From Methylophilus sp. (lineage in GTDB: Bacteria; Pseudomonadota; Gammaproteobacteria; Burkholderiales; Methylophilaceae), in contig NZ_SSGF01000007.1 in NCBI RefSeq assembly GCF_008015755.1, positions 124,001 through 188,000 on the forward strand: 64,000 bases of DNA, in the 5' to 3' direction. Of the stretch, positions 1 through 64,000 are shown in pieces. Position numbers and translations under genes: made by a program. Under the pieces are notes generated by a model that was given only the letters and a program-made list of their open reading frames with translations, had not been told where the DNA came from and did not search any database. The number at the start of each line of letters is the position of its first letter. Position 1 is the first letter of the stretch.

Positions 1-5
1 GGCGT

Positions 6-572
6 TTAGAAGTGATAAACCACGCCTACAGTGGTCACGTTGGAGTCAAAAGATTTGCTGCCGCCGCCATTGACGTCAACTTCGGCTTTGTAGTGATCCC
101 AGCCGACACGCATCGAGACGGTTTTGTCAAAATGGTACTCCGCACCCAGGCCGTAGGTGGCGCCCATGCGGGTGGCATCGTCATATGCACTGATACCTGA
201 GACTTTGCTGCTGGTGGCGGCAACGCCTAATTTGCCATAGACATCAAAGGCATCGTTCAGCGGCAAAATGCCGACGGCGGTCAGGCTCAAGGCGTCTGCC
301 TTAGCGCTGCCATGTATATTGTCGGTGACTTTGCCGATGCCGGTATATTGGCCTTCAACGGCAAAATACGGGTTGAATTTGTAACCAGCCAGCACACCGG
401 CCACGGCCTGGCTGTCTTTGTCGACCCCGTTAGGGGTTTTTAAGTTGGGCATGCCTACGCCCAGATTTGCGCCGGCATAAAAGCCTTCTGTACGCGCGCC
501 TTCTGCACTGGCACACAGGGGTGCCACGAATGTCAGGCTGCTCATCAACCATAAAATAGCGTGTTTACGCAT
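6..572 (-). CDS. Outer-membrane beta-barrel protein (OmpA/OmpX-like)
   Basis: Small porin-like protein of about 188 residues. I place the start at the ATG at 572 because GGAG lies 8 bases upstream; an in-frame ATG at 590 would add six residues before the signal peptide. The first 23 or so residues form a signal peptide ending in CASA. The rest shows alternating polar and hydrophobic strands and Gly/aromatic patterns such as GFYAGANLGVG, AGYKFNPYFAVEGQY and YGLGAEYHFD. It ends in VVYHF, the terminal phenylalanine recognised by the BAM machinery. It follows the TPR gene by 31 bases and is probably cotranscribed with it. The family is clear; the ligand or role is unknown. Confidence 0.8.
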   Translation of the reverse strand: MRKHAILWLMSSLTFVAPLCASAEGARTEGFYAGANLGVGMPNLKTPNGVDKDSQAVAGVLAGYKFNPYFAVEGQYTGIGKVTDNIHGSAKADALSLTAVGILPLNDAFDVYGKLGVAATSSKVSGISAYDDATRMGATYGLGAEYHFDKTVSMRVGWDHYKAEVDVNGGGSKSFDSNVTTVGVVYHF

Positions 573-603
573 GTTGCTTTCTCCAATCAATGATTGATCA
601 TTC

Positions 604-1254
604 TTATTTAAGTTTGCTTTGTGCCAGTTTCAGGCCTTCTTCAATATCCTGTTTGCGGCCAGCATCTGCATCTTCACGCCCAGGGCGCGCCGGTGCCTGC
701 AAGGCTTTCTGGTAATAGGTCACGGCCTGGCTGTAATCGCCTTGTGCGCGCAGATAATCGGCATAAAAGTAATTGCTATCAATGCCTGTTGGGTTGAGTT
801 GTAGGGCTTTTTCGAGGTATTCACGACCTTTTTTCTTATCGCCAAAGCCAATCGGCCAGCCGGGTACGCGGAAATATAACGAACCTAAGGTGGTGTAGGC
901 GGAACCATTCAGTGCCTGCGGATTGCTTTTGATGCTGGCTTGTAACAGGTCGCGTGCTTGCTCGGCCGCTTTGAGGGCATTGACCGGGTGTAGCGGCCCC
1001 ATGCTTTTAGCATAACCACTCAATACAATCGCTTCCCAGATTTGAGCCTCATTCGCCTCCGGATTTTTTGCCGTCAGTTGATGTGCCTGCTCAGACAAGC
1101 TTTTAAAAGCGGTTTCTTGCTGATCTTTGCTGGTTTGGTAAGTGGCTTTTGCCCAGGCATGTTGCAGGTTGGCCAGTTCGTTATCCAGGGCTTCATCGGC
1201 AAAAGCGGCATGCGTCAGCAAGGCCAGGCAGGTATACATGATCAAACGTTTCAC
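604..1254 (-). CDS. Exported TPR-repeat protein
   Basis: A 216-residue protein with a signal peptide (residues 1-19, ending AAFA) and tetratricopeptide-like helices. The clearest lies near residues 150-190, where NPTGIDSNYFYADYLRAQGD is followed by a second helix ending in YYQKAL. The start codon is GTG at 1254, with GGGAG six bases upstream. TPR proteins scaffold protein-protein contacts, here presumably in the periplasm. It lies just upstream of the outer-membrane barrel gene in the same direction, so a shared envelope role is possible. No partner can be named from sequence. The protein is also rich in Ala, Gln and Lys, as is common for such helical solenoids. Confidence 0.75.
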   Translation of the reverse strand: MKRLIMYTCLALLTHAAFADEALDNELANLQHAWAKATYQTSKDQQETAFKSLSEQAHQLTAKNPEANEAQIWEAIVLSGYAKSMGPLHPVNALKAAEQARDLLQASIKSNPQALNGSAYTTLGSLYFRVPGWPIGFGDKKKGREYLEKALQLNPTGIDSNYFYADYLRAQGDYSQAVTYYQKALQAPARPGREDADAGRKQDIEEGLKLAQSKLK

Positions 1255-1508
1255 ATTGGCTCCCAGTTTAAATAAGGGTATTTTTGCAATAAGAGTGCCA
1301 GCCTGAGAGGTGTCTGAGTGTTGATATATTGTTTAAATAAATCAAGTGGTTACGATTTGTGCTTTACTGCAGATGCGCGTGCTAGGGCTTAAACTGGGCG
1401 TAAAGCCTGCTTTTTTTGCAGGGCAAGCGCAGGTGACTCTGCAAAAAATGCATGCTATGGTCGCACTGCTACAGATCCTCTCCAGTAGAAAAGACAGGGT
1501 GAATTAAG

Positions 1509-2930
1509 ATGCACACGCAAACACAACTCCGCTCATTTGAGGCGCTGTCGCAGCGCTATGGTGAGCGTTATAAATGGATGGTGTTGCTCATTATCGGTGT
1601 TGGCACCATTGCCGGTGTGTTGTGTACCTCTAGCTTTAATGTGGCGGTGCCCGCGCTGACGCACACTTTTCACCTGGGGCAAGACCATGTGCAGTGGGCG
1701 ATGACGGCATTTTTAGCGGCGATGACCATCGGCATGCTGCCCGCTGCGTGGTGGCTGGAGCGTTTCGGCCTGCGCCGCATATTTATCACCACGCTGTGGT
1801 TGCTGATTGCCGCCAGTGTTGCAGGTTTTTATGCGCACTCATTTGTCGAGGTGGTGATTGCGCGTTTGCTGCAAGGCCTGGCCGCGGGCGTGTTGCAGCC
1901 GCTGGGGGTGATGGCGCTGATGCGGTTGTTTCCTCCCAATATTCAGGGGCGTGCCTCGGGTATTTTGATCGTGGGCATTGCCTTTACGCCAGCGATTGCA
2001 CCGTCTATCAGTGGCTGGTTACTCGACCAGTTTGGCTGGCACGCCATTTTTCTGCTTGGTGTGCCGTTTGCGTTGATTGCCTTGTTGTGTGCCTGGCGTT
2101 GGTTACCCGCACCGCGTAAAAACCCTATCAAGCCATTTGACTGGCCCGGCCTCGGTTGGCTGTCGGCCGCCACCATCGGCCTGGTCGAGTTCGTCTCCAG
2201 CTTGCACCACAGCGGTCTCGCCTCAGCCTGGACCTGGGGGCAAGCGACGCTGACTGTGGTGTCCATGATTTGTTATCTACGACACGCACATCAGTTGCCG
2301 CACGCCATTATCCAGTTGCATTTGTTTAACCGCCCGACCTTTAGCCGCGGCACCTTGGTCGCCTTTGCTTATGGCTTTGGCTTGTATGCCTCGACTTATC
2401 TAATCCCGGTGTTTTTGCAAAATGCCATGGCTTATTCAGCCACAGATGCCGGTTTGTTATTGCTGCCGTCAGGGTTGGCCCTGGTGTTGACGATTCCCTT
2501 TGCTGGGCGCATGGCTGACCGCTTTTCGCCCAAGCGCATCACGCTGGCCGGTTTGCTCATCTTTGGTCTGTCTTTTATGGTGTTTGCGGTGGCGGCCAAA
2601 CAGGTGCAATACTGGGATATTGTCGCGGCGACAGTGGTTGGCCGCATTGGTCTGGGGCTGATTTTACCGGCACTCAATCTGGCGACGTTACATGAAATGG
2701 AGCCGCATCAGTTAGGCCAGTCTTCAGTGGTGGTGAGTTACGCCAGGCAGTTGGGCGGCGTGGTCGGTGTGACCATGATGGCGGTGTTTATGGAATGGCG
2801 CGAACGCGTGTGTGGCATGGTGACGCCAGGGATTTTCGAGGCCTATGCACAAGGCTTTTTGCTGCTATCGGTGGTGTTTGCGCTGGCAATGATTGCCGCG
2901 CTAGGCATGAAGGACGCGAAACGAGAATAG
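1509..2930 (+). CDS. MFS transporter, DHA2 (EmrB/QacA) drug-efflux type
   Basis: Inner-membrane transporter of 473 residues with about 14 predicted membrane spans, the count typical of the DHA2 drug:proton antiporters. The MFS loop motif appears after span 2 (WWLERFGLRRIF), and a motif C-like stretch lies in span 5 (GIAFTPAIAPSISGWLLDQFGW). It likely exports a hydrophobic or toxic compound using the proton gradient; the substrate is unknown. AGGGTG lies upstream of the ATG. No membrane-fusion protein (EmrA) or outer-membrane channel gene accompanies it, so it probably works alone or with partners encoded elsewhere. The upstream 254 bases are shared with the divergent TPR gene. Confidence 0.85.
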   Translation: MHTQTQLRSFEALSQRYGERYKWMVLLIIGVGTIAGVLCTSSFNVAVPALTHTFHLGQDHVQWAMTAFLAAMTIGMLPAAWWLERFGLRRIFITTLWLLIAASVAGFYAHSFVEVVIARLLQGLAAGVLQPLGVMALMRLFPPNIQGRASGILIVGIAFTPAIAPSISGWLLDQFGWHAIFLLGVPFALIALLCAWRWLPAPRKNPIKPFDWPGLGWLSAATIGLVEFVSSLHHSGLASAWTWGQATLTVVSMICYLRHAHQLPHAIIQLHLFNRPTFSRGTLVAFAYGFGLYASTYLIPVFLQNAMAYSATDAGLLLLPSGLALVLTIPFAGRMADRFSPKRITLAGLLIFGLSFMVFAVAAKQVQYWDIVAATVVGRIGLGLILPALNLATLHEMEPHQLGQSSVVVSYARQLGGVVGVTMMAVFMEWRERVCGMVTPGIFEAYAQGFLLLSVVFALAMIAALGMKDAKRE

Positions 2931-2941
2931 GCAGGTGGGGG

Positions 2942-2969
2942 CTGGCTGCTATCCGGGGATAACAGCCAG
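2942..2969. terminator. Hairpin between convergent genes
   Basis: CTGGCTG at 2942-2948 pairs with CAGCCAG at 2963-2969, and an inner TATC/GATA pairing extends the stem. It sits between the stops of the MFS gene and the ferredoxin-NADP reductase gene. There is no T-run on either side, so it is only a candidate terminator. Confidence 0.4.
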
Positions 2970-2977
2970 GTAAGTCA

Positions 2978-3760
2978 TTACTTCTCTACGAAGGCTTTTT
3001 CAATCACGTAGTCGCCAAGCTCACCAATGCGTGGTGACACCTTGAAACCCCGTTTGTCCAACATCGCTGCGGTATCTACCAGCATGGCCGGGCTACCGCA
3101 AATCATGGCGCGGTCAGTTTCCGGGTTGAGTGGCGGCAAGCCAATATCTTCGAACAGTTTGCCATTCTCTACCAGGTCAGTCAGGCGGCCCATGTTTTTA
3201 AATGGTTCGCGTGTCACGGTGGGGTAGTAAATCAGCTTGTTGCGCACTTCTTCACCAAAAAATTCATTATTCGGTAATTCTTTAGTGATGAACTCTTCGT
3301 AGGCCAGCTCATTGACGTAACGCACACCGTGAATCAGGATCACTTTTTCAAAGCGGTCATAGACTTCGATGTCCTGAATCAGGCTCATAAATGGCGCCAG
3401 ACCAGTACCGGTCGAGAAGAAATACAGGTTTTTGCCTGGTTTCAAATCGTGTGTGACCAAGGTGCCGGTCGGCTTGCGGCTCACCAGCAATGGGTCGCCC
3501 ACTTTCAGGTGTTGCAGGCGTGAAGTCAGTGGGCCGTTAGGCACTTTAATGCTGAAAAACTCCAGATGTTCTTCATAGTTTGGGCTGGCGATACTGTAAG
3601 CGCGGGTCAAAGGCAGACCATCCACTTCCATGCCAATCATCACAAACTGGCCATTTTCAAAACGCAGACCTGGGTCGCGAGTGGCCTTAAAGCTGAATAA
3701 GGTGTCGTTCCAGTGATGAACGCTCAGAATCGTTTCGGTGGAATATTTTTTATTACTCAT
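2978..3760 (-). CDS. fpr: Ferredoxin--NADP(+) reductase
   Basis: FAD enzyme of 260 residues, the usual length of bacterial Fpr. It moves electrons between NADPH and ferredoxin or flavodoxin in the cytoplasm. The FAD-binding RxYS motif is seen as TRAYSIASP near residue 56, followed by the phosphate-binding stretch GPLTSRLQHLKVGD. The NADP-binding part has FFSTGTGLAPFMSLIQDIE, then ICGSPAML and the C-terminal VIEKAFVEK typical of the subclass that ends without an aromatic tail. It lies downstream of etfB-etfA in the same direction with a 64-base gap, which suggests an electron-transfer grouping; whether they share a transcript is unknown. Confidence 0.93.
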   Translation of the reverse strand: MSNKKYSTETILSVHHWNDTLFSFKATRDPGLRFENGQFVMIGMEVDGLPLTRAYSIASPNYEEHLEFFSIKVPNGPLTSRLQHLKVGDPLLVSRKPTGTLVTHDLKPGKNLYFFSTGTGLAPFMSLIQDIEVYDRFEKVILIHGVRYVNELAYEEFITKELPNNEFFGEEVRNKLIYYPTVTREPFKNMGRLTDLVENGKLFEDIGLPPLNPETDRAMICGSPAMLVDTAAMLDKRGFKVSPRIGELGDYVIEKAFVEK

Positions 3761-3824
3761 GTCTTTTCTTTTACTCGCGACTAGGCAAAGGGGTTGAATT
3801 TAAAGGGTTTATGCTAACAGGCTA

Positions 3825-4754
3825 TTATAGCGCAGCGGTCAGTTGCGGCACGACTTCAAACAAGTCAGCCACTAATCCGTAATCTGCAATTTTGAAAATC
3901 TGCGCTTCCGGGTCCTGGTTAATCGCCACCACGACCTTGCTGTCTTTCATGCCGTAAGCATGCTGGATGGCGCCGGAAATGCCAACGGCGATATACAGCT
4001 CAGGCGCAACCACCACGCCAGTCTGGCCGACTTGCAGATCGTTAGGCGCATAGCCTGCGTCCACCGCGGCACGGCTGGCACCGATGGCGGCATGCAGTTT
4101 GTCTGCCAATGGCGCGATGACCTGGGCAAAGGCATCCGCACTACCCAGCGCACGGCCACCGGAAACCACGACTTTAGCGGCCGTGAGTGCAGGGCGCTCG
4201 GATTTGTTAAAGGCTTCTGATACCCAGCGGCTACCTTGTGGGGCTGCTGGCGCAGTGATTGTTTTCACTTCGGCAGTTGCACCAGCCGCAGCGGCGGCAA
4301 ATTTGCTGCCGCGTACGGTCAATACTTGAACGGCATCGCTGCTCTGCACGGTGGCCAGTACATTTCCGGCGTAAATGCCACGCACATAGGTATTGGTATT
4401 CACAATTTCCAGTACGTCGGACAGCATGTTGACGTCCAGCAAGGCGGCGACGCGTGGCAATACGTTTTTGCTGAAGGCGCTGTGCGCTGCCAGTACTACG
4501 GTGTAGTTGGCGGCCAGTGGCACAATTATCTCAGCCAGATGCTCAGCCGTCGGGTGTTGCAGTGCTGCGTCGCTGGCGACCAATACGCTGCTCACGCCTT
4601 GCAGGGCGGCGGCTTGTGCAGCCAAAGCCTCTGGCTGTGCGGCAGCAATCAGCACATCTACTGGCTGTTGCCATTGTTGGGCAGCGGTCACGGCACGCGC
4701 GACTTGCTCATTTAAATGCTGGCCGTCGTGTTCGGCAATAATCAGTGTTCTCAT
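3825..4754 (-). CDS. etfA: Electron transfer flavoprotein, alpha subunit
   Basis: EtfA (309 residues, normal length) carries the FAD of the ETF heterodimer. It passes electrons from flavin dehydrogenases to ETF-ubiquinone oxidoreductase. The C-terminal FAD domain is clear: [12 protein letters not shown], then [35 protein letters not shown] and [11 protein letters not shown]. The start overlaps the etfB stop by four bases, so the pair is translationally coupled. It matches the common group I ETF of bacteria and mitochondria and not the Methylophilus methylotrophus trimethylamine-dehydrogenase ETF, as far as I recall those sequences. No acyl-CoA or amine dehydrogenase gene is nearby to reveal the donor. 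Confidence 0.95.
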
Positions 4755-5503
4755 ACGATGATCCCTTCGTGCGTACGCAATTTGCTCAATAACTCATTCA
4801 CATCTTTCACCATGATGCCGGCAGGGCGCTCAGGTGGGGCAGCCACTTTAAGTTGCTGCACGCTATTGGTGAGTGCAAGGTTGAGCGAGTCAAGTGCAAT
4901 GGTTTCAATCGGTTTTTTTCTGGCCATCATCAGGTTAGGCAGTTTGACGTAGCGCGGTTCGTTCAAACGCAAGTCTGCAGTAATCACGGCAGGCAAGGTC
5001 ACGCTCAAGGTTTGCGTGCCGCCATCAATCTCCCTGACCACGGTGGCCTGGTTATCGGCAATGGTGATTTGAGAGGCATAAGTGGCTTGTGGCAGTTTCA
5101 ATAACGCGGCCAGCATCTGGCCGGTTTGGCCAGCATCATCATCAATCGCCTGTTTGCCCAGCAAAATCAGCGACGGTTGTTCACGTTCGACCACCGCTTT
5201 GAGCACCTTGGCAACGTCCAGCGGTTGCAGGCTATCTGTGGTTTCAATCAGCGTGGCACGGTCAGCCCCCATCGCCAATGCATGGCGCAGGATGTCCTGA
5301 TTAACTGCAGCGCCAATCGTGACAGCGACGATTTCAGTGACGATGCCTTTTTCTTTGAGGCGAATCGCCTCTTCAATCGCGTTTTCATCAAACGGATTGA
5401 CACCCATTTTGACGCCATCAATGTCTACATTTGAGCCATCCGCTTTGACCCGGACTTGAATGTTATAATCAACGACCCGTTTGATCGCTACCAGTGCTTT
5501 CAT
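4751..5503 (-). CDS. etfB: Electron transfer flavoprotein, beta subunit
   Basis: EtfB (250 residues, normal length) binds AMP and pairs with EtfA. The N-terminus MKALVAIKRVVDYN and the stretch VNPFDENAIEEAIRLKEKG are hallmarks of group I ETF beta. The recognition-loop region reads LRLNEPRYVKLPNLMMARKK, which in this family contacts the partner dehydrogenase. AAAGG lies about 12 bases before the ATG. It is first in the etfB-etfA unit and divergent from the LysR gene. The 150 bases between them hold a 14-bp palindrome, which suggests that the regulator controls this promoter. Confidence 0.95.
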   Translation of the reverse strand: MKALVAIKRVVDYNIQVRVKADGSNVDIDGVKMGVNPFDENAIEEAIRLKEKGIVTEIVAVTIGAAVNQDILRHALAMGADRATLIETTDSLQPLDVAKVLKAVVEREQPSLILLGKQAIDDDAGQTGQMLAALLKLPQATYASQITIADNQATVVREIDGGTQTLSVTLPAVITADLRLNEPRYVKLPNLMMARKKPIETIALDSLNLALTNSVQQLKVAAPPERPAGIMVKDVNELLSKLRTHEGIIV

Positions 5504-5576
5504 AAAACGTTTGCCTTTGTTGGGGTTTTACTCGTAACCGGCTATTTTAAGCCAGCTTGTAATATTTATTAAATTG

Positions 5577-5590
5577 ATTATTATAATAAT
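5577..5590. promoter_or_regulatory. 14-bp palindrome, candidate LysR operator
   Basis: ATTATTATAATAAT is a perfect 14-bp inverted repeat within a very AT-rich block. It lies between the divergent etfB and LysR-type regulator genes. LysR proteins typically bind an imperfect dyad of the form T-N11-A between themselves and a divergent target. Position and symmetry fit, but AT-rich palindromes also arise by chance near promoters. Confidence 0.45.
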
Positions 5591-5653
5591 ATATATCTAT
5601 TTTGTAGATTAATTTTGACGCGGCGCAAATGTCGTGCAATCCCTGACCCTGCA

Positions 5654-6592
5654 ATGAAGTACACACTTAGACAGCTAGAGATTTTTGTCGCGATCAGTCG
5701 CGCTGGCAGTGTGTCGCGCGCCTGTGATCAACTCGCCTTGTCGCAATCTGCCGCCAGCACTGCCCTCATCGAGCTGGAAAAACAATTTGATATTCAGCTG
5801 TTTGACCGGGTGGGCAAGTCTTTGCGCATCAATGAGGCCGGTCAGCAACTGTTGCCCAAAGCGGTGGAACTGCTGGACAGGGCGCGTGAAATCGAGCGCA
5901 TGCTGCAAGGCCAGCAAGGCTATGGCAACCTTAAAATTGGCGCCACGCTCACCGTGGGAAATTACCTGGTGACCTTATTGGTTGCCAAATTTTTACAGCA
6001 ATATCCGCAAAGCCATATCCAGTTGCAGGTGCAAAACACGCGTACCATCGTCGAGCAGATTGCAAATCATACCTTGGATTTGGGGATGATTGAGGGCGAG
6101 TGTAACCACCCGGATATTGCCGTTGCACCGTGGATTGCCGACGAACTGGTCATTTTTGCGGCGCCCACGCATCCGCTGGCGCAGGTGGCGCAAACTGGTA
6201 AAACCATCCACAAATCAGATTTGTTGCTACAGCCGTGGATCGTGCGTGAAAAAGGCTCGGGCACGCGCGAGACCTTTGACCGTGCATTCAAGCAAGATTA
6301 TTCGCGGCTCAATATTACGCTGGAGCTGGAACACACCGAGGCGATCAAACGCGCGGTAGAGTCCGGCCTCGGCATCGGCTGCATTTCGCGGCTGGCACTT
6401 AAGGACGCGTTCAGGCGCGGTAGCCTGGTGCCGATTGAAAACCACAGTTTGCAGTTTCACCGCAATTTTTATTTTTTATGGCACAGGCAAAAATATCAGA
6501 CCGGTGGCATTCGTCAGTTCTTGGCATTTTGCCAGGCGTTTACCCAAGGGGCGACGCGTAGCGACCTGATTGATATCCCGGCGATTGCCTGA
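5654..6592 (+). CDS. LysR-family transcriptional regulator
   Basis: Regulator of about 312 residues. The start is placed at the ATG at 5654, where the family N-terminus MKYTLRQLEIFVAISRAGSV begins; an upstream TTG at 5615 would add 13 unlikely residues. The winged helix-turn-helix covers residues 1-60 (ACDQLALSQSAASTALIELE). The effector-binding LysR_substrate domain covers about 90-300, with LKIGATLTVGNYLVT at its start, resembling the CysB/CbbR-like branch. It is divergent from etfB-etfA and lies 15 bases upstream of the ETF-ubiquinone oxidoreductase gene. This makes it the likely local regulator of the whole ETF chain. Its inducer is unknown. Confidence 0.88.
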   Translation: MKYTLRQLEIFVAISRAGSVSRACDQLALSQSAASTALIELEKQFDIQLFDRVGKSLRINEAGQQLLPKAVELLDRAREIERMLQGQQGYGNLKIGATLTVGNYLVTLLVAKFLQQYPQSHIQLQVQNTRTIVEQIANHTLDLGMIEGECNHPDIAVAPWIADELVIFAAPTHPLAQVAQTGKTIHKSDLLLQPWIVREKGSGTRETFDRAFKQDYSRLNITLELEHTEAIKRAVESGLGIGCISRLALKDAFRRGSLVPIENHSLQFHRNFYFLWHRQKYQTGGIRQFLAFCQAFTQGATRSDLIDIPAIA

Positions 6593-6607
6593 CAGAAGGA
6601 GCGAAAG

Positions 6608-8254
6608 ATGGAAAGAGATGTCATGGAGTACGATGTGCTGATTGTCGGGGCAGGCCCGGCCGGCTTGTCCGCAGCCATTCGACTCAAACAATTGGCGCAG
6701 GCACAAGGCCAGGAACTTGGCGTGTGCGTGCTGGAAAAAGGCGCCGAAGTCGGCAGCCATATTTTCTCTGGTGCCGTGCTCGACCCTAAAGCCTTGCAGG
6801 AGCTGTTTCCAGACTGGCAAGCTCTGGGCGCGCCTTTAAATACGCCGGTGAATAAAGATACCTTTGTGGTGCTGGGTGAGGAAAAAGCCTGGGATATGCC
6901 TGACTGGGGCTTGCCGCCCCTGATGCGCAATCATGGCAATTATATTATCAGCCTGGGCGAAGTCTGCCGCTGGCTGGCTGGACAGGCCGAAGCGCTGGGC
7001 GTAGAAATCTATACCGGCTTTTCTGCGCAAAGTCCAAGTTATGACGCACAAGGCCGCATGACAGGCGTGATCACCGGCGATATGGGCCTAGACAAACAAG
7101 GCGAGCCAACGGCTAATTACACGCCAGGCATCGAAATTCGCGCCAAATACACGCTGGTGGCCGAAGGCACGCGTGGCTCACTCACCAAGCAACTCGAAGC
7201 ACGTTATGGGTTGCGTGCCGCTTCTAGTCCGGCCAAGTATGGCATCGGTTTCAAGGAAGTCTGGCGCGTGAAGCCTGAGCTGCAGCAAAAAGGCTTGATT
7301 GAGCATACGCTGGGTTGGCCATTGGATGCCAACACCGGTGGTGGCGGTTTTATTTATCACCATGGCGAACATCTGGTTTCGGTCGGTTATGTAGTGCACC
7401 TGGATTACAGCAATCCTTATTTATCGCCGTTTGATGTGTTCCAAACTTATAAAACGCATCCCAAACTCAAGGCCTTGTTGAAAGATGGCAAACGCCTGAG
7501 CTACGGCGCGCGCGCGATTTCAGAAGGTGGTGTACAGTCGTTGCCAGAAATGGCGTTCCCGGGTGGCGCGTTGCTGGGTTGCAGCGCGGGCCTGGTCAAT
7601 GTGCCTAAAATCAAGGGCACGCATTACGCCATGAAGTCCGGCATGCTGGCGGCAGAAGCGGTATTTGAAGCCATCGCGCAGGGCAGCCCAGAAGTCTTGA
7701 CCAGCTATCCGCAAAAACTGCGTGATTCATGGGTTTGGCAAGAGTTGTATGCGGTGCGCAACGTCAAACCGTATTTGTCGCGCTGGGGCACTTGGGTCGG
7801 TACTGTGCTTGGTGGTGCAGAAATGTGGCTGGCAAGCTGGGGTGTCACCTTGCCCTGGACACTCAAACATACATCCGCAGATCATGCCACGCTGACCGAT
7901 GCGGCAAACAGCCGCCAGCCAACTTATGCCAAGCCAGACGGCGTACTCACCTTTGATAAACTAAGTTCGGTCAGTTTATGCAATATTGCGCATGACGATC
8001 AGCAGCCCTGCCATTTGAAACTGGGTGTAGCCGATATGCCAGTGCGGGTCAACCTGCCACGTTATGCAGGGCCAGAGCAACGTTATTGCCCGGCAGGCGT
8101 GTATGAGTTTGTAGAGCAGGCAGGCGAGAAAGCCTTGCAGATCAATGCGCAAAACTGCATTCATTGCAAAACTTGCGACATTAAAGACCCAACGCAAAAC
8201 ATTAACTGGGTGCCACCAGAGGGCGGTAGTGGGCCGAATTACGTGGCGCAGTGA
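6608..8254 (+). CDS. Electron transfer flavoprotein-ubiquinone oxidoreductase
   Basis: Membrane-associated iron-sulfur flavoenzyme of 548 residues (normal length). It accepts electrons from reduced ETF and reduces ubiquinone. The FAD-binding site is near the N-terminus (VGAGPAGLSAAIRL), followed by EKGAEVGSHIFSGAVLDP. The C-terminal [4Fe-4S] ligands are visible as CPAGVYEF, then CIHCKTCDIKDP and QNINWVPPEGG. AGGAG lies before the ATG at 6608. It follows the LysR gene by 15 bases and completes the etfA-etfB electron path. Together the genes should feed electrons from an unidentified flavin dehydrogenase into the respiratory chain. Confidence 0.95.
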   Translation: MERDVMEYDVLIVGAGPAGLSAAIRLKQLAQAQGQELGVCVLEKGAEVGSHIFSGAVLDPKALQELFPDWQALGAPLNTPVNKDTFVVLGEEKAWDMPDWGLPPLMRNHGNYIISLGEVCRWLAGQAEALGVEIYTGFSAQSPSYDAQGRMTGVITGDMGLDKQGEPTANYTPGIEIRAKYTLVAEGTRGSLTKQLEARYGLRAASSPAKYGIGFKEVWRVKPELQQKGLIEHTLGWPLDANTGGGGFIYHHGEHLVSVGYVVHLDYSNPYLSPFDVFQTYKTHPKLKALLKDGKRLSYGARAISEGGVQSLPEMAFPGGALLGCSAGLVNVPKIKGTHYAMKSGMLAAEAVFEAIAQGSPEVLTSYPQKLRDSWVWQELYAVRNVKPYLSRWGTWVGTVLGGAEMWLASWGVTLPWTLKHTSADHATLTDAANSRQPTYAKPDGVLTFDKLSSVSLCNIAHDDQQPCHLKLGVADMPVRVNLPRYAGPEQRYCPAGVYEFVEQAGEKALQINAQNCIHCKTCDIKDPTQNINWVPPEGGSGPNYVAQ

Positions 8255-8370
8255 TAGGCAAAGTTACATAGTCGCGTTTCCACTATGCTTCTGATCTAAA
8301 TGTGCGAACGCAAACTGGAGTGCGGGCCGATTGCGAAATTTAATTGTTTAGATTTGAATATGTGATGACT

Positions 8371-8587
8371 CTTTTCGCCTCTCGGCGAGTCACTTTCTGG
8401 TGCTTGCCCCCCAGAAAGTAACCAAAGAGGAGGGCACCCAGCCATCACGGCCTTCGGCTCCCTTGCGTTGCTCAACAAAGTGGGCGTCCATCGAAACTCG
8501 CCCTAGCGGCTTGCAAAAAGCGCAAGCCACCGCGGAACTCAAACAGACGATGGCCGACTACCCCCACTTCGTCTCCGCTACTCAGCG
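8371..8587 (+). repeat. Interspersed hairpin-rich repeat, copy 1
   Basis: About 217 bases that reappear in diverged inverted form at 8713-8925. The most conserved core is at 8461-8504 (TTGCGTTGCTC, then AAAGTGGGCG and CATCGAAACTCGCCCT). Two internal hairpins are visible: ACTTTCTGG/CCAGAAAGT (8392-8400 with 8411-8419) and GGCTTGC/GCAAGCC (8508-8514 with 8522-8528). Translations of such elements appear as spurious short proteins in many proteobacterial genomes; this is from memory. No transposase is present. Confidence 0.75.
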
Positions 8588-8712
8588 TGATGGGATGGGA
8601 TTTATCTCACCAAACTCACATTGCATAAATGCGGACGATTCAAAAACCAAATTCTTTTTATTTACTTAACGAACGATTGCGGTCGCACGGTGTGCGGGGT
8701 CCCCATCTGCCG

Positions 8713-8925
8713 CGCCGAGTAGCGCAGGTGAAGTGGGAGGTTTCGGCCATCGGCTGTTTGAGCCTCGCAACAAGCCACGTTCTGTGTGGCTTGTCAGGGC
8801 GAGTTTCGATGGGCGCCCACTTTGGCGAGCAACGCAGGAAATAAGCGGAAGCTGGGGTGCACTTTCTTTTGGTTACTTATTCTTTGTGCAAGCAAAGAAA
8901 AGTAACTCGCTGAAAAAGCGAAAAG
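8713..8925 (-). repeat. Interspersed hairpin-rich repeat, copy 2 (inverted)
   Basis: Read on the minus strand this matches copy 1 along its whole length. It begins CTTTTCGC, has GCGAGT-ACTTT, and keeps the core (CTGCGTTGCTC, AAAGTGGGCG, CATCGAAACTCGCCCT). It ends with CCACTTC and CGCTACTC. The hairpin arms are ACAAGCCAC/GTGGCTTGT (8770-8778 with 8786-8794) and TTCTTTG/CAAAGAA (8880-8886 with 8893-8899). The hairpin positions are kept although bases differ, which hints at selection on structure. The 125 bases between the copies are unrelated to either. Confidence 0.75.
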
Positions 8926-9128
8926 AAACCTAACAGACAACCACAAACCCGTGGGCATTCATACCCACGCTACGGCGCTAAAGAGAGCAATTCGCCTAGC
9001 CGCGAAAGCAAAAATATCTCTACGCCACAACAAACTCAATGCGCTAAAAAAGAATTACTTTTTGATGATTCACTGAAAAAGCCGTTTGCTCGACTCTCAA
9101 TGGTGCCAGATCGGCACAATCAGTTTGC

Positions 9129-10019
9129 TCAGCGCTTCTGCGTCAGCGCAATAAACGCGGCAATCCAGCCGATAGTGATAGTGCTCAGCAGCATCAGTCC
9201 GCCGACATTAAACAGGTGAAACACCAGCTGAAAGTTGCTTTGATAGTTGTTTGCCAGCAATTGCACCGGCTGCCTCAGGTTCCACACAATCATGAATAAC
9301 AAGGCGACGGCGATGAGGCCGCCACCCAAGCCATACACGCTGCCCATATATAAAAACGGACGGCGGATGAAGCTGTGCGTGGCGCCAATCAGGCGGCTGA
9401 CTTCAATCTCGGCTTCGTGCGTGAGCACCTGCATGCGCACGGTGTTGCTGATGACGGTAATCATGGCAATGCCTAACAGGCTGGCAAAAATAATCGCGAT
9501 GCGTTTACCTAGCAGCAGCATGGCGTGTAAACGCTCAATCCAGACGCTGTCGATCACCAGCTCTTCGACCTCACCGCGTTTTTGCAACATGGCCTGCACT
9601 GGTTTGACTGAGGCGGGCTGAGTGTCTGTCAGTGTGATAAACAGGGCATCTGGCAGCGGGTTTTGTGGCAAGTCCACCAGCAGGTCTTTTTGCAAAAACT
9701 GTGCGCCGAGCTGCTTGATGGCGTCTTCTTTGGGCACATAACGCACTTCTTTCACCTGCGGTAAGGCCTCTACGTCGTTGATTAGGCGCTGAATGAGGTT
9801 GGCATTGACTGCCGGTTTGAGAAACGCGCTGATTTGCGCATCTTGTTTGATGGTGCGCGACATGTCTTGCAGGTTATCCAGTGCGACAAACAGCAAGCCG
9901 GGTAGCGTGACCGTGATGCCGATCACCATGCAGATGGTGAGTGTGTTCAGCCAGTGATTTTTTAAGCGCTGCAAGACCAGGTCTATGGCCAGCGCGTGTT
10001 GATTGAGCCAGTTTTTCAT
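9129..10019 (-). CDS. ftsX: Cell division ABC transporter permease FtsX
   Basis: FtsX, about 296 residues, is the four-span membrane partner of FtsE. It regulates peptidoglycan hydrolases at the septum. I place the start at the ATG at 10019 (MKNWLNQHALAIDLVLQRLK), because the upstream in-frame extension runs into ftsE and looks non-coding. Span 1 is near residues 24-45. A periplasmic domain follows, with the family pattern VNANLIQRLINDVEALPQV and YVPKEDAI. Three C-terminal spans end the protein. It follows ftsE by 25 bases in the ftsY-ftsE-ftsX unit. Confidence 0.93.
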   Translation of the reverse strand: MKNWLNQHALAIDLVLQRLKNHWLNTLTICMVIGITVTLPGLLFVALDNLQDMSRTIKQDAQISAFLKPAVNANLIQRLINDVEALPQVKEVRYVPKEDAIKQLGAQFLQKDLLVDLPQNPLPDALFITLTDTQPASVKPVQAMLQKRGEVEELVIDSVWIERLHAMLLLGKRIAIIFASLLGIAMITVISNTVRMQVLTHEAEIEVSRLIGATHSFIRRPFLYMGSVYGLGGGLIAVALLFMIVWNLRQPVQLLANNYQSNFQLVFHLFNVGGLMLLSTITIGWIAAFIALTQKR

Positions 10020-10044
10020 GCGCTTACTTTCATTAATCGGGCGC

Positions 10045-10722
10045 TCATAGCATGGCCGTTTGTGCCGGCATGGCACTAATGGTTTGATGATCAATATGCA
10101 GCGTGCGGTAAGCAATGGTGCTGACCTGGGTCACATCATGCATGGCAATCACCACGGTCACGCCCACATCGTTAAACGCTTTGAGTAGCTGCATGATTTC
10201 GAGCGAGGCGGCCTGGTCGAGGCCACCCGTTGGTTCATCGGCAATCACAATCGATGGGCGGCTAACCACGGCGCGCGCAATCGCCAGTCGTTGTTGTTCA
10301 CCGCCAGAGAGCGTGATGGGCATGGCTTTTTCTTTATTGAGCAGGCCGACTTTGTCGAGTGCGGCACGCACGCGGCGTGCGGCTTCTTCGCCAGTGATCC
10401 CTTGTATGCTCAAGGGCAAGGCGACATTGTCAAAGCTATTGCGGTCATACAGCAGTTTGTGGTCTTGAAACACCAGGCCAAAGCGGCGGCGCAGATACGG
10501 CACGGCGTTAGGATGCAACTGGCTGATATCCTGCTGATTGATCAAAACATGCCCGCTAGAAGGTAATTCTATCCCTGCCATGAGTTTGAGTAGGGTGCTT
10601 TTGCCCGCCCCGGAATTTCCGGTGACCAGCACAAAATCGCCTTTGTCTATGCTAAAGCTGACTTGGCGGAACAAGTGCGCGCTATTGGGATAGCGCATGC
10701 TGACATTGTTAAAAACGATCAT
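10045..10722 (-). CDS. ftsE: Cell division ATP-binding protein FtsE
   Basis: ABC ATPase of 225 residues that drives FtsX in septal cell-wall remodelling. Walker A is GNSGAGKSTLLKL (about residues 36-48), the signature is LSGGEQQRLAIARAV, and Walker B is IVIADEPTGGLD. The sequence MIVFNNVSMRYPN at the start is typical of FtsE. It lies between ftsY and ftsX on the minus strand with gaps of about 25 bases on either side, the classical ftsYEX arrangement. No separate promoter is visible. Confidence 0.96.
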   Translation of the reverse strand: MIVFNNVSMRYPNSAHLFRQVSFSIDKGDFVLVTGNSGAGKSTLLKLMAGIELPSSGHVLINQQDISQLHPNAVPYLRRRFGLVFQDHKLLYDRNSFDNVALPLSIQGITGEEAARRVRAALDKVGLLNKEKAMPITLSGGEQQRLAIARAVVSRPSIVIADEPTGGLDQAASLEIMQLLKAFNDVGVTVVIAMHDVTQVSTIAYRTLHIDHQTISAMPAQTAML

Positions 10723-10747
10723 AGGATTCTATGCTGGGTCATCAGTT

Positions 10748-11734
10748 TTAGTCATCAATTAATGCGTCAATAAAGTCATTGGCATTAAACGGGCGCAAAT
10801 CATCAATGCTTTCACCGACGCCTATAAAGCGCACCGGCGTTTTGCTGGCAGATTGCTGGCTGAGGTGGGCAATCGCCGCGATGACGCCGCCCTTGGCGGT
10901 GCCATCGAGTTTGGTCAGTGCCAGCCCGGTGACGCCCAGCGCTTCATGAAAGGCCTTGAGCTGATTGACGGCGTTTTGGCCGGTGTTGGCGTCGAGCACC
11001 AGTAAAATTTCGTGCGGTGCGCCAGGCAAGGCTTTATCAATCACGCGTTGTACTTTTTTAATTTCGTCCATCAGGTGCAACTGCGTTGGCAGGCGGCCTG
11101 CAGTGTCGGCGATGACGACGTCAATTTTTTTTGCGATGGCAGAATTCACCGCATCGTAAATCACGGCAGCCGGGTCACCACTTTCTGAGGCAACGACATG
11201 CACATCGTTGCGCTCACCCCACACCTGCAATTGCTCGCGGGCGGCGGCACGAAAAGTATCCCCGGCGGCGATGAGGACGCTGTGCCCTTGGGCTTGCAGG
11301 TATTTAGCCAGCTTGCCGATGGTGGTGGTTTTACCGGCGCCATTGACGCCTACCATCATCATCACATAAGGCTGGTGGCCGCTGACATCCAGCGGTGACT
11401 CTAACGGTGAGAGCAATTCAAGCAAGGTGTCTTTGAGTGCTTGTTTCAGCGCAATCGTGTCTTGTAAATCCTGTTTTTTAACGCGGCTGCGCAGTTGCTC
11501 TAACAAATATTGCGTGGCATTGACGCCGACGTCAGAGGTGAGCAGGATGGTCTCCAGCTCTTCATAAATGTCTTCATCAATTTTGCCGCCGCCAAACAAG
11601 GCGCTGAGTTGGCCGCCCAACTGCTGGCGTGTTTTAGCCAGGCCATTTTTCAGGCGTTGCGTCCAGCTTAAGCCTGGGGCTTCGGTTGTGGGGGGCGTGA
11701 CGGGCTCGGATTTTTTAGCAAAAGGATTAAACAT
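10748..11734 (-). CDS. ftsY: Signal recognition particle receptor FtsY
   Basis: GTPase receptor for SRP that brings ribosomes making membrane proteins to the translocon. The 328-residue form has only a short N-terminal acidic region, unlike the long A-domain of E. coli. The N domain covers roughly residues 25-110, and the G domain follows with [15 protein letters not shown] (G1), [20 protein letters not shown] (G3) and [10 protein letters not shown] (G4). It is first in ftsY-ftsE-ftsX and divergent from the M16 peptidase pair. This order is conserved in many proteobacteria. Confidence 0.96.
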
Positions 11735-11923
11735 GGTGGCTTAAAACTCGGTAATATCGTCATTTTAAGCTGAATCGGTGTTTCCTGCCATGGTTAGGCG
11801 CAGGTGGCAGGCGGTTTCTGTGTCGCCCGAACTAACGCAGGTAAAGATGAGTCACAAGCTAGACTCAATCATATCCTATTATTTTCTTCTTTTTTGAATC
11901 CAACATTCTTTGAATCACAAACT

Positions 11924-13312
11924 ATGAAAACATCGACAAATGTAGCGTCTCCGTGGTTATTGGCTGCGCTGATTGGCACGTATGCTGTGCAGGGACAGGC
12001 TGAGATTGTTCAAACCACCCTGAAAAACGGCTTGAAAGTGATCGTGCAGGAAGACCACAGGGCGCCGGTGGTGGTGTCGCAATTCTGGTATCGCGCAGGC
12101 TCGTTGGATGAGGTCAACGGCAAAACAGGCGTGGCGCATGTGCTGGAACACATGATGTTCAAAGGAACTAAAAAAGTCCCCGCAGGCCAGTTTTCACGCC
12201 AGGTGGCAGCGGCCGGCGGCAAGGAGAATGCCTTTACCAGCAAAGACTACACCTGTTATTTTCAGCAATTGGAGAAATCCAGATTGCCGCTGTCGTTTAA
12301 GCTAGAGGCCGATCGCATGGCCAATCTGCAAATCACCGATGCCGAGTTTGCCAAAGAGATTGAGGTGGTGAAAGAAGAGCGCCGCTGGCGTACCGAAGAC
12401 AAGCCGCAATCCCGTGTGAATGAGCAATTTGAGGCTTTAATGTATCGCGCGCACCCTTATGGGCGGCCGGTGGTTGGCTTTATGAATGATCTGGAAAACA
12501 TGACGACCGATGATGCGCGTGAGTGGTATCGCACCTGGTATGCGCCAAACAACGCGACCATTGTGGTTGTTGGTGATGTCAAGGCGCAGGAAGTGTTTGC
12601 GCTGGCTGAGAAAAGCTTTGGCAAACTGGCGGCAAAACCCTTGCCAGCGCGCAAACCGCAAGCTGAACCTGTGCAATTGGGTGAGCGCCGCGCCATCGTG
12701 AAGGCGCCAGCTAAGTTGCCATATTTTGTGATGGGCTTTCATACGCCTGTGCTTAAAAATGGGCAAGGCTACAGTGAGCAGGATTGGGAGCCCTATGCGC
12801 TAGAGGTCTTATCCAGTATTTTGAGCGGGAACGATGCCGCGCGACTCAATCAGAAGCTGGTGCGTGAACAGGCGGTGGCGCTGGAAATTGATACCGGCTA
12901 TGACAGCACTAACCGTGGCCAGACCTCGACGTTTGAAGTGGCGGCTTCGCCAAGTGACGGTGTGACGCAAGAGGCTTTGCAAAAAGCCATCTGGGCGCAA
13001 ATTGATGAGGTAAAAAATAATGGTGTGACGGCGGCCGAGTTGCATCGCGTCAAAGCGGCCGTGATTGCGGCGGATGTGTATAAACGCGATTCTGTGTTCT
13101 ACCAGGCGATGCAGATCGGTCAGCTTGAAACCATGCACTATCCGTTGTCACTACTACAAAATAATGCCGCCAAGGTGCAGGCGGTGACTTCTGAACAAGT
13201 ACAGGCAGTGGCTAAGAAATACTTGCTGCCGGAGCAGATGACGCTGGTCAGCCTGGATCCGCAACCGATGACGGCCGATCAGAAACCCGCTGGTCGTCCG
13301 CATCAGCACTAG
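11924..13312 (+). CDS. Exported M16 zinc peptidase (catalytic subunit)
   Basis: Insulinase-family metallopeptidase of about 462 residues. The start at 11924 gives a signal peptide (MKTSTNVASPWLLAALIGTY, cleavage near residue 25). The zinc motif HxxEH is intact as HVLEH (H72, E75, H76), and the distal glutamate is in VVKEERR near residue 151. The second M16 domain follows residue 200. It is paired with a following homologue that lacks the zinc motif. Such pairs form heterodimers in which this subunit cuts peptides, as in mitochondrial processing peptidase and bacterial two-gene M16B enzymes. The substrate is unknown, and the location should be the periplasm. Confidence 0.9.
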   Translation: MKTSTNVASPWLLAALIGTYAVQGQAEIVQTTLKNGLKVIVQEDHRAPVVVSQFWYRAGSLDEVNGKTGVAHVLEHMMFKGTKKVPAGQFSRQVAAAGGKENAFTSKDYTCYFQQLEKSRLPLSFKLEADRMANLQITDAEFAKEIEVVKEERRWRTEDKPQSRVNEQFEALMYRAHPYGRPVVGFMNDLENMTTDDAREWYRTWYAPNNATIVVVGDVKAQEVFALAEKSFGKLAAKPLPARKPQAEPVQLGERRAIVKAPAKLPYFVMGFHTPVLKNGQGYSEQDWEPYALEVLSSILSGNDAARLNQKLVREQAVALEIDTGYDSTNRGQTSTFEVAASPSDGVTQEALQKAIWAQIDEVKNNGVTAAELHRVKAAVIAADVYKRDSVFYQAMQIGQLETMHYPLSLLQNNAAKVQAVTSEQVQAVAKKYLLPEQMTLVSLDPQPMTADQKPAGRPHQH

Positions 13313-13341
13313 TTGTATTTTTGACTGGTTTAATTTAATGC

Positions 13342-13356
13342 GCCTGCATGGCAGGC
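13342..13356 (+). other. Small hairpin between the M16 genes
   Basis: GCCTGC and GCAGGC are perfectly complementary with only ATG between them, 16 bases before the second peptidase start. Because the loop is tight and there is no T-run, it is more likely an intercistronic mRNA structure than a terminator. Confidence 0.35.
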
Positions 13357-13371
13357 AAATCAAGGAACAGC

Positions 13372-14682
13372 ATGAACGTAATTGGTTTTTTAAAAGTGGC
13401 TGTACTGGCGCTGGTGTTGCAAAGTTATGCAGCAAACGTGTTGGCCGCCCTCAACATCCAGCATTGGACGACAGCAGAAGGCAGTGAGGTGTATTTTGTT
13501 GAAAACCACTCGCTGCCGATGATGGATGTGAGCATTAATTTTCGCGCAGGCAGTGCCTATGACCACCCTGACACCGGCGGTACGGCGGCGGTGACGCACC
13601 ATTTGATGGCGCTGGTGGCAGGCGGTTTGGAGGAAGAGGCGCTGACCAATAGGTTTGCCGATATTGGCGCCGTGCTGGGCGGCAGCTTTGATGCTGACCG
13701 CGCCAGTTTCAAGTTGCGCACGCTGACCAGCGAACAGCAGGCCGCGCTGGAGGCCTTTACGTTGGTATTGCACAAGCCGGACTTTCCGCCAGCGGTGCTT
13801 GCGCGTGAGCAGGCGCGCATTGTGGCGGCGTTGCAAGAGGCTGAAACCGAGCCTGACAGCATTGCGCAAAAAGCCTTTATGCAATCTGTATATGGCATGC
13901 ATCCTTACAGCCTGGATCAAAACGGTGAAATTTCCACCGTGCAGTCGCTGACGGCAGCGCAGTTACGCCAGTTTTATCAAACCTATTACACAGCCAAGTC
14001 AGCAGTGATTGCCATGATGGGCGATTTGACCACCGAACAAGCCAAACAAATTGCCGCGCGCTTGAGTGCCGGTTTGCCGCAAGGGCCTGCGCTAGCCGCA
14101 GTGCCGCCTGTGACGGCACCTGCCTCGGCCAGCGTAAAAAAAATACCGCACCCAGCGGTGCAGGCGCATATTCTGTTGGGGCAGCCCGGCAATAAACGCG
14201 GTGACGTCGACTTTTTCCCGTTATATGTGGGCAACTATATTTTAGGCGGCGGCGGTTTTGTTTCACGCCTGACTGAAGAGGTGCGCGAGAAACGCGGCTT
14301 GGCCTACAGTGTGTACAGCTACTTTATGCCCATGAGCCAGTTAGGCCCGTTCCAGATCGGCCTGCAAACCAAAAAGGAGCAGGCCGATGAAGCGCTCAAA
14401 CTGGTCAAAGACACCGTGCAGCAATTTGTGGATAAAGGCGTGACAGAAAAAGAGCTGGCGGCGGCCAAAGATAACCTGATCGGTGGTTTTCCGTTGCGCA
14501 TAGACAGCAACAGCAAGATTCTGGAATACTTGAATATGATCGGTTTTTACCAATTGCCTTTGGACTACCTGGATAGTTTTAACGATCAAGTGGCCAAGGT
14601 GACCGTGCAGCAGGTGAATGATGCCTTTAAACGGCGTGTGCATCCTGAGAGTTTTGCCACCGTGATTGTCGGGGCTGAATAA
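13372..14682 (+). CDS. Exported M16 peptidase-like protein (inactive partner)
   Basis: About 436 residues with a signal peptide (ends near VLAA, residue 26). The start at 13372 is supported by AAGGA upstream. It is homologous to the preceding M16 peptidase, but the zinc site is lost: where HVLEH should be it reads HHLMA (H76 to A80), so Glu and one His are missing. It keeps the substrate-binding R/Y region in REKRGLAYSVYSYF near residue 310. In two-gene M16 enzymes the non-catalytic chain supplies that R/Y pair. It likely forms a heterodimer with the upstream product. A strong terminator follows. Confidence 0.9.
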   Translation: MNVIGFLKVAVLALVLQSYAANVLAALNIQHWTTAEGSEVYFVENHSLPMMDVSINFRAGSAYDHPDTGGTAAVTHHLMALVAGGLEEEALTNRFADIGAVLGGSFDADRASFKLRTLTSEQQAALEAFTLVLHKPDFPPAVLAREQARIVAALQEAETEPDSIAQKAFMQSVYGMHPYSLDQNGEISTVQSLTAAQLRQFYQTYYTAKSAVIAMMGDLTTEQAKQIAARLSAGLPQGPALAAVPPVTAPASASVKKIPHPAVQAHILLGQPGNKRGDVDFFPLYVGNYILGGGGFVSRLTEEVREKRGLAYSVYSYFMPMSQLGPFQIGLQTKKEQADEALKLVKDTVQQFVDKGVTEKELAAAKDNLIGGFPLRIDSNSKILEYLNMIGFYQLPLDYLDSFNDQVAKVTVQQVNDAFKRRVHPESFATVIVGAE

Positions 14683-14684
14683 CA

Positions 14685-14712
14685 AAAAAGCCGACCACAT
14701 GGTCGGCTTTTT
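14685..14712 (+). terminator. Rho-independent terminator after M16 pair
   Basis: AAAAAGCCGACCA pairs with TGGTCGGCTTTTT, a GC-rich stem ending in a T-run directly after the second M16 stop. The symmetric A/T flanks let it also serve the convergent small membrane-protein gene. Confidence 0.9.
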
Positions 14713-14738
14713 GATATGCGCAATGTTGATATGCGTGA

Positions 14739-14936
14739 TCAGGCAAGACGTTTTTTACGCGCCAGCAGGTAGTATAAAAATGCACCCAGCAGGTTGAGGA
14801 AGAAAATCACCAGAAACCAGACCAGTTTGTCTTCACTTTGGTTGGCCAGGCAATCGACCAGCATCCAAACCCAAAACAATCCCAGTGCCAGTGCAATCAG
14901 GCTGCCCAGTATGCCAAACCCGAGTAAGAATTCCAT
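14739..14936 (-). CDS. Small PLDc_N-type membrane protein
   Basis: A 65-residue protein starting at the ATG at 14936, which has AAAGGA upstream. Two hydrophobic spans (residues 3-25 and 37-55) flank the motif WVWMLVDCLANQSEDKLVWFLVIF. This motif is typical of the phospholipase D nuclease N-terminal (PLDc_N) family. The tail is basic (ARKKRLA). Members are small inner-membrane proteins of unknown function; the D-C--N-----KL-W pattern is the family signature. It stands alone, convergent with the M16 genes and divergent from rsmD. Confidence 0.7.
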   Translation of the reverse strand: MEFLLGFGILGSLIALALGLFWVWMLVDCLANQSEDKLVWFLVIFFLNLLGAFLYYLLARKKRLA

Positions 14937-15025
14937 GCTGTTTTCCTTTGTGAATAGCCATAAATCATAGCATGATCTCTTGATAGCGATCATCATGTAA
15001 ATGTCGTCTTGATGGCGAACGCCTT

Positions 15026-15031
15026 TATAAT
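15026..15031 (+). promoter_or_regulatory. Candidate -10 element upstream of rsmD
   Basis: A perfect TATAAT, 37 bases before the rsmD ATG. I do not see a convincing -35 at the right spacing, so this is a weak candidate. Confidence 0.3.
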
Positions 15032-15067
15032 CATGCTTTGTTGTTGCTAACGAATAGAACCCTTTTC

Positions 15068-15607
15068 ATGAATCAAGTTCGCCTGAATGCCGGTGTGTGG
15101 CGTAGCCGCATACTTAAGTTTCCCGATGCCGAAGGCTTGCGCCCGACCTCTGACCGCGTGCGCCAAACCTTGTTTAACTGGCTGGGGCAAGAGATGACAG
15201 GTAAGACCTGCCTGGATTTGTTTGCCGGCACCGGTGCGCTGGGGTTTGAAGCCCTGTCACGCAATGCCAGGCAGGTGACCATGCTGGAACTGGCCAAGGC
15301 GCCGTTTCAGGCCTTGCTGCAAAACCAGCGCTTGCTGGGGGCAACGCAGGCTGACCTCCGGCAAATGGATGCCTTGCAGTTTTTGGCGCAAAACCAGCAG
15401 CGTTTTGATGTGATTTTTTGTGATCCGCCCTACCATAAACAGTGGCTGGATAAGTTGTTGCCGCAGTTGGCCAGCCACCTGGCCGCAGACGGTTTGCTGT
15501 ATGTAGAAGCGGAATATGCGTTAAAATCCGACTCGGACTGGCAAGTGATTAAGTCCGGCAAGGCGGGGCAGGTGTTTTATCATCTGCTGCAAGCTGCGCA
15601 AGCATAA
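15068..15607 (+). CDS. rsmD: 16S rRNA (guanine(966)-N(2))-methyltransferase RsmD
   Basis: SAM-dependent methyltransferase of about 179 residues that modifies G966 of 16S rRNA. The start at 15068 fits the family N-terminus (NQVRLNAGVWRSR). Motif I is DLFAGTGALGFEALSR, and the catalytic motif IV is FCDPPYHK (DPPY). The sequence GLRPTSDRVRQTLFNWL is diagnostic for RsmD. It sits next to coaD, as in many bacteria, and across the divergent region from ftsY and the M16 pair. This is a conserved neighbourhood. Confidence 0.94.
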   Translation: MNQVRLNAGVWRSRILKFPDAEGLRPTSDRVRQTLFNWLGQEMTGKTCLDLFAGTGALGFEALSRNARQVTMLELAKAPFQALLQNQRLLGATQADLRQMDALQFLAQNQQRFDVIFCDPPYHKQWLDKLLPQLASHLAADGLLYVEAEYALKSDSDWQVIKSGKAGQVFYHLLQAAQA

Positions 15608-15646
15608 GTCAGAAACACCTTAAAAAAATATTCGGGGTAAAGGTGC

Positions 15647-16135
15647 ATGAGTAAAACCAGAGTGGCAGTGTATCCGGGCACGTTTGACCCGATTACATTG
15701 GGGCATGAAGATATTGTGCGCAGAGCCGCCAACCTGTTCGACCAGGTAATTGTGGCGGTGGCAGGCAGCACCAGCAAGCAGACCTTGTTCAGCCTGCAAG
15801 AGCGCGTGGCCTTGGCCGAGTCGGTGTTTCATGGTGATAATATCCGCGTAGTCGGGTTTGATGGTTTGCTGATGCAGTTTGTGCAGGCGCAAGGCGGGCA
15901 AATGGTGATTCGTGGCTTGCGTGCAGCCAGCGATTTTGAATATGAGTTTCAGTTGGCAGGTATGAACCGCAAGCTCTACCCTAAACTGGAAACGCTGTTT
16001 ATGACCCCGGCTGAAGAGTTTATGTTTATTTCGTCTAGCCTAGTGCGTGAAGTCGCGCGCCTGGGCGGCGATGTGAACCAGTTTGTGTCACCAGGCGTCG
16101 AATCAGCCATCAAGCAAAAATTAGCAACCGCTTAA
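15647..16135 (+). CDS. coaD: Phosphopantetheine adenylyltransferase
   Basis: CoaD (162 residues, full length) transfers AMP from ATP to 4'-phosphopantetheine in coenzyme A synthesis. The nucleotidyltransferase motif is [12 protein letters not shown] near the N-terminus, with the catalytic His in LGH. The second motif is [16 protein letters not shown] near residue 130, and [13 protein letters not shown] is the substrate-binding region. It is 39 bases downstream of rsmD with AAAGGTG before the ATG. Confidence 0.96.
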
Positions 16136-16162
16136 TCTTTAATGTTAGAGAATCCGATTTAA

Positions 16163-16420
<258 letters not shown>

Positions 16421-16495
16421 TTTTTAACCGTTGCAGTGCAATAAGCAATCAACACATCATTAAAACAAAGTCTCACCGATTTCAAGGAGTTAATC

Positions 16496-16903
16496 ATGCG
16501 AGTATTACATACCATGTTGCGCGTAGGTGATTTGCAACGTTCTATCGATTTTTACACCGGCGTGCTCGGCATGAAGCTGATCCGCACCCAGGATTACCCA
16601 GATGGTGAGTTTACGCTGGCGTTTGTTGGCTACGGCAACGAGTATGACAATACCGTGCTCGAACTCACTTATAACTATGGCAAAACCACCTACGACATGG
16701 GTAGCGCTTATGGCCATATGGCGATTGAAGTGGATGACGCCTACAAAGCCTGTGAGCGGGTCAAAGCCCAGGGCGGCAAAGTGGTGCGTGAAGCCGGGCC
16801 GATGAAACATGGCACCATCGTCATCGCGTTTATCGAAGACCCCGATGGTTATAAAATCGAATTCATCCAGAAGGGGACCATCGAGTACCCGGCGAATGTC
16901 TAA
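16496..16903 (+). CDS. gloA: Lactoylglutathione lyase (glyoxalase I)
   Basis: Converts the methylglyoxal-glutathione hemithioacetal to S-lactoylglutathione. It has 135 residues, the normal bacterial length. All four metal ligands of the E. coli nickel enzyme are present at the same numbers: His5, Glu56, His74 and Glu122. A good AAGGAG precedes the ATG. The gene overlaps the next small gene by eight bases, so the two are probably coupled in translation. Confidence 0.95.
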
Positions 16904-17150
16904 TCGCAGCCAGTTGTTAGAGGCGGTGGCGCTGGCGCAAGCTGGCGATTGGGACGCCGCTCACAATATCGCACAGGACTACAGTGACAGCACGGCCAAC
17001 TGGATACACGCCGTGCTGCATAAAATGGAAGGTGATCGCTGGAACAGCAACTACTGGTATGCCAAAACCGGTGGTCATCAGTACGAAGCGTTTGGCCAAG
17101 ATATCAGCGCTGAGTTGGCTGCGATTCAGCAATCCCTAGCCGCAGACTGA
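16896..17150 (+). CDS. Conserved hypothetical protein, coupled to gloA
   Basis: An 84-residue protein of unknown function. The start is the ATG at 16896, inside the end of gloA ([19 protein letters not shown]). Conserved-looking stretches are [26 protein letters not shown] and [10 protein letters not shown]. They resemble a small family of soluble proteins found in several proteobacteria, as far as I recall. There is no signal peptide or membrane span. Overlap with gloA suggests coexpression. A link to methylglyoxal stress is possible but not shown. Confidence 0.75.
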
Positions 17151-17160
17151 TCACACGCAG

Positions 17161-17382
17161 CTATTTATGTTCTTCGTCAGCCGTGCGACGGCTAGACACA
17201 AAAATCCCCCATAGCGACTGTACAAACAGGCCAATCACCGTGCCGGTGATAAATAACAGCAGGCACGCCAGCAAACACACCAATAGCAGGAAAGCATCTT
17301 GCTGCCACAAGCCAAGCGCAGACAACGACTGCCAGACAGTCAATATTTGCTGTATCCAGTGATCGAGGTTGATATACGCCAT
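17161..17382 (-). CDS. Small hypothetical membrane protein
   Basis: About 73 residues from the ATG at 17382, with AAGGAT immediately upstream at short spacing; an upstream ATG at 17418 is an alternative. One strong hydrophobic segment (residues 28-60, FLLLVCLLACLLLFITGTVIG) is followed by a basic/acidic tail SSRRTADEEHK. I recognise no family. The gene is convergent with the gloA unit and divergent from ppc. The long membrane segment and clean frame favour a real gene, but proof is thin. Confidence 0.5.
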   Translation of the reverse strand: MAYINLDHWIQQILTVWQSLSALGLWQQDAFLLLVCLLACLLLFITGTVIGLFVQSLWGIFVSSRRTADEEHK

Positions 17383-17668
17383 ATCCTTATTATGCCTGAG
17401 CTGAAGCGGCGATGGCATGCCCTTAGCCTGTGCTTGAATGACTACAGCCACAATTTTGCATCATTTTACGGTTGGCTTGCTTTCTGCCGTTGATTCTTTT
17501 AAATCTCAGAATGTGAATCACAAGAACCAAATCAGTGCACAGGTGCGCTTGATGACAGTGCGTGTGGCATATTTAAAATTATTAACATTATGATTTTAAA
17601 GTAAAAAAGTCAATATTAAAGATGGCCTGCTTGTTGCTAGTCTGTTATTAATCTAGAGGAGAGGCACC

Positions 17669-20449
17669 ATGAACAACAAACTTGCGGCCAATGCCATGAT
17701 GTCTGCAGAAACACAGTTGACCGACAATATTCAATTACTGGGTGCGTTGCTAGATAAAGCGATTCTTGAGGTCGAAGGTGAAGAGGTGGCGCAAAAAATT
17801 GCGGCTATCCGCCAAGCGGCCCTGCGTTTTCATCAGACCCATGACCAGCAAGCCTCGCTAGATCTGGAGCAATTGCTGGCCGATTTAAGCCTGGAGCATA
17901 CGGTGCGCGTGGTACGGGCGCTGGCCTACTTCAAGCACCTGGTCAATCTGGCCGAGGATTTATACGGGCAGCAAATGGGGCATTGTCAGCAAAATACGCC
18001 TGCGCCCGGCATGCTGGCCTATACCTGGTCGCAAATCAAAGCCGCCGCCATTCCCGCCGACACCATTCAAACCTTATTGCAAGATGCCCTGATTTCGCCG
18101 GTACTCACTGCGCACCCGACCGAAGTACAACGCAAAAGCGTGCTGGATATTGAGCGCCTGATTGCTGAGCTGTTGGGCGAGCGAGCGCGCATGGTGTCTG
18201 ATCGTCAATTAGCGCGCAACAGTCTGTTGTTGCAAGGCGCGGTGTCTGCGCTATGGCAAACCCGCATGATGCGCTACTCCAAGCTCAGTGTGCTCAATGA
18301 AATTGAAAATGCGCTCACTTATTACGAAAGTACATTTTTACATGTGATTCCAGAGATTCTGCAGGACATCGAGCGCGATTTATCTGATCTGTTACCCGAT
18401 GTCGTTCTGCCAGGCTTTTTACGCATGGGTAGCTGGATAGGCGGTGACCGCGATGGCAACCCGTTTGTGAACGGGGCGACCTTGCGTGAAAGCGTGCGCT
18501 TGCAGGCGAACACCTTGTTCAAATTTTATTTGCAGGAACTGGCGGCCTTAAAGCGCGAGCTGGCGGTGTCAACGCGTGTGGTTGGTGTAGATGATGCGGT
18601 ATTACAACTCACCAAAGCCTCGCGTGACCAATCGCAACATCGGCTCGATGAGCCTTATCGTTTAGCACTCAATGGTATTTACGATAGTCTGCTGGCCACG
18701 GCGAACAGGCTACTGCCACAAGGCGGCTGGGTACTGCCTGAAGACATGGCGGCGGAGCCTTACGACACGCCGGAGGCGCTGCTGGTGCCTTTACAAACCA
18801 TTGCCGACTCGCTGCGTGCGCATCATGGTGAGGCATTGATTTATCCGCGGCTGGGCAAGCTGATCAAGGCGGTTGCCACCTTTGGCTTTCACCTGGCCAC
18901 GGTCGATATCCGGCAATCTTCAGACGTGCATGAAGCGGTGATTACCGAGTTATTGCAAAAAGCCGGGCATGATTTTGATTATGCCGCGTTTAATGAGGAT
19001 GAAAAAATCGGTATTTTGCTCGAGGAGCTCAAGCAGCCGCGCTTGCTGTTTTCACCGTTCCAGCAATACTCAGAGCTGGTGCATAAAGAAATCGGTGTGC
19101 TGGTGGCGGTGCGCGAGATGCGCGAACGGTTTGGCGAGCATGCGGTGCGGCAATATATTATTTCGCACACCGAAACCTTGTCTGACCTGCTGGAAGTGGC
19201 CTTGCTCCAACGCGAAGCTGGTTTATTGCGCGGTGTCTGGGGCTCGGCCAATATTCAGGTGGATTTGAATATTGTGCCCTTGTTTGAAACCATTGCTGAC
19301 TTGCGTGATGCACCGATGATTATGGGCAAATGGCTCAGTCTGCTGGGCATCCGCCATGTGATTCGTTACCAGAGCAATGAGCAGGAGGTGATGCTGGGCT
19401 ACTCTGATAGTAATAAGGATGGCGGCTTTTTGACCTCGAACTGGGAGCTCTATAAAGCAGAAATCTCACTGGTGGAATTGTTCAATCAGGCCAATGTTAA
19501 ATTGCGCCTGTTTCATGGCCGGGGCGGCACGGTGGGGCGCGGTGGTGGACCGACTTACCAGGCTATTATGGCGCAACCCAAAGGCACGGTGGATGGCCAG
19601 ATTCGCCTCACCGAGCAAGGCGAAATTATCTCTACGCGCTATGCCGATCCGGTAGTCGGACGCCAGCATCTGGAAACGCTGATTGCCGCCACGCTCGATG
19701 CAACCTTGTTCCCGGCTGACCAGCTGGAATCTGGCAAGCGACGCGCGTTTGAAGGTGTGATGGAGACGCTATCTGCCACGGCCATGACCAGTTATCGCAG
19801 CCTGGTCTACGAGACGCCGGGGTTTGCCGAATACTTTTTTAATACCACGCCCATCAACGAGATTGCCGAGCTGAATTTAGGCAGCCGTCCCGCCGCACGT
19901 AAATCGACGCGGCGTATTGAAGATTTACGTGCGATTCCGTGGGGCTTCTCGTGGGGGCAATGCCGCTTGCTACTGCCAGGCTGGTATGGCCTGGGCAGTG
20001 CCATTCATCATTTTTTGCAGCAAGACCCAGCGTTAAAAGACGCGCGTCTGGCCATGCTGCACGAGATGCAGGCGCATTGGCCGCTGTTTAATACCTTGAT
20101 TCAAAATGTGGATATGGTGCTAGCAAAAACCGACCTGATTGTGGCACGCCACTATGCCCATTTGCTCGAAGACCGTGACCTGCGCGAAGACATTTTCAGC
20201 CGCATTGCGCATGAGCACAAACTGACCACCGATGCGGTGAATTTGTTGCTAGGCACCACACAACGCCTGGCCACGCAGCCGGTGATTGCCAAATCTATCC
20301 GTGACCGTTTGCCGTATCTTGACCCCATGAATCATTTACAGGTAGAAATGATCCAGCGCTACCGCAATGGTGAAACCGATGAAAAATTGAAATGGGCGAT
20401 TCCGTTGACGATTAACGGCATTGCCACCAGCTTGCGCAACACCGGTTAA
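17669..20449 (+). CDS. ppc: Phosphoenolpyruvate carboxylase
   Basis: Makes oxaloacetate from PEP and bicarbonate, the anaplerotic feed for biosynthesis. It is 926 residues, within the usual 870-970. Catalytic motifs are intact: HPTEVQRKS near residue 151, GGDRDGNPFV near 260, FHGRGGTVGRGGGP near 618, and the C-terminal RNTG (usually QNTG). GAGGAG lies before the ATG. It is monocistronic, followed by a clear terminator. In methylotrophs without a full TCA cycle this enzyme is a main route to C4 acids. The preceding 217 bases should hold its promoter, which I could not pin down. Confidence 0.97.
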   Translation: MNNKLAANAMMSAETQLTDNIQLLGALLDKAILEVEGEEVAQKIAAIRQAALRFHQTHDQQASLDLEQLLADLSLEHTVRVVRALAYFKHLVNLAEDLYGQQMGHCQQNTPAPGMLAYTWSQIKAAAIPADTIQTLLQDALISPVLTAHPTEVQRKSVLDIERLIAELLGERARMVSDRQLARNSLLLQGAVSALWQTRMMRYSKLSVLNEIENALTYYESTFLHVIPEILQDIERDLSDLLPDVVLPGFLRMGSWIGGDRDGNPFVNGATLRESVRLQANTLFKFYLQELAALKRELAVSTRVVGVDDAVLQLTKASRDQSQHRLDEPYRLALNGIYDSLLATANRLLPQGGWVLPEDMAAEPYDTPEALLVPLQTIADSLRAHHGEALIYPRLGKLIKAVATFGFHLATVDIRQSSDVHEAVITELLQKAGHDFDYAAFNEDEKIGILLEELKQPRLLFSPFQQYSELVHKEIGVLVAVREMRERFGEHAVRQYIISHTETLSDLLEVALLQREAGLLRGVWGSANIQVDLNIVPLFETIADLRDAPMIMGKWLSLLGIRHVIRYQSNEQEVMLGYSDSNKDGGFLTSNWELYKAEISLVELFNQANVKLRLFHGRGGTVGRGGGPTYQAIMAQPKGTVDGQIRLTEQGEIISTRYADPVVGRQHLETLIAATLDATLFPADQLESGKRRAFEGVMETLSATAMTSYRSLVYETPGFAEYFFNTTPINEIAELNLGSRPAARKSTRRIEDLRAIPWGFSWGQCRLLLPGWYGLGSAIHHFLQQDPALKDARLAMLHEMQAHWPLFNTLIQNVDMVLAKTDLIVARHYAHLLEDRDLREDIFSRIAHEHKLTTDAVNLLLGTTQRLATQPVIAKSIRDRLPYLDPMNHLQVEMIQRYRNGETDEKLKWAIPLTINGIATSLRNTG

Positions 20450-20465
20450 TCGTGTGGCAGACATT

Positions 20466-20496
20466 AAAAAAGGACAAGCCAGGCTTGTCCTTTTTT
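20466..20496. terminator. Bidirectional terminator, ppc / csbD
   Basis: AAAAAAGGACAAGCC pairs with GGCTTGTCCTTTTTT. It lies 17 bases after the ppc stop and ahead of the convergent CsbD-like gene stop. A-run and T-run on the two sides make it work in both directions. Confidence 0.9.
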
Positions 20497-20507
20497 GTCA
20501 CTCACGC

Positions 20508-20711
20508 TTAGTGTTTATGGTTGCTTTCCCAATTGCTGATTTGTTTTTCAGCTTCCTCCTTGGTGATGCCATAACGCTCCTGAATTTTACCGGCGATCTG
20601 GTCACGTTTACCTGCAATCACATCCAGGTCGTCATTGGTTAATTTACCCCATTGTTCCTGCACTTTGCCTTTGAGTTGTTTCCAGTTGCCTTCAAAAATA
20701 TCTTTATTCAT
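20508..20711 (-). CDS. CsbD-family stress protein
   Basis: A 67-residue hydrophilic protein starting at the ATG at 20711, with GAGGAG upstream. It matches the CsbD family throughout: [21 protein letters not shown], then [31 protein letters not shown] split over the middle. Family members (E. coli YjbJ) are abundant in stationary phase or under stress, but the biochemical role is unknown. It is monocistronic and convergent with ppc. Confidence 0.92.
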
Positions 20712-20915
20712 GTTGAATCTCCTCAATGTAAGAATAGTGTTCAGGTGATTAACCTGTGTTGCATGTTAAAGATAAAAACGCCTGGACTCAGTCGGCGTGT
20801 GGACTAACTTGCGGTCAGATAAGGCTGACATGGCCCGTCAGAAAAGCTGTTTTTAAGCATGACTTTAGGTGTGCGCGGGTTCCGCTGTGCCATTAAAAGC
20901 TGTTAAGATTCGGGC

Positions 20916-22220
20916 ATGAAGAACACACTTTCTGCCTTGGGCCAATCGCTGCTACAACGATTGCCTTATGAATACTGGATAGGCTGGCGCTATACGCGCG
21001 CTAAGCGTAACAACCATTTCATTTCTTTCATCTCGCTCACCAGCATGGTCGGCATCGCGCTAGGCGTGATGGCGCTCATTGTCGTGTTATCAGTGATGAA
21101 CGGCTTTCAGGACGAGTTGCGTAAACGTATTCTGGGCGTGGCCTCACATATTGAGGTGCGTGGCTTCGATGTGGGCCTGGCGGGCTGGCAAGGGTTGCAG
21201 CAGCAGATTCAATCGATTCCGCCCAAGTCCGTCGCCAGCCCGATTGAAGGCGTCGCGCCTTATATCATGGCGCAAGGCATGCTTACCTATGACCAGGCCG
21301 TGCAGGGTGTGCTGATTCGTGGTGTGTTGCCTGCGCAGGAAGCCAGTGTGTCTGAGCTTTCGACTCAGATGAAAGTTGGCCAGTTAAAAGATTTGCAGGC
21401 GGGGCAGTTCAATATTGTGCTGGGTTCAGACCTTGCCATGGCGCTCGGTGTGCGCGTCGGTGAGAAAGTGGTATTGATGGCGCCGCAAGGGCAGGTGACA
21501 CCTGCGGGTTTAGTCCCGCGCATCAAGCAATTTACGGTGGCGGGGATTTTTCAGGTCGGGATGTATGAGTATGACGCCGGGCTGGCATTAATCCACCTTG
21601 ATGATGCCGCCAAACTGTATCGCCTGGGGGATCAGGTGTCTGGCCTGCGTTTGAAGCTGGCCGATTTGTTTATGGCCGATCGCGTCAGCCGCGAGCTGGT
21701 CCAGGCACTGGGCCCTAACTATTATGTGACTGACTGGACACAACAGCACGCCAATTTTTTTAAAGCGATTCAGCTTGAAAAGCGCGTGATGTTTATTATC
21801 CTGGCGCTGATTGTGGCCGTGGCGGCGTTTAATATTGTGTCTACGCTGGTGATGGCAGTGACCGACAAGCGCGCGGATATTGCGATTTTGCGCACCATGG
21901 GTGCCACGCCGCAAGCCATCCGCAAGATGTTTGTCGTACAAGGGGCGATGATAGGCATCATAGGCACGGTGTCTGGTGCGGTGCTGGGCGTGATATTGGC
22001 ATTGAATATTGAAACCGTGGTGCCGTGGATAGAACACACGTTCAATGTACAATTTTTGTCCAAAGATGTGTATTACATCAGCGACTTACCTTCCAAACTG
22101 ATGTGGTCAGATGTGACGGCGATTGTCGGTTTGTCTATTTTACTCAGCCTGGTCGCCACCTTGTACCCAAGTGCGCGTGCGGCCAGCATGAATCCGGCGG
22201 AGGCCTTGCGTTATGAGTGA
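20916..22220 (+). CDS. Lipoprotein-releasing ABC transporter permease (LolC/LolE)
   Basis: Inner-membrane permease of 434 residues that extracts outer-membrane lipoproteins for LolA. The N-terminus [24 protein letters not shown] and the span [22 protein letters not shown] are typical of LolC/LolE. A large periplasmic domain separates span 1 from three C-terminal spans. Only one permease gene precedes lolD, so the complex is probably a homodimer (sometimes called LolF) unlike the LolC-LolE pair of E. coli. The stop overlaps the lolD start by eight bases. Confidence 0.92.
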
Positions 22221-22917
22221 GTTGATATTGCAATGTCACGGCCTGGCAAAAACCTATCAAGGCCTGGATACCTCGGTATTGACTGGTGTCGATCTGCAAT
22301 TAGCCGCAGGCGATCATGTAGCGATTGTTGGGGCGTCTGGTAGCGGCAAAAGCACCTTGCTGCATTTGCTGGGTGGTCTGGATGCGCCTACGCAAGGCGA
22401 GGTGGCATGGCTGGGCAAGCCGCTGGCCAGTTTGTCTGAGCGTGACAAGAGCGCCATGCGCAACCAGTACCTGGGCTTTGTTTACCAGTTTCACCATTTG
22501 CTGCCAGAGTTTAGCGCGCTCGAAAACGTCGCCATGCCCTTGTTGATTCGCCGCATGCCGAGACTAGAAGCACTGGCACAGGCTGAGCACTATTTGTCAC
22601 TGGTTGGCTTGTCACACCGGCTGGAGCACACGCCTGGTGAACTCTCCGGCGGTGAGCGCCAACGCGCGGCCTTGGCGCGCGCGCTGGTCACACAGCCGCG
22701 GTGTATCTTGGCCGATGAGCCGACAGGTAACCTCGATAGGCAAACGGCAGAGCAGGTGTTTGAATTGCTGTTGCACATACAGTCTCAGCAAGGTACGGCG
22801 TTAGTCGTCGTCACGCACGACTTAGCATTGGCAGCACGTATGCACCGGCAATATCGTTTGCAGGATGGCGTGCTGCAAACCCTGGCTGCTGCGTCGCAGG
22901 ACGTGAGAGCCAGTTAG
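22213..22917 (+). CDS. lolD: Lipoprotein-releasing ABC transporter ATPase LolD
   Basis: ATPase of 234 residues that powers lipoprotein release. Walker A is [16 protein letters not shown], the signature is [15 protein letters not shown], and Walker B is [12 protein letters not shown]. The MacB/LolD-type stretch [21 protein letters not shown] is present. It overlaps the preceding permease gene by eight bases and precedes the comEC gene by nine bases, so all three are probably one transcript. Confidence 0.95.
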
Positions 22918-22926
22918 CGTGACCGC

Positions 22927-25353
22927 ATGCTGCCAGGCGCCACAGTCGGATTACTGTTTGGAGTTTGGCTGTTTCAGCAGCAATCGCAACTATGGTCGCT
23001 GACCGCGTGGCTAGGCTGGTTGGCGGCCCTCGCCGCGCTGAGTCTATTGCGATGTGGCCGCAGACTGGCAACCCTCCCCGGCCTCTCTTTTTCTTTCTCG
23101 ATTCAAACATGGTTGCGTCGGCTATGGCTGATGGTGCTGATTGCGGCACTGGCCTTTGCCTACGCGCAGGCGCGCGCCTGGTGGCGCTTGCAATCGGCGT
23201 TGCCCGCGGTCTGTGAGCAGCAGGTGTTGCAAGTACAGGGCGTGATTGTCAGCGTGCCTGAGCGTGATGCGCGTGGCCAGCATGTCGATATGGCGATTGA
23301 GCATAGTGTTAACCCCGCCTGTCCGTTACCAGCAAGACTGCGCCTCAATTTGTATGAGCAGTCTTATCGCGGTGACACGGCAACACCAGCCGCCTTTATG
23401 CCGCGTTTGCAAGCGGGTGAACGCTGGCAATTCAGTGTCAGGCTCAAGCGGCCACATGCGACGCGTAATCCGCATGGCTTTGATTATGCCGCCTGGTGCC
23501 TGGCGAATGACATCGGAGCCAGCGGATCTATTGTCAGCAAAGCGCCCATGCGCAAATTACAGTCACTGGTCTGGCAGCCTGCCGCGTTGATTGCACACTG
23601 GCGCGCCAACGTGGGTGACCGTATTGAGCGTGTCTTGGGCAGCACGCCAGCCAGTGCGGTGCTGCGTGCGCTGGTGATTGGCGACGATAGCCAGATTGCG
23701 CGCGCCGACTGGCAGTTATTTGTCGATACCGGCATCAATCATCTGGTTTCGATATCAGGGTTACATATTACGATGCTGGCCTCGTTAGGCTATCTGTGCG
23801 CAGGCTGGGTGTGGCGTTTGCGTCCGCATTGGGCGCTTTATGTGCCGACTAAGTTAGCAGCCAGTGCAGGCGGTGCATTGGTCGCCATTGCTTACTCTGC
23901 GCTGGCCGGTTTCTCTATCCCTACCCAGCGCACGTTATATATGCTGCTCACCGTATTGGCGATGCTCAGTCTCAAACAGCGTCTGCCTTTTTCATGGATA
24001 CTCTGCGTTGCCATGTGGGTGGTCTTATTGATAGACCCTTGGGCCGTGATGGCGCCTGGCTTTTGGTTATCGTTTGGAGCGGTGGCGGTACTGGCTTTTG
24101 CCATGGGCGGGCGTTTGCGCCAACCGCGTTGGTGGCAGGGTGCGCTACAGGCGCAGTGGGTGATGACGCTGGCATTTGTGCCAGTGCTGGTGATGTTGTT
24201 TAACCAGTTATCACTGGTGTCGCCGCTCGCCAATGCTTTAGCGATCCCTATGGTGAGCATAGGCGTCGTGCCGCTGGCGATTGCCGGTGCTGTGCTGCCG
24301 CTAGACTTTTTATTACCACTGGCCGCCGGGTTGTGGCAGGGGTGCGCGCACGCCCTGCAATGGTTGCGGCAATTACCTTGGGCGGTGAGTTATTTAGCCA
24401 CGCCTGCCATGTGGGCTTGGCTGCTGGCGATGCTGGGCACGCTGTGGTGGCTGATGCCACGCGGCTGGCCCTTGCGCTGGGCTGGCCTGTTACTCTTGTT
24501 GCCGCTTTGTCTGCCAGTCTCTACGCGTTTGCAGCCTGGGCAAATGCGCGTCACCGTCCTTGATGTGGGGCAGGGCCTGAGTGTGCTGGTGGAAACCGCC
24601 CAGCATACGCTGTTATATGATGCCGGGCCCATTTATAACGCGCAAAGTGACGCTGGCCAGCGCATTATATTGCCGTATTTGCGGCATCTCGGTGTTAAAC
24701 AATTAGATCTGGCGGTGGTCTCGCATGATGATAATGATCATGTGGGCGGCATGGCTTCTGTACTGGCAGGTGTCAAGGCCACACGAATATTGAGTTCGTT
24801 GACACCTGACGCCAGCTTTTTTACGCAATTGCAGCAGCTTCCCCAAGCGATGCACATCCCGCATGTCGCGTGTCACGCCGGTCAGCAATGGCAATGGGAT
24901 CAAGTGATCTTTAAGGTGATTTATCCAGCGAAAAAACTCGCGGCAGAGGTCAAAGATAATGACAAAAGCTGTGTGATTCAGGTGCTTTCTGCGCACGGCA
25001 GCTTGTTATTAACCGGTGATATTGAGCTATATGCCGAGCAAGCGCTGCTTGACTCTGCGTCGGAGAGATTACGTTCCAGTGTCATGACGATGCCGCATCA
25101 TGGTAGCAAGACCTCCTCCAGCCTGGCCTTTATCAGCCAAGTACAACCTGAGGTTGCGATTGCCACCGTCGGCTATTTGAACCGGTTTGGCCATCCCAAG
25201 CCTGCTGTGATGGCCAGATACCAGGCGCTAGGCAGTCAAACCCTGCGTTCTGACCAGGATGGTGCCATTGTGTTGAATTTTACCCAGGGCCAGCGGCCAC
25301 AAGTCATTCGCTGGCGTGCGGTTGAGCCGCACTATTGGGAGGCTGCTGATTAA
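22927..25353 (+). CDS. ComEC/Rec2-family DNA uptake channel
   Basis: Large membrane protein of 808 residues. It has an N-terminal DUF4131-like region (residues 1-200) and the competence domain with many membrane spans (about 215-490), including VSISGLHITMLASLGYLCAGW. A C-terminal metallo-beta-lactamase domain is near 520-780 with the metal motif SHDDNDHVGGM and MPHHGSKTSSS. In competent bacteria ComEC carries single-stranded DNA across the inner membrane. No other competence gene is here. It follows lolD closely, an arrangement common in Betaproteobacteria, so expression may be tied to envelope genes. Confidence 0.9.
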   Translation: MLPGATVGLLFGVWLFQQQSQLWSLTAWLGWLAALAALSLLRCGRRLATLPGLSFSFSIQTWLRRLWLMVLIAALAFAYAQARAWWRLQSALPAVCEQQVLQVQGVIVSVPERDARGQHVDMAIEHSVNPACPLPARLRLNLYEQSYRGDTATPAAFMPRLQAGERWQFSVRLKRPHATRNPHGFDYAAWCLANDIGASGSIVSKAPMRKLQSLVWQPAALIAHWRANVGDRIERVLGSTPASAVLRALVIGDDSQIARADWQLFVDTGINHLVSISGLHITMLASLGYLCAGWVWRLRPHWALYVPTKLAASAGGALVAIAYSALAGFSIPTQRTLYMLLTVLAMLSLKQRLPFSWILCVAMWVVLLIDPWAVMAPGFWLSFGAVAVLAFAMGGRLRQPRWWQGALQAQWVMTLAFVPVLVMLFNQLSLVSPLANALAIPMVSIGVVPLAIAGAVLPLDFLLPLAAGLWQGCAHALQWLRQLPWAVSYLATPAMWAWLLAMLGTLWWLMPRGWPLRWAGLLLLLPLCLPVSTRLQPGQMRVTVLDVGQGLSVLVETAQHTLLYDAGPIYNAQSDAGQRIILPYLRHLGVKQLDLAVVSHDDNDHVGGMASVLAGVKATRILSSLTPDASFFTQLQQLPQAMHIPHVACHAGQQWQWDQVIFKVIYPAKKLAAEVKDNDKSCVIQVLSAHGSLLLTGDIELYAEQALLDSASERLRSSVMTMPHHGSKTSSSLAFISQVQPEVAIATVGYLNRFGHPKPAVMARYQALGSQTLRSDQDGAIVLNFTQGQRPQVIRWRAVEPHYWEAAD

Positions 25354-25458
25354 ACGGCGGCAGACGCATTGTAACCGGATAGATACCGGACAAAACTTGC
25401 CCTTAGGCCTGGTTAACGCTAAAGTAGCGAAAGTTTAAAAACAACAGGAGTGTTCGCT

Positions 25459-26064
25459 GTGTGGGAAATTATTTTAGCGGCCGGCTGGCCCATCTGGCCT
25501 CTGATTATTGCCTCCGTGATTGCTTTGGCGATTATCGTCGAGCGATTCTGGGCGTTAAGAGCCTCGGTGGTGACGCCTGAGCAATTGCTGCCAGAAGTGC
25601 AAAACTGGCTAAAACAAGGTGGTGTCACGCGCGAAACACTGAGCCGTCTGGAAGCACACTCTTTGTTGGGTAAAGTGTTCGCCAGTGCTCTGGCTAACAT
25701 GCATAACTCCCGTGAGGTCACCAAAGAAGCGATTGAAGAAACCGGCCGCGCCGTGGCACACAAGCTGGAGCAATACCTGCCCACGCTGGGTACCATTGCC
25801 ACGGTGGCGCCTTTGCTGGGTTTGCTGGGCACGGTGATCGGGATGGTGGAGTTGTTCGGTTCGTTTACGAATAGCGGTCATGACGTCGCACAGTTTGCGC
25901 GGGGTATTTCTGTGGCGCTGTATAACACGGCGGCAGGTATCGTAGTAGCCGTGCCTTCCATGATTGCTTACCGTTATTTCCGCGGCAAAATTGATGGTTT
26001 TTTGGTCGACATGGAACAGCAAGCGATTAAACTAGTTGAAATCATCCATGGTGATCGTGGCTAA
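25459..26064 (+). CDS. exbB: ExbB/TolQ-family proton channel protein
   Basis: About 201 residues. I place the start at GTG 25459, because AGGAG at 25446-25450 sits eight bases before it; GTG 25450 overlaps that site. Three spans are visible: residues 9-28, the pair around 110-135 (LPTLGTIATVAPLLGLLGTVIG) and 150-175 (ALYNTAAGIVVAVPSMIAYRYF). The conserved TVAPLLGLLGTVIGM and YNTAAGI motifs are typical of the proton path. With ExbD it would use the proton gradient to power a partner. No tonB gene follows, and lipid A transport genes come next. Confidence 0.9.
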   Translation: MWEIILAAGWPIWPLIIASVIALAIIVERFWALRASVVTPEQLLPEVQNWLKQGGVTRETLSRLEAHSLLGKVFASALANMHNSREVTKEAIEETGRAVAHKLEQYLPTLGTIATVAPLLGLLGTVIGMVELFGSFTNSGHDVAQFARGISVALYNTAAGIVVAVPSMIAYRYFRGKIDGFLVDMEQQAIKLVEIIHGDRG

Positions 26065-26113
26065 TGCGTATCAATAACCTGTTCGTAATCACATTGAACA
26101 CAAAGGCAATGTC

Positions 26114-26542
26114 ATGAATTTCAAACGTGGTGTCCGTAACGAAGAGTTGGAAATCAACTTTATTCCACTGATCGACGTGCTGCTGGTGATTATTATTTTC
26201 TTGATGGTGAGCGCCACATTCTCACGCACTAGCGAACTGCAAATTAATTTGCCAACCGCCGATGCCAGCGCTCCGCAAGAAAAACCATTGACCATTACTG
26301 TTGAGGTCGATGCCAATGGCCGTTATCTGGTCAACGGCAAAGAAGCCAATGGCGCGGTGGTGTCTGATTTATCTGCCGCATTGACGCAAGCAGGCGCTGA
26401 AGGTCCGTCTGGTAAAGAGCCCACCATTATCATCAATGCCGATGCCAAAGCCACGCATCAGTCAGTGGTGAATATTATGGAAGCGGCGCGGATGGCCAAT
26501 TACACACACATTACCTTTGCGACGCAGGTGAATGCCCGCTAA
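26114..26542 (+). CDS. exbD: ExbD/TolR-family protein
   Basis: A 142-residue inner-membrane protein with one N-terminal span. The key motif is NFIPLIDVLLVIIIFLMV near residues 15-32, where the Asp in LID carries protons. The periplasmic domain follows. It partners the ExbB-like protein encoded 49 bases upstream. AGG lies before the ATG. A hairpin with a T-rich tail separates it from msbA, so the exbB-exbD pair is probably a unit in itself. Confidence 0.92.
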   Translation: MNFKRGVRNEELEINFIPLIDVLLVIIIFLMVSATFSRTSELQINLPTADASAPQEKPLTITVEVDANGRYLVNGKEANGAVVSDLSAALTQAGAEGPSGKEPTIIINADAKATHQSVVNIMEAARMANYTHITFATQVNAR

Positions 26543-26574
26543 TGTTGTCAGTGCCCCCATTTGATCCATCAACA

Positions 26575-26606
26575 AGCCCGTCAACCTTGGCGGGCTGTTT
26601 GTTTTT
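26575..26606 (+). terminator. Terminator between exbD and msbA
   Basis: AGCCCG-T-CAA pairs with TTG-G-CGGGCT, then GTTTGTTTTT. It lies 32 bases after the exbD stop and ends 20 bases before the msbA start, so any msbA promoter must overlap it or lie further upstream, or read-through is used. Confidence 0.75.
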
Positions 26607-26626
26607 AGTCTGCCCGAGAATACTGC

Positions 26627-28381
26627 ATGGCGCGTAAGTCCTCTTCTGAGTCGGTGGTCATCACTAACCCCGTGCTGCTCTATCAACGCCTGTTTGCCTA
26701 TGCCTGGCATTACAAGATGCATTTTGCATTGTCCATGGTGTCTACGGCTATTCTGGCCTCTAGCAACACCTTGTTTCTGGCCTTGATTAAAAAAGTCACT
26801 GATGAAGGCTTTGCCAAGGCGAGTGACCATGAGGCGTATGTGCTGCCTTTGATGCTATTTGGCCTGATGGCCATCCGTGCGGTAGCAGGATTCTTTTCTG
26901 TCTACAGTTTGCGCACGGTCGCCAGACGCGTCGTAGAAGTCTTGCGCAAGCAGATTTTTGCCAAATTGCTGATGCTGCCAGTGAGCTTTTTTGATGCTAA
27001 CTCCAACGGCTTGCTGGTGTCAAAAATGACCTACGACATCGAGCGCCTGTCTACCGTCGTCACCCGTTCTGCGCTGAATGTGTTGCGGGATGTGCTGACG
27101 GTGATCGGCCTGATTGGTTACATGCTTTATCTGGATTGGCGATTGACGCTGATTTTTGCCTTGGTGGCGCCGTTGATGGGCTTATACCTGGCGCGCACCA
27201 CCCCTAAATTGCGAGCCAACGCCAAAAAAGTGCAACAAGCGGTGGGCGAGATTACCAAAACCGCAGAAGAAGCCATTGCCGCACAACGCATTGTTAAAAT
27301 TTTTGGTGCGCAGGCGTTTGAGAATGATCGCTTTGGTGAGGTGGTGAGTCGCAACCGCCAACTGGAATTACGCACGGCCAGAATTTCTGGATTGAACAGC
27401 TTTGTGATTGAAATCTTGTCTGCCGTCGCTTTGGGTCTGGTGGTGTTTTACGCGCTGGCGCAGTTTACCGTCGGTGAATTTGCTGCCTTTGTTGGCGCCT
27501 TGATGATGCTGATTGCACCGATTAAACACATCACTGCCGCCAATGAAGACTTGCAGATTGGACTGGCGGCGGCGCAAAGTGTATTTGAAGTGCTGGATAT
27601 TGAAAATGAAGTCGATCAAGGCACTTATCAGGTCGGCCGCGCTCAGGGTGCCTTGCGTTTTGAGCAAGTGACCGTGCGTTATCCGCAAGCCAAAAAAGAT
27701 GCTTTGTCTGCCTTGAGCTTTGAGATTGCAGCGGGTGAAAAGGTCGCACTGGTTGGCCGCTCTGGCAGTGGTAAAACCACACTGGTCAACTTATTGCCGC
27801 GTTTTTATGAATCACAGCAGGGCCGGGTGTTATTGGATGGCCAAGATGTGCGCGAGTATCAACTCGACAATTTGCGCGCGCAGTTTTCGCTGGTGAGCCA
27901 GGATATTGTGTTATTTAACGACACCATTTTTAATAATATTGCCTATGGCGCATTACGCGATGCCAGTGAGCAAGAGGTGATTGACGCCGCGAAAGCGGCG
28001 AATGCCTGGGAGTTTATCCAGCAAATGCCGAAAGGCTTGCAGAGCGAGATCGGCGACCGTGGTGTACGCTTGTCCGGTGGCCAGCGCCAGCGCCTGGCGA
28101 TTGCGCGTGCCATTTTAAAGAACGCGCCGGTCTTGTTGCTGGATGAGGCGACCTCGGCGCTGGATAGTGAGTCAGAGTTGCATGTGCAAATGGCGCTGGA
28201 TCGCCTGATGCGTGACCGCACGACCATTGTCATTGCACACCGCTTGAGCACGGTAGAGAACGCCGACAGAATCTTTGTCATGGATCACGGCAGTATCATC
28301 GAAACCGGGTCTCACCAGACCTTGCTGGCACAGAATGGCTATTACAGCAGGCTCTATCATAAGCAGTTTCAAGACGACTAA
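26627..28381 (+). CDS. msbA: Lipid A export ABC transporter MsbA
   Basis: Half-transporter of 584 residues that flips lipid A-core across the inner membrane. The membrane domain covers residues 20-320 with six spans. The ATPase domain follows with GRSGSGKTTLVNLLPRFY (Walker A), LSGGQRQRLAIARAIL (signature) and LLLDEATSALD (Walker B). It overlaps the lpxK start by one base (TAATG), the classic msbA-lpxK coupling, which supports MsbA over other ABC exporters. Confidence 0.95.
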   Translation: MARKSSSESVVITNPVLLYQRLFAYAWHYKMHFALSMVSTAILASSNTLFLALIKKVTDEGFAKASDHEAYVLPLMLFGLMAIRAVAGFFSVYSLRTVARRVVEVLRKQIFAKLLMLPVSFFDANSNGLLVSKMTYDIERLSTVVTRSALNVLRDVLTVIGLIGYMLYLDWRLTLIFALVAPLMGLYLARTTPKLRANAKKVQQAVGEITKTAEEAIAAQRIVKIFGAQAFENDRFGEVVSRNRQLELRTARISGLNSFVIEILSAVALGLVVFYALAQFTVGEFAAFVGALMMLIAPIKHITAANEDLQIGLAAAQSVFEVLDIENEVDQGTYQVGRAQGALRFEQVTVRYPQAKKDALSALSFEIAAGEKVALVGRSGSGKTTLVNLLPRFYESQQGRVLLDGQDVREYQLDNLRAQFSLVSQDIVLFNDTIFNNIAYGALRDASEQEVIDAAKAANAWEFIQQMPKGLQSEIGDRGVRLSGGQRQRLAIARAILKNAPVLLLDEATSALDSESELHVQMALDRLMRDRTTIVIAHRLSTVENADRIFVMDHGSIIETGSHQTLLAQNGYYSRLYHKQFQDD

Positions 28382-29439
28382 TGTTACGCACCTGGTTTGA
28401 GCAACAGTGGCAAACTACAGGCTGGGCACAATGCCTGCTACTGCCGTTGTCATGGCTATTTGCCTGTCTGGCTGCGACCAGACGTTGTTGCTATAAAATT
28501 GGACTATTCTCAAGCCGGCGCTTACCGGTGCCGGTGATTGTCGTCGGTAATATTTCTGTTGGCGGTGTCGGAAAAACGCCATTGGTGATTGAACTGGCAC
28601 AGCAGTTACGTGCGGCGGGTTATGTTCCAGGTATTCTGAGCCGGGGCTACGGTGGTCAGCATCAAGGCGAAGTCAGCGTGGAGAGCGCACCGGCATGGTG
28701 TGGGGATGAGCCAGTATTGCTTGCCCGCCGTACGGGTTGCCCGGTGTGGGTAGACCCTGTGCGTGCTGCTGGCGGCCTGGCATTGCTCAAAGCGCATCCT
28801 GAGGTGAATGTTTTAATCTGTGATGACGGCCTGCAGCATTATGCCTTGCAGCGCGATATTGAAATCGCCGTGGTGCAGCGGCCCTTGGGCATAGGTAATG
28901 GTCGATTATTGCCTGCCGGCCCCTTGCGTGAGTCCTTGATTCGTTTACGCTCGGTAGATCTGGTGGTCGAAAGCGGCCAATTGGCAGCCACGCCAGCGCA
29001 TGCCATGACATATCAACTCACCTTGCGCGCGGGGGCATGGACCTCGGTCACTGACTTTAATACTGAAACCAGCAATGACGCCTTGCGCCAGCAATCCGCT
29101 GAGCGGAGTTTGGTCGCGGTGGCAGGTATCGGGCATCCCCAACGTTTTTTTGACCTGCTGGCCCGCATGGGACTGGGCTGTGAACAACGTCCGCTGGCAG
29201 ATCATCATGCGTATACTCAGGCAGACTTGTTACCCTTGCGTGGAAAAACCATCTTGATGACCGAGAAAGATGCCGTAAAATGTCAGCATCTGCCGTTGGC
29301 GAATGCATGGTTTCTGCCGGTGTCGGCAGAACTAACCCCGGTTGGCCATGATCAATCACTGGTTGCTTCTGTCATTGGCCTGTTACAACACAAGCCTGCA
29401 AAAGCCGCTATGCCACCATATAAAGGAAGTCAAAAATGA
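28381..29439 (+). CDS. lpxK: Tetraacyldisaccharide 4'-kinase
   Basis: LpxK (352 residues) phosphorylates the lipid A disaccharide at the 4' position. The P-loop variant is [18 protein letters not shown] near residues 58-75. ILSRGYGG and [11 protein letters not shown] are diagnostic (the DDGxQH motif holds catalytic residues). The C-terminal MTEKDAVKC is also conserved. Its ATG overlaps the msbA stop, and its stop overlaps the next gene by four bases, so the lipid A unit is tightly coupled. Confidence 0.95.
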
Positions 29440-29618
29440 ATCCCAAATTACTGGAAATCCTGGTTTGTCCAGTGACCAAAGGGCCGTTGGTCTATGATAA
29501 GCAAAAGCAGGAACTGATCTCAAAAAATGCACGCCTGGCTTATCCTGTGCGTGACGGCATCCCAGTCATGCTTGAGGACGAAGCGCGTCGCCTGGATGAA
29601 CACGAGTATAGCGAATAG
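29436..29618 (+). CDS. Trm112/YcaR-family small protein
   Basis: A 60-residue protein ([21 protein letters not shown]) of the Trm112-like UPF0434 family. It keeps one of the cysteines of the zinc-ribbon ancestors (CPVTKGPL, Cys11), so zinc binding is doubtful. Its position between lpxK and kdsB is conserved in many proteobacteria, where the gene is called ycaR. Eukaryotic Trm112 activates methyltransferases, but the bacterial role is unclear. It overlaps lpxK by four bases. Confidence 0.92.
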
Positions 29619-29620
29619 CC

Positions 29621-30367
29621 ATGTTTAAAGTGGTTGTCCCTGCGCGTTTTGCCAGTACCCGTTTACCGGGTAAACCGTTGCTGGATATCGCTGGTAAGCC
29701 GATGGTGGTGCGCGTGGCTGCACAGGCGGCCAAAAGCCAGGCAAACGAGGTGGTGATTGCCACCGACCATGCAGAGATTATGCATTCTGCGCAGCAGCAT
29801 GGCGTCTCTGTGGTGATGACGCGTGAAGATCATGTCTCTGGTACGGATAGGATTGCTGAAGTCGTGCAGACCATGGGTTGGCCTGACGATGTGATTGTGG
29901 TGAATGTGCAGGGCGATGAACCCCTGATTGACCCGGAATTGATTAACGAAGTCGCACAAACTTTGGCAAACGACCCGCAAGCGGTGATGTCGACTGCCTG
30001 TCATCTAATTCATGAAACCGAGGTTTTTCAAAACCCGAATGTGGTTAAAGTCGTTTTAAACGCCAAACAGCAAGCCTTGTATTTCAGTCGTGCGGCAATT
30101 CCGTTTGCGCGTGATGACGAATATCAGCAAACGCTGGTCGCCCATCGTCATATTGGTATTTATGCTTACCGGGTGGGTTTTCTCAAGCAATACGCGAATT
30201 TGCCGGTGACTGCGTTAGAAAAAATAGAAAGCCTGGAGCAATTGCGCGTGTTATATCACGGTTATCAGATTGCGGTCACGGTGACCGCGCATGCCCCTGC
30301 CAGCGGTGTAGATACGCAAGATGATTTAGACTTAGTGCGTAGATTGTTCGCGATATCGCCTATTTGA
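29621..30367 (+). CDS. kdsB: 3-deoxy-manno-octulosonate cytidylyltransferase
   Basis: KdsB (248 residues) activates KDO as CMP-KDO for the LPS inner core. The nucleotide-binding motif is PARFASTRLPGKPLLDI at the N-terminus, and VVNVQGDEPLIDPELI and YFSRAAIPFARDD are conserved. It is last in the msbA-lpxK-ycaR-kdsB set and is followed by a strong terminator. Confidence 0.96.
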   Translation: MFKVVVPARFASTRLPGKPLLDIAGKPMVVRVAAQAAKSQANEVVIATDHAEIMHSAQQHGVSVVMTREDHVSGTDRIAEVVQTMGWPDDVIVVNVQGDEPLIDPELINEVAQTLANDPQAVMSTACHLIHETEVFQNPNVVKVVLNAKQQALYFSRAAIPFARDDEYQQTLVAHRHIGIYAYRVGFLKQYANLPVTALEKIESLEQLRVLYHGYQIAVTVTAHAPASGVDTQDDLDLVRRLFAISPI

Positions 30368-30382
30368 TGTGACGGCGATAGC

Positions 30383-30416
30383 AATAAAAAAGCCTGCAAC
30401 AGCAGGCTTTTTTATT
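30383..30416. terminator. Bidirectional terminator, kdsB / PEP-CTERM gene
   Basis: AAAAAAGCCTGC pairs with GCAGGCTTTTTT around an AACA loop, with AAT/ATT flanks extending the stem. It serves convergent kdsB and the PEP-CTERM gene. Confidence 0.92.
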
Positions 30417-30433
30417 TAGCGCGAAAGCGTCAA

Positions 30434-30931
30434 TTAGTTTTTCTTCTGACGACGCACAGCAATGGTTGCCATCAAAGCCAAACCAGCAAACATCATGCCG
30501 TAAGTTTCTGGTTCTGGCACAGGTGCAGTGATGCTGCTAATGGTATAGCTACCTTCGTAGTGGCCGCCGCCAATCAGGTTAAACTGCAATGTGTAGCTGC
30601 CTGCAGCCAGGTTTGACAGGCTGAATGTGTAGCGGGTCAAGTCAAACTGGTTTAACGGGAAAACGATAGGCGCATAAGTGAATGTATGATCTGAGTCACT
30701 AATCACTGTGATCCCTTGATACAAGCCGGAGTTGTTGTCTTGCAATAGTCTTAAACTTGGGTCAAGCACGCCAGTCAGATCAAAATCAAAGGCTGAGCTG
30801 ATGCTGATTTTGGCGGTTCTGGCGTCACTGCTGCCTGACAAATCTGTGCCATTGAATGTGGTTGTGGTGCTGGTTGCGAAAGCAGAAGTGCTTGCCAATA
30901 ATGAAGCTGCGATTAGAAGATTTTTCAACAT
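30434..30931 (-). CDS. PEP-CTERM sorting-domain exported protein
   Basis: A 165-residue secreted protein. It has a signal peptide (residues 1-19, ending SAFA) and a Ser/Thr-rich beta body. At the C-terminus there is a complete PEP-CTERM signal: VPEPETYGMMFAGLALMATI, then RRQKKN. The central VPEPET, hydrophobic stretch and basic end are what exosortase recognises in Gram-negative bacteria that make exopolysaccharide. The early FDFDL stretch recalls the FxDxF subclass but is not a perfect match. The gene is alone; exosortase must be encoded elsewhere in the genome. Confidence 0.88.
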   Translation of the reverse strand: MLKNLLIAASLLASTSAFATSTTTTFNGTDLSGSSDARTAKISISSAFDFDLTGVLDPSLRLLQDNNSGLYQGITVISDSDHTFTYAPIVFPLNQFDLTRYTFSLSNLAAGSYTLQFNLIGGGHYEGSYTISSITAPVPEPETYGMMFAGLALMATIAVRRQKKN

Positions 30932-31035
30932 AATGTTCCCCGTTAGATATTATTTAAGTGTTACTGGGTGCGATTATGACGATCCAATGACATTAGGGAA
31001 ATAGCCCTTTAGGGTCATGCAGGGAACTTGGGGTG

Positions 31036-31380
31036 TCAGGTTCTGAAGATAAAGTAGACGGCGCCCATCATGCACAGGCCTGCCCACAGGTAGTCCCATT
31101 TTAACGGCTGCTGCATATACATGACGGCAAACGGTACAAAGATGACCAGGGTGATGACTTCTTGCAGGATTTTGAGTTGCGCCAGGTTGAGCTGGGTAAA
31201 GCCGATGCGGTTGGCAGGCACCTGAAAGCAATATTCAATCAGGGCAATGCCCCAGCTGGCAATAATGGCAATCCAGAGTGGTTTCTGGTGCAAGTCACGC
31301 AAGTGGCCATACCAGGCAAACAACATGAACAGGTTGGCTGCTGATAGTAACAGGATGGTTTTAATCAGGGTGTAAGACAT
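31036..31380 (-). CDS. DMT-family (DUF486) small membrane protein
   Basis: A 114-residue protein with four hydrophobic spans. It matches the DUF486/DMT family: FAWYGHLRDLHQKPLWIAIIASWGIALIEYCFQVPANRIG is split over spans 1-2, and LKILQEVITLVIFVPFAVMY follows. Members are small transporter-like proteins of unknown substrate, usually encoded alone. There is no obvious ribosome-binding site. It lies upstream of the PEP-CTERM gene in the same direction but 104 bases away, so it is probably separate. Confidence 0.88.
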   Translation of the reverse strand: MSYTLIKTILLLSAANLFMLFAWYGHLRDLHQKPLWIAIIASWGIALIEYCFQVPANRIGFTQLNLAQLKILQEVITLVIFVPFAVMYMQQPLKWDYLWAGLCMMGAVYFIFRT

Positions 31381-31443
31381 ACCAGGCGCCGTACCACATG
31401 GTGTGACGCGTTGTCTTGCGCCACACGTTGTATTGAAGTTAAA

Positions 31444-31815
<372 letters not shown>

Positions 31816-31872
31816 CTACGCAACCAGTGCTGTTTATTCAAATGTCACGCGCTTGGTGTGCCACTGTCTCAC

Positions 31873-33474
31873 TTAAAAGCGCAGGTTGCAGGTAATCGGG
31901 TAGCGGCGGTCTTTGCCAAAACCGCGCTCAGTAATGCGCACGCCAACGGCGGCTTGCCTGCGCTTGTATTCATTGCGGTCTATCAGGCGAGTCACGCGCT
32001 CTACGTCCGCCTGTGCATAGCCCAGGCTGATAATCGCCGCGACGCTGAGGTCCTTTTCAACATAGGCTTCCATGATCGCATCGAGTATTTCGTAGGCGGG
32101 CAAGCTATCCTGATCGGTCTGGTCGGCACGCAACTCAGCACTGGGCGCACGTGTGATAATGCGTTCGGGAATAACGTTGCCCAACTGATTGCGATAGGCC
32201 GCCAGTCGGTAAACCAGCGTTTTAGGCACATCTTTAATCAGGGCAAAGCCGCCAGCCATGTCGCCATACATTGTGCTGTAGCCCACAGCGGTCTCGGATT
32301 TATTCCCCGTGGTCAGCACCAGGCTACCGAATTTATTGCTAATCGCCATCAATAACATGCCGCGAATACGCGCTTGCAGGTTTTCTTCAGTGGTATCAAA
32401 CGCTTTGCCCGCGAACTCGCCGGCGAGGGTGTCGCAAAAGCCCTCAAACAAGGGTTTGATCGGTAATACGCTGTACTCGACATCGACCAGGCGCGCCATT
32501 TCAGCCGCGTCTTCTACGCTGATGCCTGCGGTAAACTCCGACGGCATCATCACTGCTTTGACCCGCTCTTTGCCGAGCGCATCCACCGCAATTGCCAGTG
32601 TCAGTGCCGAGTCTATGCCGCCAGATAAGCCTAATACGATGCCAGGAAACTTGTTTTTGTGGACGTAATCCTGCAAGCCTAACTGCAACGCTTTATACAC
32701 GGCAGCTTCAATTGATAATGGCGGGGCAATGTCTGTTGGCAGAGGTTGTATGCCGTCTATGTCGAGATACCCCAGGTGCTCTTCAAACATGGGCAATTCT
32801 TGCACCAGTATGCCTTGACTATTCATGCTGAACGAGGCGCCGTCAAACACCAGTTCATCCTGACCACCGACCATATTGGTGTAGACCATGGCGAGGCCGG
32901 TCTCTTTGATACGGTCACGCAGTACTTGGTAGCGGGTATGCTGTTTGTGCATGTGGTACGGCGAGGCATTGATGGTGAGCAGGACTTGCGCCTCTGCTTG
33001 TAATGCCTGCAGGGCAGGGCCTGGCTCCCAGCTGTCGGCGCAGATCAAAATGCCATAGCGCACACCGTGCCATTCAAATACCACAGGCAGATCGCCTGCT
33101 TCAAAATAACGTTCTTCATCAAACACGCTATAGTTGGGCAGGTGATGTTTGTGGTAAGTGGCTTGAATACTGCCTGAGTGGATGACAGAGGCGGCGTTGT
33201 AGCGCTTGCCAGCCACCATGTGCGGGTGGCCAACCACCACCGCCATCTCGGTGGGTAAGTGTTGCGCTAACCATTGCAATGCCTGCTGGTTGGCGGCATA
33301 AAAATCTTGCCTGAACAGCAGATCTTCTGGCGGATAGCCACACAGGGCGAGTTCAGGGGTGAGTAACAGGCGGGCACCTGCCTGAAACGCTTGGTTGGCC
33401 AATGCCAGAATACGGTCTGCATTGTGTTGCATGGCACCGACCATGCAGTTCATTTGAGCAATTGCGAGTTTCAT
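31873..33474 (-). CDS. nadE: Glutamine-dependent NAD(+) synthetase
   Basis: Two-domain enzyme of 533 residues. The N-terminal nitrilase-type glutaminase domain carries the Glu-Lys-Cys triad in TPELALCGYPPEDL, YHKHHLPNYSVF and LICADSWEPG. The ammonia passes to the C-terminal synthetase domain, with the PP-loop GLSGGIDSALTLAI near residue 285. It converts deamido-NAD to NAD. It follows the ankyrin gene by 27 bases and precedes glnB. Using glutamine as nitrogen donor makes its link with PII natural. Confidence 0.96.
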   Translation of the reverse strand: MKLAIAQMNCMVGAMQHNADRILALANQAFQAGARLLLTPELALCGYPPEDLLFRQDFYAANQQALQWLAQHLPTEMAVVVGHPHMVAGKRYNAASVIHSGSIQATYHKHHLPNYSVFDEERYFEAGDLPVVFEWHGVRYGILICADSWEPGPALQALQAEAQVLLTINASPYHMHKQHTRYQVLRDRIKETGLAMVYTNMVGGQDELVFDGASFSMNSQGILVQELPMFEEHLGYLDIDGIQPLPTDIAPPLSIEAAVYKALQLGLQDYVHKNKFPGIVLGLSGGIDSALTLAIAVDALGKERVKAVMMPSEFTAGISVEDAAEMARLVDVEYSVLPIKPLFEGFCDTLAGEFAGKAFDTTEENLQARIRGMLLMAISNKFGSLVLTTGNKSETAVGYSTMYGDMAGGFALIKDVPKTLVYRLAAYRNQLGNVIPERIITRAPSAELRADQTDQDSLPAYEILDAIMEAYVEKDLSVAAIISLGYAQADVERVTRLIDRNEYKRRQAAVGVRITERGFGKDRRYPITCNLRF

Positions 33475-33501
33475 GTGGCCCTATTCAGTGCGTATGCGTG
33501 G

Positions 33502-34515
33502 TCAGTACTTGCCACCAACGGCTTTGATCAGCTCTACCATGGCAGGGTTCTGGCCTTTCAGTGCGTAGACATAAGCGGTGAGCCCGTATTGGTCGCGGGT
33601 TTTGACATTGGCTTCATTGGCTAATAACAGGCGTGCCATCTCGGGCGAGTTGTTGCTCACGGCCAAATGCAGCAGAGGCGTGCCCTCACTGTCTTTGTGG
33701 TTAACATCGGCTTTATGCTCCAGCAGCGCTTTGGCCACTTCGGTCTGGTTCTTGGTCACGGCCCAGGTCAGCGCCGTCCACTCGTGCTCATCTTCTTCGT
33801 CGACTTTCGCGCCATGCTCCAGCAAGTAAATCGCAGCAGGCACATGACCCTCTCTGGCTGTGATCATCAGTGCAGTGGTGCCAAGTTTGTCTTTGAGGTT
33901 TGCGTCTGCGCCATGGCTTAAAATTGAGGTAATGGTTGGTACATCACCACTTTTGGCCGCATACATCAGCACCGTTTTGCCATCTGACGAACGCACATTC
34001 GCATCAAAACCACGTGTAATGATCAAACCGACCACTTCGCTGTAGCCAGAGGTGGCTGCCAGACCTAGCGCGCTCCAGCCTGCCGGGTCGCGTACTTTGA
34101 CATCGGCACCTTTTTCCAGCAATGCTTTGACGGCGTCGATATTATTCTTTTTGGCGGCGAACATCAGCGCGGTCCAGCCACCCTGGTCTTTGGCATTAAT
34201 GTCTGCGCCATTGGCCAGTAATTCGGTAATCACCGCCGCCTGATTTTTGCGCGCGGCATACATGATAGGCGTGATTTTTTCACTGTCGGCCACATTGGGG
34301 TTGGCGCCGCTTTTGAGTAGCGCTTTGACCGTGGCCAGATCGCCTTTGGACGAGGCGATTAACAGGTAGGATATATTGGCACTCGGCTCTATGCTGGTGT
34401 CATCAACAGGCGGCGCTTTTTTTGCCGCCTGTGCAGGCAGGGATAGCCCCAGCAACAGGCAGGCGCTCATGCAAAGGGCGCCAAGCCGGTGGGTTGTCTG
34501 AGGACGATGCTTCAT
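33502..34515 (-). CDS. Exported ankyrin-repeat protein
   Basis: A 337-residue protein. It has a signal peptide (residues 1-30, ending AQAA) and about eight ankyrin repeats from residue 48 to the end. Their signature TPIMYAARKNQAAVITELLANGADIN recurs with small changes (TALMFAAKKNNIDAVKALLEKGADV, and so on). Ankyrin domains bind protein partners. The gene begins 14 bases after sucD stops and has AAAGGA upstream, so it is likely in the sucC-sucD transcript. A periplasmic ankyrin protein in a TCA operon is unusual; its role is unknown. Confidence 0.88.
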   Translation of the reverse strand: MKHRPQTTHRLGALCMSACLLLGLSLPAQAAKKAPPVDDTSIEPSANISYLLIASSKGDLATVKALLKSGANPNVADSEKITPIMYAARKNQAAVITELLANGADINAKDQGGWTALMFAAKKNNIDAVKALLEKGADVKVRDPAGWSALGLAATSGYSEVVGLIITRGFDANVRSSDGKTVLMYAAKSGDVPTITSILSHGADANLKDKLGTTALMITAREGHVPAAIYLLEHGAKVDEEDEHEWTALTWAVTKNQTEVAKALLEHKADVNHKDSEGTPLLHLAVSNNSPEMARLLLANEANVKTRDQYGLTAYVYALKGQNPAMVELIKAVGGKY

Positions 34516-34529
34516 GCCGATTCCTTTAC

Positions 34530-35411
34530 TTATCTTGTCGCGCGCTTGATGGCTTCAAGCACCGCTTCGCCCAAGCCGGCAGGGGAGGCAGCCACTACGC
34601 AACCTGCCGCTTCTAGCGCAGCAATTTTGTCTTCTGCCTTGCCTGAGCCGCCAGAAATAATCGCACCGGCATGGCCCATGCGCTTACCCTTAGGCGCGGT
34701 CAGCCCTGCAATATATGCCGCGACAGGTTTGCTGACATGATGCTTGATAAAGTCAGCCGCAGCTTCTTCATCGCTACCACCAATTTCGCCAACCATGATA
34801 ATGGCTTCTGTTTCCGGGTCTTTTTCAAAGAGTTCCAGGCACTCGATAAAGTTCAGGCCTTTGATCGGGTCGCCACCAATACCGACGCAAGTGGTTTGAC
34901 CCAAACCCAGCGCAGTGGTTTGATGCACGGCCTCATAAGTGAGCGTGCCAGAGCGTGACACGACGCCGACTTTACCGCGTTGATGAATGCTACCCGGCAT
35001 AATGCCGATTTTACATTCGCCAGGGGTAATGATGCCTGGGCAGTTGGGGCCGATCAGCCTGGTGCCGTTAGCGCGCAACGCTGCTTTGACATTAAGCATG
35101 TCCAGCACCGGGATGCCTTCGGTGATACACACAATGAGTTCGATGCCTGCATCGGCGGCTTCCAGAATCGAATCGGCCGCAAACGGGGGTGGCACATAAA
35201 TCACGCTGGCATTGGCCTGGGTTTGTTTCACCGCTTCGCGCATGGTGTTAAACACTGGCAGGTTCAGATGTTGTTGGCCGCCTTTGCCTGGCGTGACGCC
35301 GCCGACCATTTTGGTCCCGTAGGCCAGCGCTTGTTCAGAGTGAAAGGTGCCTTGTTTCCCGGTAAAGCCCTGGCACAATACTTTGGTATTTTTATCTACT
35401 AAAATGGCCAT
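34530..35411 (-). CDS. sucD: Succinate--CoA ligase, alpha subunit
   Basis: SucD (293 residues, normal) binds CoA and carries the phosphorylated histidine. CoA-binding [15 protein letters not shown] is near residue 16, [20 protein letters not shown] is in the middle, and the active His is in [13 protein letters not shown] near residue 246. It is separated from sucC by two bases. The sequence looks like SucD and less like malate thiokinase MtkB, as far as I can recall them. No 2-oxoglutarate dehydrogenase genes adjoin. Confidence 0.95.
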
Positions 35412-35413
35412 GA

Positions 35414-36583
35414 CTACACACCTTTACTCACTGCTAGAACTGCTTGCTGGGCTGCATCCGTCAAGCCCTCGGCAGAAATAATGTTTAAACCACTGTCGCG
35501 CAGCATTTGCTTGCCCAATTCTACGTTGGTGCCTTCCAGACGTACCACCACTGGAATGGTCATGCCCACTTCGCGCACCGCGGTGATAATGCCGGTGGCG
35601 ATAATGTCGCAACGCATGATGCCACCAAAAATATTGACTAAAATCGCTTTGACATTGCTATCCGCCAAAATAATCTTAAATGCTTTGGTCACTGTTTCTG
35701 CAGTGGCACCACCGCCCACATCCAAAAAGTTGGCTGGCATGCCGCCATGCAGTTTAATCAGGTCCATGGTCGCCATGGCCAGGCCCGCGCCATTGACCAT
35801 GCAGCCAATGTTGCCATTGAGGGCAATGTAATTCAGGCCGCTATGATGGGCTTCTGCCTCTTTGGCATCGTCTTGTGACCAGTCACGGATTTCGGCGAAC
35901 GGTTTTTGGCGATATAAGGCATTGTCGTCAACCGTCATTTTACAATCGAGCGCGACCAGTTTGCCGTCTGCGGTGACAATCAGCGGATTAATTTCGAGCA
36001 AGGCCAGATCGTTGTCTTTAAACAGTTTGTACAAACCTTTGGCCAGTTTGCTAAACGCGCCTATCTGGTCGCCACTCAAGCCCAGGCTAAACGCGAGGTT
36101 ACGTGCCTGATAATCGACCAGACCATTCAGCGGATCGCAGATTTCCTGCAGGATTTTTTCCGGCTGCGTGGCGGCAATCTCTTCAATGTCCATGCCGCCT
36201 GCGCTAGAAGCCACCATCACCACGCGCTCCAGCGTGCGGTCGACCAGCATAGACAGATACAGCTCACGCGCAATCGGCAAGGTTTGTTCGACTAACACCT
36301 GGTGCACTGGCTGGCCATTGGGCGCATTCTGGTAGGTGACCAGATGTTTACCGAGTAAACCGCCTGCCACCGTTTGTGCCTCGAGGGCGGACTTCACCAC
36401 TTTGACACCACCGGCTTTGCCGCGGCCGCCAGCGTGTACTTGCGCCTTGACGACCCAGGCTTCACCACCGAGTTCTTTGGTGGCAGCAGCGGCCGCTTCT
36501 TCAGATTGGACGACCAGACCGGTCGGGGTTGCCAAACCGTACTTTTGCAGTAACTGTTTGGCCTGGTATTCGTGCAGATTCAT
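35414..36583 (-). CDS. sucC: Succinate--CoA ligase, beta subunit
   Basis: SucC (389 residues; 388 in E. coli) has an ATP-grasp domain. The start [16 protein letters not shown] and the loop [19 protein letters not shown] are diagnostic, as is [17 protein letters not shown] near the C-terminus. It makes succinyl-CoA from succinate, ATP and CoA, or the reverse. It is first in sucC-sucD and possibly the following ankyrin-nadE-glnB run. In Methylophilaceae the 2-oxoglutarate dehydrogenase is commonly missing, so this enzyme may mainly provide succinyl-CoA or a related CoA ester. Confidence 0.95.
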
Positions 36584-36655
36584 GAAAATAGGTGCTTTTT
36601 ATGGTTAAGCATCTATTTTCGCGCAAATACCCCGGCAAGGCTAGACTGCAATTAA

Positions 36656-36681
36656 AAAAACCGCACACAAGTGCGGTTTTT
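36656..36681. terminator. Terminator between cytochrome-like gene and sucC
   Basis: AAAAACCGCAC pairs with GTGCGGTTTTT around ACAA. On the minus strand it ends the cytochrome-like gene and isolates the sucCD unit that begins at 36583. Confidence 0.9.
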
Positions 36682-36700
36682 ATGCGGGCTTGCGTACGGT

Positions 36701-37471
36701 TTACAGGTCTTGCGCCCAGGCATTGCCATAAGTCTTGCCATTGCGTGACAGCACCAGCATCTGATACATGCTGACCACCCACATATAACTAGAGGCCAGG
36801 CTGTAGCCAATGCCGCCAATTATCGTCAGCCAGGCAAAGTGTGGCGATAACTTGGTCAGCCACCACGACATCACATCGACAATCAAAAACGCAAACGGGA
36901 AACCAATCGCGATAATTTTGGCCGTTTTAGGCACATTGACCGCAAAACTGAAAATGAGGCCAATAAAAAAGAAAATAAAACTGATGCCAAACAAGTGGAT
37001 ATGCGAGATACGCGTCAGGCCGCTGATGGTGGCGCCTTCATTCACTTCCGCACGTGATTTCACTTCTTCATATTTGGTGAAGTTAGGAATGCCCGGAATA
37101 TTGCTGTGGCAAACCACACAGTGCTGGGCAAAAATTTGTTTGTAATGGGATTCCCACTGGTCTTGCGGTGCGCCTTGTTGTGCCCATTTAATAATGTCCT
37201 GGCGTACGGCCAGCGGCGCTTTGTCAGACATGGAGCCGTTTAATTTGCTGGCCAGCTTGGTGCCGCTGCGGTCGCCATAATAGCTATAAACAATATCATT
37301 CACCGATAAACCAAATTTGCCATCGGCCATGCCGTGCGTGAGCATGATTTGCAAACCGGCCATACACAGGCCGACACCGATCACCAGCAGGTAGCCGATG
37401 AACAGTGCTTTGAGGGGCAAGGGTAAGTTAGGCAGATTCAGCCATGGTAGTGTTTGTGTGTCTTGTTTCAT
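36701..37471 (-). CDS. Membrane-bound cytochrome c-domain protein
   Basis: A 256-residue protein with a rare layout: span 1 (residues 20-44), then a soluble stretch with one heme c motif CVVCH (118-122), then about three or four C-terminal spans (158-180, 188-205, 213-235). By the heme position, the loop should face the periplasm. Two His stand at SHIHLFG near residue 158, a possible heme ligand site. I do not recognise a named family; similar proteins occur in Betaproteobacteria under inconsistent names. It is monocistronic, ends in a terminator and is divergent from serB. A respiratory or redox role is inferred only from the heme motif. Confidence 0.7.
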   Translation of the reverse strand: MKQDTQTLPWLNLPNLPLPLKALFIGYLLVIGVGLCMAGLQIMLTHGMADGKFGLSVNDIVYSYYGDRSGTKLASKLNGSMSDKAPLAVRQDIIKWAQQGAPQDQWESHYKQIFAQHCVVCHSNIPGIPNFTKYEEVKSRAEVNEGATISGLTRISHIHLFGISFIFFFIGLIFSFAVNVPKTAKIIAIGFPFAFLIVDVMSWWLTKLSPHFAWLTIIGGIGYSLASSYMWVVSMYQMLVLSRNGKTYGNAWAQDL

Positions 37472-37582
37472 TCAATTTCCCGGGGGTTTTTAGTTTGCTT
37501 GCAAGCATACCACCGCTGAGGACATTCTAAACACTGAAATACTCCTCAAAAACAAGCTGTTCTCAGCGTTTGGGTAGGCAAC

Positions 37583-37591
37583 TGGTATAAT
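37583..37591 (+). promoter_or_regulatory. Extended -10 promoter candidate for serB
   Basis: TGGTATAAT combines a perfect TATAAT with the TG of an extended -10, 31 bases before the serB ATG. This would give a leader of about 23 bases. No strong -35 is seen, as is usual with extended -10 promoters. Confidence 0.6.
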
Positions 37592-37621
37592 CGCGCTTTT
37601 GTTCAATTAGCGATTGTTATC

Positions 37622-38461
37622 ATGCGTTTAGTGGTTCAAGGTCCTGCCATCACCATGGCACATTTGTCACATATTCATGGCTTGGTTGGTGTGCATACGC
37701 AGTTTATGCAAGTGGCACAGCATGCGTATTACCTGCCGGTGACTGACGGCGAATATCCGGATGTGAAAAGCTTTTGTGCCAGCCAGCAGATTGACTGCGC
37801 TCTGGTGAAGGATGCCCACAGGTTGCAGAACATCGGTTTGTGCGTGATGGACATGGATTCGACGCTGATTGCCATTGAGTGCATTGATGAAATCGCCGAC
37901 ATGATGAACCTCAAGCCGCAAGTGGCCGAAATCACCGAAGCCGCCATGCGCGGCGAGCTTGATTTTGCCGCCAGTTTGCGCAAGCGCGTGGCCTTGCTCA
38001 AAGGGTTGCCAGAAAGCGCACTGCAGCGCGTGATTGAAGAGCGCCTGACTTTTAACCCTGGTGCGCAAGACTGGATCAATACTTGCAAACATCATGGCAT
38101 TAAAACCATGGTCGTGTCTGGCGGATTCACCTTCTTCGCCAATTATGTCAAAGACACCCTGGGGCTGGATTATGCGGTTTCTAATACGCTGGAGATCGTG
38201 GATGGCAAATTGACCGGCCAAGTCGTGGGCGAAATTGTCGATGCGCAGCGCAAAGCCGACGAGCTACTCAAGTTGCGTGATGCACTTGGCCTGAATGCGA
38301 CGCAAACGGTAGCGATTGGCGATGGTGCGAATGATTTGACCATGATGGCAGTGGCTGCCGTTGGTGTTGCTTATCATGCCAAACCGGTGGTGCAACAGCA
38401 GGCGATGTATGCGTTAAACATAGCCGGGCTGGATGGTGTGACCAATCTGTTGACCGTCTAG
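37622..38461 (+). CDS. serB: Phosphoserine phosphatase
   Basis: HAD-superfamily enzyme of 279 residues, the last step of serine synthesis. The catalytic motif is DMDSTLIAIECIDEIAD near residue 78, where the first Asp forms the phospho-intermediate. Motif II is VVSGGFTFFANYV near residue 162, and motif III/IV is AIGDGANDLTMM near 233. The N-terminal 75 residues form a small regulatory-type domain found in proteobacterial SerB. It is monocistronic behind an extended -10. Confidence 0.96.
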   Translation: MRLVVQGPAITMAHLSHIHGLVGVHTQFMQVAQHAYYLPVTDGEYPDVKSFCASQQIDCALVKDAHRLQNIGLCVMDMDSTLIAIECIDEIADMMNLKPQVAEITEAAMRGELDFAASLRKRVALLKGLPESALQRVIEERLTFNPGAQDWINTCKHHGIKTMVVSGGFTFFANYVKDTLGLDYAVSNTLEIVDGKLTGQVVGEIVDAQRKADELLKLRDALGLNATQTVAIGDGANDLTMMAVAAVGVAYHAKPVVQQQAMYALNIAGLDGVTNLLTV

Positions 38462-38646
38462 CTGGTCTGTTCTGCTGGCGATCGATTTAATAAATAATTG
38501 ATTTATTTTGTTTTTTTGAAAATAACGTTTGCTATTGTGGCAGTTAAAGCGCATAGTGTGATCACGCGAAGTTCAAGCATTGTTGTTTTTCTGGTGTTAT
38601 CTTTTGGTTCTATCGTTAATCCCGCACCTTGACCCTCGCCTTTAAT

Positions 38647-38660
38647 AGGGGATATCCCCT
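38647..38660. promoter_or_regulatory. 14-bp palindrome in the cold-shock gene leader
   Basis: AGGGGATATCCCCT is a perfect inverted repeat ending 20 bases before the csp ATG, just ahead of its ribosome-binding site AAGGA. It could be an operator or, in RNA, a hairpin affecting translation. The upstream region from 38462 (219 bases, no gene) may include a long 5' leader, as cold-shock genes often have. Confidence 0.5.
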
Positions 38661-38680
38661 TCATTTTTAAGGAAAATATT

Positions 38681-38887
38681 ATGGCAACAGGTGTTGTGAA
38701 GTGGTTTAATGATGCAAAAGGTTTTGGTTTTATTACGCCAGACCACGGTGGTGATGATTTGTTTGCGCATTTCTCAGCCATTCAATCTGCTGGTTTCAAA
38801 AGCTTGGCAGATAATCAACGTGTTTCTTATGAAGAAACGACAGGCCCTAAGGGTAAACAAGCGTCTGCAATTCAAGTGATTGCTTAA
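38681..38887 (+). CDS. Cold-shock domain protein (CspA family)
   Basis: A 68-residue single-stranded nucleic-acid binder. RNP1-type KGFGFITP and RNP2-type DLFAHFSAI motifs are both intact, within the usual [17 protein letters not shown] start. It acts as an RNA chaperone. AAGGAAAA precedes the ATG. The leader holds a 14-bp palindrome. It is followed by a hairpin pair and terminator, then the infA-type gene. Confidence 0.96.
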
Positions 38888-38899
38888 GCACATGTGTTT

Positions 38900-38914
38900 G
38901 GGTGAGTTTCACCC
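38900..38914 (+). other. Hairpin just after the cold-shock gene
   Basis: GGGTGA pairs with TCACCC around GTT. It precedes the true terminator by a few bases and may protect the mRNA end. Confidence 0.4.
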
Positions 38915-38920
38915 CTGAGA

Positions 38921-38944
38921 AAGCCCGTTTGTACGGGCTTTTTT
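38921..38944 (+). terminator. Terminator after cold-shock gene
   Basis: AAGCCCGT pairs with ACGGGCTT around TTGT, followed by more T. It separates the cold-shock gene from infA. Confidence 0.9.
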
Positions 38945-38966
38945 ATTTTTATTTTAAGGAGACACA

Positions 38967-39203
38967 ATGGCTAAAGAAGAATTAATTGAAATGCAGGGCG
39001 CAGTGACTGAAATATTACCGGATGCGCGTTACCGCGTCACACTGGAAAATGGCCATAAGCTGATTGCTTATACTGGCGGCAAAATGCGTAAACATAAAAT
39101 ACGTATTTTGGCTGGCGATAAAATCACTATTGAAATGTCACCTTATGACATGGGTAAAGGCCGGATTACGTTCCGTCATTTGCCACCGCGCAGACCATCA
39201 TAA
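38967..39203 (+). CDS. infA: Translation initiation factor IF-1
   Basis: A 78-residue OB-fold factor that binds the 30S A site. It matches IF-1 along its length: [40 protein letters not shown] and [15 protein letters not shown]. The C-terminal PPRRPS extends slightly beyond the E. coli length of 72. TAAGGAGACAC precedes the ATG. This location beside a cold-shock gene, away from ribosomal protein genes, suggests it is a second copy of the kind seen in several Betaproteobacteria; that is an inference because the rest of the genome is not seen. Confidence 0.93.
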
Positions 39204-39212
39204 AACAGCACT

Positions 39213-40010
39213 TCAGCCTGTTTCGGCATTTAAATAGGCTAATTCAATCGCACTAAATCCGGCTTGCTTGCGTGCCTCCATATTGAATGGCGGGCGCAAT
39301 TTGGGCGCCTGGTATTGTTGGCGCAAGGTTTCAAAGGTCTCGACGATATCGAGGCCACGTTGATCACATAAATATTGAAACCAGCGGTTGCCTATGGCGA
39401 CATGGCCGATTTCGTCACGCAGGATAATGTCCAGAATCGCGGCGGCAGCGTGGTCGCCTGCTTGCGACAGTTTTTGCTTGAGTGGTGGTGTAGCATCTAG
39501 TCCGCGTGCTTCCATGGTGCGTGGCACCAGTGCCATGCGTGCCAATACATCGGATTGGGTTTTTTCGACCATCTCCCACAGGCTGTTATGGCCGTCAAAA
39601 TCGCCGTAATCAAAGCCCAGGGTTAGCAAGTGCGCACGCAGTAGCGAGAAGTGGTAAGCTTCTTCTTTCGCCACTTGCAGCCAGTCCAGGTAATAATCTG
39701 CGGGCATGTCGGCAAAACGCCACACGGCATCCAGCGCCAGATTAATCGCATTAAACTCAATATGTGCCAAAGCGTGAATCAGCGCTGCGCGGCCTTCGGC
39801 AGTGTTCATGGCGCGACGTTGCAGTTGTTTGGGCGGCACCAGCGTCGGTTTTTCTGGCCGACCCGGAATGGATTGTGCAGGCGCACTTAGCGTGATCGAT
39901 GGGTCAGCTTGATGCTTGGCCTGCCAAAGCAGCGCAACCTGCTGGCATTTTTGTTGCGGATCACTGAGCGTCAGTGCTTGCAGGGCGAGGGTTCTCAGGC
40001 AGGATGTCAT
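39213..40010 (-). CDS. DUF455 ferritin-like protein
   Basis: A 265-residue helical protein of the DUF455 family. Likely metal ligands lie in the ferritin-like core: AHIEFNAINLALDAVWRF near residue 87, KEEAYHFSLLRAHL near 115 and DEIGHVAIGNRWF near 195, with E/H pairs suited to a di-metal site. The function is unknown. The start at ATG 40010 lies 50 bases inside the 3' end of the upstream histidine kinase gene. This is a longer overlap than usual, and the next in-frame start would remove conserved sequence, so I keep it. Confidence 0.85.
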   Translation of the reverse strand: MTSCLRTLALQALTLSDPQQKCQQVALLWQAKHQADPSITLSAPAQSIPGRPEKPTLVPPKQLQRRAMNTAEGRAALIHALAHIEFNAINLALDAVWRFADMPADYYLDWLQVAKEEAYHFSLLRAHLLTLGFDYGDFDGHNSLWEMVEKTQSDVLARMALVPRTMEARGLDATPPLKQKLSQAGDHAAAAILDIILRDEIGHVAIGNRWFQYLCDQRGLDIVETFETLRQQYQAPKLRPPFNMEARKQAGFSAIELAYLNAETG

Positions 40011-41406
40011 AGCGCTCGAATTTTACCGTGAATTGGCTGCCAATGTGATGAGTGATTGGATGCGGCAAGCCTGGGGTGACGGTGATCGTGGCATTATGGT
40101 GTTCTGCAATCTCGGCGACGATGGCCAGCCCCAGGCCGCAACCATTGCCCTGATTGGGGTCGAGCCGATGAAAACGCTCAAAAATCAATGCCGTCTGGTC
40201 GGCAGGAATGCCCAGGCCACTGTCGGATACTTGCAACATCAACTGCTGTTCAGTTTGCCATAAACGAATTTCAAGCAGGCCTTGTTCTGGTGTGTATTGA
40301 ATCGCATTTTCAAGCAGGTTATTCAGCATCTCCGATAGCATTAACGCATCGCCCAGCACTTTGTCTTGCCGGGTTTCAATCAGTACTTCGAGCTCTAGCT
40401 GTTTGTCCGCGGCGGGGCCGACCCAGCGCGCGCACTCGTCATAAATAATATCGGTCAGTGAGACGGGTTGAAACTGACTGCTGGCCGCATCGGTTCTGGC
40501 CATACTTAGCAGGCGTTGAATCAGGTGCGATAAGCGCGTTGTACTGCGCAGCATGTAATTGAGCGGCTCTTGCAGAGCTGCAGGTGGCTGGCTGCGCAAG
40601 GCCAGCTCTGCTTGCGTTTGCAGCCCGGCAATTGGCGTGCGCAATTGATGCGAGGCATCGGCAATAAATTGCTGCTGTTGCTGCAAGCCAGCTTTGACGC
40701 GCGACAACAGCGCATTCATGGCTTGCACCAGTGGTTGCAACTCTAGCGGCGAGGAGTCGGTGTTGAGCGGGCTTAAGTCACGGTGAGAGCGCTGGTGTAA
40801 AGATTCCCTGAGGTCTTGCATGGGTTTTAGCGCAAAGTGGATACCCAATTCGATCACAATCGCGGCCAAAATCATCATCAACACTTGCGGCAGCAGCATT
40901 TCTTCGACCATTTCTGCCACCATGGCATCACGCTTGCCGGTGGTTTCTGCCATGGTGATTAAGATATTGCGTGCATCGGCAGCCTTGCTTTCAGGCAGAC
41001 CAAAGGTCACCGCCCGAATCGCTTCGCCTTGATAAACGCTGTTGTAGTAGGTTTGCTGGTTACCCGCCGGTGGTTTGGGCGGTAAAGGTAAATGCGCCTC
41101 GCCAAACACCAGTTTGCCTTGTGGCCCACTGATGCGGATGTAAATGCGATCGCCCTCGTTGTAACTCAGTAAATGGCTGGCGACTTCCGGGATCTCAATT
41201 TTGACTTCATTATTGGCATCTATAATCACTTCGTCTGCCAGCGCAAGCACCGTGCGCAATAAAGACTGGTCATAAGCCTGGGTGGCGTAGAGCAAGGCGC
41301 GTGAGTAGGAGAGGGCGGCAGACACGCCAAGCACCAGCAACATAGGCAGTAACAGCCACAAGCGCAGCTGGTTTTTGAGTGAGCGGGGTCCTATGCTATT
41401 GCGCAT
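39961..41406 (-). CDS. Sensor histidine kinase (QseC/TctE-like)
   Basis: Inner-membrane sensor of 481 residues. Span 1 is residues 14-33, the periplasmic 2CSK_N-type domain covers about 34-170 and span 2 is 174-192. The phospho-acceptor His253 is in DASHQLRTPIAGLQT. The ATPase domain follows with MLNNLLENAIQYTPE (N box), DSGLGIP (G1) and GCGLGLAIVAEI (G2). It is encoded one base after its response regulator. The signal is unknown; related TctE and QseC sensors respond to organic acids or stress cues. Confidence 0.92.
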   Translation of the reverse strand: MRNSIGPRSLKNQLRLWLLLPMLLVLGVSAALSYSRALLYATQAYDQSLLRTVLALADEVIIDANNEVKIEIPEVASHLLSYNEGDRIYIRISGPQGKLVFGEAHLPLPPKPPAGNQQTYYNSVYQGEAIRAVTFGLPESKAADARNILITMAETTGKRDAMVAEMVEEMLLPQVLMMILAAIVIELGIHFALKPMQDLRESLHQRSHRDLSPLNTDSSPLELQPLVQAMNALLSRVKAGLQQQQQFIADASHQLRTPIAGLQTQAELALRSQPPAALQEPLNYMLRSTTRLSHLIQRLLSMARTDAASSQFQPVSLTDIIYDECARWVGPAADKQLELEVLIETRQDKVLGDALMLSEMLNNLLENAIQYTPEQGLLEIRLWQTEQQLMLQVSDSGLGIPADQTALIFERFHRLDPNQGNGCGLGLAIVAEIAEHHNATITVTPGLPHPITHHIGSQFTVKFERYDILPENPRPASTDAQ

Positions 41407-41407
41407 G

Positions 41408-42088
41408 TCACGAGAGGTTCAGGTGTTCGGCTTCGAGCATATAGCCCAAGCCGCGCACGGTGCGGATATGCGCGCCGCTGGGTTCGATTTTTTTGCGCAG
41501 ACGGTGGATATACACTTCAATGGCATTATCGCCCAAGGTTTCGTCCCAGTTGCACAAGGACTCCATGATTTGCTCTTTGGCGATGATTTTACCCATGCGC
41601 ATCATCAAGGTTTCCAGCAGATTGAGTTCACGCGCAGACAGAGTAATAAGCTGGTCATTAATACTGGCCAGTTTGTTGGCGACATCGAGTTTTAAATTGC
41701 CGCATTGCAAGGGTAGGTTGTTGCCCAGCTTGCTGCGTCGGATCAGTGCCCGTACACGGGCTTCTAACTCTTCGAGATGAAACGGCTTGGTCAGAAAGTC
41801 ATCTGCCCCCAGGTCTAGCGCTTGCACACGGGTGGCGACATCTTCGCGCGCGGTTAAAATCAACACCGCAATCGCATTAGCCTGCTGGCGCAAGTGCGAC
41901 AGCAACTGCATGCCATCCATGGTCGGTAAGCCCAGGTCCAAAATCACCATGTCATACACGTCATCCTGAATAGCGCGTAAGGCTTGCTTGCCATCCGTCA
42001 CGTGATCGACCGCATACTGTGACTGGGTGAGTGCACGCACCAGTCCATTCGCAATCACTAAGTCATCTTCCACGATTAATAAACGCAT
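41408..42088 (-). CDS. OmpR-family response regulator
   Basis: A 226-residue two-domain regulator. The receiver has the acidic pair ED at residues 7-9, the phospho-acceptor Asp51 (ILDLGLPTMDG), Thr in LTARED and Lys in DFLTKPF. The C-terminal winged helix binds DNA, with the recognition helix near DNAIEVYIHRLRKKIEPSG. It is transcribed with the kinase gene and resembles TctD/QseB. GGAT lies upstream of the ATG. Targets are unknown; the small exported peptide gene is divergent. Confidence 0.94.
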   Translation of the reverse strand: MRLLIVEDDLVIANGLVRALTQSQYAVDHVTDGKQALRAIQDDVYDMVILDLGLPTMDGMQLLSHLRQQANAIAVLILTAREDVATRVQALDLGADDFLTKPFHLEELEARVRALIRRSKLGNNLPLQCGNLKLDVANKLASINDQLITLSARELNLLETLMMRMGKIIAKEQIMESLCNWDETLGDNAIEVYIHRLRKKIEPSGAHIRTVRGLGYMLEAEHLNLS

Positions 42089-42285
42089 TATAGATATCCG
42101 CTTGCTTCAATCTGTTCAGTGTACCTCAATGCTGTCGGGTTTTTCGTTTGTAAGTTTTCTGCAAGCCAAGCGTAAGTTGGCTGTAAGGGGAGCGGCGTAT
42201 TCTGCAGGGGTGGACAAGAAATCATTCGCCACAATGCCAAGCAGATACAGCATATTTAATGAGCAGCAACGATTAAGGAGCGATC

Positions 42286-42471
42286 ATGAAAAAGACCTTG
42301 TTATTCATGTCGGGATTTATTTTTTCAGCCTGTGTGTTTGCCGGGACTAACCCCTCACCACACGATCAGGTTGAAATGCAGAAACATTTGAAAGTCGCCA
42401 GACACGCTGTTGCGCAGCCAGCGGTCAGCTCCCAAAAGGAGGCTGACAAAAAAACTGCGCAAACCAAGTAA
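42286..42471 (+). CDS. Small exported hypothetical protein
   Basis: A 61-residue protein with AAGGAG before the ATG. A signal peptide (residues 1-20, FIFSACVFAG) is followed by a short Lys/Gln/Ala-rich hydrophilic chain. The cysteine in SACVFAG sits near a lipobox-like site, but a clear L-x-x-C is lacking. It is divergent from the two-component regulator, with 197 bases between, and might be its target. A strong terminator follows after 78 bases. Confidence 0.65.
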   Translation: MKKTLLFMSGFIFSACVFAGTNPSPHDQVEMQKHLKVARHAVAQPAVSSQKEADKKTAQTK

Positions 42472-42549
42472 CTGTGAAGTTGCCTAAACGTACTGAATTC
42501 CCTGCAGTACGTGGAAGCAATCAGCGGTTTCGTGTGTATCCTCTCACTT

Positions 42550-42575
42550 AACCACGCGCAAGCGTGGTTTTTTTT
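42550..42575 (+). terminator. Terminator between small exported gene and propeller gene
   Basis: AACCACGC pairs with GCGTGGTT around GCAA, followed by T6. It lies after the small exported protein gene and before the convergent propeller gene. Confidence 0.92.
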
Positions 42576-42617
42576 GTCTGGGATTTAGGCTGTCGGCCTG
42601 TCCGTTTAGTCCCCGCG

Positions 42618-43499
42618 TTAATGCAAGTCGATGATATCCAGCTTGCCTGCTTTCATATCTGGCACCAGCAAATGATGGTCGTCCTGGCTTAAGGCGATGT
42701 CAGCTGCTGATTGATAACCTTCTTTGACCAGCGTGACTTTATGTTGTTGATCAATCTTGAATACCTTGCCTGATTTCCAGTCACTGACATAAAGTGTGCC
42801 GTTGGCCTGTTTGACAATGCCATCACCACCGCCCAAGCCACTCGCCACTTCATCCAGTTTTTTCGTCAGTAAATTGTAGGTGTAAAGCACGCCAGAGGTG
42901 AAGTCGACCAACAGCAGGTGCTCGCCTTTTGCATCGGTCAGTAGACCATTAGGCGCTAAAATACGTGCATCTATGCTGCCGTCCAACAATAAGCTCAGCT
43001 GGCGCTGCGGCGTGACTTTATAAACGATGCCGCCTTTGCCGCTACCCAAAATATCACCACTGTCACTGATATACAGATTGCCATTGGCATCTGCGCTCAA
43101 GTCGTTGAGAAATTGTGGCAGTTTGGGGAAGTCCGTCGCGGCTAGAAACACCTCTGCGCTGGCTGTCGCTTGATTCAGGGCCACGCGCAGCACGCGTGTT
43201 TTGTCGGCAATGTATAAATCATTGCCGATGATGATCAGGCCTTTGGGATCGTCCAGGCCTTGTACCAGCACCGAGGTTTTGCCATGGTCAATGACGCGGA
43301 TCTGGCCGTCACCATCTTGGCCAAAACCATTGATTTCAGACACATAAATCTTGCCATCTGCCGCTTGCACGACCGATTCCGGTGTCAGTAAGCCGCTCAC
43401 TGGTGCCAAACCATGCGCTTGACTGTGGCTGGTCACTGTTAGTAACAGGCCAGCCAGAAAACTGGGCATCCATGCGCGCTGATGCTGAGAAAACAACAT
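42618..43499 (-). CDS. Exported SMP-30/NHL-type beta-propeller
   Basis: A 293-residue protein with a signal peptide (ends near SQAHG, residue 29). Repeated strands such as GLTPESVVQAADGKIYVSE, LDDPKGLIIIGNDLYIADK and FLNDLSADANGNLYISDSG mark a six-bladed propeller of the SMP-30/gluconolactonase or NHL class. Such proteins hydrolyse lactones or bind ligands; catalytic metal residues cannot be assigned here. AGGAG lies before the ATG. It is last in a five-gene exported redox operon, nine bases after the previous stop. Confidence 0.78.
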   Translation of the reverse strand: MLFSQHQRAWMPSFLAGLLLTVTSHSQAHGLAPVSGLLTPESVVQAADGKIYVSEINGFGQDGDGQIRVIDHGKTSVLVQGLDDPKGLIIIGNDLYIADKTRVLRVALNQATASAEVFLAATDFPKLPQFLNDLSADANGNLYISDSGDILGSGKGGIVYKVTPQRQLSLLLDGSIDARILAPNGLLTDAKGEHLLLVDFTSGVLYTYNLLTKKLDEVASGLGGGDGIVKQANGTLYVSDWKSGKVFKIDQQHKVTLVKEGYQSAADIALSQDDHHLLVPDMKAGKLDIIDLH

Positions 43500-43507
43500 A
43501 TAGACTC

Positions 43508-44092
43508 CTAGAAAAAGGCTTTAGGTTGGGACAGGGTATTAATGCTATTGCACAAGGCGTCGTAGGTTTGTATCGGGCCCTGAGACACCGATTGCTGAAA
43601 CACCGGATTCTGCTGTAACTGCTGAATCACTTGATCAAACGCACGCTGGTAAGATTGGTGTGTGAAGTATTCTACATTGTAAGTCAGCCAGCCACGCGAT
43701 TGGCCTTCGCCTTTCACGGTCAGTAGCGGTTTGCCCAGTGCGCTATCTGCGGCAGATGTGTTGTACACCTTAGCGGTGATTTCGCTGTAAAACACGCCGG
43801 TTTGCGGGTTGTAAAACATATTGGGCTCAATCACCACCAGTGCCTGGCCTTTGGCCTCTGCCTCGCAGCTGGAAGTGGTGTATTTTTGCGCCTGAAAACT
43901 GCTCAAGCCTACTGTTTCGGCCGCTTCGGCACGGTTATGCCAATAATTGAGGTAAGGGTTCAACAGGCGGACCGGATGCTGGTAAAACGACTCCGGCACC
44001 TGAATGACCAGCGCCGGGGCAGTTTCTGCCTGGCTCAGGCCTATCCAGCCCAGGCAAATCGCGCCAGTGATAGACAATAATATGCGTTTCAT
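43508..44092 (-). CDS. Exported protein of unknown function in redox operon
   Basis: About 194 residues from the ATG at 44092, which has CAGGAG upstream. A signal peptide (residues 1-22, ending SQAE) is followed by a mixed alpha/beta body with two cysteines (SSCEAEA near 74 and DALCNS near 181) that could form a disulfide in the periplasm. I recognise no family. Its gene sits between two beta-propeller genes and in the same direction, so it most likely works with them. Confidence 0.65.
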   Translation of the reverse strand: MKRILLSITGAICLGWIGLSQAETAPALVIQVPESFYQHPVRLLNPYLNYWHNRAEAAETVGLSSFQAQKYTTSSCEAEAKGQALVVIEPNMFYNPQTGVFYSEITAKVYNTSAADSALGKPLLTVKGEGQSRGWLTYNVEYFTHQSYQRAFDQVIQQLQQNPVFQQSVSQGPIQTYDALCNSINTLSQPKAFF

Positions 44093-44127
44093 ATCGTGCT
44101 CCTGAAAAAGTACATGGCAGCGTGTGG

Positions 44128-45339
44128 TTACAGGCTGCGAATTCGGTAAATCCAACCAGTCAGATCGTCTGACACATAAAGCCAGCCATCAGCGCCAACA
44201 ATCACATCGACTGGCCGCCCCCAGGCTTGTTTGCCTTGCAGCCAGCCCTCTATGAATGGGACGCTGGCCACGGGCTGTTGGTTCCTGAATTGTACACGCA
44301 GCAAGGCATAGCCGCTGGGTTGTTTACGGTTCCACGAACCGTGTAAAGCCACAATTGCATCCTGTTTGAGGTCGTCGGGCAATCGGCTTTGATCCAGAAA
44401 AGTGATGCCGATGGGAGTGCTGTGTGCTGGCAGTAGCAGAGCAGGGGCTTGCGCCTGTTGGCAAACCGCTGTTTCGCCCACAGAGTTAGGGTCTTGCATC
44501 AGTTGCCCTGGCTGCGCAGGATCACCCCAACAATACGGCCAGCCATAATGCTGGCCTGCTTCAATCTTGTTTAAGTGCTCTGGAGGCAGGTCGTCATCAA
44601 TCACACCATTTTTTTGTCCGCTGCGGTTATCGGCGCCATTGTTGGTGGCAAACATTTCCCCACTTTGCGGATGCCAGGCAACACTCTGGCTGTTGCGTAG
44701 CCCGCGCGCCCAAATGGCTGATTGTGCATGGCGGCCAACGGTGAGCAATGCGCCTGCAGGCCGACCATCCAGGGTGTAGCGCAGTAGCGTGGCGCGCGTC
44801 GGATTGTCTTCAACACACACATTACAACTGGAGCCGACATTGATAAACAAGTAACCGTCTGGTGATAGCTTTAGCGTTTTCAGGCTATGGCCGCCACTGG
44901 GTAAATTACGGATAAACGGCTGCGGTGCGCCCCAGCCATCACCTTGTTTGGGCAGTTTGACCACGCCGGTTTGCTCGGCCACCAGCAAGTCTTCGCCCAG
45001 CAGCACCATGCCATGAGGCGCATTAAGGCCTTGGGCGATGACTTCTGCGTCACCTTGTGCATTCAAGCGCACGATGCGGCCGGTATCAGACAGGCTGACT
45101 AACAGCCGCCCCTGGCGATCCAGCGCTAGCATACGCGGTGCGCCCAGGGCGCTGACATCACTGAAGCGCTCAATGTTGAGCCCGGTTGGCACATGCAATG
45201 TGGATAAGGCTGCCTCTACGGCTAGCGTTTGCGCCATGGCATAGTGCAAACCAATCGCCATACACAAGCCCGTGATTGCGATCAGCAGCAAGCGAGAGAC
45301 TTTATTAGGCGGAGAGGTTTGCGTATGCATAGTCGTCAT
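44128..45339 (-). CDS. Soluble PQQ-dependent dehydrogenase-like (sorbosone dehydrogenase family)
   Basis: A 403-residue protein with an N-terminal signal or anchor (residues 17-36). It has propeller motifs of the sGDH/Yli family: APHGMVL, GGHSLKTLKLSPDGYL, NVGSSCNVC, ARGLRNSQSVAWHP, HLNKIEAGQHYGWPYCWGD, HGSWNRK and the C-terminal GWLYVSDD. In PQQ sugar dehydrogenases the first His and the Arg/Asn act with the cofactor. The CNVC pair may form a vicinal disulfide. The substrate is unknown. It overlaps the flavoprotein gene by four bases, which suggests that electrons could pass to the neighbouring cytochrome. Confidence 0.8.
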   Translation of the reverse strand: MTTMHTQTSPPNKVSRLLLIAITGLCMAIGLHYAMAQTLAVEAALSTLHVPTGLNIERFSDVSALGAPRMLALDRQGRLLVSLSDTGRIVRLNAQGDAEVIAQGLNAPHGMVLLGEDLLVAEQTGVVKLPKQGDGWGAPQPFIRNLPSGGHSLKTLKLSPDGYLFINVGSSCNVCVEDNPTRATLLRYTLDGRPAGALLTVGRHAQSAIWARGLRNSQSVAWHPQSGEMFATNNGADNRSGQKNGVIDDDLPPEHLNKIEAGQHYGWPYCWGDPAQPGQLMQDPNSVGETAVCQQAQAPALLLPAHSTPIGITFLDQSRLPDDLKQDAIVALHGSWNRKQPSGYALLRVQFRNQQPVASVPFIEGWLQGKQAWGRPVDVIVGADGWLYVSDDLTGWIYRIRSL

Positions 45340-46631
45340 GTCAATGTATCGGCCCAGATGTTTTCTGCCCAGGCTTGTGCGTATTGGCCTTCCTGCGTAC
45401 TGGCCTTGGCTGAGACGCCACCACCTTCGGCGGACACCATGGCTTTTTTGGCAGGGTCATAACGATACACGTTGGCCACATGCATGGCTTGCTGGTCATC
45501 GACAAAGCTGTAGCAGGTATTTGCAAACACCGGCAGGGGGTTTGGTGCGTTGCCTGATTGCAGGTCTATGATGGCGGCGGCGCACACTTTGGCCTGCGAG
45601 GTCGCCATATGAGCAGACTTGGGTAAGCCTGCCGAAATACTATCGCCTATGATATGCACATCTGCCTGCAGGCTCGAGGCATACGTCACAAAGTCGACTT
45701 CGCACCAGCGGCCATCGACATTATTAAGGCCAGCGACTTGCGCCACTTTGCCCGCCAGTTGTGGCGGAATCACATTCAGCACGTCGGCTTTTACCGTTTC
45801 AAAATCGGTTTTGATAGTTTTGCTGGCGGTATCCAGCTGCAGGATTTCGCTGTTGTTATGGTATTCGATGACGCCTTGGTAAGCGCCGTTAAAGCTCTGC
45901 AAAAACAAGCCTTTTTTAGACATAATGTCCGCATTGGCGTCCAAAATAATCACCTTGCTGCGCGGTTTATGCTGTTTAAAGTAATGCGCTACCTGGCAGG
46001 CACGTTCATAAGGGCCGGGCGGGCAACGGTAAGCCCCCGTGGGGATTGTCATCACAAACACACCGCCATCCGGCATGCTTTCCAGTTGTTGTCTGAGTTG
46101 CAGCGTTTGCTTGCCCGCTTTCCAGGCGTGCGGAATATCGGCCACCGGCGCAGACATGCCTGGTATCTTGCTGACATTAAAGTCGACGCCAGGCGCCAAT
46201 ATCAGACGATCATAGCTGAGCTTGCCGCGCGTGAGTTGCACTTGCTTATTAGCGAGGTCGACGGCGGTCACTGTATCATTGACCCAATCTAGCCCGTGCT
46301 GCTTGCGCGTTAAGTCATAGCCAAAACTGAGCTGGTCCAGCGTACGGCTGCCCCCCAGCACCAGGTTACTTTGCGGGCAGGAGATAAACTGCGGATTAGG
46401 CTCAACGATGGTCACTTTGAGGTTGCCCATGCTCCAGGCACGTAAATACTTAGCGGCGGTGAGGCCCGCAAAGCCAGCGCCTACAATCACCACATGGCCC
46501 AAGGGCGGTTTACTGGCACGTGCAAAGGCGGGCAGGCCATAAAAAGCCAGGCCGCCATAAATTACCGAGCGCACAAATTGTCGGCGTGTTCCGCCTAGGG
46601 AGCTAGTAGTCAATACGGCATCCGTCTGCAT
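45336..46631 (-). CDS. Flavocytochrome c sulfide dehydrogenase-like flavoprotein
   Basis: A 431-residue FAD protein exported by Tat (TRRQFVR at residues 15-21). It matches FccB of Allochromatium: dinucleotide site HVVIVGAGFAGLTAAKYL, Cys85 in FISCPQSN at the place of covalent FAD attachment, YRCPPGPYER with Cys203, and WCEVDF with the partner of the redox disulfide. It ends NTCYS...WADTL like FCSD. It would oxidise sulfide or a related reductant and pass electrons to the cytochrome encoded directly upstream (stop/start share one base). Sulfide is the expected substrate, but the propeller neighbours leave this open. Confidence 0.88.
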   Translation of the reverse strand: MQTDAVLTTSSLGGTRRQFVRSVIYGGLAFYGLPAFARASKPPLGHVVIVGAGFAGLTAAKYLRAWSMGNLKVTIVEPNPQFISCPQSNLVLGGSRTLDQLSFGYDLTRKQHGLDWVNDTVTAVDLANKQVQLTRGKLSYDRLILAPGVDFNVSKIPGMSAPVADIPHAWKAGKQTLQLRQQLESMPDGGVFVMTIPTGAYRCPPGPYERACQVAHYFKQHKPRSKVIILDANADIMSKKGLFLQSFNGAYQGVIEYHNNSEILQLDTASKTIKTDFETVKADVLNVIPPQLAGKVAQVAGLNNVDGRWCEVDFVTYASSLQADVHIIGDSISAGLPKSAHMATSQAKVCAAAIIDLQSGNAPNPLPVFANTCYSFVDDQQAMHVANVYRYDPAKKAMVSAEGGGVSAKASTQEGQYAQAWAENIWADTLT

Positions 46632-46981
46632 TATTGTGCCCCCTTAAATGATTGACGTGGCAAAGCCTGTGGCGTTTGTCTGGGTTGTTGCGCGAAATAG
46701 CTCGCCAGCGCCATGATTTCAGCGGAGGTTAAGCCTTTGGCATGATGATGCATGACGGTTGAAGAGACCGAGCCATCTTTAAAGCCTTGCATGCGCTGTA
46801 CAAAGTAGTCTTCATTGAGCGCGGCCAGCGTCGGCGTGCCGCCCAGGCTATTGCCGTTGGGTCCGTGGCAAGCGGCACAAGACGCAGCCAGTGTGTGAAT
46901 CGCCGAAGAGTCTTCTGCCTGGGCCGATAGCGACCATGCGACGACACAAGCCCATACTATATTGACGTATCTCTGCTTCAT
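46631..46981 (-). CDS. Monoheme cytochrome c, FccA-like
   Basis: A 116-residue periplasmic cytochrome with a signal peptide (ending SAQAE, about residue 22). One heme motif is CAACHGPNG, and the distal Met is in SSTVMHHHAKG. It is of the c553/c4 half type, matching one domain of the FccA subunit that accepts electrons from the flavoprotein. GGGGG lies before the ATG. It leads the operon with the flavoprotein (TAATG overlap), the PQQ-like propeller, the unknown protein and the SMP-30 propeller. Confidence 0.9.
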   Translation of the reverse strand: MKQRYVNIVWACVVAWSLSAQAEDSSAIHTLAASCAACHGPNGNSLGGTPTLAALNEDYFVQRMQGFKDGSVSSTVMHHHAKGLTSAEIMALASYFAQQPRQTPQALPRQSFKGAQ

Positions 46982-47088
46982 GCTTCCCCCAAAGGTGTTG
47001 TGAATATTAGTCCCACATTATTCTCAATGCTTGAGTCTCCTGTGAGTGACTATGGTTACACACCCGCGCTAAATCATGGTCTTAAAAC

Positions 47089-47119
47089 AAAAACGGCCAT
47101 GAATCTCATGACCGTTTTT
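47089..47119. terminator. Terminator downstream of small ankyrin gene
   Basis: AAAAACGG-C-CATGA pairs with TCATG-A-CCGTTTTT. On the minus strand it follows the small ankyrin gene, separating it from the cytochrome-led operon. Confidence 0.85.
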
Positions 47120-47147
47120 GATTAACATCGTTGCGAATTGGCCACGA

Positions 47148-47633
47148 TTAGAAGCATTTTTCTTCCTGGCAACCATCGTTTTTGGTACCAAGTTCTGTCA
47201 GTAAATCAACCATCTTCTGGTTGTTTTCTTCTTTGAAGTAACGCACCAATGAGACGTCGCCTTTGAGCTTGATGTTGACATCAGCCCCAGCAGACGCCAG
47301 GTATTTCATCGTTGCAGTATCGCCAATAAACGCAGACATATGGAACGCCGTGTTATGGCTGGCCGGATGCACGTAGTTGAGGTCAGCGCCTTTGGATACC
47401 AGGTATTTCACAACATCCAGTTTGCCTTTTGACGCAGCCATTTGCAGTGGCTCCCAGGCAAAGAATTTCTGTTTTACCAGCGTCGGATCGGCTTCCACAA
47501 ACTTTTTGACCACTTTCACGTTACCACCTGTGAGCGCCTCGGTAAACTCCATGTAATCCTCATCAGACAGCGCAAACGCCTGTAATGCGAATGACAGTGA
47601 GAACAAGGCCACTAAAAACTTAACTGATTTCAT
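47148..47633 (-). CDS. Small exported ankyrin-repeat protein
   Basis: About 161 residues from the ATG at 47633, which has GGAGAG upstream. A signal peptide (residues 1-21, ending QAFA) is followed by about three ankyrin repeats: PLQMAASKGKLDVVKYLVSKGADLN, TAFHMSAFIGDTATMKYLASAGADVN and a degenerate third. The tail has two cysteines (DGCQEEKCF) at the very C-terminus, suggesting a disulfide or metal site. It is monocistronic between purL and the redox operon, with its own terminator. It may be related to the larger ankyrin gene at 33502, but the repeats are short. Confidence 0.85.
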   Translation of the reverse strand: MKSVKFLVALFSLSFALQAFALSDEDYMEFTEALTGGNVKVVKKFVEADPTLVKQKFFAWEPLQMAASKGKLDVVKYLVSKGADLNYVHPASHNTAFHMSAFIGDTATMKYLASAGADVNIKLKGDVSLVRYFKEENNQKMVDLLTELGTKNDGCQEEKCF

Positions 47634-47717
47634 AATCTCTCCAAACACCTGATTTTCATTTTTAAAAATAACAACTTTGTTTTTATGGCGAAACCGATTT
47701 TTTAATGATGGTTTCGC

Positions 47718-50700
47718 CTAACCCACAAACTTGCGTGCGTTGCGGAACATGCGTATCCAAGGGCCATCTTCTTGCCACTCGTCAGGGTGCCAGGAGTGCT
47801 GAACCGTTCTAAACACACGTTCCGGGTGCGGCATCATGATGCTGAAGCGGCCGTCTTGCGTGGTGAATCCAGTTAACCCTTGTGGTGAACCATTTGGGTT
47901 AAACGGGTATACCTCGGTCGCTTGCGCAGCATGATCAACATAACGCACCGTTGCCAGTTGCTGTTTTAGCACACTTGTGACAGCACTCGCATCAGTAAAT
48001 TCCGTAAAACCTTCACCATGTGCCACGGCAATCGGCATGCGGCTTCCAGCCATGCCATCAAAAAAGATCGATGGCGATGACAAAATCTCAACCAGGGCCA
48101 CGCGGGCTTCAAACTGCTCGGACTTGTTACGCACGAAATGTGGCCAGTGTTGCGCGCCTGGAATAATCCTGTGCAGGTTGCTCATCATCTGGCAACCGTT
48201 ACACACGCCGAGGGCAAACGTATCGGCCCGGTTAAAGAAGGCACTGAATTCGTCGCGGGCACGGCTGTTGAACAGGATAGATTTGGCCCAGCCTTCACCC
48301 GCACCCAGCACGTCGCCATAAGAAAAGCCGCCACAAGCCACCAGGCCAGCAAAGTCTGTGAGTGACACGCGGCCGCTGATGACGTCGCTCATATGCACGT
48401 CCACGCTGTTAAAGCCTGCGCGGTCAAACGCGGCCGCCATTTCGGTTTGCCCGTTGACGCCTTGCTCACGCAAAATCGCCATGTTTGGGCGTTTGCCAGT
48501 GTTGATATACGGTGCAGCGATATTGTCGTTGAGGTCAAAACTCAGTGTGGCATGCAAACCGGCATCGTTGGCATTGAGGATGCGGTCGTACTCTTGTTGC
48601 GCACACGCAGGGTTGTCACGCAGACTTTGCATACGGTAAGTAGTTTCAGACCACATGCGGTGCAAATCGATACGCGAAGCCTTGTATTGCGAGCTGCCTT
48701 GTGTAATCACAATCTCGTGGCCTATATTGACCTGGCCGATACGGTGTACACAGGCGCCCAGCGCTTGTTGCAACTGTGCCGCGATGGCAGCGGCATCGGC
48801 AGCGCGTACTTGCAGCACGGCGCCCAGCTCTTCGTTAAACAGGGTGCTGATCGCATCACCACCCAGGCTTGATAAATCGACAGTCAGGCCACAATGACCC
48901 GCAAAGGCCATTTCCGCCAGCGTGACATACAAGCCACCGTCAGAACGGTCATGGTAGGCCAGCAATTTGCCATCACTATTGAGTTGCTGGATGGCGGCAA
49001 AAAACGCTTTCAATTGCGCAGGCTGGTCGACATCAGGCACGGCGTTACCCAGTTGTTTATACACTTGCGCCAACGCCGAGCCGCCCATGCGGTTGCGGCC
49101 ATTGCCGAGGTCGATCAAAATGAGCTCGCTGTCGCCCAAATCGGTACGCAGTTGTGGTGTGAGAGTTTTACGCACATCTGGCGTATTGGCAAACGCGGAA
49201 ATCACCAGAGAAATCGGCGCAGTGACGGCTTTGTTCTCGCCGTTGTCTTGCCACACAGTTTTCATGCTCATGGAGTCTTTGCCGACTGGGATGCTGATGC
49301 CCAGGGCCGGGCACAGTTCCATGCCCACGGTTTTCACAGTCGCGTACAAGGCGGCGTCTTCACCGGCGTGGCCAGCAGGGGCCATCCAGTTGGCAGACAA
49401 CTTGAGGTTGCCGATGTCACTAATCGATGCCGCAGCAATGTTGGTGATGGCTTCACCAATGGCCATACGGCCGGAAGCAGGCGCATCAATCAGCGCCAAT
49501 GGCGCTTTTTCGCCAATCGCAAAGGCTTCGCCGATATTGGTTTCAAAGCCGGCACAGGTCACCGCGACGTTGCTCACTGGCACTTGCCATGGGCCAACCA
49601 TCTGGTCGCGCGCAATCAGGCCGGTCACGCTGCGGTCGCCAATGGTGATCAGGAAGGTTTTATCGGCGACCCCCGGCAAACGCAAGACACGTGCCACGGC
49701 ATCGTTCAGGTCTATGCTGCTGGTATCAAATGCAGGCAGTGATTTATTGACTGACTTCACATCGCGCAGCATTTTAGGTGGTTTGCCCAGCAAGACAGAG
49801 AGTTCCATATCGACTGGTTTATTGGCAAAGTGCGTATCTTCTACTGTTAAGTGACGTTCTTCTGTGGTCACACCCACGACTGCGAATGGGCAGCGCTCGC
49901 GCTCACAAATGGCTTCAAACAATGGCAACTGGTCTTGGGTCACGGCCAGCACGTAGCGTTCTTGCGCTTCGTTGCTCCACAACTCACGCGGGCTCATGCC
50001 AGGCTCTTCATTATGCACGTCACGCAGTTGAAACACCGCACCGACTTTAGCGTCGTTGACCAACTCTGGGAAGGCATTAGAGATGCCACCAGCACCGACG
50101 TCATGAATGCTTAAGATCGGGTTTTTGTCGCCCATTTGCCAGCAGCGGTCGATGACCTCTTGCGCACGGCGTTGCAGCTCAGGGTTGCCACGTTGCACCG
50201 AGTCAAAATCCAGGTTCTCGGTGTTGGCGCCGGTATCCATACTGGACGCCGCACCGCCGCCGAGGCCGATTAACATGGCTGGGCCACCCAATTGAATCAG
50301 GGCGGAACCAGGCGGAATGCTGTTTTTAAAACTATGGCTGTCAGAAATGTTACCCACACCCCCGGCTAGCATAATCGGCTTGTGATAGCCGCGAACCTCG
50401 GATTGGCCGTCGGTGGTAGTCGTTGCCAGCTCAAAGGTACGGAAATAACCGGCAATGTTAGGGCGGCCAAATTCATTGTTATAGGCGGCGCCACCGAGTG
50501 GGCCATCGATCATGATTTGCAAGGCGCTGGCGATACGGCCAGGCTTGCCGTAGTGTTCTTCCCAGGGCTGGGTGAAATCTGGCAGGTTGAGGTTGGAGAC
50601 TGAGAAACCAGCCAACCCAGCTTTGGGCTTGGAGCCAATACCTGTCGCACCTTCATCGCGAATTTCGCCACCTGCACCTGTAGCCGCACCGGCAAACGGT

Positions 50701-51629
50701 GAAATGGCCGTTGGGTGGTTATGAGTTTCTACCTTCATCAGGTAGTGCATATTGTCTTCGACAAACTGGTAGCTTTGGTCGGCGGCTGGGTAAAAGCGCT
50801 TGGTTTTCTGACCTTGCACAATCGAAGAGTTATCCGAATAAGCCACCACCGTGTGGCCGGGGTTCAACTTGTGCGTGTTGCGGATCATATTGAACAGCGA
50901 CAGCTCTTGCTGCACGCCATCGATCACCCAGTCGGCGTTGAAAATCTTATGGCGGCAGTGCTCGGAGTTGGCCTGGGCAAACATCATCAACTCAACGTCT
51001 GTTGGGTTGCGGCCCATTTTGTTGTAGTTTTCCAGCAGGTAGTCGACTTCGTCAGGCGAGAGTGCCAGGCCCATGTCGCTGTTGGCGGCTTCCAGCGCGG
51101 CTTTGCCACCAGCCAGAATATCGACGCTGGACAGGGGTTTCGGGTCAGCATGGTGATACAGTTTTTCGGCGGCGGCCAGGCTGTCAATCACGGTTTCCGT
51201 CATGCGGTCTTGAATAACGGCACGCAAGGCCTGCTTTTCACTGTCTGTCAGTGGTTGACCGTTGTGTGTGGTCACATAGTAAGCAATGCCGCGTTCCAGC
51301 CGCAACAGGCTGTTCAGGCCACAGTTGTGTGTAATGTCGGTGGCGCGTGAGGCCCAGGGCGAAATGGTGCCTATGCGTGGCGTCACCAGCAGCAGCTCGC
51401 CACTTGGTGATTCAATCTCGGTTTTAGGGCCGTAGGTCAAAATCTGGCGCAAGGTCTCTTGCTCTGTGCTACTCAGGACGGTTTCGCTAAAAGCGAAATG
51501 CACGAATTCGGCATAAATGTGGGCGATATTCGGTGCGCTGACTTTGAGGGCGCTATACAGCTTATCGAGACGGAATTGCGAGAGGGCGGCGCTGCCGCGC
51601 AGGCTAAAAAAATGCGCTTGACTGGACAT
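47718..51629 (-). CDS. purL: Phosphoribosylformylglycinamidine synthase
   Basis: Large single-chain PurL (1303 residues, typical for proteobacteria). It makes FGAM from FGAR, glutamine and ATP in purine synthesis. Domains run from an N-terminal PurS-like part, a linker, and two AIRS-like ATP domains ([22 protein letters not shown] near 300, and [13 protein letters not shown]), to a C-terminal glutaminase with the nucleophile Cys in [13 protein letters not shown] near 1145 and His/Glu in [10 protein letters not shown]. It stands alone as a transcription unit ahead of a Feo terminator. Confidence 0.97.
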
Positions 51630-51716
51630 GTGACGGTTGGATTTTTCAATGAAAATTCAAACCGTTATTTTAACAGAAAGCGCGTGTTCTCGCAGGGCTA
51701 ATCGCGCCGCAAATAA

Positions 51717-51742
51717 AAACGGCCACACACAGGTGGCCGTTT
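51717..51742. terminator. Terminator after feoB
   Basis: AAACGGCCAC pairs with GTGGCCGTTT around ACACAG. On the minus strand a T-run follows, ending the feoA-feoB transcript before purL. Confidence 0.88.
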
Positions 51743-51761
51743 GAATGCTGTGCCTAGGCGG

Positions 51762-53552
51762 CTAGTAACCCAGTGCGCGGGCGCTTTGGTAAAACAGAAA
51801 GCTGACGATCCACGCCAGACCTAGTGACCAGGCCAGCGACAGCCACATAAAGCCGCTGCTTTTACTCTCTGATTTGAGGGTGGCAATGGTGGACAGGCAA
51901 GGTGTGTAAATCAGCGTGAACAGCATAAAGCTCATGCCTTGTACCCAGTCGATATTGGCCGCAATCTGCTGGCTCAGCGCATCGCCTTGCAAGCCGTAAA
52001 TAACCGCCAGTGAGCCGACGACGATTTCTTTGGCGACAAAGCCAAAGATCAAGGCAATGGCGAGCTGTGTGTCAATGCCTATGGGGTCTAGTACCGGCGC
52101 AAAAAAGCGGCCGATGCTGCCTGCCCAGGTGTCGGCGCTGGCGGGCACGGCGGTCGTCGGCAGATGCGTGAGCAGCCAGACCATGACCACGCCAATCACA
52201 ATAAACTTGGTGGCGCGGGCTAAAAAGTGTTTGACCTCTTGCCAGCCACGCATCCAGATTTGCTGCGGGGTCGGAAAGCGATAAGGCGGTAACTCCAGCA
52301 CAAACGGTTCGCGACTGGCAAACTTGTTTTTGAACAGAATGGCAGTGATGAAGATGGTCCCGAAGCTCACCATGTAGAGCGAAAACAGCACCAATGCCGC
52401 CTGTGACGGTGGGAACAAAATGGCAATAATAAATAAAAACACCTGTAGCCGGGCGGAACATAGCGATAAGGGAATCGTAAGCATGGTCAGCAGGCGCATC
52501 GGGCGGCTGCGCATCACACGCGTGCCCATCAAGGCGGGCACGTTGCAGCCAAAGCCCATCAGCATCATGACAAAACCACGGCCATCCAGGCCCATTTTGG
52601 CCATCAGCGTATCCATGAGAAAGGCCGCGCGTGATAAATAACCGCTATCCTCCACCATGCTCATGACTAAAAAGAACAGCACAATAATCGGCACAAATGC
52701 CGCCACGGTGCTGAATCCGGTATACAAGCCGTCGAGTAACAAGCCATTTAACCAGTCAGGCAAACTGGCCAGTGCCGGTTCAAGCACTTCGCTACGCAGG
52801 CTGTCAAACAGCCAGGCCATGCCCTCTTGTAGTGGTGCGCCCACCGTAAAAATAAACTGAAACAGCAAGAACACCGACAGCAGAAACAGTGGCAACCCCA
52901 GCCATGGGTGCAGCAAAATCTTATCCAGTTTATCAGTCAGGCTGTGATTGAGCTGGATAGGGAAATGCACGGTGCGGTCAATAATTTGGTGCATTTCCTG
53001 CTCAATGACGTTATCCATCTCCAGCTTGCCAGCAATTGTTTCTGGCGTCACCAGGTTGGGTTGCTGTAACAGGGTTTGTGCCGCCAGTTGCAGTGCCTCT
53101 GGACAGCCCTGGCCATATTTGGCGCTAATCGTGCGTACTGGCATGCCCAATTGTTTGCTCATCGCTTGTGCATCAATGGTAATGCCCGCGCGCTTGGCCT
53201 CATCTTCCATATTCAATAGCAACACTGCAGGCAATCCCAGCGCACGAATTTGCAAAGCGAGTGAGAGCTGGCGGTCAATCTGCGCGCTGTTTAAGATAAT
53301 CAGCACCAGGTCAACCGGATGGTGGCTTAAAAAGTGGCGGACGACGTGCTCATCATCAGAAAAGCCATGCAAGTCATATAAGCCAGGCAAATCGACCAGT
53401 TCGGCAATATGGCCGCCCAGCAGTATTTTTGCGCTCATTAAGTCAACGGTGATGCCTGGCCAGTTGCCAACGCGGGCCGAGGCGCCGCTTAAACGATTGA
53501 ACAGGGTGGATTTGCCCGTATTGGGCATGCCGAGCAGGGCAACACGTTTCAT
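51762..53552 (-). CDS. feoB: Ferrous iron transporter FeoB
   Basis: A 596-residue protein, shorter than E. coli FeoB (773) as in many Betaproteobacteria. It has an N-terminal cytoplasmic G domain (GMPNTGKSTLFNRL, DLPGLYDL, LLNMEDEAKRAG) and a membrane domain from about residue 205 to the end. The membrane domain has the Gate motifs, including ALMGTRVMRSRPMRLLTML with its cysteine region. It imports Fe(II). It overlaps feoA by four bases, and there is no feoC gene. Confidence 0.94.
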   Translation of the reverse strand: MKRVALLGMPNTGKSTLFNRLSGASARVGNWPGITVDLMSAKILLGGHIAELVDLPGLYDLHGFSDDEHVVRHFLSHHPVDLVLIILNSAQIDRQLSLALQIRALGLPAVLLLNMEDEAKRAGITIDAQAMSKQLGMPVRTISAKYGQGCPEALQLAAQTLLQQPNLVTPETIAGKLEMDNVIEQEMHQIIDRTVHFPIQLNHSLTDKLDKILLHPWLGLPLFLLSVFLLFQFIFTVGAPLQEGMAWLFDSLRSEVLEPALASLPDWLNGLLLDGLYTGFSTVAAFVPIIVLFFLVMSMVEDSGYLSRAAFLMDTLMAKMGLDGRGFVMMLMGFGCNVPALMGTRVMRSRPMRLLTMLTIPLSLCSARLQVFLFIIAILFPPSQAALVLFSLYMVSFGTIFITAILFKNKFASREPFVLELPPYRFPTPQQIWMRGWQEVKHFLARATKFIVIGVVMVWLLTHLPTTAVPASADTWAGSIGRFFAPVLDPIGIDTQLAIALIFGFVAKEIVVGSLAVIYGLQGDALSQQIAANIDWVQGMSFMLFTLIYTPCLSTIATLKSESKSSGFMWLSLAWSLGLAWIVSFLFYQSARALGY

Positions 53553-53806
53553 GCGGTGGTGGATTCTGTCTGGTTGGAGAGGAGATGCACATGGATGGCT
53601 TTGGCATCCAGTAGGCGGATAATGACGTCTGTCGAGCCGATACGTACATGCAACGGACCATTAAACGCCGCTTGACGAATTACTTCCAGCTTTTTGCCAG
53701 CGCGAAAACCCAATGCGCTCAGGCGTTGCGATAAGGCTTGCTCGGCATGAATGCGGTCAATGATGGCAGACTGGCCGGGTTTGAGGGCGTCAAGATGCAT
53801 GTGCAT
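53549..53806 (-). CDS. feoA: FeoA-family protein
   Basis: Small cytoplasmic SH3-fold protein of 85 residues that supports FeoB. LSALGFRAGKKLEVIRQAAFNGPLHVRIGSTDVIIRL is typical, split over the middle. The start MHMHLDAL may be the second ATG (53800): no ribosome-binding site precedes either, and TATAAT at 53807-53812 is so close that a short or leaderless message is possible. A Fur-box candidate lies just upstream. It is coupled to feoB. Confidence 0.92.
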   Translation of the reverse strand: MHMHLDALKPGQSAIIDRIHAEQALSQRLSALGFRAGKKLEVIRQAAFNGPLHVRIGSTDVIIRLLDAKAIHVHLLSNQTESTTA

Positions 53807-53814
53807 ATTATAAA

Positions 53815-53829
53815 TGAGAATAATTCTTG
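53815..53829 (-). promoter_or_regulatory. Fur-box candidate before feoAB
   Basis: On the plus strand TGAGAAT-A-ATTCTTG matches the 7-1-7 Fur consensus (TGATAAT-n-ATTATCA) in 10 of 14 positions. It lies 9 bases before the feoA start codon. Ferrous transporters are commonly under Fur repression, so function fits position. It adjoins a TATAAT at 53807-53812. Confidence 0.6.
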
Positions 53830-53900
53830 ATTTTATCTCAGAATGCCAGGCAAAGAAAATGTTTCTGTATGGGCAGAGGGGGTGGCAAGGGGAGGCAGAA

Positions 53901-53938
53901 CCAATAAAAAAGCCAGTCTGAACTGGCTTTTTTATTGG
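53901..53938. terminator. Strong terminator after parvulin gene
   Basis: A perfect 17-base inverted repeat: CCAATAAAAAAGCCAGT with ACTGGCTTTTTTATTGG around CTGA. It lies 20 bases past the parvulin stop on the minus strand and is shared in symmetry by both strands. Confidence 0.93.
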
Positions 53939-53957
53939 CTAACAGCAGGGCTAGCGA

Positions 53958-54767
53958 TTATTTCTTCTCGATGCCGCTGACATCAATTTTCGCTTTGTCT
54001 TTCAGACCCAGCATGTATTTTTCCAGTTTGCGTTGTTGCAAGGTACGCTCAATACCTTCTTGCACTTTCTCGTAAGGCGGTGCTTGCAGAGCGCGTGTGT
54101 CCACCAGTTTGATGATGTGCCAGCCAAATTGTGATTGAACTGGCTCAGGCGTTGTTTCGCCTTTTTTCAAACCCACCAGAGCTTCAGCAAATGGTCTGAC
54201 CATGCCTGCTGGAGAGAACCAGCCCAGATCGCCACCCTTGTCTTTAGAACCTGGGTCCTGAGATTTTTCTTTGGCGATTTTGGCGAAGTCAGTACCTTTT
54301 TTCAGGTCAGCAATAATGGCTTTGGCTTCAGCTTCGGTTTTGACCAGAATGTGGCGTGCATTGTATTCTTTGTCGCCCAGCTCTTTTTTATACTGCTCGT
54401 AACCTTCTTTTTTCTCGGCATCGGTGACTGGATTCTTCTTGATGAAGTCAGCCAAGAATGCGTTAACCAGTAATTTGCGACGTGCCAGTTCTTCGCTGGC
54501 AATAAAGTCTGGCAATTTATCGATGCCGGCTTTTTGTGCTTCCTGGTAAGCCAATTCAGAACCAATTAGCTCGTTGACAACCGCTGCTTTCATGCCGTCG
54601 TTAGCCTTTTGGCCAGTACGTGCTTCAGCATCACGCAAAATAAACTCTACCCAGGTTTTTTTAATCGGTTTGCCATTGACTGTGGCAACCGCATCGGCAT
54701 CAGCCGCGTATACATGTGGCAGTGCGCTTAAGCAAGCAATCGCCAACATTACTTTCAAAAATTTCAT
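53958..54767 (-). CDS. Exported parvulin-type peptidyl-prolyl isomerase
   Basis: A 269-residue periplasmic chaperone-like enzyme. The signal peptide is residues 1-21 (ending VYAA). An N-terminal SurA-like helical region is followed by the parvulin domain from about residue 135 to 230, with ARHILVKTEAEAKAI, FAKIAKEKSQDPGSKDKGGDLGWF and VQSQFGWHIIKL. It assists folding of envelope proteins. AAGGAT precedes the ATG. The order ppiC-bolA-yciI-yciB is common in Betaproteobacteria, and the genes may be transcribed together. Confidence 0.93.
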   Translation of the reverse strand: MKFLKVMLAIACLSALPHVYAADADAVATVNGKPIKKTWVEFILRDAEARTGQKANDGMKAAVVNELIGSELAYQEAQKAGIDKLPDFIASEELARRKLLVNAFLADFIKKNPVTDAEKKEGYEQYKKELGDKEYNARHILVKTEAEAKAIIADLKKGTDFAKIAKEKSQDPGSKDKGGDLGWFSPAGMVRPFAEALVGLKKGETTPEPVQSQFGWHIIKLVDTRALQAPPYEKVQEGIERTLQQRKLEKYMLGLKDKAKIDVSGIEKK

Positions 54768-54822
54768 GCAATATCCTTATATAACGATTTGAATTGGTGC
54801 GATATTAAAAAACAGGAATGTT

Positions 54823-55086
54823 TCAAATAAATGACTCATCAGTCGAAAAGGCCTGAATACTGAGCGCGTGTATGCGATGAGGCATTAAATCTTGCAAGCA
54901 TTGATAGATCATGCGATGCCGCATTATCTGTGATTTTCCTGAAAATAGCGAGCTTTTTACCGTGATGGTGAAGTGCCCGCCGCCCGTATTGCCGGCGTGT
55001 CCGCGGTGCAAGTCACTGTCATCTTGTATCTCGAGCAGATCGGGCGCCAGCGCCTGCAAACGTTGCTCAATCTCTGTTTTTAACAT
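54823..55086 (-). CDS. BolA-family protein
   Basis: An 87-residue protein with the BolA fold (class II KH-like). DDSDLHRGHAGNTGGGHFTITVKSSLF is the conserved core, split here, with the conserved His that can ligate an iron-sulfur cluster with monothiol glutaredoxins, and HALSIQAFSTDE at the C-terminus. Roles in iron homeostasis and stress morphology are known for the family. It begins one base after the yciI stop. Confidence 0.92.
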   Translation of the reverse strand: MLKTEIEQRLQALAPDLLEIQDDSDLHRGHAGNTGGGHFTITVKSSLFSGKSQIMRHRMIYQCLQDLMPHRIHALSIQAFSTDESFI

Positions 55087-55087
55087 G

Positions 55088-55387
55088 CTATGGCAAGGTC
55101 TTTCTAAAGGGCTTGACCTCTACTTTGCCATATACACCCGCATGCACAAAGGGGTCGTCGTTAGCCCAGTCTGTGGCGGCTTGCAAAGAATCGAATTCTG
55201 CCACAATCAGGCTGCCGCTAAAGCCAGCTGCACCAGGGTCTACGCTATCAATGGCGGGCAGTGGCCCGGCGAGTAACAAACGTCCTTCATTCTGCAACTG
55301 TTGCAAGCGCGCCAGGTGTGGCGGTCTATGTTCCAACCGCAGCGGCAAGCTGTTAGCGGTATCTTGGGCGTAAATCATGTAAAGCAT
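55088..55387 (-). CDS. YciI-family protein
   Basis: A 99-residue small cytoplasmic protein ([22 protein letters not shown]). The family has a ferredoxin-like fold with a conserved His-Asp pair ([11 protein letters not shown] and the Asp in ADF-like strand VAEFDSL). [18 protein letters not shown] is diagnostic. The function is uncertain; a role as a stand-alone enzyme or stress component has been proposed. It sits between yciB and bolA. Confidence 0.92.
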
Positions 55388-55403
55388 GGTTGTTGTCTCT
55401 TAG

Positions 55404-55949
55404 TCAGGCAGAAGGCGTGTTTTGTTCAATCCAATGTGCTTTTAAGGCAAACACCTGCACAATAATAAAGATAAACATCAGGCTGGTGGCACCAAACAGT
55501 TTGAAGTTGACCCAGTCATCTTCACTGAAATGAAAGGCGACGTAGAGGTTGAGGATGCCCATGCCTACCAGAAAGGCAATCCAGCACAGGTTTAATCTAT
55601 CCCAGATGGCCAGCGGTGGCGCCATCATTTTGCCCAGCATGTTTTCAATCAGGTTGCGTTTAAGTGCGTAGCGGCTGAATAACAATGCCAGTGCGCCTAT
55701 CCAGTAAATCGCCGTAGGTTTCCACATAATATAGGTTTTATCATGCAGCAATAATGTGATGCCGCCGAGTACCGTAATCACCGCGCCGTTGATCATCAGC
55801 ATTTTGTCTATCTTGCCGCGTTTGATCCAGAGGATCAGCATGAGTACCAGCGTACTGATGATGGCGACCGCCGTGGCGGTAAAAATGCCAGCTTTTTTAT
55901 AAGCGATAAAAAAGAGGATGACGGGGAGTAAATCGGTAATGACTTGCAT
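55404..55949 (-). CDS. yciB: YciB/IspZ inner-membrane septation protein
   Basis: A 181-residue membrane protein with five or six spans (MQVITDLLPVILFFIAYKKAGI, KPTAIYWIGALALLFSRYAL, GATSLMFIFIIVQVFAL). It matches septation protein A/YciB, which has a role in cell envelope and division. The motif WIKRGKIDKMLMINGAVITVLGG is diagnostic. It starts the yciB-yciI-bolA-ppiC run and is divergent from the PHP phosphoesterase gene, with 126 bases between. Confidence 0.93.
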   Translation of the reverse strand: MQVITDLLPVILFFIAYKKAGIFTATAVAIISTLVLMLILWIKRGKIDKMLMINGAVITVLGGITLLLHDKTYIMWKPTAIYWIGALALLFSRYALKRNLIENMLGKMMAPPLAIWDRLNLCWIAFLVGMGILNLYVAFHFSEDDWVNFKLFGATSLMFIFIIVQVFALKAHWIEQNTPSA

Positions 55950-56075
55950 GACTGGCTTCAGGCGACTGAATTCCTGCTATCTGTGAGGGCACTATTTTGC
56001 TATGATTTCTGTCAAAATGTAAAGTTAGTCGCTTTGACTGCCTCTTTTTTTTCAAACGGCGCGCCCATATTCATC

Positions 56076-56939
56076 ATGTCTGTTCCCATTGATTTACATT
56101 GTCACTCCACCATGTCTGATGGCTTACTCTCGCCTGAAGAACTGGTCGCGCATGCTGCGAGCAAAGGCGTACGCGTATTGGCGCTGACCGATCATGATGA
56201 AGTGAGCGGGCTGGCGCGTGCCCGTGCCGCGGCCGAGCAACAAGGCATTTCTTTTATTGATGGCGTTGAGATTTCGGTGACCTGGCGAAAACGGACGCTG
56301 CATGTGGTGGGTTTACGCGTAAACCCGCAACATCCAGCATTGTTGGCCGCGTTTGCTACTGTACGCCAGGGGCGGGATGCCCGCGCTAGGCAGATTGCCG
56401 AAGGCCTGGCTAAGGCGGGCATCGCCGATGCTTATGAAGGTGCGCGTGAGTGTTCGGGTAACAGTGTGATGACACGCAGCCATTTTGCCCAGTTTATGGT
56501 GAAGCGCGGCCATGCCAAAAATGTCAAATCGGTGTTTAAAAAATATATGGTCAAAGGCAAACCAGGCTATGTCAATCATGAATGGATGAACCTGGATGAG
56601 GCCATGCAGCTGATTCGTGAGAGCGGTGGCGTCGCGGTATTGGCGCATCCTGGCCGCTATGACTTGGGTTTTGTGAATATGCATCTGTTGCTTAACGAGT
56701 TTAGAGACCTGGGTGGTGCGGCGATTGAAGTCGTCACTGGTAGCCATCAGCCACCGCAGTATGAGCAATTTGCCAAACTGGCACATCGCTTTGATTTGAA
56801 AGCCTCGCAAGGCTCTGATTATCACGGCCCGGGCATGTCTTATATGGATATGGGGCGCTTGCCAGCGTTGCCAGCCGGGTGTGTGCCAGTCTGGCAAGAC
56901 TGGCCTGAGGCCAGCCAATTGCAGGCCTCAGTGAGTTAG
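56076..56939 (+). CDS. PHP-domain phosphoesterase (TrpH/RNase AM-like)
   Basis: About 287 residues from the ATG at 56076; an upstream in-frame ATG at 55944 would add a chain of 44 non-conserved residues. PHP metal motifs are present: DLHCHSTMSDG near residue 5, LTDHDEVSG near 38, HPGRYD near 192 and GSDYHGPG near 248. The family acts as 5'-3' exoribonuclease or phosphoesterase on short oligonucleotides and 3',5'-bisphosphates (E. coli YciV/TrpH). It is followed 13 bases later by the YciO-type gene. It is divergent from yciB. Confidence 0.92.
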   Translation: MSVPIDLHCHSTMSDGLLSPEELVAHAASKGVRVLALTDHDEVSGLARARAAAEQQGISFIDGVEISVTWRKRTLHVVGLRVNPQHPALLAAFATVRQGRDARARQIAEGLAKAGIADAYEGARECSGNSVMTRSHFAQFMVKRGHAKNVKSVFKKYMVKGKPGYVNHEWMNLDEAMQLIRESGGVAVLAHPGRYDLGFVNMHLLLNEFRDLGGAAIEVVTGSHQPPQYEQFAKLAHRFDLKASQGSDYHGPGMSYMDMGRLPALPAGCVPVWQDWPEASQLQASVS

Positions 56940-56952
56940 GCGGTTATTATTC

Positions 56953-57564
56953 ATGGCACAGTATTTTGTGATTCATGCGGAGAACCCGCAAACCAGGTTA
57001 ATCCAGCAGGCGGCGCAGTTATTAAGGCAGGGTGGGGTGCTGGCGTGCCCTACCGACTCCAGTTATGCGTTGGTGTGCCTGATGGAGTTCAAGGATGCGC
57101 AAACCCGTATTCGCCGCTTGCGTGGTGTGGATGATGAACATCCGTTCACCCTGATTTGCCGTGACCTGGCGGAGATTGGCACCTATGCCAAAGTGAATAA
57201 CAGCCAGTTTCGCTTGCTCAAGGCAATGACGCCGGGCGCTTATACCTTTTTGTTAGAAGCCAGCCGTGAAGTGCCGCGCCGCTTGCAGCATCCCAAACGC
57301 AGCAACATTGGTTTGCGAGTGCCCAAGCATGTGGTCACGCAAGCGTTGCTGGAGGCGCTGGACTCGCCCTTACTCAGCATGACTTTGCAGTTGCCTGATG
57401 ATGAGGCGCCGATGTCTGTGGGCTGGGAGATTCGTGAAGCACTGGAACACCAGATTGACGCCGTCATCGACAGTGATATTGCGCATGTGGGCGCAACTAC
57501 GGTGGTCGACTTGACCCAAGACCCGCCTGAACTGGTGCGCGCTGGTGTGGCACCATGGCCTTGA
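56953..57564 (+). CDS. YciO-type Sua5/YrdC/YwlC-domain protein
   Basis: A 203-residue YrdC-domain protein. It shows the usual lysine/threonine-binding stretch GGVLACPTDSSYALVCLMEF and HPFTLICRDLAEIGTYAKV, plus RLRGVDDEHPF. This is the YciO subgroup, related to the threonylcarbamoyl-AMP synthase TsaC but of uncertain activity. It lies between the TrpH-like and M50 genes, an order shared with E. coli neighbours (yciV-yciO). Reaction assignment stays open because TsaC is probably elsewhere. Confidence 0.92.
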   Translation: MAQYFVIHAENPQTRLIQQAAQLLRQGGVLACPTDSSYALVCLMEFKDAQTRIRRLRGVDDEHPFTLICRDLAEIGTYAKVNNSQFRLLKAMTPGAYTFLLEASREVPRRLQHPKRSNIGLRVPKHVVTQALLEALDSPLLSMTLQLPDDEAPMSVGWEIREALEHQIDAVIDSDIAHVGATTVVDLTQDPPELVRAGVAPWP

Positions 57565-57637
57565 TTTGAATGCCTTTGGCCGCAACTTGTAATATTCGAC
57601 TCTACAGCAGAGTCTTGATGTTCGCTGAAAGAATGAC

Positions 57638-58276
57638 ATGGAACTGACTGTTGTACAGAAAATCGCCGCTTATGCCTTGCCCATCCTGTTTGCCATCACT
57701 GTGCATGAGGCAGCACACGGTTATGCCGCCAAGTTTTTTGGTGACCTCACCGCTGAGCGTATGGGCAGAATCACTTTAAATCCATTCAAGCATATTGACC
57801 CGATCGGCACTATTTTGCTGCCCGCGCTGAGTATTATCCTGGGCGGGGTGCTGTTTGGCTGGGCCAAGCCGGTGCCCGTTAACTTTGGCCAATTGCGTCG
57901 CCCCAAACAGGATATGTTGTGGGTGGCGCTGGCTGGTCCGGCCTCTAATTTTGCCATGGCCATTGTGTGGGGATTGGTGCTGGCGCGGATTGCTTTGTTT
58001 CCGGAATCTGCACAGGCTTTTTTGGCGCAAATGAGCCTGGCGGGCGTGCAGATTAACCTGGTCTTGCTGGTGTTGAATTTATTTCCGTTACCGCCACTGG
58101 ATGGCGGCCGTATTGCGGTCAGCTTGCTACCAATGAAGGCTGCGATCAAGTTTGCGCAGATCGAGCGCTATGGCATGTTGATTCTCATCGCCCTGTTATT
58201 TACCGGCATTCTGGGCGTGTTGTTGTCGCCTGTCATCCGCTTCTTTCAGCATGTATTAACAGTCTTGGTCATGTAG
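57638..58276 (+). CDS. Site-2 protease family (M50) membrane peptidase
   Basis: A 212-residue multispan protein. The zinc site HEAAHGYAAKFFGD is near residue 21, and the second motif NLFPLPPLDGGRIA is near residue 148, so it belongs to the M50 family. Hydrophobic spans at 8-27, 55-80, 95-115, 125-145 and 180-205 fit. These small peptidases may cut membrane-bound regulators; no target is known. The gene follows the YciO-type gene by 73 bases and ends near a strong inverted repeat. Confidence 0.92.
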   Translation: MELTVVQKIAAYALPILFAITVHEAAHGYAAKFFGDLTAERMGRITLNPFKHIDPIGTILLPALSIILGGVLFGWAKPVPVNFGQLRRPKQDMLWVALAGPASNFAMAIVWGLVLARIALFPESAQAFLAQMSLAGVQINLVLLVLNLFPLPPLDGGRIAVSLLPMKAAIKFAQIERYGMLILIALLFTGILGVLLSPVIRFFQHVLTVLVM

Positions 58277-58281
58277 TTTTT

Positions 58282-58312
58282 TGATAAAGCCGCTACCTAA
58301 GCGGCTTTATCA
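58282..58312. terminator. Bidirectional hairpin, M50 / AsmA-like genes
   Basis: TGATAAAGCCGCT pairs with AGCGGCTTTATCA around ACCTA. It is convergent between the M50 gene and the large AsmA-like gene. The T-runs are short (TTTAT), so efficiency may be moderate. Confidence 0.75.
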
Positions 58313-58323
58313 TGTATGGCCAT

Positions 58324-61300
58324 TTACTGTTTGATGGCGTCCAGCGTCAGCTTGCTCGGCACATGGTCGTGGTCTGCCTTCACGGTGGCCGGGGTGGCGA
58401 TTGCAACCCGTTCGGCACCCACGCCAGCCGCTAAGAGTGCTTTCTGCATGGCATCAGCCCGTGTCTTGGCCAGCGCTTGCAAGTCAGCGTCAGTGACCTG
58501 GATACTGGTGGTGAGCGCCTCCTGTGCCTGTGCGTAAAAACCTTCAGGGGCTTTTTCCAGTTTGGCGGCCATTCGCTTGAGCAAGCCTTTATGAGTGAGT
58601 TTGTCGTGCAAGGTTTGTATCGCCGACTGCACTTTGCGGTTGTTCAAGTCAATCGGCCCTGGCGCTTGTCCTGGCTCCAGGCGGATGCCGACCTCGTCGG
58701 CCACTTGTTGTCGCAAGCCGGCTTCTTGAATCGCACGCGTGTCCACTGCCACATCATAGCCAGGCACAATACCCAATTTAAGTTGTTGGCGCTTTGCCAG
58801 CGCAGCGCTCACCGTGTGGAGTTTTTCCAGTTCCGGTGGCGCAATCGTCGCATTCCCGGGGTCGAAGACGATGGCTTCCAGTTTTTCACCACCGCCAAAC
58901 AATTTACCCAGTGCGCTAAACGGCGCCGTTACAATCTTAGTCAGCACATTGGTAAACGCTTTCCAGACGATGCCGCCAATGCTGAATTTGGGATCATCGA
59001 GGCTACCGCTGACGGGCAAGTCCAGGTCAATCACACCGTTACTGTCTTCCAAAATCGCAATGGCCAGGTCTAGCGGCAGGTTGGGGGCATCTTTGCTATC
59101 GACCTTTTCACCCAAGGTGAGTTTGTTGATGACAAACTTGTTTTCACCGGCCAACTTGCGCTGCTTGATCTTGTAGCCCAAGTCCACAGACAATTTGCCA
59201 GACTCAATCCGGCGACCGGCAAATTTACCTGAGTAAGGCGTCAGGCGATTCATTTCCAGATTAGTGAATGCCAGTTTGATGTCAGTAAACTCGGTGGCCT
59301 TGAACGGTTGCAGGGCACCGCGGATACGCGCGGCGCCATAGTCGTCTACCTTGCCGTCCAGCTCGACTTGTGCAGTCGATGACGGATTGCTGGAAATACC
59401 GTTAATGACGCCGCCTAGGCTGTGTATGTTGGTGCCGAACGGTTGCGGCAATGACAAATCTGCAAACTCCAGCTCTGCGTTATTAATGCGTACGGTATCG
59501 ATGCCGACCGGGAAGTCATTGCCAGGGCTAGCGGCCGTTGCCGTTGGGCTAGATTGGCTCACCGTGGCTGGTGTAGCCGCTGGTGTTGTTGCCTGCGCCT
59601 GGTCTGCTGCCTGGCCTGGAGCATTGGTACGCATGACTTTGGTGATGTTGAGGCTGCGATCCGGATAAATGATAAATTTGCTTTGCGGTTTGTTCAGCGT
59701 GAGCGTGCTTAATTGCAACTTGTTGGGTGCCAGTGACAAGGCCAAGCCGTCACCCTGTAGAGTTTCCCAGCGTAAAAACGGTTGCTGGCTGCTTTCCTCA
59801 AGGATAGATAGCTGGTTGATGCTAAAGCCACCGTTAAATGTGGTCGCGCCACTGCCTGTTTGTTGCAATTTGCCTTGCAGGCTGGCGGCACCACTCTCTA
59901 GTTTCAGTAGCGCTGCTTGCTGGAGATAAGGTGCAAAGGGTTTCAGTACCAGGTCGCTGAGTGTGCATTGCAACTCTGTTTTAAACGGCGCAGCTGCCAG
60001 TTTGCCTTGCACCTTAAACTGGCCGCCTTGTTTCACCTTAAACCCTGCTTTCAATGGCAGCAAGCGCGCCATATTCTGGCTCAGGTCGCTGGCTTCCACA
60101 CTGGCATCGACCACATCTAGCACAACTGGTGTCGGTGTCGATTGATCTTCAATATGAATTTCTGCCTGCTGCAAGGCCAGCTGTTTCACTGCGTAAGCCC
60201 AGGGCTTGGTTGCTGCGGCGCTTTGCTTGCCAGTGGTGGTGGTCGCGGTGTTTTTGCCTGCAGCTGGTGTGAGAATAGTCTGCCAGTTCAGGCGTTGATC
60301 TGCTTGCCTGATGACGGCTGTTTTAAGTCCTTGCAATTGAATGGCTGCAATGTCTATTTTTTGCTGGTCTAGCGACAGCTGTGTATTGTTTAGCGCAAAT
60401 TTGGCTAATTGTGCAGCGGGTTTTTTATCGGCTTGTAGGCTGAGTTGCGTCGCTTCCAGTTGTAGGTTTTTTAGCGCGAGGCCTGACGCATTATCTACAG
60501 CGAGCTGTAGATTGACGTCACCAACTGTGGCTTGTAATGGTTTGGCAAATTGTTGGTCGGTATAAGACAGCTGCCAGTGTGCCAGCGTGATGTCGTCTAT
60601 CTTAAAGTGGAAAGCATCATCGGACTTTTGATTGGCAACCGTCTTGGTATCCGTGTTTGCCGCTGTTGTTGCAGCAGGCTCAGCAAAAGCATGTTGCCAA
60701 TCCAGCCCGGTGGCCGTTTGTGTGGCAGACAATTGTCCTTTATCTAACAATATGTGTGCCACATTGGCCTGACGTTCTGCCAAGTTGAGGCTGACATGTT
60801 CAATGGCCAGTGCTGGTAGTGCAAACAAGGTTTTCTGCGCTTGCTGCAGCTGTATTTGCTCAGCGTGCAGGGTGAGGTCATCAAACTGCAGTTGCGCCTG
60901 ATGGTCCTGATTGAACACCAGTTTAGGTAAGGCCAGGTGGCTGTTCGCGATGGCAAGGTCTGCCTGCGGTTTGTGGAGTTTGAATTGATCCAGCGTCACT
61001 GCGATGTCTTGCGTTGTGATCGAGAGCTGTTTTTGTTGATTCAGCGTGAGCTGTTTAGCCTTGAGTTCCAACTGCGTTAACGCCAGTTTGTCGCCAGCGG
61101 CTAGTGTGCCTGCCAAATCGTTCACACGCAGTCTGGCATCCGTCACCAACAACTTAGGCTGTTGATTCGGCAAAGAAAAATCATAGTTAAACTGGCTGGA
61201 AAACGTGCCTGTCTCCACTTGCAGCGGTAGGCTGGCCTGATTAACCCATTGCATCAGTTTGGCGATTTGCAGGCCTTCAATGGCCAGCGAGCCTTGAGAC

Positions 61301-61965
61301 GCAACCGGGTTAACGCCAAAATTGCCTTTCCACTTAACCGTGCCGCCCTGGTAAGGCAGTTTAGCAGCAATCAGGTAGTCGCCACGGTCTTTGGGCAAGG
61401 TAGAGAACCCTTCCAGTTCAAAGTCCAGCGGTTTGATCGAGGCTTGCAGCGGTGTTGCATGCTGCACATCCTGGTAGTCGATATTACCCTGGCTGATCGC
61501 GATGTTTTCAATGATCACGCGCGGCAGGTCTGGGCTCGGTGGTGACGGGTCTTCATTCAGCTTTGCAATGAGGTCTGCCCAGTTAAGTCGCCCCTGTTTG
61601 GAGATATGAACATTGACGCGCGGGGCGGTCAGTACAATCTGTTTGAGCTTCCAAGCCCAGTCAAACAAGCCACTGGCTTCCATGTCCACCACCAGCTTGT
61701 CAAACGAGGCCAGCGGCGCGCCATTTTTTTCAGTCAATGCCAGTTTGTCGATGGTGGCGGTGAGGCGTAGCGGGTCAAATGTGACTTTTTCTACGCTGGC
61801 CTTGCTGGCTAATTGTGTCTCAGCGACCCAGGGCAGCAGCCATTTTGCCAGCGGATTAATCGCCAGCCAGGCAAATAAAAAATAAAAAACAAGCAGCCCG
61901 GCAAGCACCTTAAAGGTGAGTGACTGCCACACGGTGCGCAATGAAGGCGGTAAACGATTCAACAT
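58324..61965 (-). CDS. Giant AsmA-like DUF748 envelope protein
   Basis: A 1213-residue protein with an N-terminal span (residues 17-36, FKVLAGLLVFYFLFAWLAI) and then a very long periplasmic chain of beta-rich repeats with many Gln, Leu and Thr. It includes DUF748 segments (near residues 850-1100, such as YKIKQRKLAGENKFVINKLTLG) and a C-terminal region of OmpA-like beta/alpha character (VFDPGNATIAPPELEKL). AsmA-like proteins such as YhdP and TamB are thought to carry phospholipids between membranes. It is monocistronic and divergent from the CorC gene. Confidence 0.85.
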   Translation of the reverse strand: MLNRLPPSLRTVWQSLTFKVLAGLLVFYFLFAWLAINPLAKWLLPWVAETQLASKASVEKVTFDPLRLTATIDKLALTEKNGAPLASFDKLVVDMEASGLFDWAWKLKQIVLTAPRVNVHISKQGRLNWADLIAKLNEDPSPPSPDLPRVIIENIAISQGNIDYQDVQHATPLQASIKPLDFELEGFSTLPKDRGDYLIAAKLPYQGGTVKWKGNFGVNPVASQGSLAIEGLQIAKLMQWVNQASLPLQVETGTFSSQFNYDFSLPNQQPKLLVTDARLRVNDLAGTLAAGDKLALTQLELKAKQLTLNQQKQLSITTQDIAVTLDQFKLHKPQADLAIANSHLALPKLVFNQDHQAQLQFDDLTLHAEQIQLQQAQKTLFALPALAIEHVSLNLAERQANVAHILLDKGQLSATQTATGLDWQHAFAEPAATTAANTDTKTVANQKSDDAFHFKIDDITLAHWQLSYTDQQFAKPLQATVGDVNLQLAVDNASGLALKNLQLEATQLSLQADKKPAAQLAKFALNNTQLSLDQQKIDIAAIQLQGLKTAVIRQADQRLNWQTILTPAAGKNTATTTTGKQSAAATKPWAYAVKQLALQQAEIHIEDQSTPTPVVLDVVDASVEASDLSQNMARLLPLKAGFKVKQGGQFKVQGKLAAAPFKTELQCTLSDLVLKPFAPYLQQAALLKLESGAASLQGKLQQTGSGATTFNGGFSINQLSILEESSQQPFLRWETLQGDGLALSLAPNKLQLSTLTLNKPQSKFIIYPDRSLNITKVMRTNAPGQAADQAQATTPAATPATVSQSSPTATAASPGNDFPVGIDTVRINNAELEFADLSLPQPFGTNIHSLGGVINGISSNPSSTAQVELDGKVDDYGAARIRGALQPFKATEFTDIKLAFTNLEMNRLTPYSGKFAGRRIESGKLSVDLGYKIKQRKLAGENKFVINKLTLGEKVDSKDAPNLPLDLAIAILEDSNGVIDLDLPVSGSLDDPKFSIGGIVWKAFTNVLTKIVTAPFSALGKLFGGGEKLEAIVFDPGNATIAPPELEKLHTVSAALAKRQQLKLGIVPGYDVAVDTRAIQEAGLRQQVADEVGIRLEPGQAPGPIDLNNRKVQSAIQTLHDKLTHKGLLKRMAAKLEKAPEGFYAQAQEALTTSIQVTDADLQALAKTRADAMQKALLAAGVGAERVAIATPATVKADHDHVPSKLTLDAIKQ

Positions 61966-62162
61966 AGGCGTTAATTTAGCAGAAATTAAATCTGTTATAC
62001 CGTTTGTTTGTGGTGTTTTATAACAAATCTTTGCGCATGTTGGCGCTTATAACGATGACCATGATAAGTCAGGCACGCACTGGGATGAAGGTGACATTGC
62101 CATCCATTTTCATGTATGCTTGAGTTAACGTGTTATACAGGATGCTGTTTTCAGCAGTAACT

Positions 62163-63023
62163 ATGGCTTCAGAGCCGGATAAGTTGTCTCACAAACCCTC
62201 TCTTTTAGAACGATTAAGTCACTTTCTTCTGCGCGAGCCAGAAGACAGAGAGCAACTGGTTGAGTTGCTGCATGGGGCTTATGAAAATCACCTGATGGAT
62301 AGCGATTCGCTCGCGATGATTGAAGGTGTGCTGCAAGTCAGTGAAATGCAGGTCAGGGATATTATGATCCCGCGGTCGCAAATGGACGTCATCGATATTG
62401 CCCAACCGCCAGAAAGCTTTTTGCCGTTTGTGATTGAAACAGCGCACTCGCGTTTTCCCGTCATTGAAGATAATAAAAACGATGTCATTGGTATTTTGCT
62501 GGCCAAGGATTTATTACGCTATTACGCTAATGAGTCGTTTGAGCTGCGCGATATGCTGCGTCCGGCAGTGTTTATTCCCGAATCCAAGCGCCTGAACGTC
62601 TTATTAAAAGAATTTCGCAGCAACCGTAACCATATCGCGATTGTGGTCGATGAGTATGGTGGTGTCGCAGGCATGGTTACCATTGAAGATGTGCTCGAGC
62701 AAATTGTCGGCGATATCGAAGATGAATACGATGATGACGAAGACGAAAGCAATATTATTCAGCAGGAGCCTGGCAAATACCGCGTCAAGGCCCTGACCGA
62801 AATCCCCGAGTTTAATGAAGCCATCGGCACCGCGTTTAGCGACGAAGAGTTTTCTACCGTTGGCGGCCTGGTGGTTAATCACTTTGGTCACTTGCCTAAG
62901 CGTGGTGAGCATGTCCGCATTGATAACTTAAGTGTGACCGTGGTGCATGCCGATAGTCGTCGTGTGCATGTGTTGCTGGTCGAGCAATTGCCAGAAGAGG
63001 CCTATCCGATCGAGTCAGTGTAA
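62163..63023 (+). CDS. CorC/HlyC-family CBS-domain protein
   Basis: About 286 residues; an in-frame ATG at 62142 is an alternative start. Two CBS domains (residues 60-180; EVMQVRDIMIPRSQMDVID-like MQVRDIMIPRSQMDVI and DEYGGVAGMVTIEDVLEQIVGDI) are followed by the CorC_HlyC transporter-associated domain. There is no DUF21 membrane part, so this is a cytoplasmic component of magnesium/cobalt homeostasis or related to YbeX of ribosome biology. It is monocistronic, divergent from the AsmA-like gene, and 68 bases ahead of the next small gene. Confidence 0.92.
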   Translation: MASEPDKLSHKPSLLERLSHFLLREPEDREQLVELLHGAYENHLMDSDSLAMIEGVLQVSEMQVRDIMIPRSQMDVIDIAQPPESFLPFVIETAHSRFPVIEDNKNDVIGILLAKDLLRYYANESFELRDMLRPAVFIPESKRLNVLLKEFRSNRNHIAIVVDEYGGVAGMVTIEDVLEQIVGDIEDEYDDDEDESNIIQQEPGKYRVKALTEIPEFNEAIGTAFSDEEFSTVGGLVVNHFGHLPKRGEHVRIDNLSVTVVHADSRRVHVLLVEQLPEEAYPIESV

Positions 63024-63091
63024 AGCGTCATGCTCTGATGTGAACCTATTGTTGTTTTAATTGCCTGAGTTTCTGATTATAAAGGAGAGTC

Positions 63092-63487
63092 GTGATGAGA
63101 GCACAAACTTGGTTGGGTGGGGTGTTGGCTGTTGCATTATTGTCTTTGAGTGTTGGCGCGGTGGCGGGAACCTCTGCAACTAAATTGCCAGAAGATGAGC
63201 AAGGCTTTGTTGATGCGGTGGGTAAACTGAATCGCGCCCAGCTCATTGCTGTATTAGGTGAACCGGCACGGGCTGAAGATGTGAAGTTAAAGGATAGCGG
63301 TCGTGTGGTCGCTTCTATCTGGCATTATCACAACATCAATAAAGATGCCGCCGGCGCTTATTATCCGACGACAGAGCTGGACCTGATTGATGATCAGGTC
63401 AGTGTGGTGGTGTTTCTGAATAACGATGGTTCTGATGCCAGCACTGGCCAGACTTATGAGGTTCAGCCTAATCCAGCGGATTTATAG
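63092..63487 (+). CDS. Small exported hypothetical protein
   Basis: A 131-residue protein with AAAGGAG before the ATG. The signal peptide is residues 1-25 (ending AVAG). The mature chain begins with a conserved-looking helix EQGFVDAVGKLNRAQLIAVLGEPARAEDV, a pattern like small SmpA/OmlA-type lipoproteins that start with a turn and then a beta sheet, but no lipobox is seen. WHYHNIN and TELDLIDDQVSVVVFLN follow. The family is unknown. It ends 23 bases before a strong terminator and follows the CorC gene, so it may be cotranscribed with it. Confidence 0.7.
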   Translation: MMRAQTWLGGVLAVALLSLSVGAVAGTSATKLPEDEQGFVDAVGKLNRAQLIAVLGEPARAEDVKLKDSGRVVASIWHYHNINKDAAGAYYPTTELDLIDDQVSVVVFLNNDGSDASTGQTYEVQPNPADL

Positions 63488-63510
63488 GCGCTCATAAGGT
63501 GGGTTAAAAA

Positions 63511-63536
63511 ACAAAGGGCGCTTTAGCGCCCTTTGT
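63511..63536. terminator. Bidirectional terminator before mscL
   Basis: ACAAAGGGCGC pairs with GCGCCCTTTGT around TTTA. On the minus strand it is followed by T6 and ends mscL; on the plus strand it follows the small exported gene. Confidence 0.92.
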
Positions 63537-63557
63537 CATATGGATGTTGCCAAAAAA

Positions 63558-63971
63558 TTATTTTTTCAGGCTGTCGCGGATTTCACGCAACAACACAATA
63601 TCTTCTGGCGTGGCTGCCGGCGCTGGTGCAGGTTCTGCCTGTTTGAGGCTATTCATGAATTTGACCATTTGAAAAATGATAAAAGCCAGAATGATAAAGT
63701 TAAGCACGATGGTGATGAAGTTGCCGTAGGCCAGCACGGCGCCTAGTTTTTTGGCTTCTGCCAAGGCTAAATCTGCTGATTGGCCATTCAGCGGTACATA
63801 TAAATTGCTGAAATCAAACCCACCAAAAATTCTGCCGATGACCGGCATAATCATGTCGTTGACCATGGAATCGACGATTTTGCCAAAAGCCCCGCCGATG
63901 ATGACACCCACCGCCAGATCCATGACATTGCCCTTTAGCGCAAATTGCTTAAATTCGGTCATCACACTCAT
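63558..63971 (-). CDS. mscL: Large-conductance mechanosensitive channel
   Basis: MscL (137 residues, normal) forms a pentameric pore that opens under membrane tension to release solutes in hypo-osmotic shock. The start [33 protein letters not shown] holds the first span and gate, split by length. Span 2 is near residues 85-105 ([19 protein letters not shown]). AGGAG lies nine bases before the ATG. It ends at the strong terminator and is the last feature of the window. Confidence 0.97.
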
Positions 63972-64000
63972 TCACTTACTCCTGATGTTAATTATTGTAG

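Follow-up and report, generated by a model that had tools for sequence, protein, structure and literature searches.

Genes and domains at the locus

The window, by which we mean the whole analysed stretch of 64,000 nucleotides of Methylophilus sp. DNA, carries five consecutive minus-strand open reading frames (ORFs) at positions 42618-46981, as established from ORF coordinates and a Pfam/NCBIfam search. Read along the coding strand, they encode a monoheme cytochrome c (cyt; 46631..46981, 116 aa), a flavoprotein of the flavocytochrome c sulfide dehydrogenase (FCSD) type (45336..46631, 431 aa), a propeller of the glucose/sorbosone dehydrogenase type (GSDH; 44128..45339, 403 aa), a protein with two conserved cysteines, here called g4 (43508..44092, 194 aa), and an SMP-30/SGL propeller (42618..43499, 293 aa). 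The tight packing on one strand noted in a preliminary description is found in full: the cyt/FCSD junction is TAATG, FCSD and GSDH overlap by 4 bases, and the two following gaps are 35 bp (GSDH to g4, counted from an ATG at 44092; the ORF caller has g4 begin at the TTG at 44155) and 8 bp (g4 to SMP-30). A predicted exported ankyrin-repeat protein, ank (47148..47633, minus strand, Pfam Ank_4/Ank), is encoded upstream; it has 161 aa from the ATG at 47633, the ORF caller starting at a GTG at 47648. With a gap of 166 bp between them in the window, ank and cyt may or may not be cotranscribed. Downstream on the same strand lie a two-component system (RR 41408-42088, HK 39961-41406) and then a DUF455 protein (39213..40010, PF04305, 331 bits). 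Intrinsic terminators and promoters showed no excess over shuffles.

N-termini were judged by inspection, without a predictor, and we predict that all operon proteins are exported, FCSD by a Tat-type RRxF signal and the others by Sec-type signals, in agreement with what had been described. The FCSD arginines R16 and R17 are invariant in 17/17 aligned sequences. The earlier family assignments also hold. The cytochrome matches PF00034 (E 1.4e-5) and has the heme motif CAACH and a methionine within TVMHHHAKG; C35, C38, H39 and M77 are invariant in 15/15 aligned sequences. Both domains of FCSD are over threshold (PF21706, 148.4 bits against a cut-off of 27; PF09242, 85.4 bits against 26), and its closest solved relatives are 5n1t, 3vrd and 1fcd. 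Cysteines C85, C203 and C373, positioned by alignment with 3vrd and 5n1t, are kept in 62/62 rows and are presumably the FAD-linking cysteine and the redox cysteine pair.

GSDH matches PF07995 with 64.1 bits (cut-off 25) and, judged by its sequence, is a distant, weak member of that family. Residues H151, R215, N216 and R375 are invariant in 15/15 aligned sequences; by sequence alignment only, the first three correspond to positions in 2ism and 6jt5, and R375 to one in 6jt5. H151 may be the catalytic histidine, and the other three may be of the PQQ-contacting Arg/Asn type. The protein belongs to the same propeller family as the PQQ-dependent aldose/sorbosone dehydrogenases (PF07995; 2ism, 2g8s, 6jt5), with these positions aligned, but it differs from them in scoring weakly and in having the conserved cysteines C172, C175, C270 and C293.

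The SMP-30 protein matches PF08450 with 49.2 bits (cut-off 26.3), and its AlphaFold2 model (pLDDT 92.2) has a propeller fold. Residues E41, N132, N184 and D226, which we assume to be the SGL metal quartet, are invariant in 40/40 aligned sequences (39 of 80 fetched matches plus the window) and are the same in Cj1041c by alignment. Foldseek matches include the Ca-bound Cj1041c (22gu), the lactonase RPA3624 and DFPase, and also non-enzyme NHL propellers, with PknD first; the top Foldseek and profile matches together take in the PknD domain and the designed Pizza proteins. Fold and Glu-Asn-Asn-Asp residues are those of the SMP-30/gluconolactonase family, from which the window protein is set apart by its predicted export and by its position next to GSDH, to which relatives are fused in some genomes. 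Some SMP-30 relatives have, by inspection, lipobox-like N-termini.

The remaining protein, g4, has no match in Pfam or NCBIfam and no sequence match in the PDB (best E 0.44), and its assignment to a known family was rejected on these grounds. C76 is present in 61/61 aligned sequences and C181 in at least 90% of them (60 of 65 fetched matches plus the window). The AlphaFold2 model (pLDDT 88.7) bears a weak fold likeness to PelC/LptE/PqiC (Foldseek best E 9.5e-4, TM about 0.4).

Conservation of the block in Methylophilaceae

We fetched 100 stretches from 90 of 187 genomes and left out 15 that lacked purL, which were either contig ends or regions remote from the block. Among the 85 purL-bearing loci (window excluded, six-frame counts), the order ank-cyt-FCSD-GSDH-g4-SMP30 is complete in 54, and the individual genes are present in 70-85. 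Chance clustering of the block genes is rejected, since 54/85 neighborhoods keep all six in order. The grouping first described is thus real and conserved within the family, but it is not a five-gene unit: ank lies upstream in 85/85 loci and is its sixth member. Across 86 loci, window included, the four junctions between cyt and SMP-30 have median gaps of -8 to 13 bp and the ank-cyt junction one of 85 bp, all biased short by the ORF caller's choice of the earliest starts. We conclude that the block is a conserved gene set of the methanol-eating Methylophilaceae, comprising a sulfide-oxidising-type pair, a sugar-oxidising-type enzyme, a likely lactonase and two little-known proteins with predicted export. 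The parts are familiar and their combination is unusual. A search of the mainly open-access literature, by titles and abstract openings among the matches listed, returned no description of this operon.

It is conceivable, though on balance rather unlikely, that the block's functions are unrelated, with cyt-FCSD detoxifying sulfide and GSDH/SMP-30 oxidising a sugar and hydrolysing the lactone, and that they merely share a locus handed down from the family ancestor. Absences within the block are modular, as this would predict: cyt and FCSD are jointly missing in 11/85 loci and GSDH alone in 12/85, the latter keeping ank, cyt, FCSD, g4 and SMP-30. A gene was scored as missing if the 9.5 kb following purL in the fetched stretch did not contain it on the same strand, and it may still sit elsewhere or past a contig end. 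FCSD does not, then, need GSDH beside it. Synteny in the region is also generally slow to change. DUF455 lies in the 10 kb that follow purL downstream in 55/85 loci (79 of the 85 span that far) and a HAD hydrolase is kept downstream in 53/85, and slow rearrangement therefore accounts for part of the conserved order. However, other neighbors are kept far less often than the block genes: RR and HK are each found in 17/85 loci (79 of the 85 span the full 10 kb downstream), and FeoB adjoins purL upstream in only 17/85 (80 span enough upstream sequence). The very short gaps and overlaps within the block, although their medians are biased short, likewise argue against a merely shared locus.

Relatives of the block outside its conserved position

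The flavoprotein resembles FccAB/SoxEF (1fcd, 3vrd, 5n1t) in having a cytochrome c gene directly upstream and in keeping the FAD-link and redox cysteine positions, but it constitutes a separate subfamily and is followed by propeller genes. The 27 sampled operon FCSDs form one group (98/91), which joins five off-block copies from Methylophilaceae (95/85), and these together are separate from 27/30 FCSDs of other families (100/100). With off-block copies counted, FCSD occurs in 20/24 genera. A profile made from the Methylophilaceae sequences themselves gives 566-740 bits for that family and for three matches in two other genomes; none of the other matches listed exceeds 455.5 bits. The monoheme partner is not special, because 14/28 FCSD-adjoining cytochromes of other families also have one CxxCH.

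Proximity of the last three genes to the FCSD pair, which the preliminary description had named as a test of its pathway, gives a mixed result, being usual inside Methylophilaceae but not outside: within flanks of up to 1.5 kb, GSDH, SMP-30 or g4 adjoined FCSD in 0/29 loci of other families. An FCSD-propeller pathway wherever FCSD occurs is rejected for these 29 loci, and their lack of propellers is a further point in favor of two unrelated functions. GSDH and SMP-30, for their part, are paired in other settings without FCSD. Fused GSDH-SMP-30 ORFs of 647-731 aa are present in 6/7 candidate loci, one of them in the window's own genome, the count scoring one locus (L320) as a miss although it has an open frame of 696 aa. 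At three further loci (L115, L116, L126) the two are adjacent separate genes, and in the first two of these PF07995 is full-length, with 278.7 and 284.9 bits. Together with the conserved SGL-type residues, these arrangements leave the putative dehydrogenase-plus-lactonase pairing well backed.

The single joint pathway of the preliminary description fares worse. Such a pathway might act on one substrate that combines sulfur with a sugar or aldehyde group, such as a formaldehyde-thiol thiohemiacetal: GSDH would oxidise it, SMP-30 would cleave the resulting thiolactone or thioester, and FCSD-cyt would oxidise the freed thiol or sulfide. All the parts are together and, by inspection, exported; methanol dehydrogenase produces formaldehyde in the periplasm; and in two streamlined genomes (L113, L114) the block has retained SMP-30 and ank. 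Against this, the parts are absent independently of one another across the 85 loci, and the GSDH/SMP-30 pairs elsewhere do without FCSD. We regard both this pathway and its sequence of steps as very improbable; a pair of activities, whether coupled or only sharing a locus, agrees better with the observations.

Possible function of the block

The reading that we favor, tentatively and at somewhat less than even confidence, is a periplasmic oxidation module, conserved in Methylophilaceae, in which two activities are coupled, with protection as the likely link. Its observed basis is the anatomy of the locus, the conserved active-site-type residues, the gene order, the GSDH-SMP-30 fusions, and the link between sister FCSDs and a quinoprotein-associated gene; export, cofactors, substrates, the electron path and the protective role are what we infer. 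GSDH, probably with PQQ, would turn an aldose or a related hydroxy-aldehyde into a lactone by oxidation, and the SMP-30 propeller, probably in a Ca-dependent way, would then hydrolyse this lactone to the acid. FCSD and cyt would oxidise sulfide, or else some other sulfane or a thiol, and pass electrons to the periplasmic cytochrome pool, and g4 and ank might serve as scaffold or thiol-handling accessories. The sulfide/thiol-oxidising pair may shield PQQ enzymes: sulfur nucleophiles can form PQQ adducts, and members of this family depend for their living on PQQ enzymes in the periplasm. The protection idea is borrowed from another system: PMC12997753 puts forward as a hypothesis that SoxYZ-like-type proteins shield PQQ from sulfur nucleophiles, and reports that thiosulfate inhibits methanol growth of Hyphomicrobium denitrificans. 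Several observations weigh against the favored reading: GSDH is missing from 12/85 loci and cyt with FCSD from 11/85, the window's GSDH is only distantly related to other PF07995 members, non-enzyme propellers are among the top matches of SMP-30, the operon matches neither the SoxYZ-like carrier models nor those of the zinc hydrolase, and slow rearrangement accounts for part of the synteny.

If true, a protective module would explain why a methanol-living family keeps a sulfide-dehydrogenase-type pair in one operon together with a quinoprotein of the sugar type. It would make testable whether FCSD and SoxYZ-like proteins, where they neighbor PQQ enzymes, guard quinoproteins against sulfur, and it adds g4 and ank, two conserved and predicted exported proteins, as handles.

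With the off-block FCSD copies in view, a more elaborate arrangement may be considered. All five off-block FCSD+cyt pairs in the fetched Methylophilaceae loci adjoin a SoxYZ-like carrier gene of the quinoprotein-associated type (the two that were scored are both over the TIGR04557 cut-off), and TIGR04559, the relay zinc hydrolase, is also found at 1/5. What the block has in common with quinoprotein relay/ped-cluster accessories (TIGR04557, TIGR04559; PP_2677, PP_2678) is a predicted exported protein with cysteines, in the company of a putative hydrolase and a PQQ-type enzyme; its sister FCSDs also lie next to a carrier. In a relay of this kind the cysteine tail of ank would shuttle a cargo of sulfur or carbon from one enzyme to the next, as proposed for SoxYZ-like carriers, with SMP-30 replacing the zinc hydrolase, GSDH as the quinoprotein, and FCSD-cyt regenerating or guarding the redox state of the carrier thiol; sulfur chemistry and PQQ oxidation would then be one mechanistic system. 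The C-terminal tail of ank is GCx4C in the window and has x3-x4 in relatives, G154, C155 and C160 being invariant in 40/40 aligned sequences with a cysteine spacing of 3-4 (39 of 70 fetched matches plus the window), and the gene is at every purL-bearing locus. However, the window operon differs from known relays in lacking both a SoxYZ-like carrier (no TIGR04557 match among the operon proteins and ank at E up to 0.01) and a zinc metallohydrolase (no TIGR04558/04559 match among the operon proteins by profile search). ank itself matches no SoxY model in a profile search at E up to 0.01, it is retained at the loci that lack FCSD and cyt, and its two tail cysteines may equally form a plain disulfide or a metal site. 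We consider both the relay and the roles that it assigns improbable. An ankyrin gene adjoining cyt-FCSD in another family (L335) was ruled out as support for a carrier, the tail cysteines being absent. Elsewhere in the window's genome TIGR04557 has one match over the cut-off (G000:C3) and one below it (C8).

Composition and conservation of the block downstream of purL

On the minus strand downstream of purL we found a block of six genes (47633-42618), encoding in reading order an ankyrin-repeat protein, a monoheme cytochrome c, a flavocytochrome c sulfide dehydrogenase flavoprotein (FCSD), a glucose/sorbosone dehydrogenase-type propeller (GSDH), a 194-aa protein (g4) and an SMP-30/SGL propeller (SMP-30). 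The preliminary description listed five of these genes; they are present as described, and re-reading the sequence reproduced their positions, the two overlaps (TAATG and 4 bases) and the two gaps (35 and 8 bp), but the account missed the ankyrin gene, which is located between purL and the cytochrome gene (166 bp upstream of the latter) and whose product has an export-type N-terminus. Pfam and NCBIfam assign cytochrome c, FCSD flavoprotein, GSDH and SGL domains to the block proteins, and g4 has no match in either collection. Going by titles and abstract openings we found no published description of the operon, and the available parts of PMC6794327 and PMC3728764 do not mention it.

Of 187 Methylophilaceae genomes searched in full, 125 had an FCSD match (E up to 1e-60) and 138 a g4 match (E up to 0.001); for GSDH the number was 124 (E up to 1e-20, a more distant paralogue counted in) and for SMP-30 it was 174 (E up to 1e-8, fused paralogues counted in). 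Profiles were applied to six-frame ORFs of 100 stretches from 90 genomes; because every stretch was picked for holding at least one of FCSD, g4, GSDH and SMP-30, the locus counts are conditional on that choice. purL was present in 85 stretches, and the remaining 15 were left out of the counts. In these 85 loci we observed the ankyrin gene 85 times, SMP-30 80, g4 79, FCSD 74, the cytochrome 73 and GSDH 70. The full six-gene order is found in 54, and two further loci have a split GSDH. As controls, FeoB adjoins purL upstream in 17/85 loci (80 have enough upstream sequence) and two-component genes lie downstream of the block in 17/85. DUF455 and HAD hydrolase genes are retained downstream in 55 and 53 of the 85 (79 have the full 10 kb), so slow rearrangement accounts for part of the block synteny. 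Mere co-location of separate functions is an explanation that we consider rather unlikely, though to be taken seriously. The block is real and family-conserved, made up of known families and one protein family without a name, and its combination is a variant on known kinds.

The cytochrome and FCSD are jointly absent in 11 of the 85 loci, GSDH is the sole absentee in 12, and the cytochrome is absent with FCSD retained in one. At four loci from genomes of 1.2-1.4 Mb the core genes are reduced to the ankyrin gene and SMP-30 (L113, L114) or to the ankyrin gene, GSDH and SMP-30 (L117, L118). This pattern of absence suggests that the block acts as modules, namely cytochrome with FCSD, GSDH alone, and g4 with SMP-30, the ankyrin gene being present throughout; a single linear pathway seems to us very improbable.

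In the window, a two-component kinase and regulator with likeness to heavy-metal and PmrAB types (39961-42088) are encoded between SMP-30 and DUF455, as in a minority of loci, and are a possible regulator of the block.

FCSD pairs within and outside the block

The three key FCSD cysteines (C85, C203, C373) are present in all 62 sequences compared. A tree was built from 27 FCSDs of the operon, 5 off-block copies of the family and 30 sequences from other families. Those of the operon make up a single group (98/91), which the off-block family copies join (95/85), and the two together are separated from 27 of the 30 other-family sequences (100/100); the remaining three (L325, L326, L356), which come from two genomes, lie on the same side of this split as the family. 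Among the fetched loci we met five FCSD-cytochrome pairs away from the block (L101, L104, L108, L109, L128), all in Methylophilaceae; the off-block FCSD is an additional copy in G057 and G108, and in G053, G055 and G058 no other FCSD matched at E up to 1e-60. A SoxYZ-like gene directly adjoins every one of these pairs. The two such genes tested reach 242.5 and 245.7 bits against the SoxYZ-like carrier model TIGR04557 (cut-off 140), and L128 additionally carries a quinoprotein-relay-type zinc hydrolase (TIGR04559, 397.5 bits, cut-off 280).

A search of 369 genomes for FCSD matched 112 besides the window's own; outside the family, 29 loci were returned for neighbour reading. A cytochrome is upstream of FCSD in 28 of them, and GSDH, g4, SMP-30 or a SoxYZ-like gene in none of the 29 within up to 1.5 kb per side; three longer stretches of 8-9 kb gave the same outcome. 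In one locus from another family of the class (L335:2-823) an ankyrin gene lies directly upstream of the pair, its product being without the tail cysteines.

GSDH and SMP-30 as partners

GSDH and SMP-30 belong together. A second locus of the window's own genome (L232:8681-10693, contig C15) encodes both in one 670-aa ORF, with the GSDH part at 22-400 followed by the SMP-30 part at 400-670, and the fusion recurs in L233, L234, L318, L319 and L321 (6/7 candidate loci examined). In L115 and L116 SMP-30 is preceded, at 18 and 15 bp, by a full-length PF07995 (GSDH) gene (278.7 and 284.9 bits), and in L126 it has another GSDH as its neighbour. E41, N132, N184 and D226 of SMP-30 are unchanged in 40/40 aligned sequences and correspond in alignment to residues of Cj1041c, whose entry 22gu contains Ca; we take them to be the metal quartet. 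H151, R215, N216 and R375 of GSDH are unchanged in 15/15; the first three were aligned with 2ism and 6jt5, R375 with 6jt5 only, and presumably they serve as in soluble glucose dehydrogenase. Fusion, adjacency and conserved residues support a scheme in which GSDH would oxidise a substrate to a lactone that SMP-30 may then hydrolyse. Non-enzyme propellers equal or outrank enzymes among the SMP-30 matches, which counts against an enzyme role.

The fused ORF in L232 adjoins genes for an AraC-type regulator and, in the opposite direction, a zinc alcohol dehydrogenase.

Possible coupling of the activities, and the ankyrin protein and g4

We favour a mechanism of two coupled periplasmic activities, the coupling itself being what we infer: PQQ-type oxidation with lactone hydrolysis would proceed alongside oxidation of sulfide or a thiol by FCSD and the cytochrome, and the two would be joined since PQQ enzymes are harmed by sulfur nucleophiles. 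A link of sulfur oxidation with quinoproteins could be tested on this block. The available part of PMC12997753 places SoxYZ-like and relay-type genes beside PQQ alcohol dehydrogenases, cites PQQ protection from sulfur nucleophiles as one among several hypotheses, and reports minimal phenotypes on disruption of such genes in Pseudomonas putida without rare earths. From the portions available, PMC8399692 includes fccA, sqr and soxY among Methylophilus sulfur genes, and PMC4611497, which names Methylophilaceae as dimethylsulfide degraders, found flavocytochrome c sulfide dehydrogenase genes more numerous in the labelled metagenome fraction.

The C-terminal tail of the ankyrin protein carries Gly-Cys and, 3-4 residues later, a further Cys, all unchanged in 40/40 aligned sequences. 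A relay with this protein as carrier is improbable in our judgement. A second ankyrin protein in the window (33502-34515; 337 aa, six repeats matched, export-type N-terminus) adjoins succinyl-CoA ligase genes, and ankyrin ORFs of similar length are found near the block in several further family genomes.

The structure predicted for g4 is confident (pLDDT 88.7), and the model bears a weak likeness to PelC, LptE and PqiC. Distant relatives are present in 7 other-family genomes among 399 sampled from the order. In reduced genomes g4 is found away from the block (L111, L112, L229-L231), its neighbours in L230 including Kinase-PPPase and aldehyde dehydrogenase genes. An other-family genome of the order encodes a 646-aa ORF with three tandem g4-like domains (L225:8646-10586).
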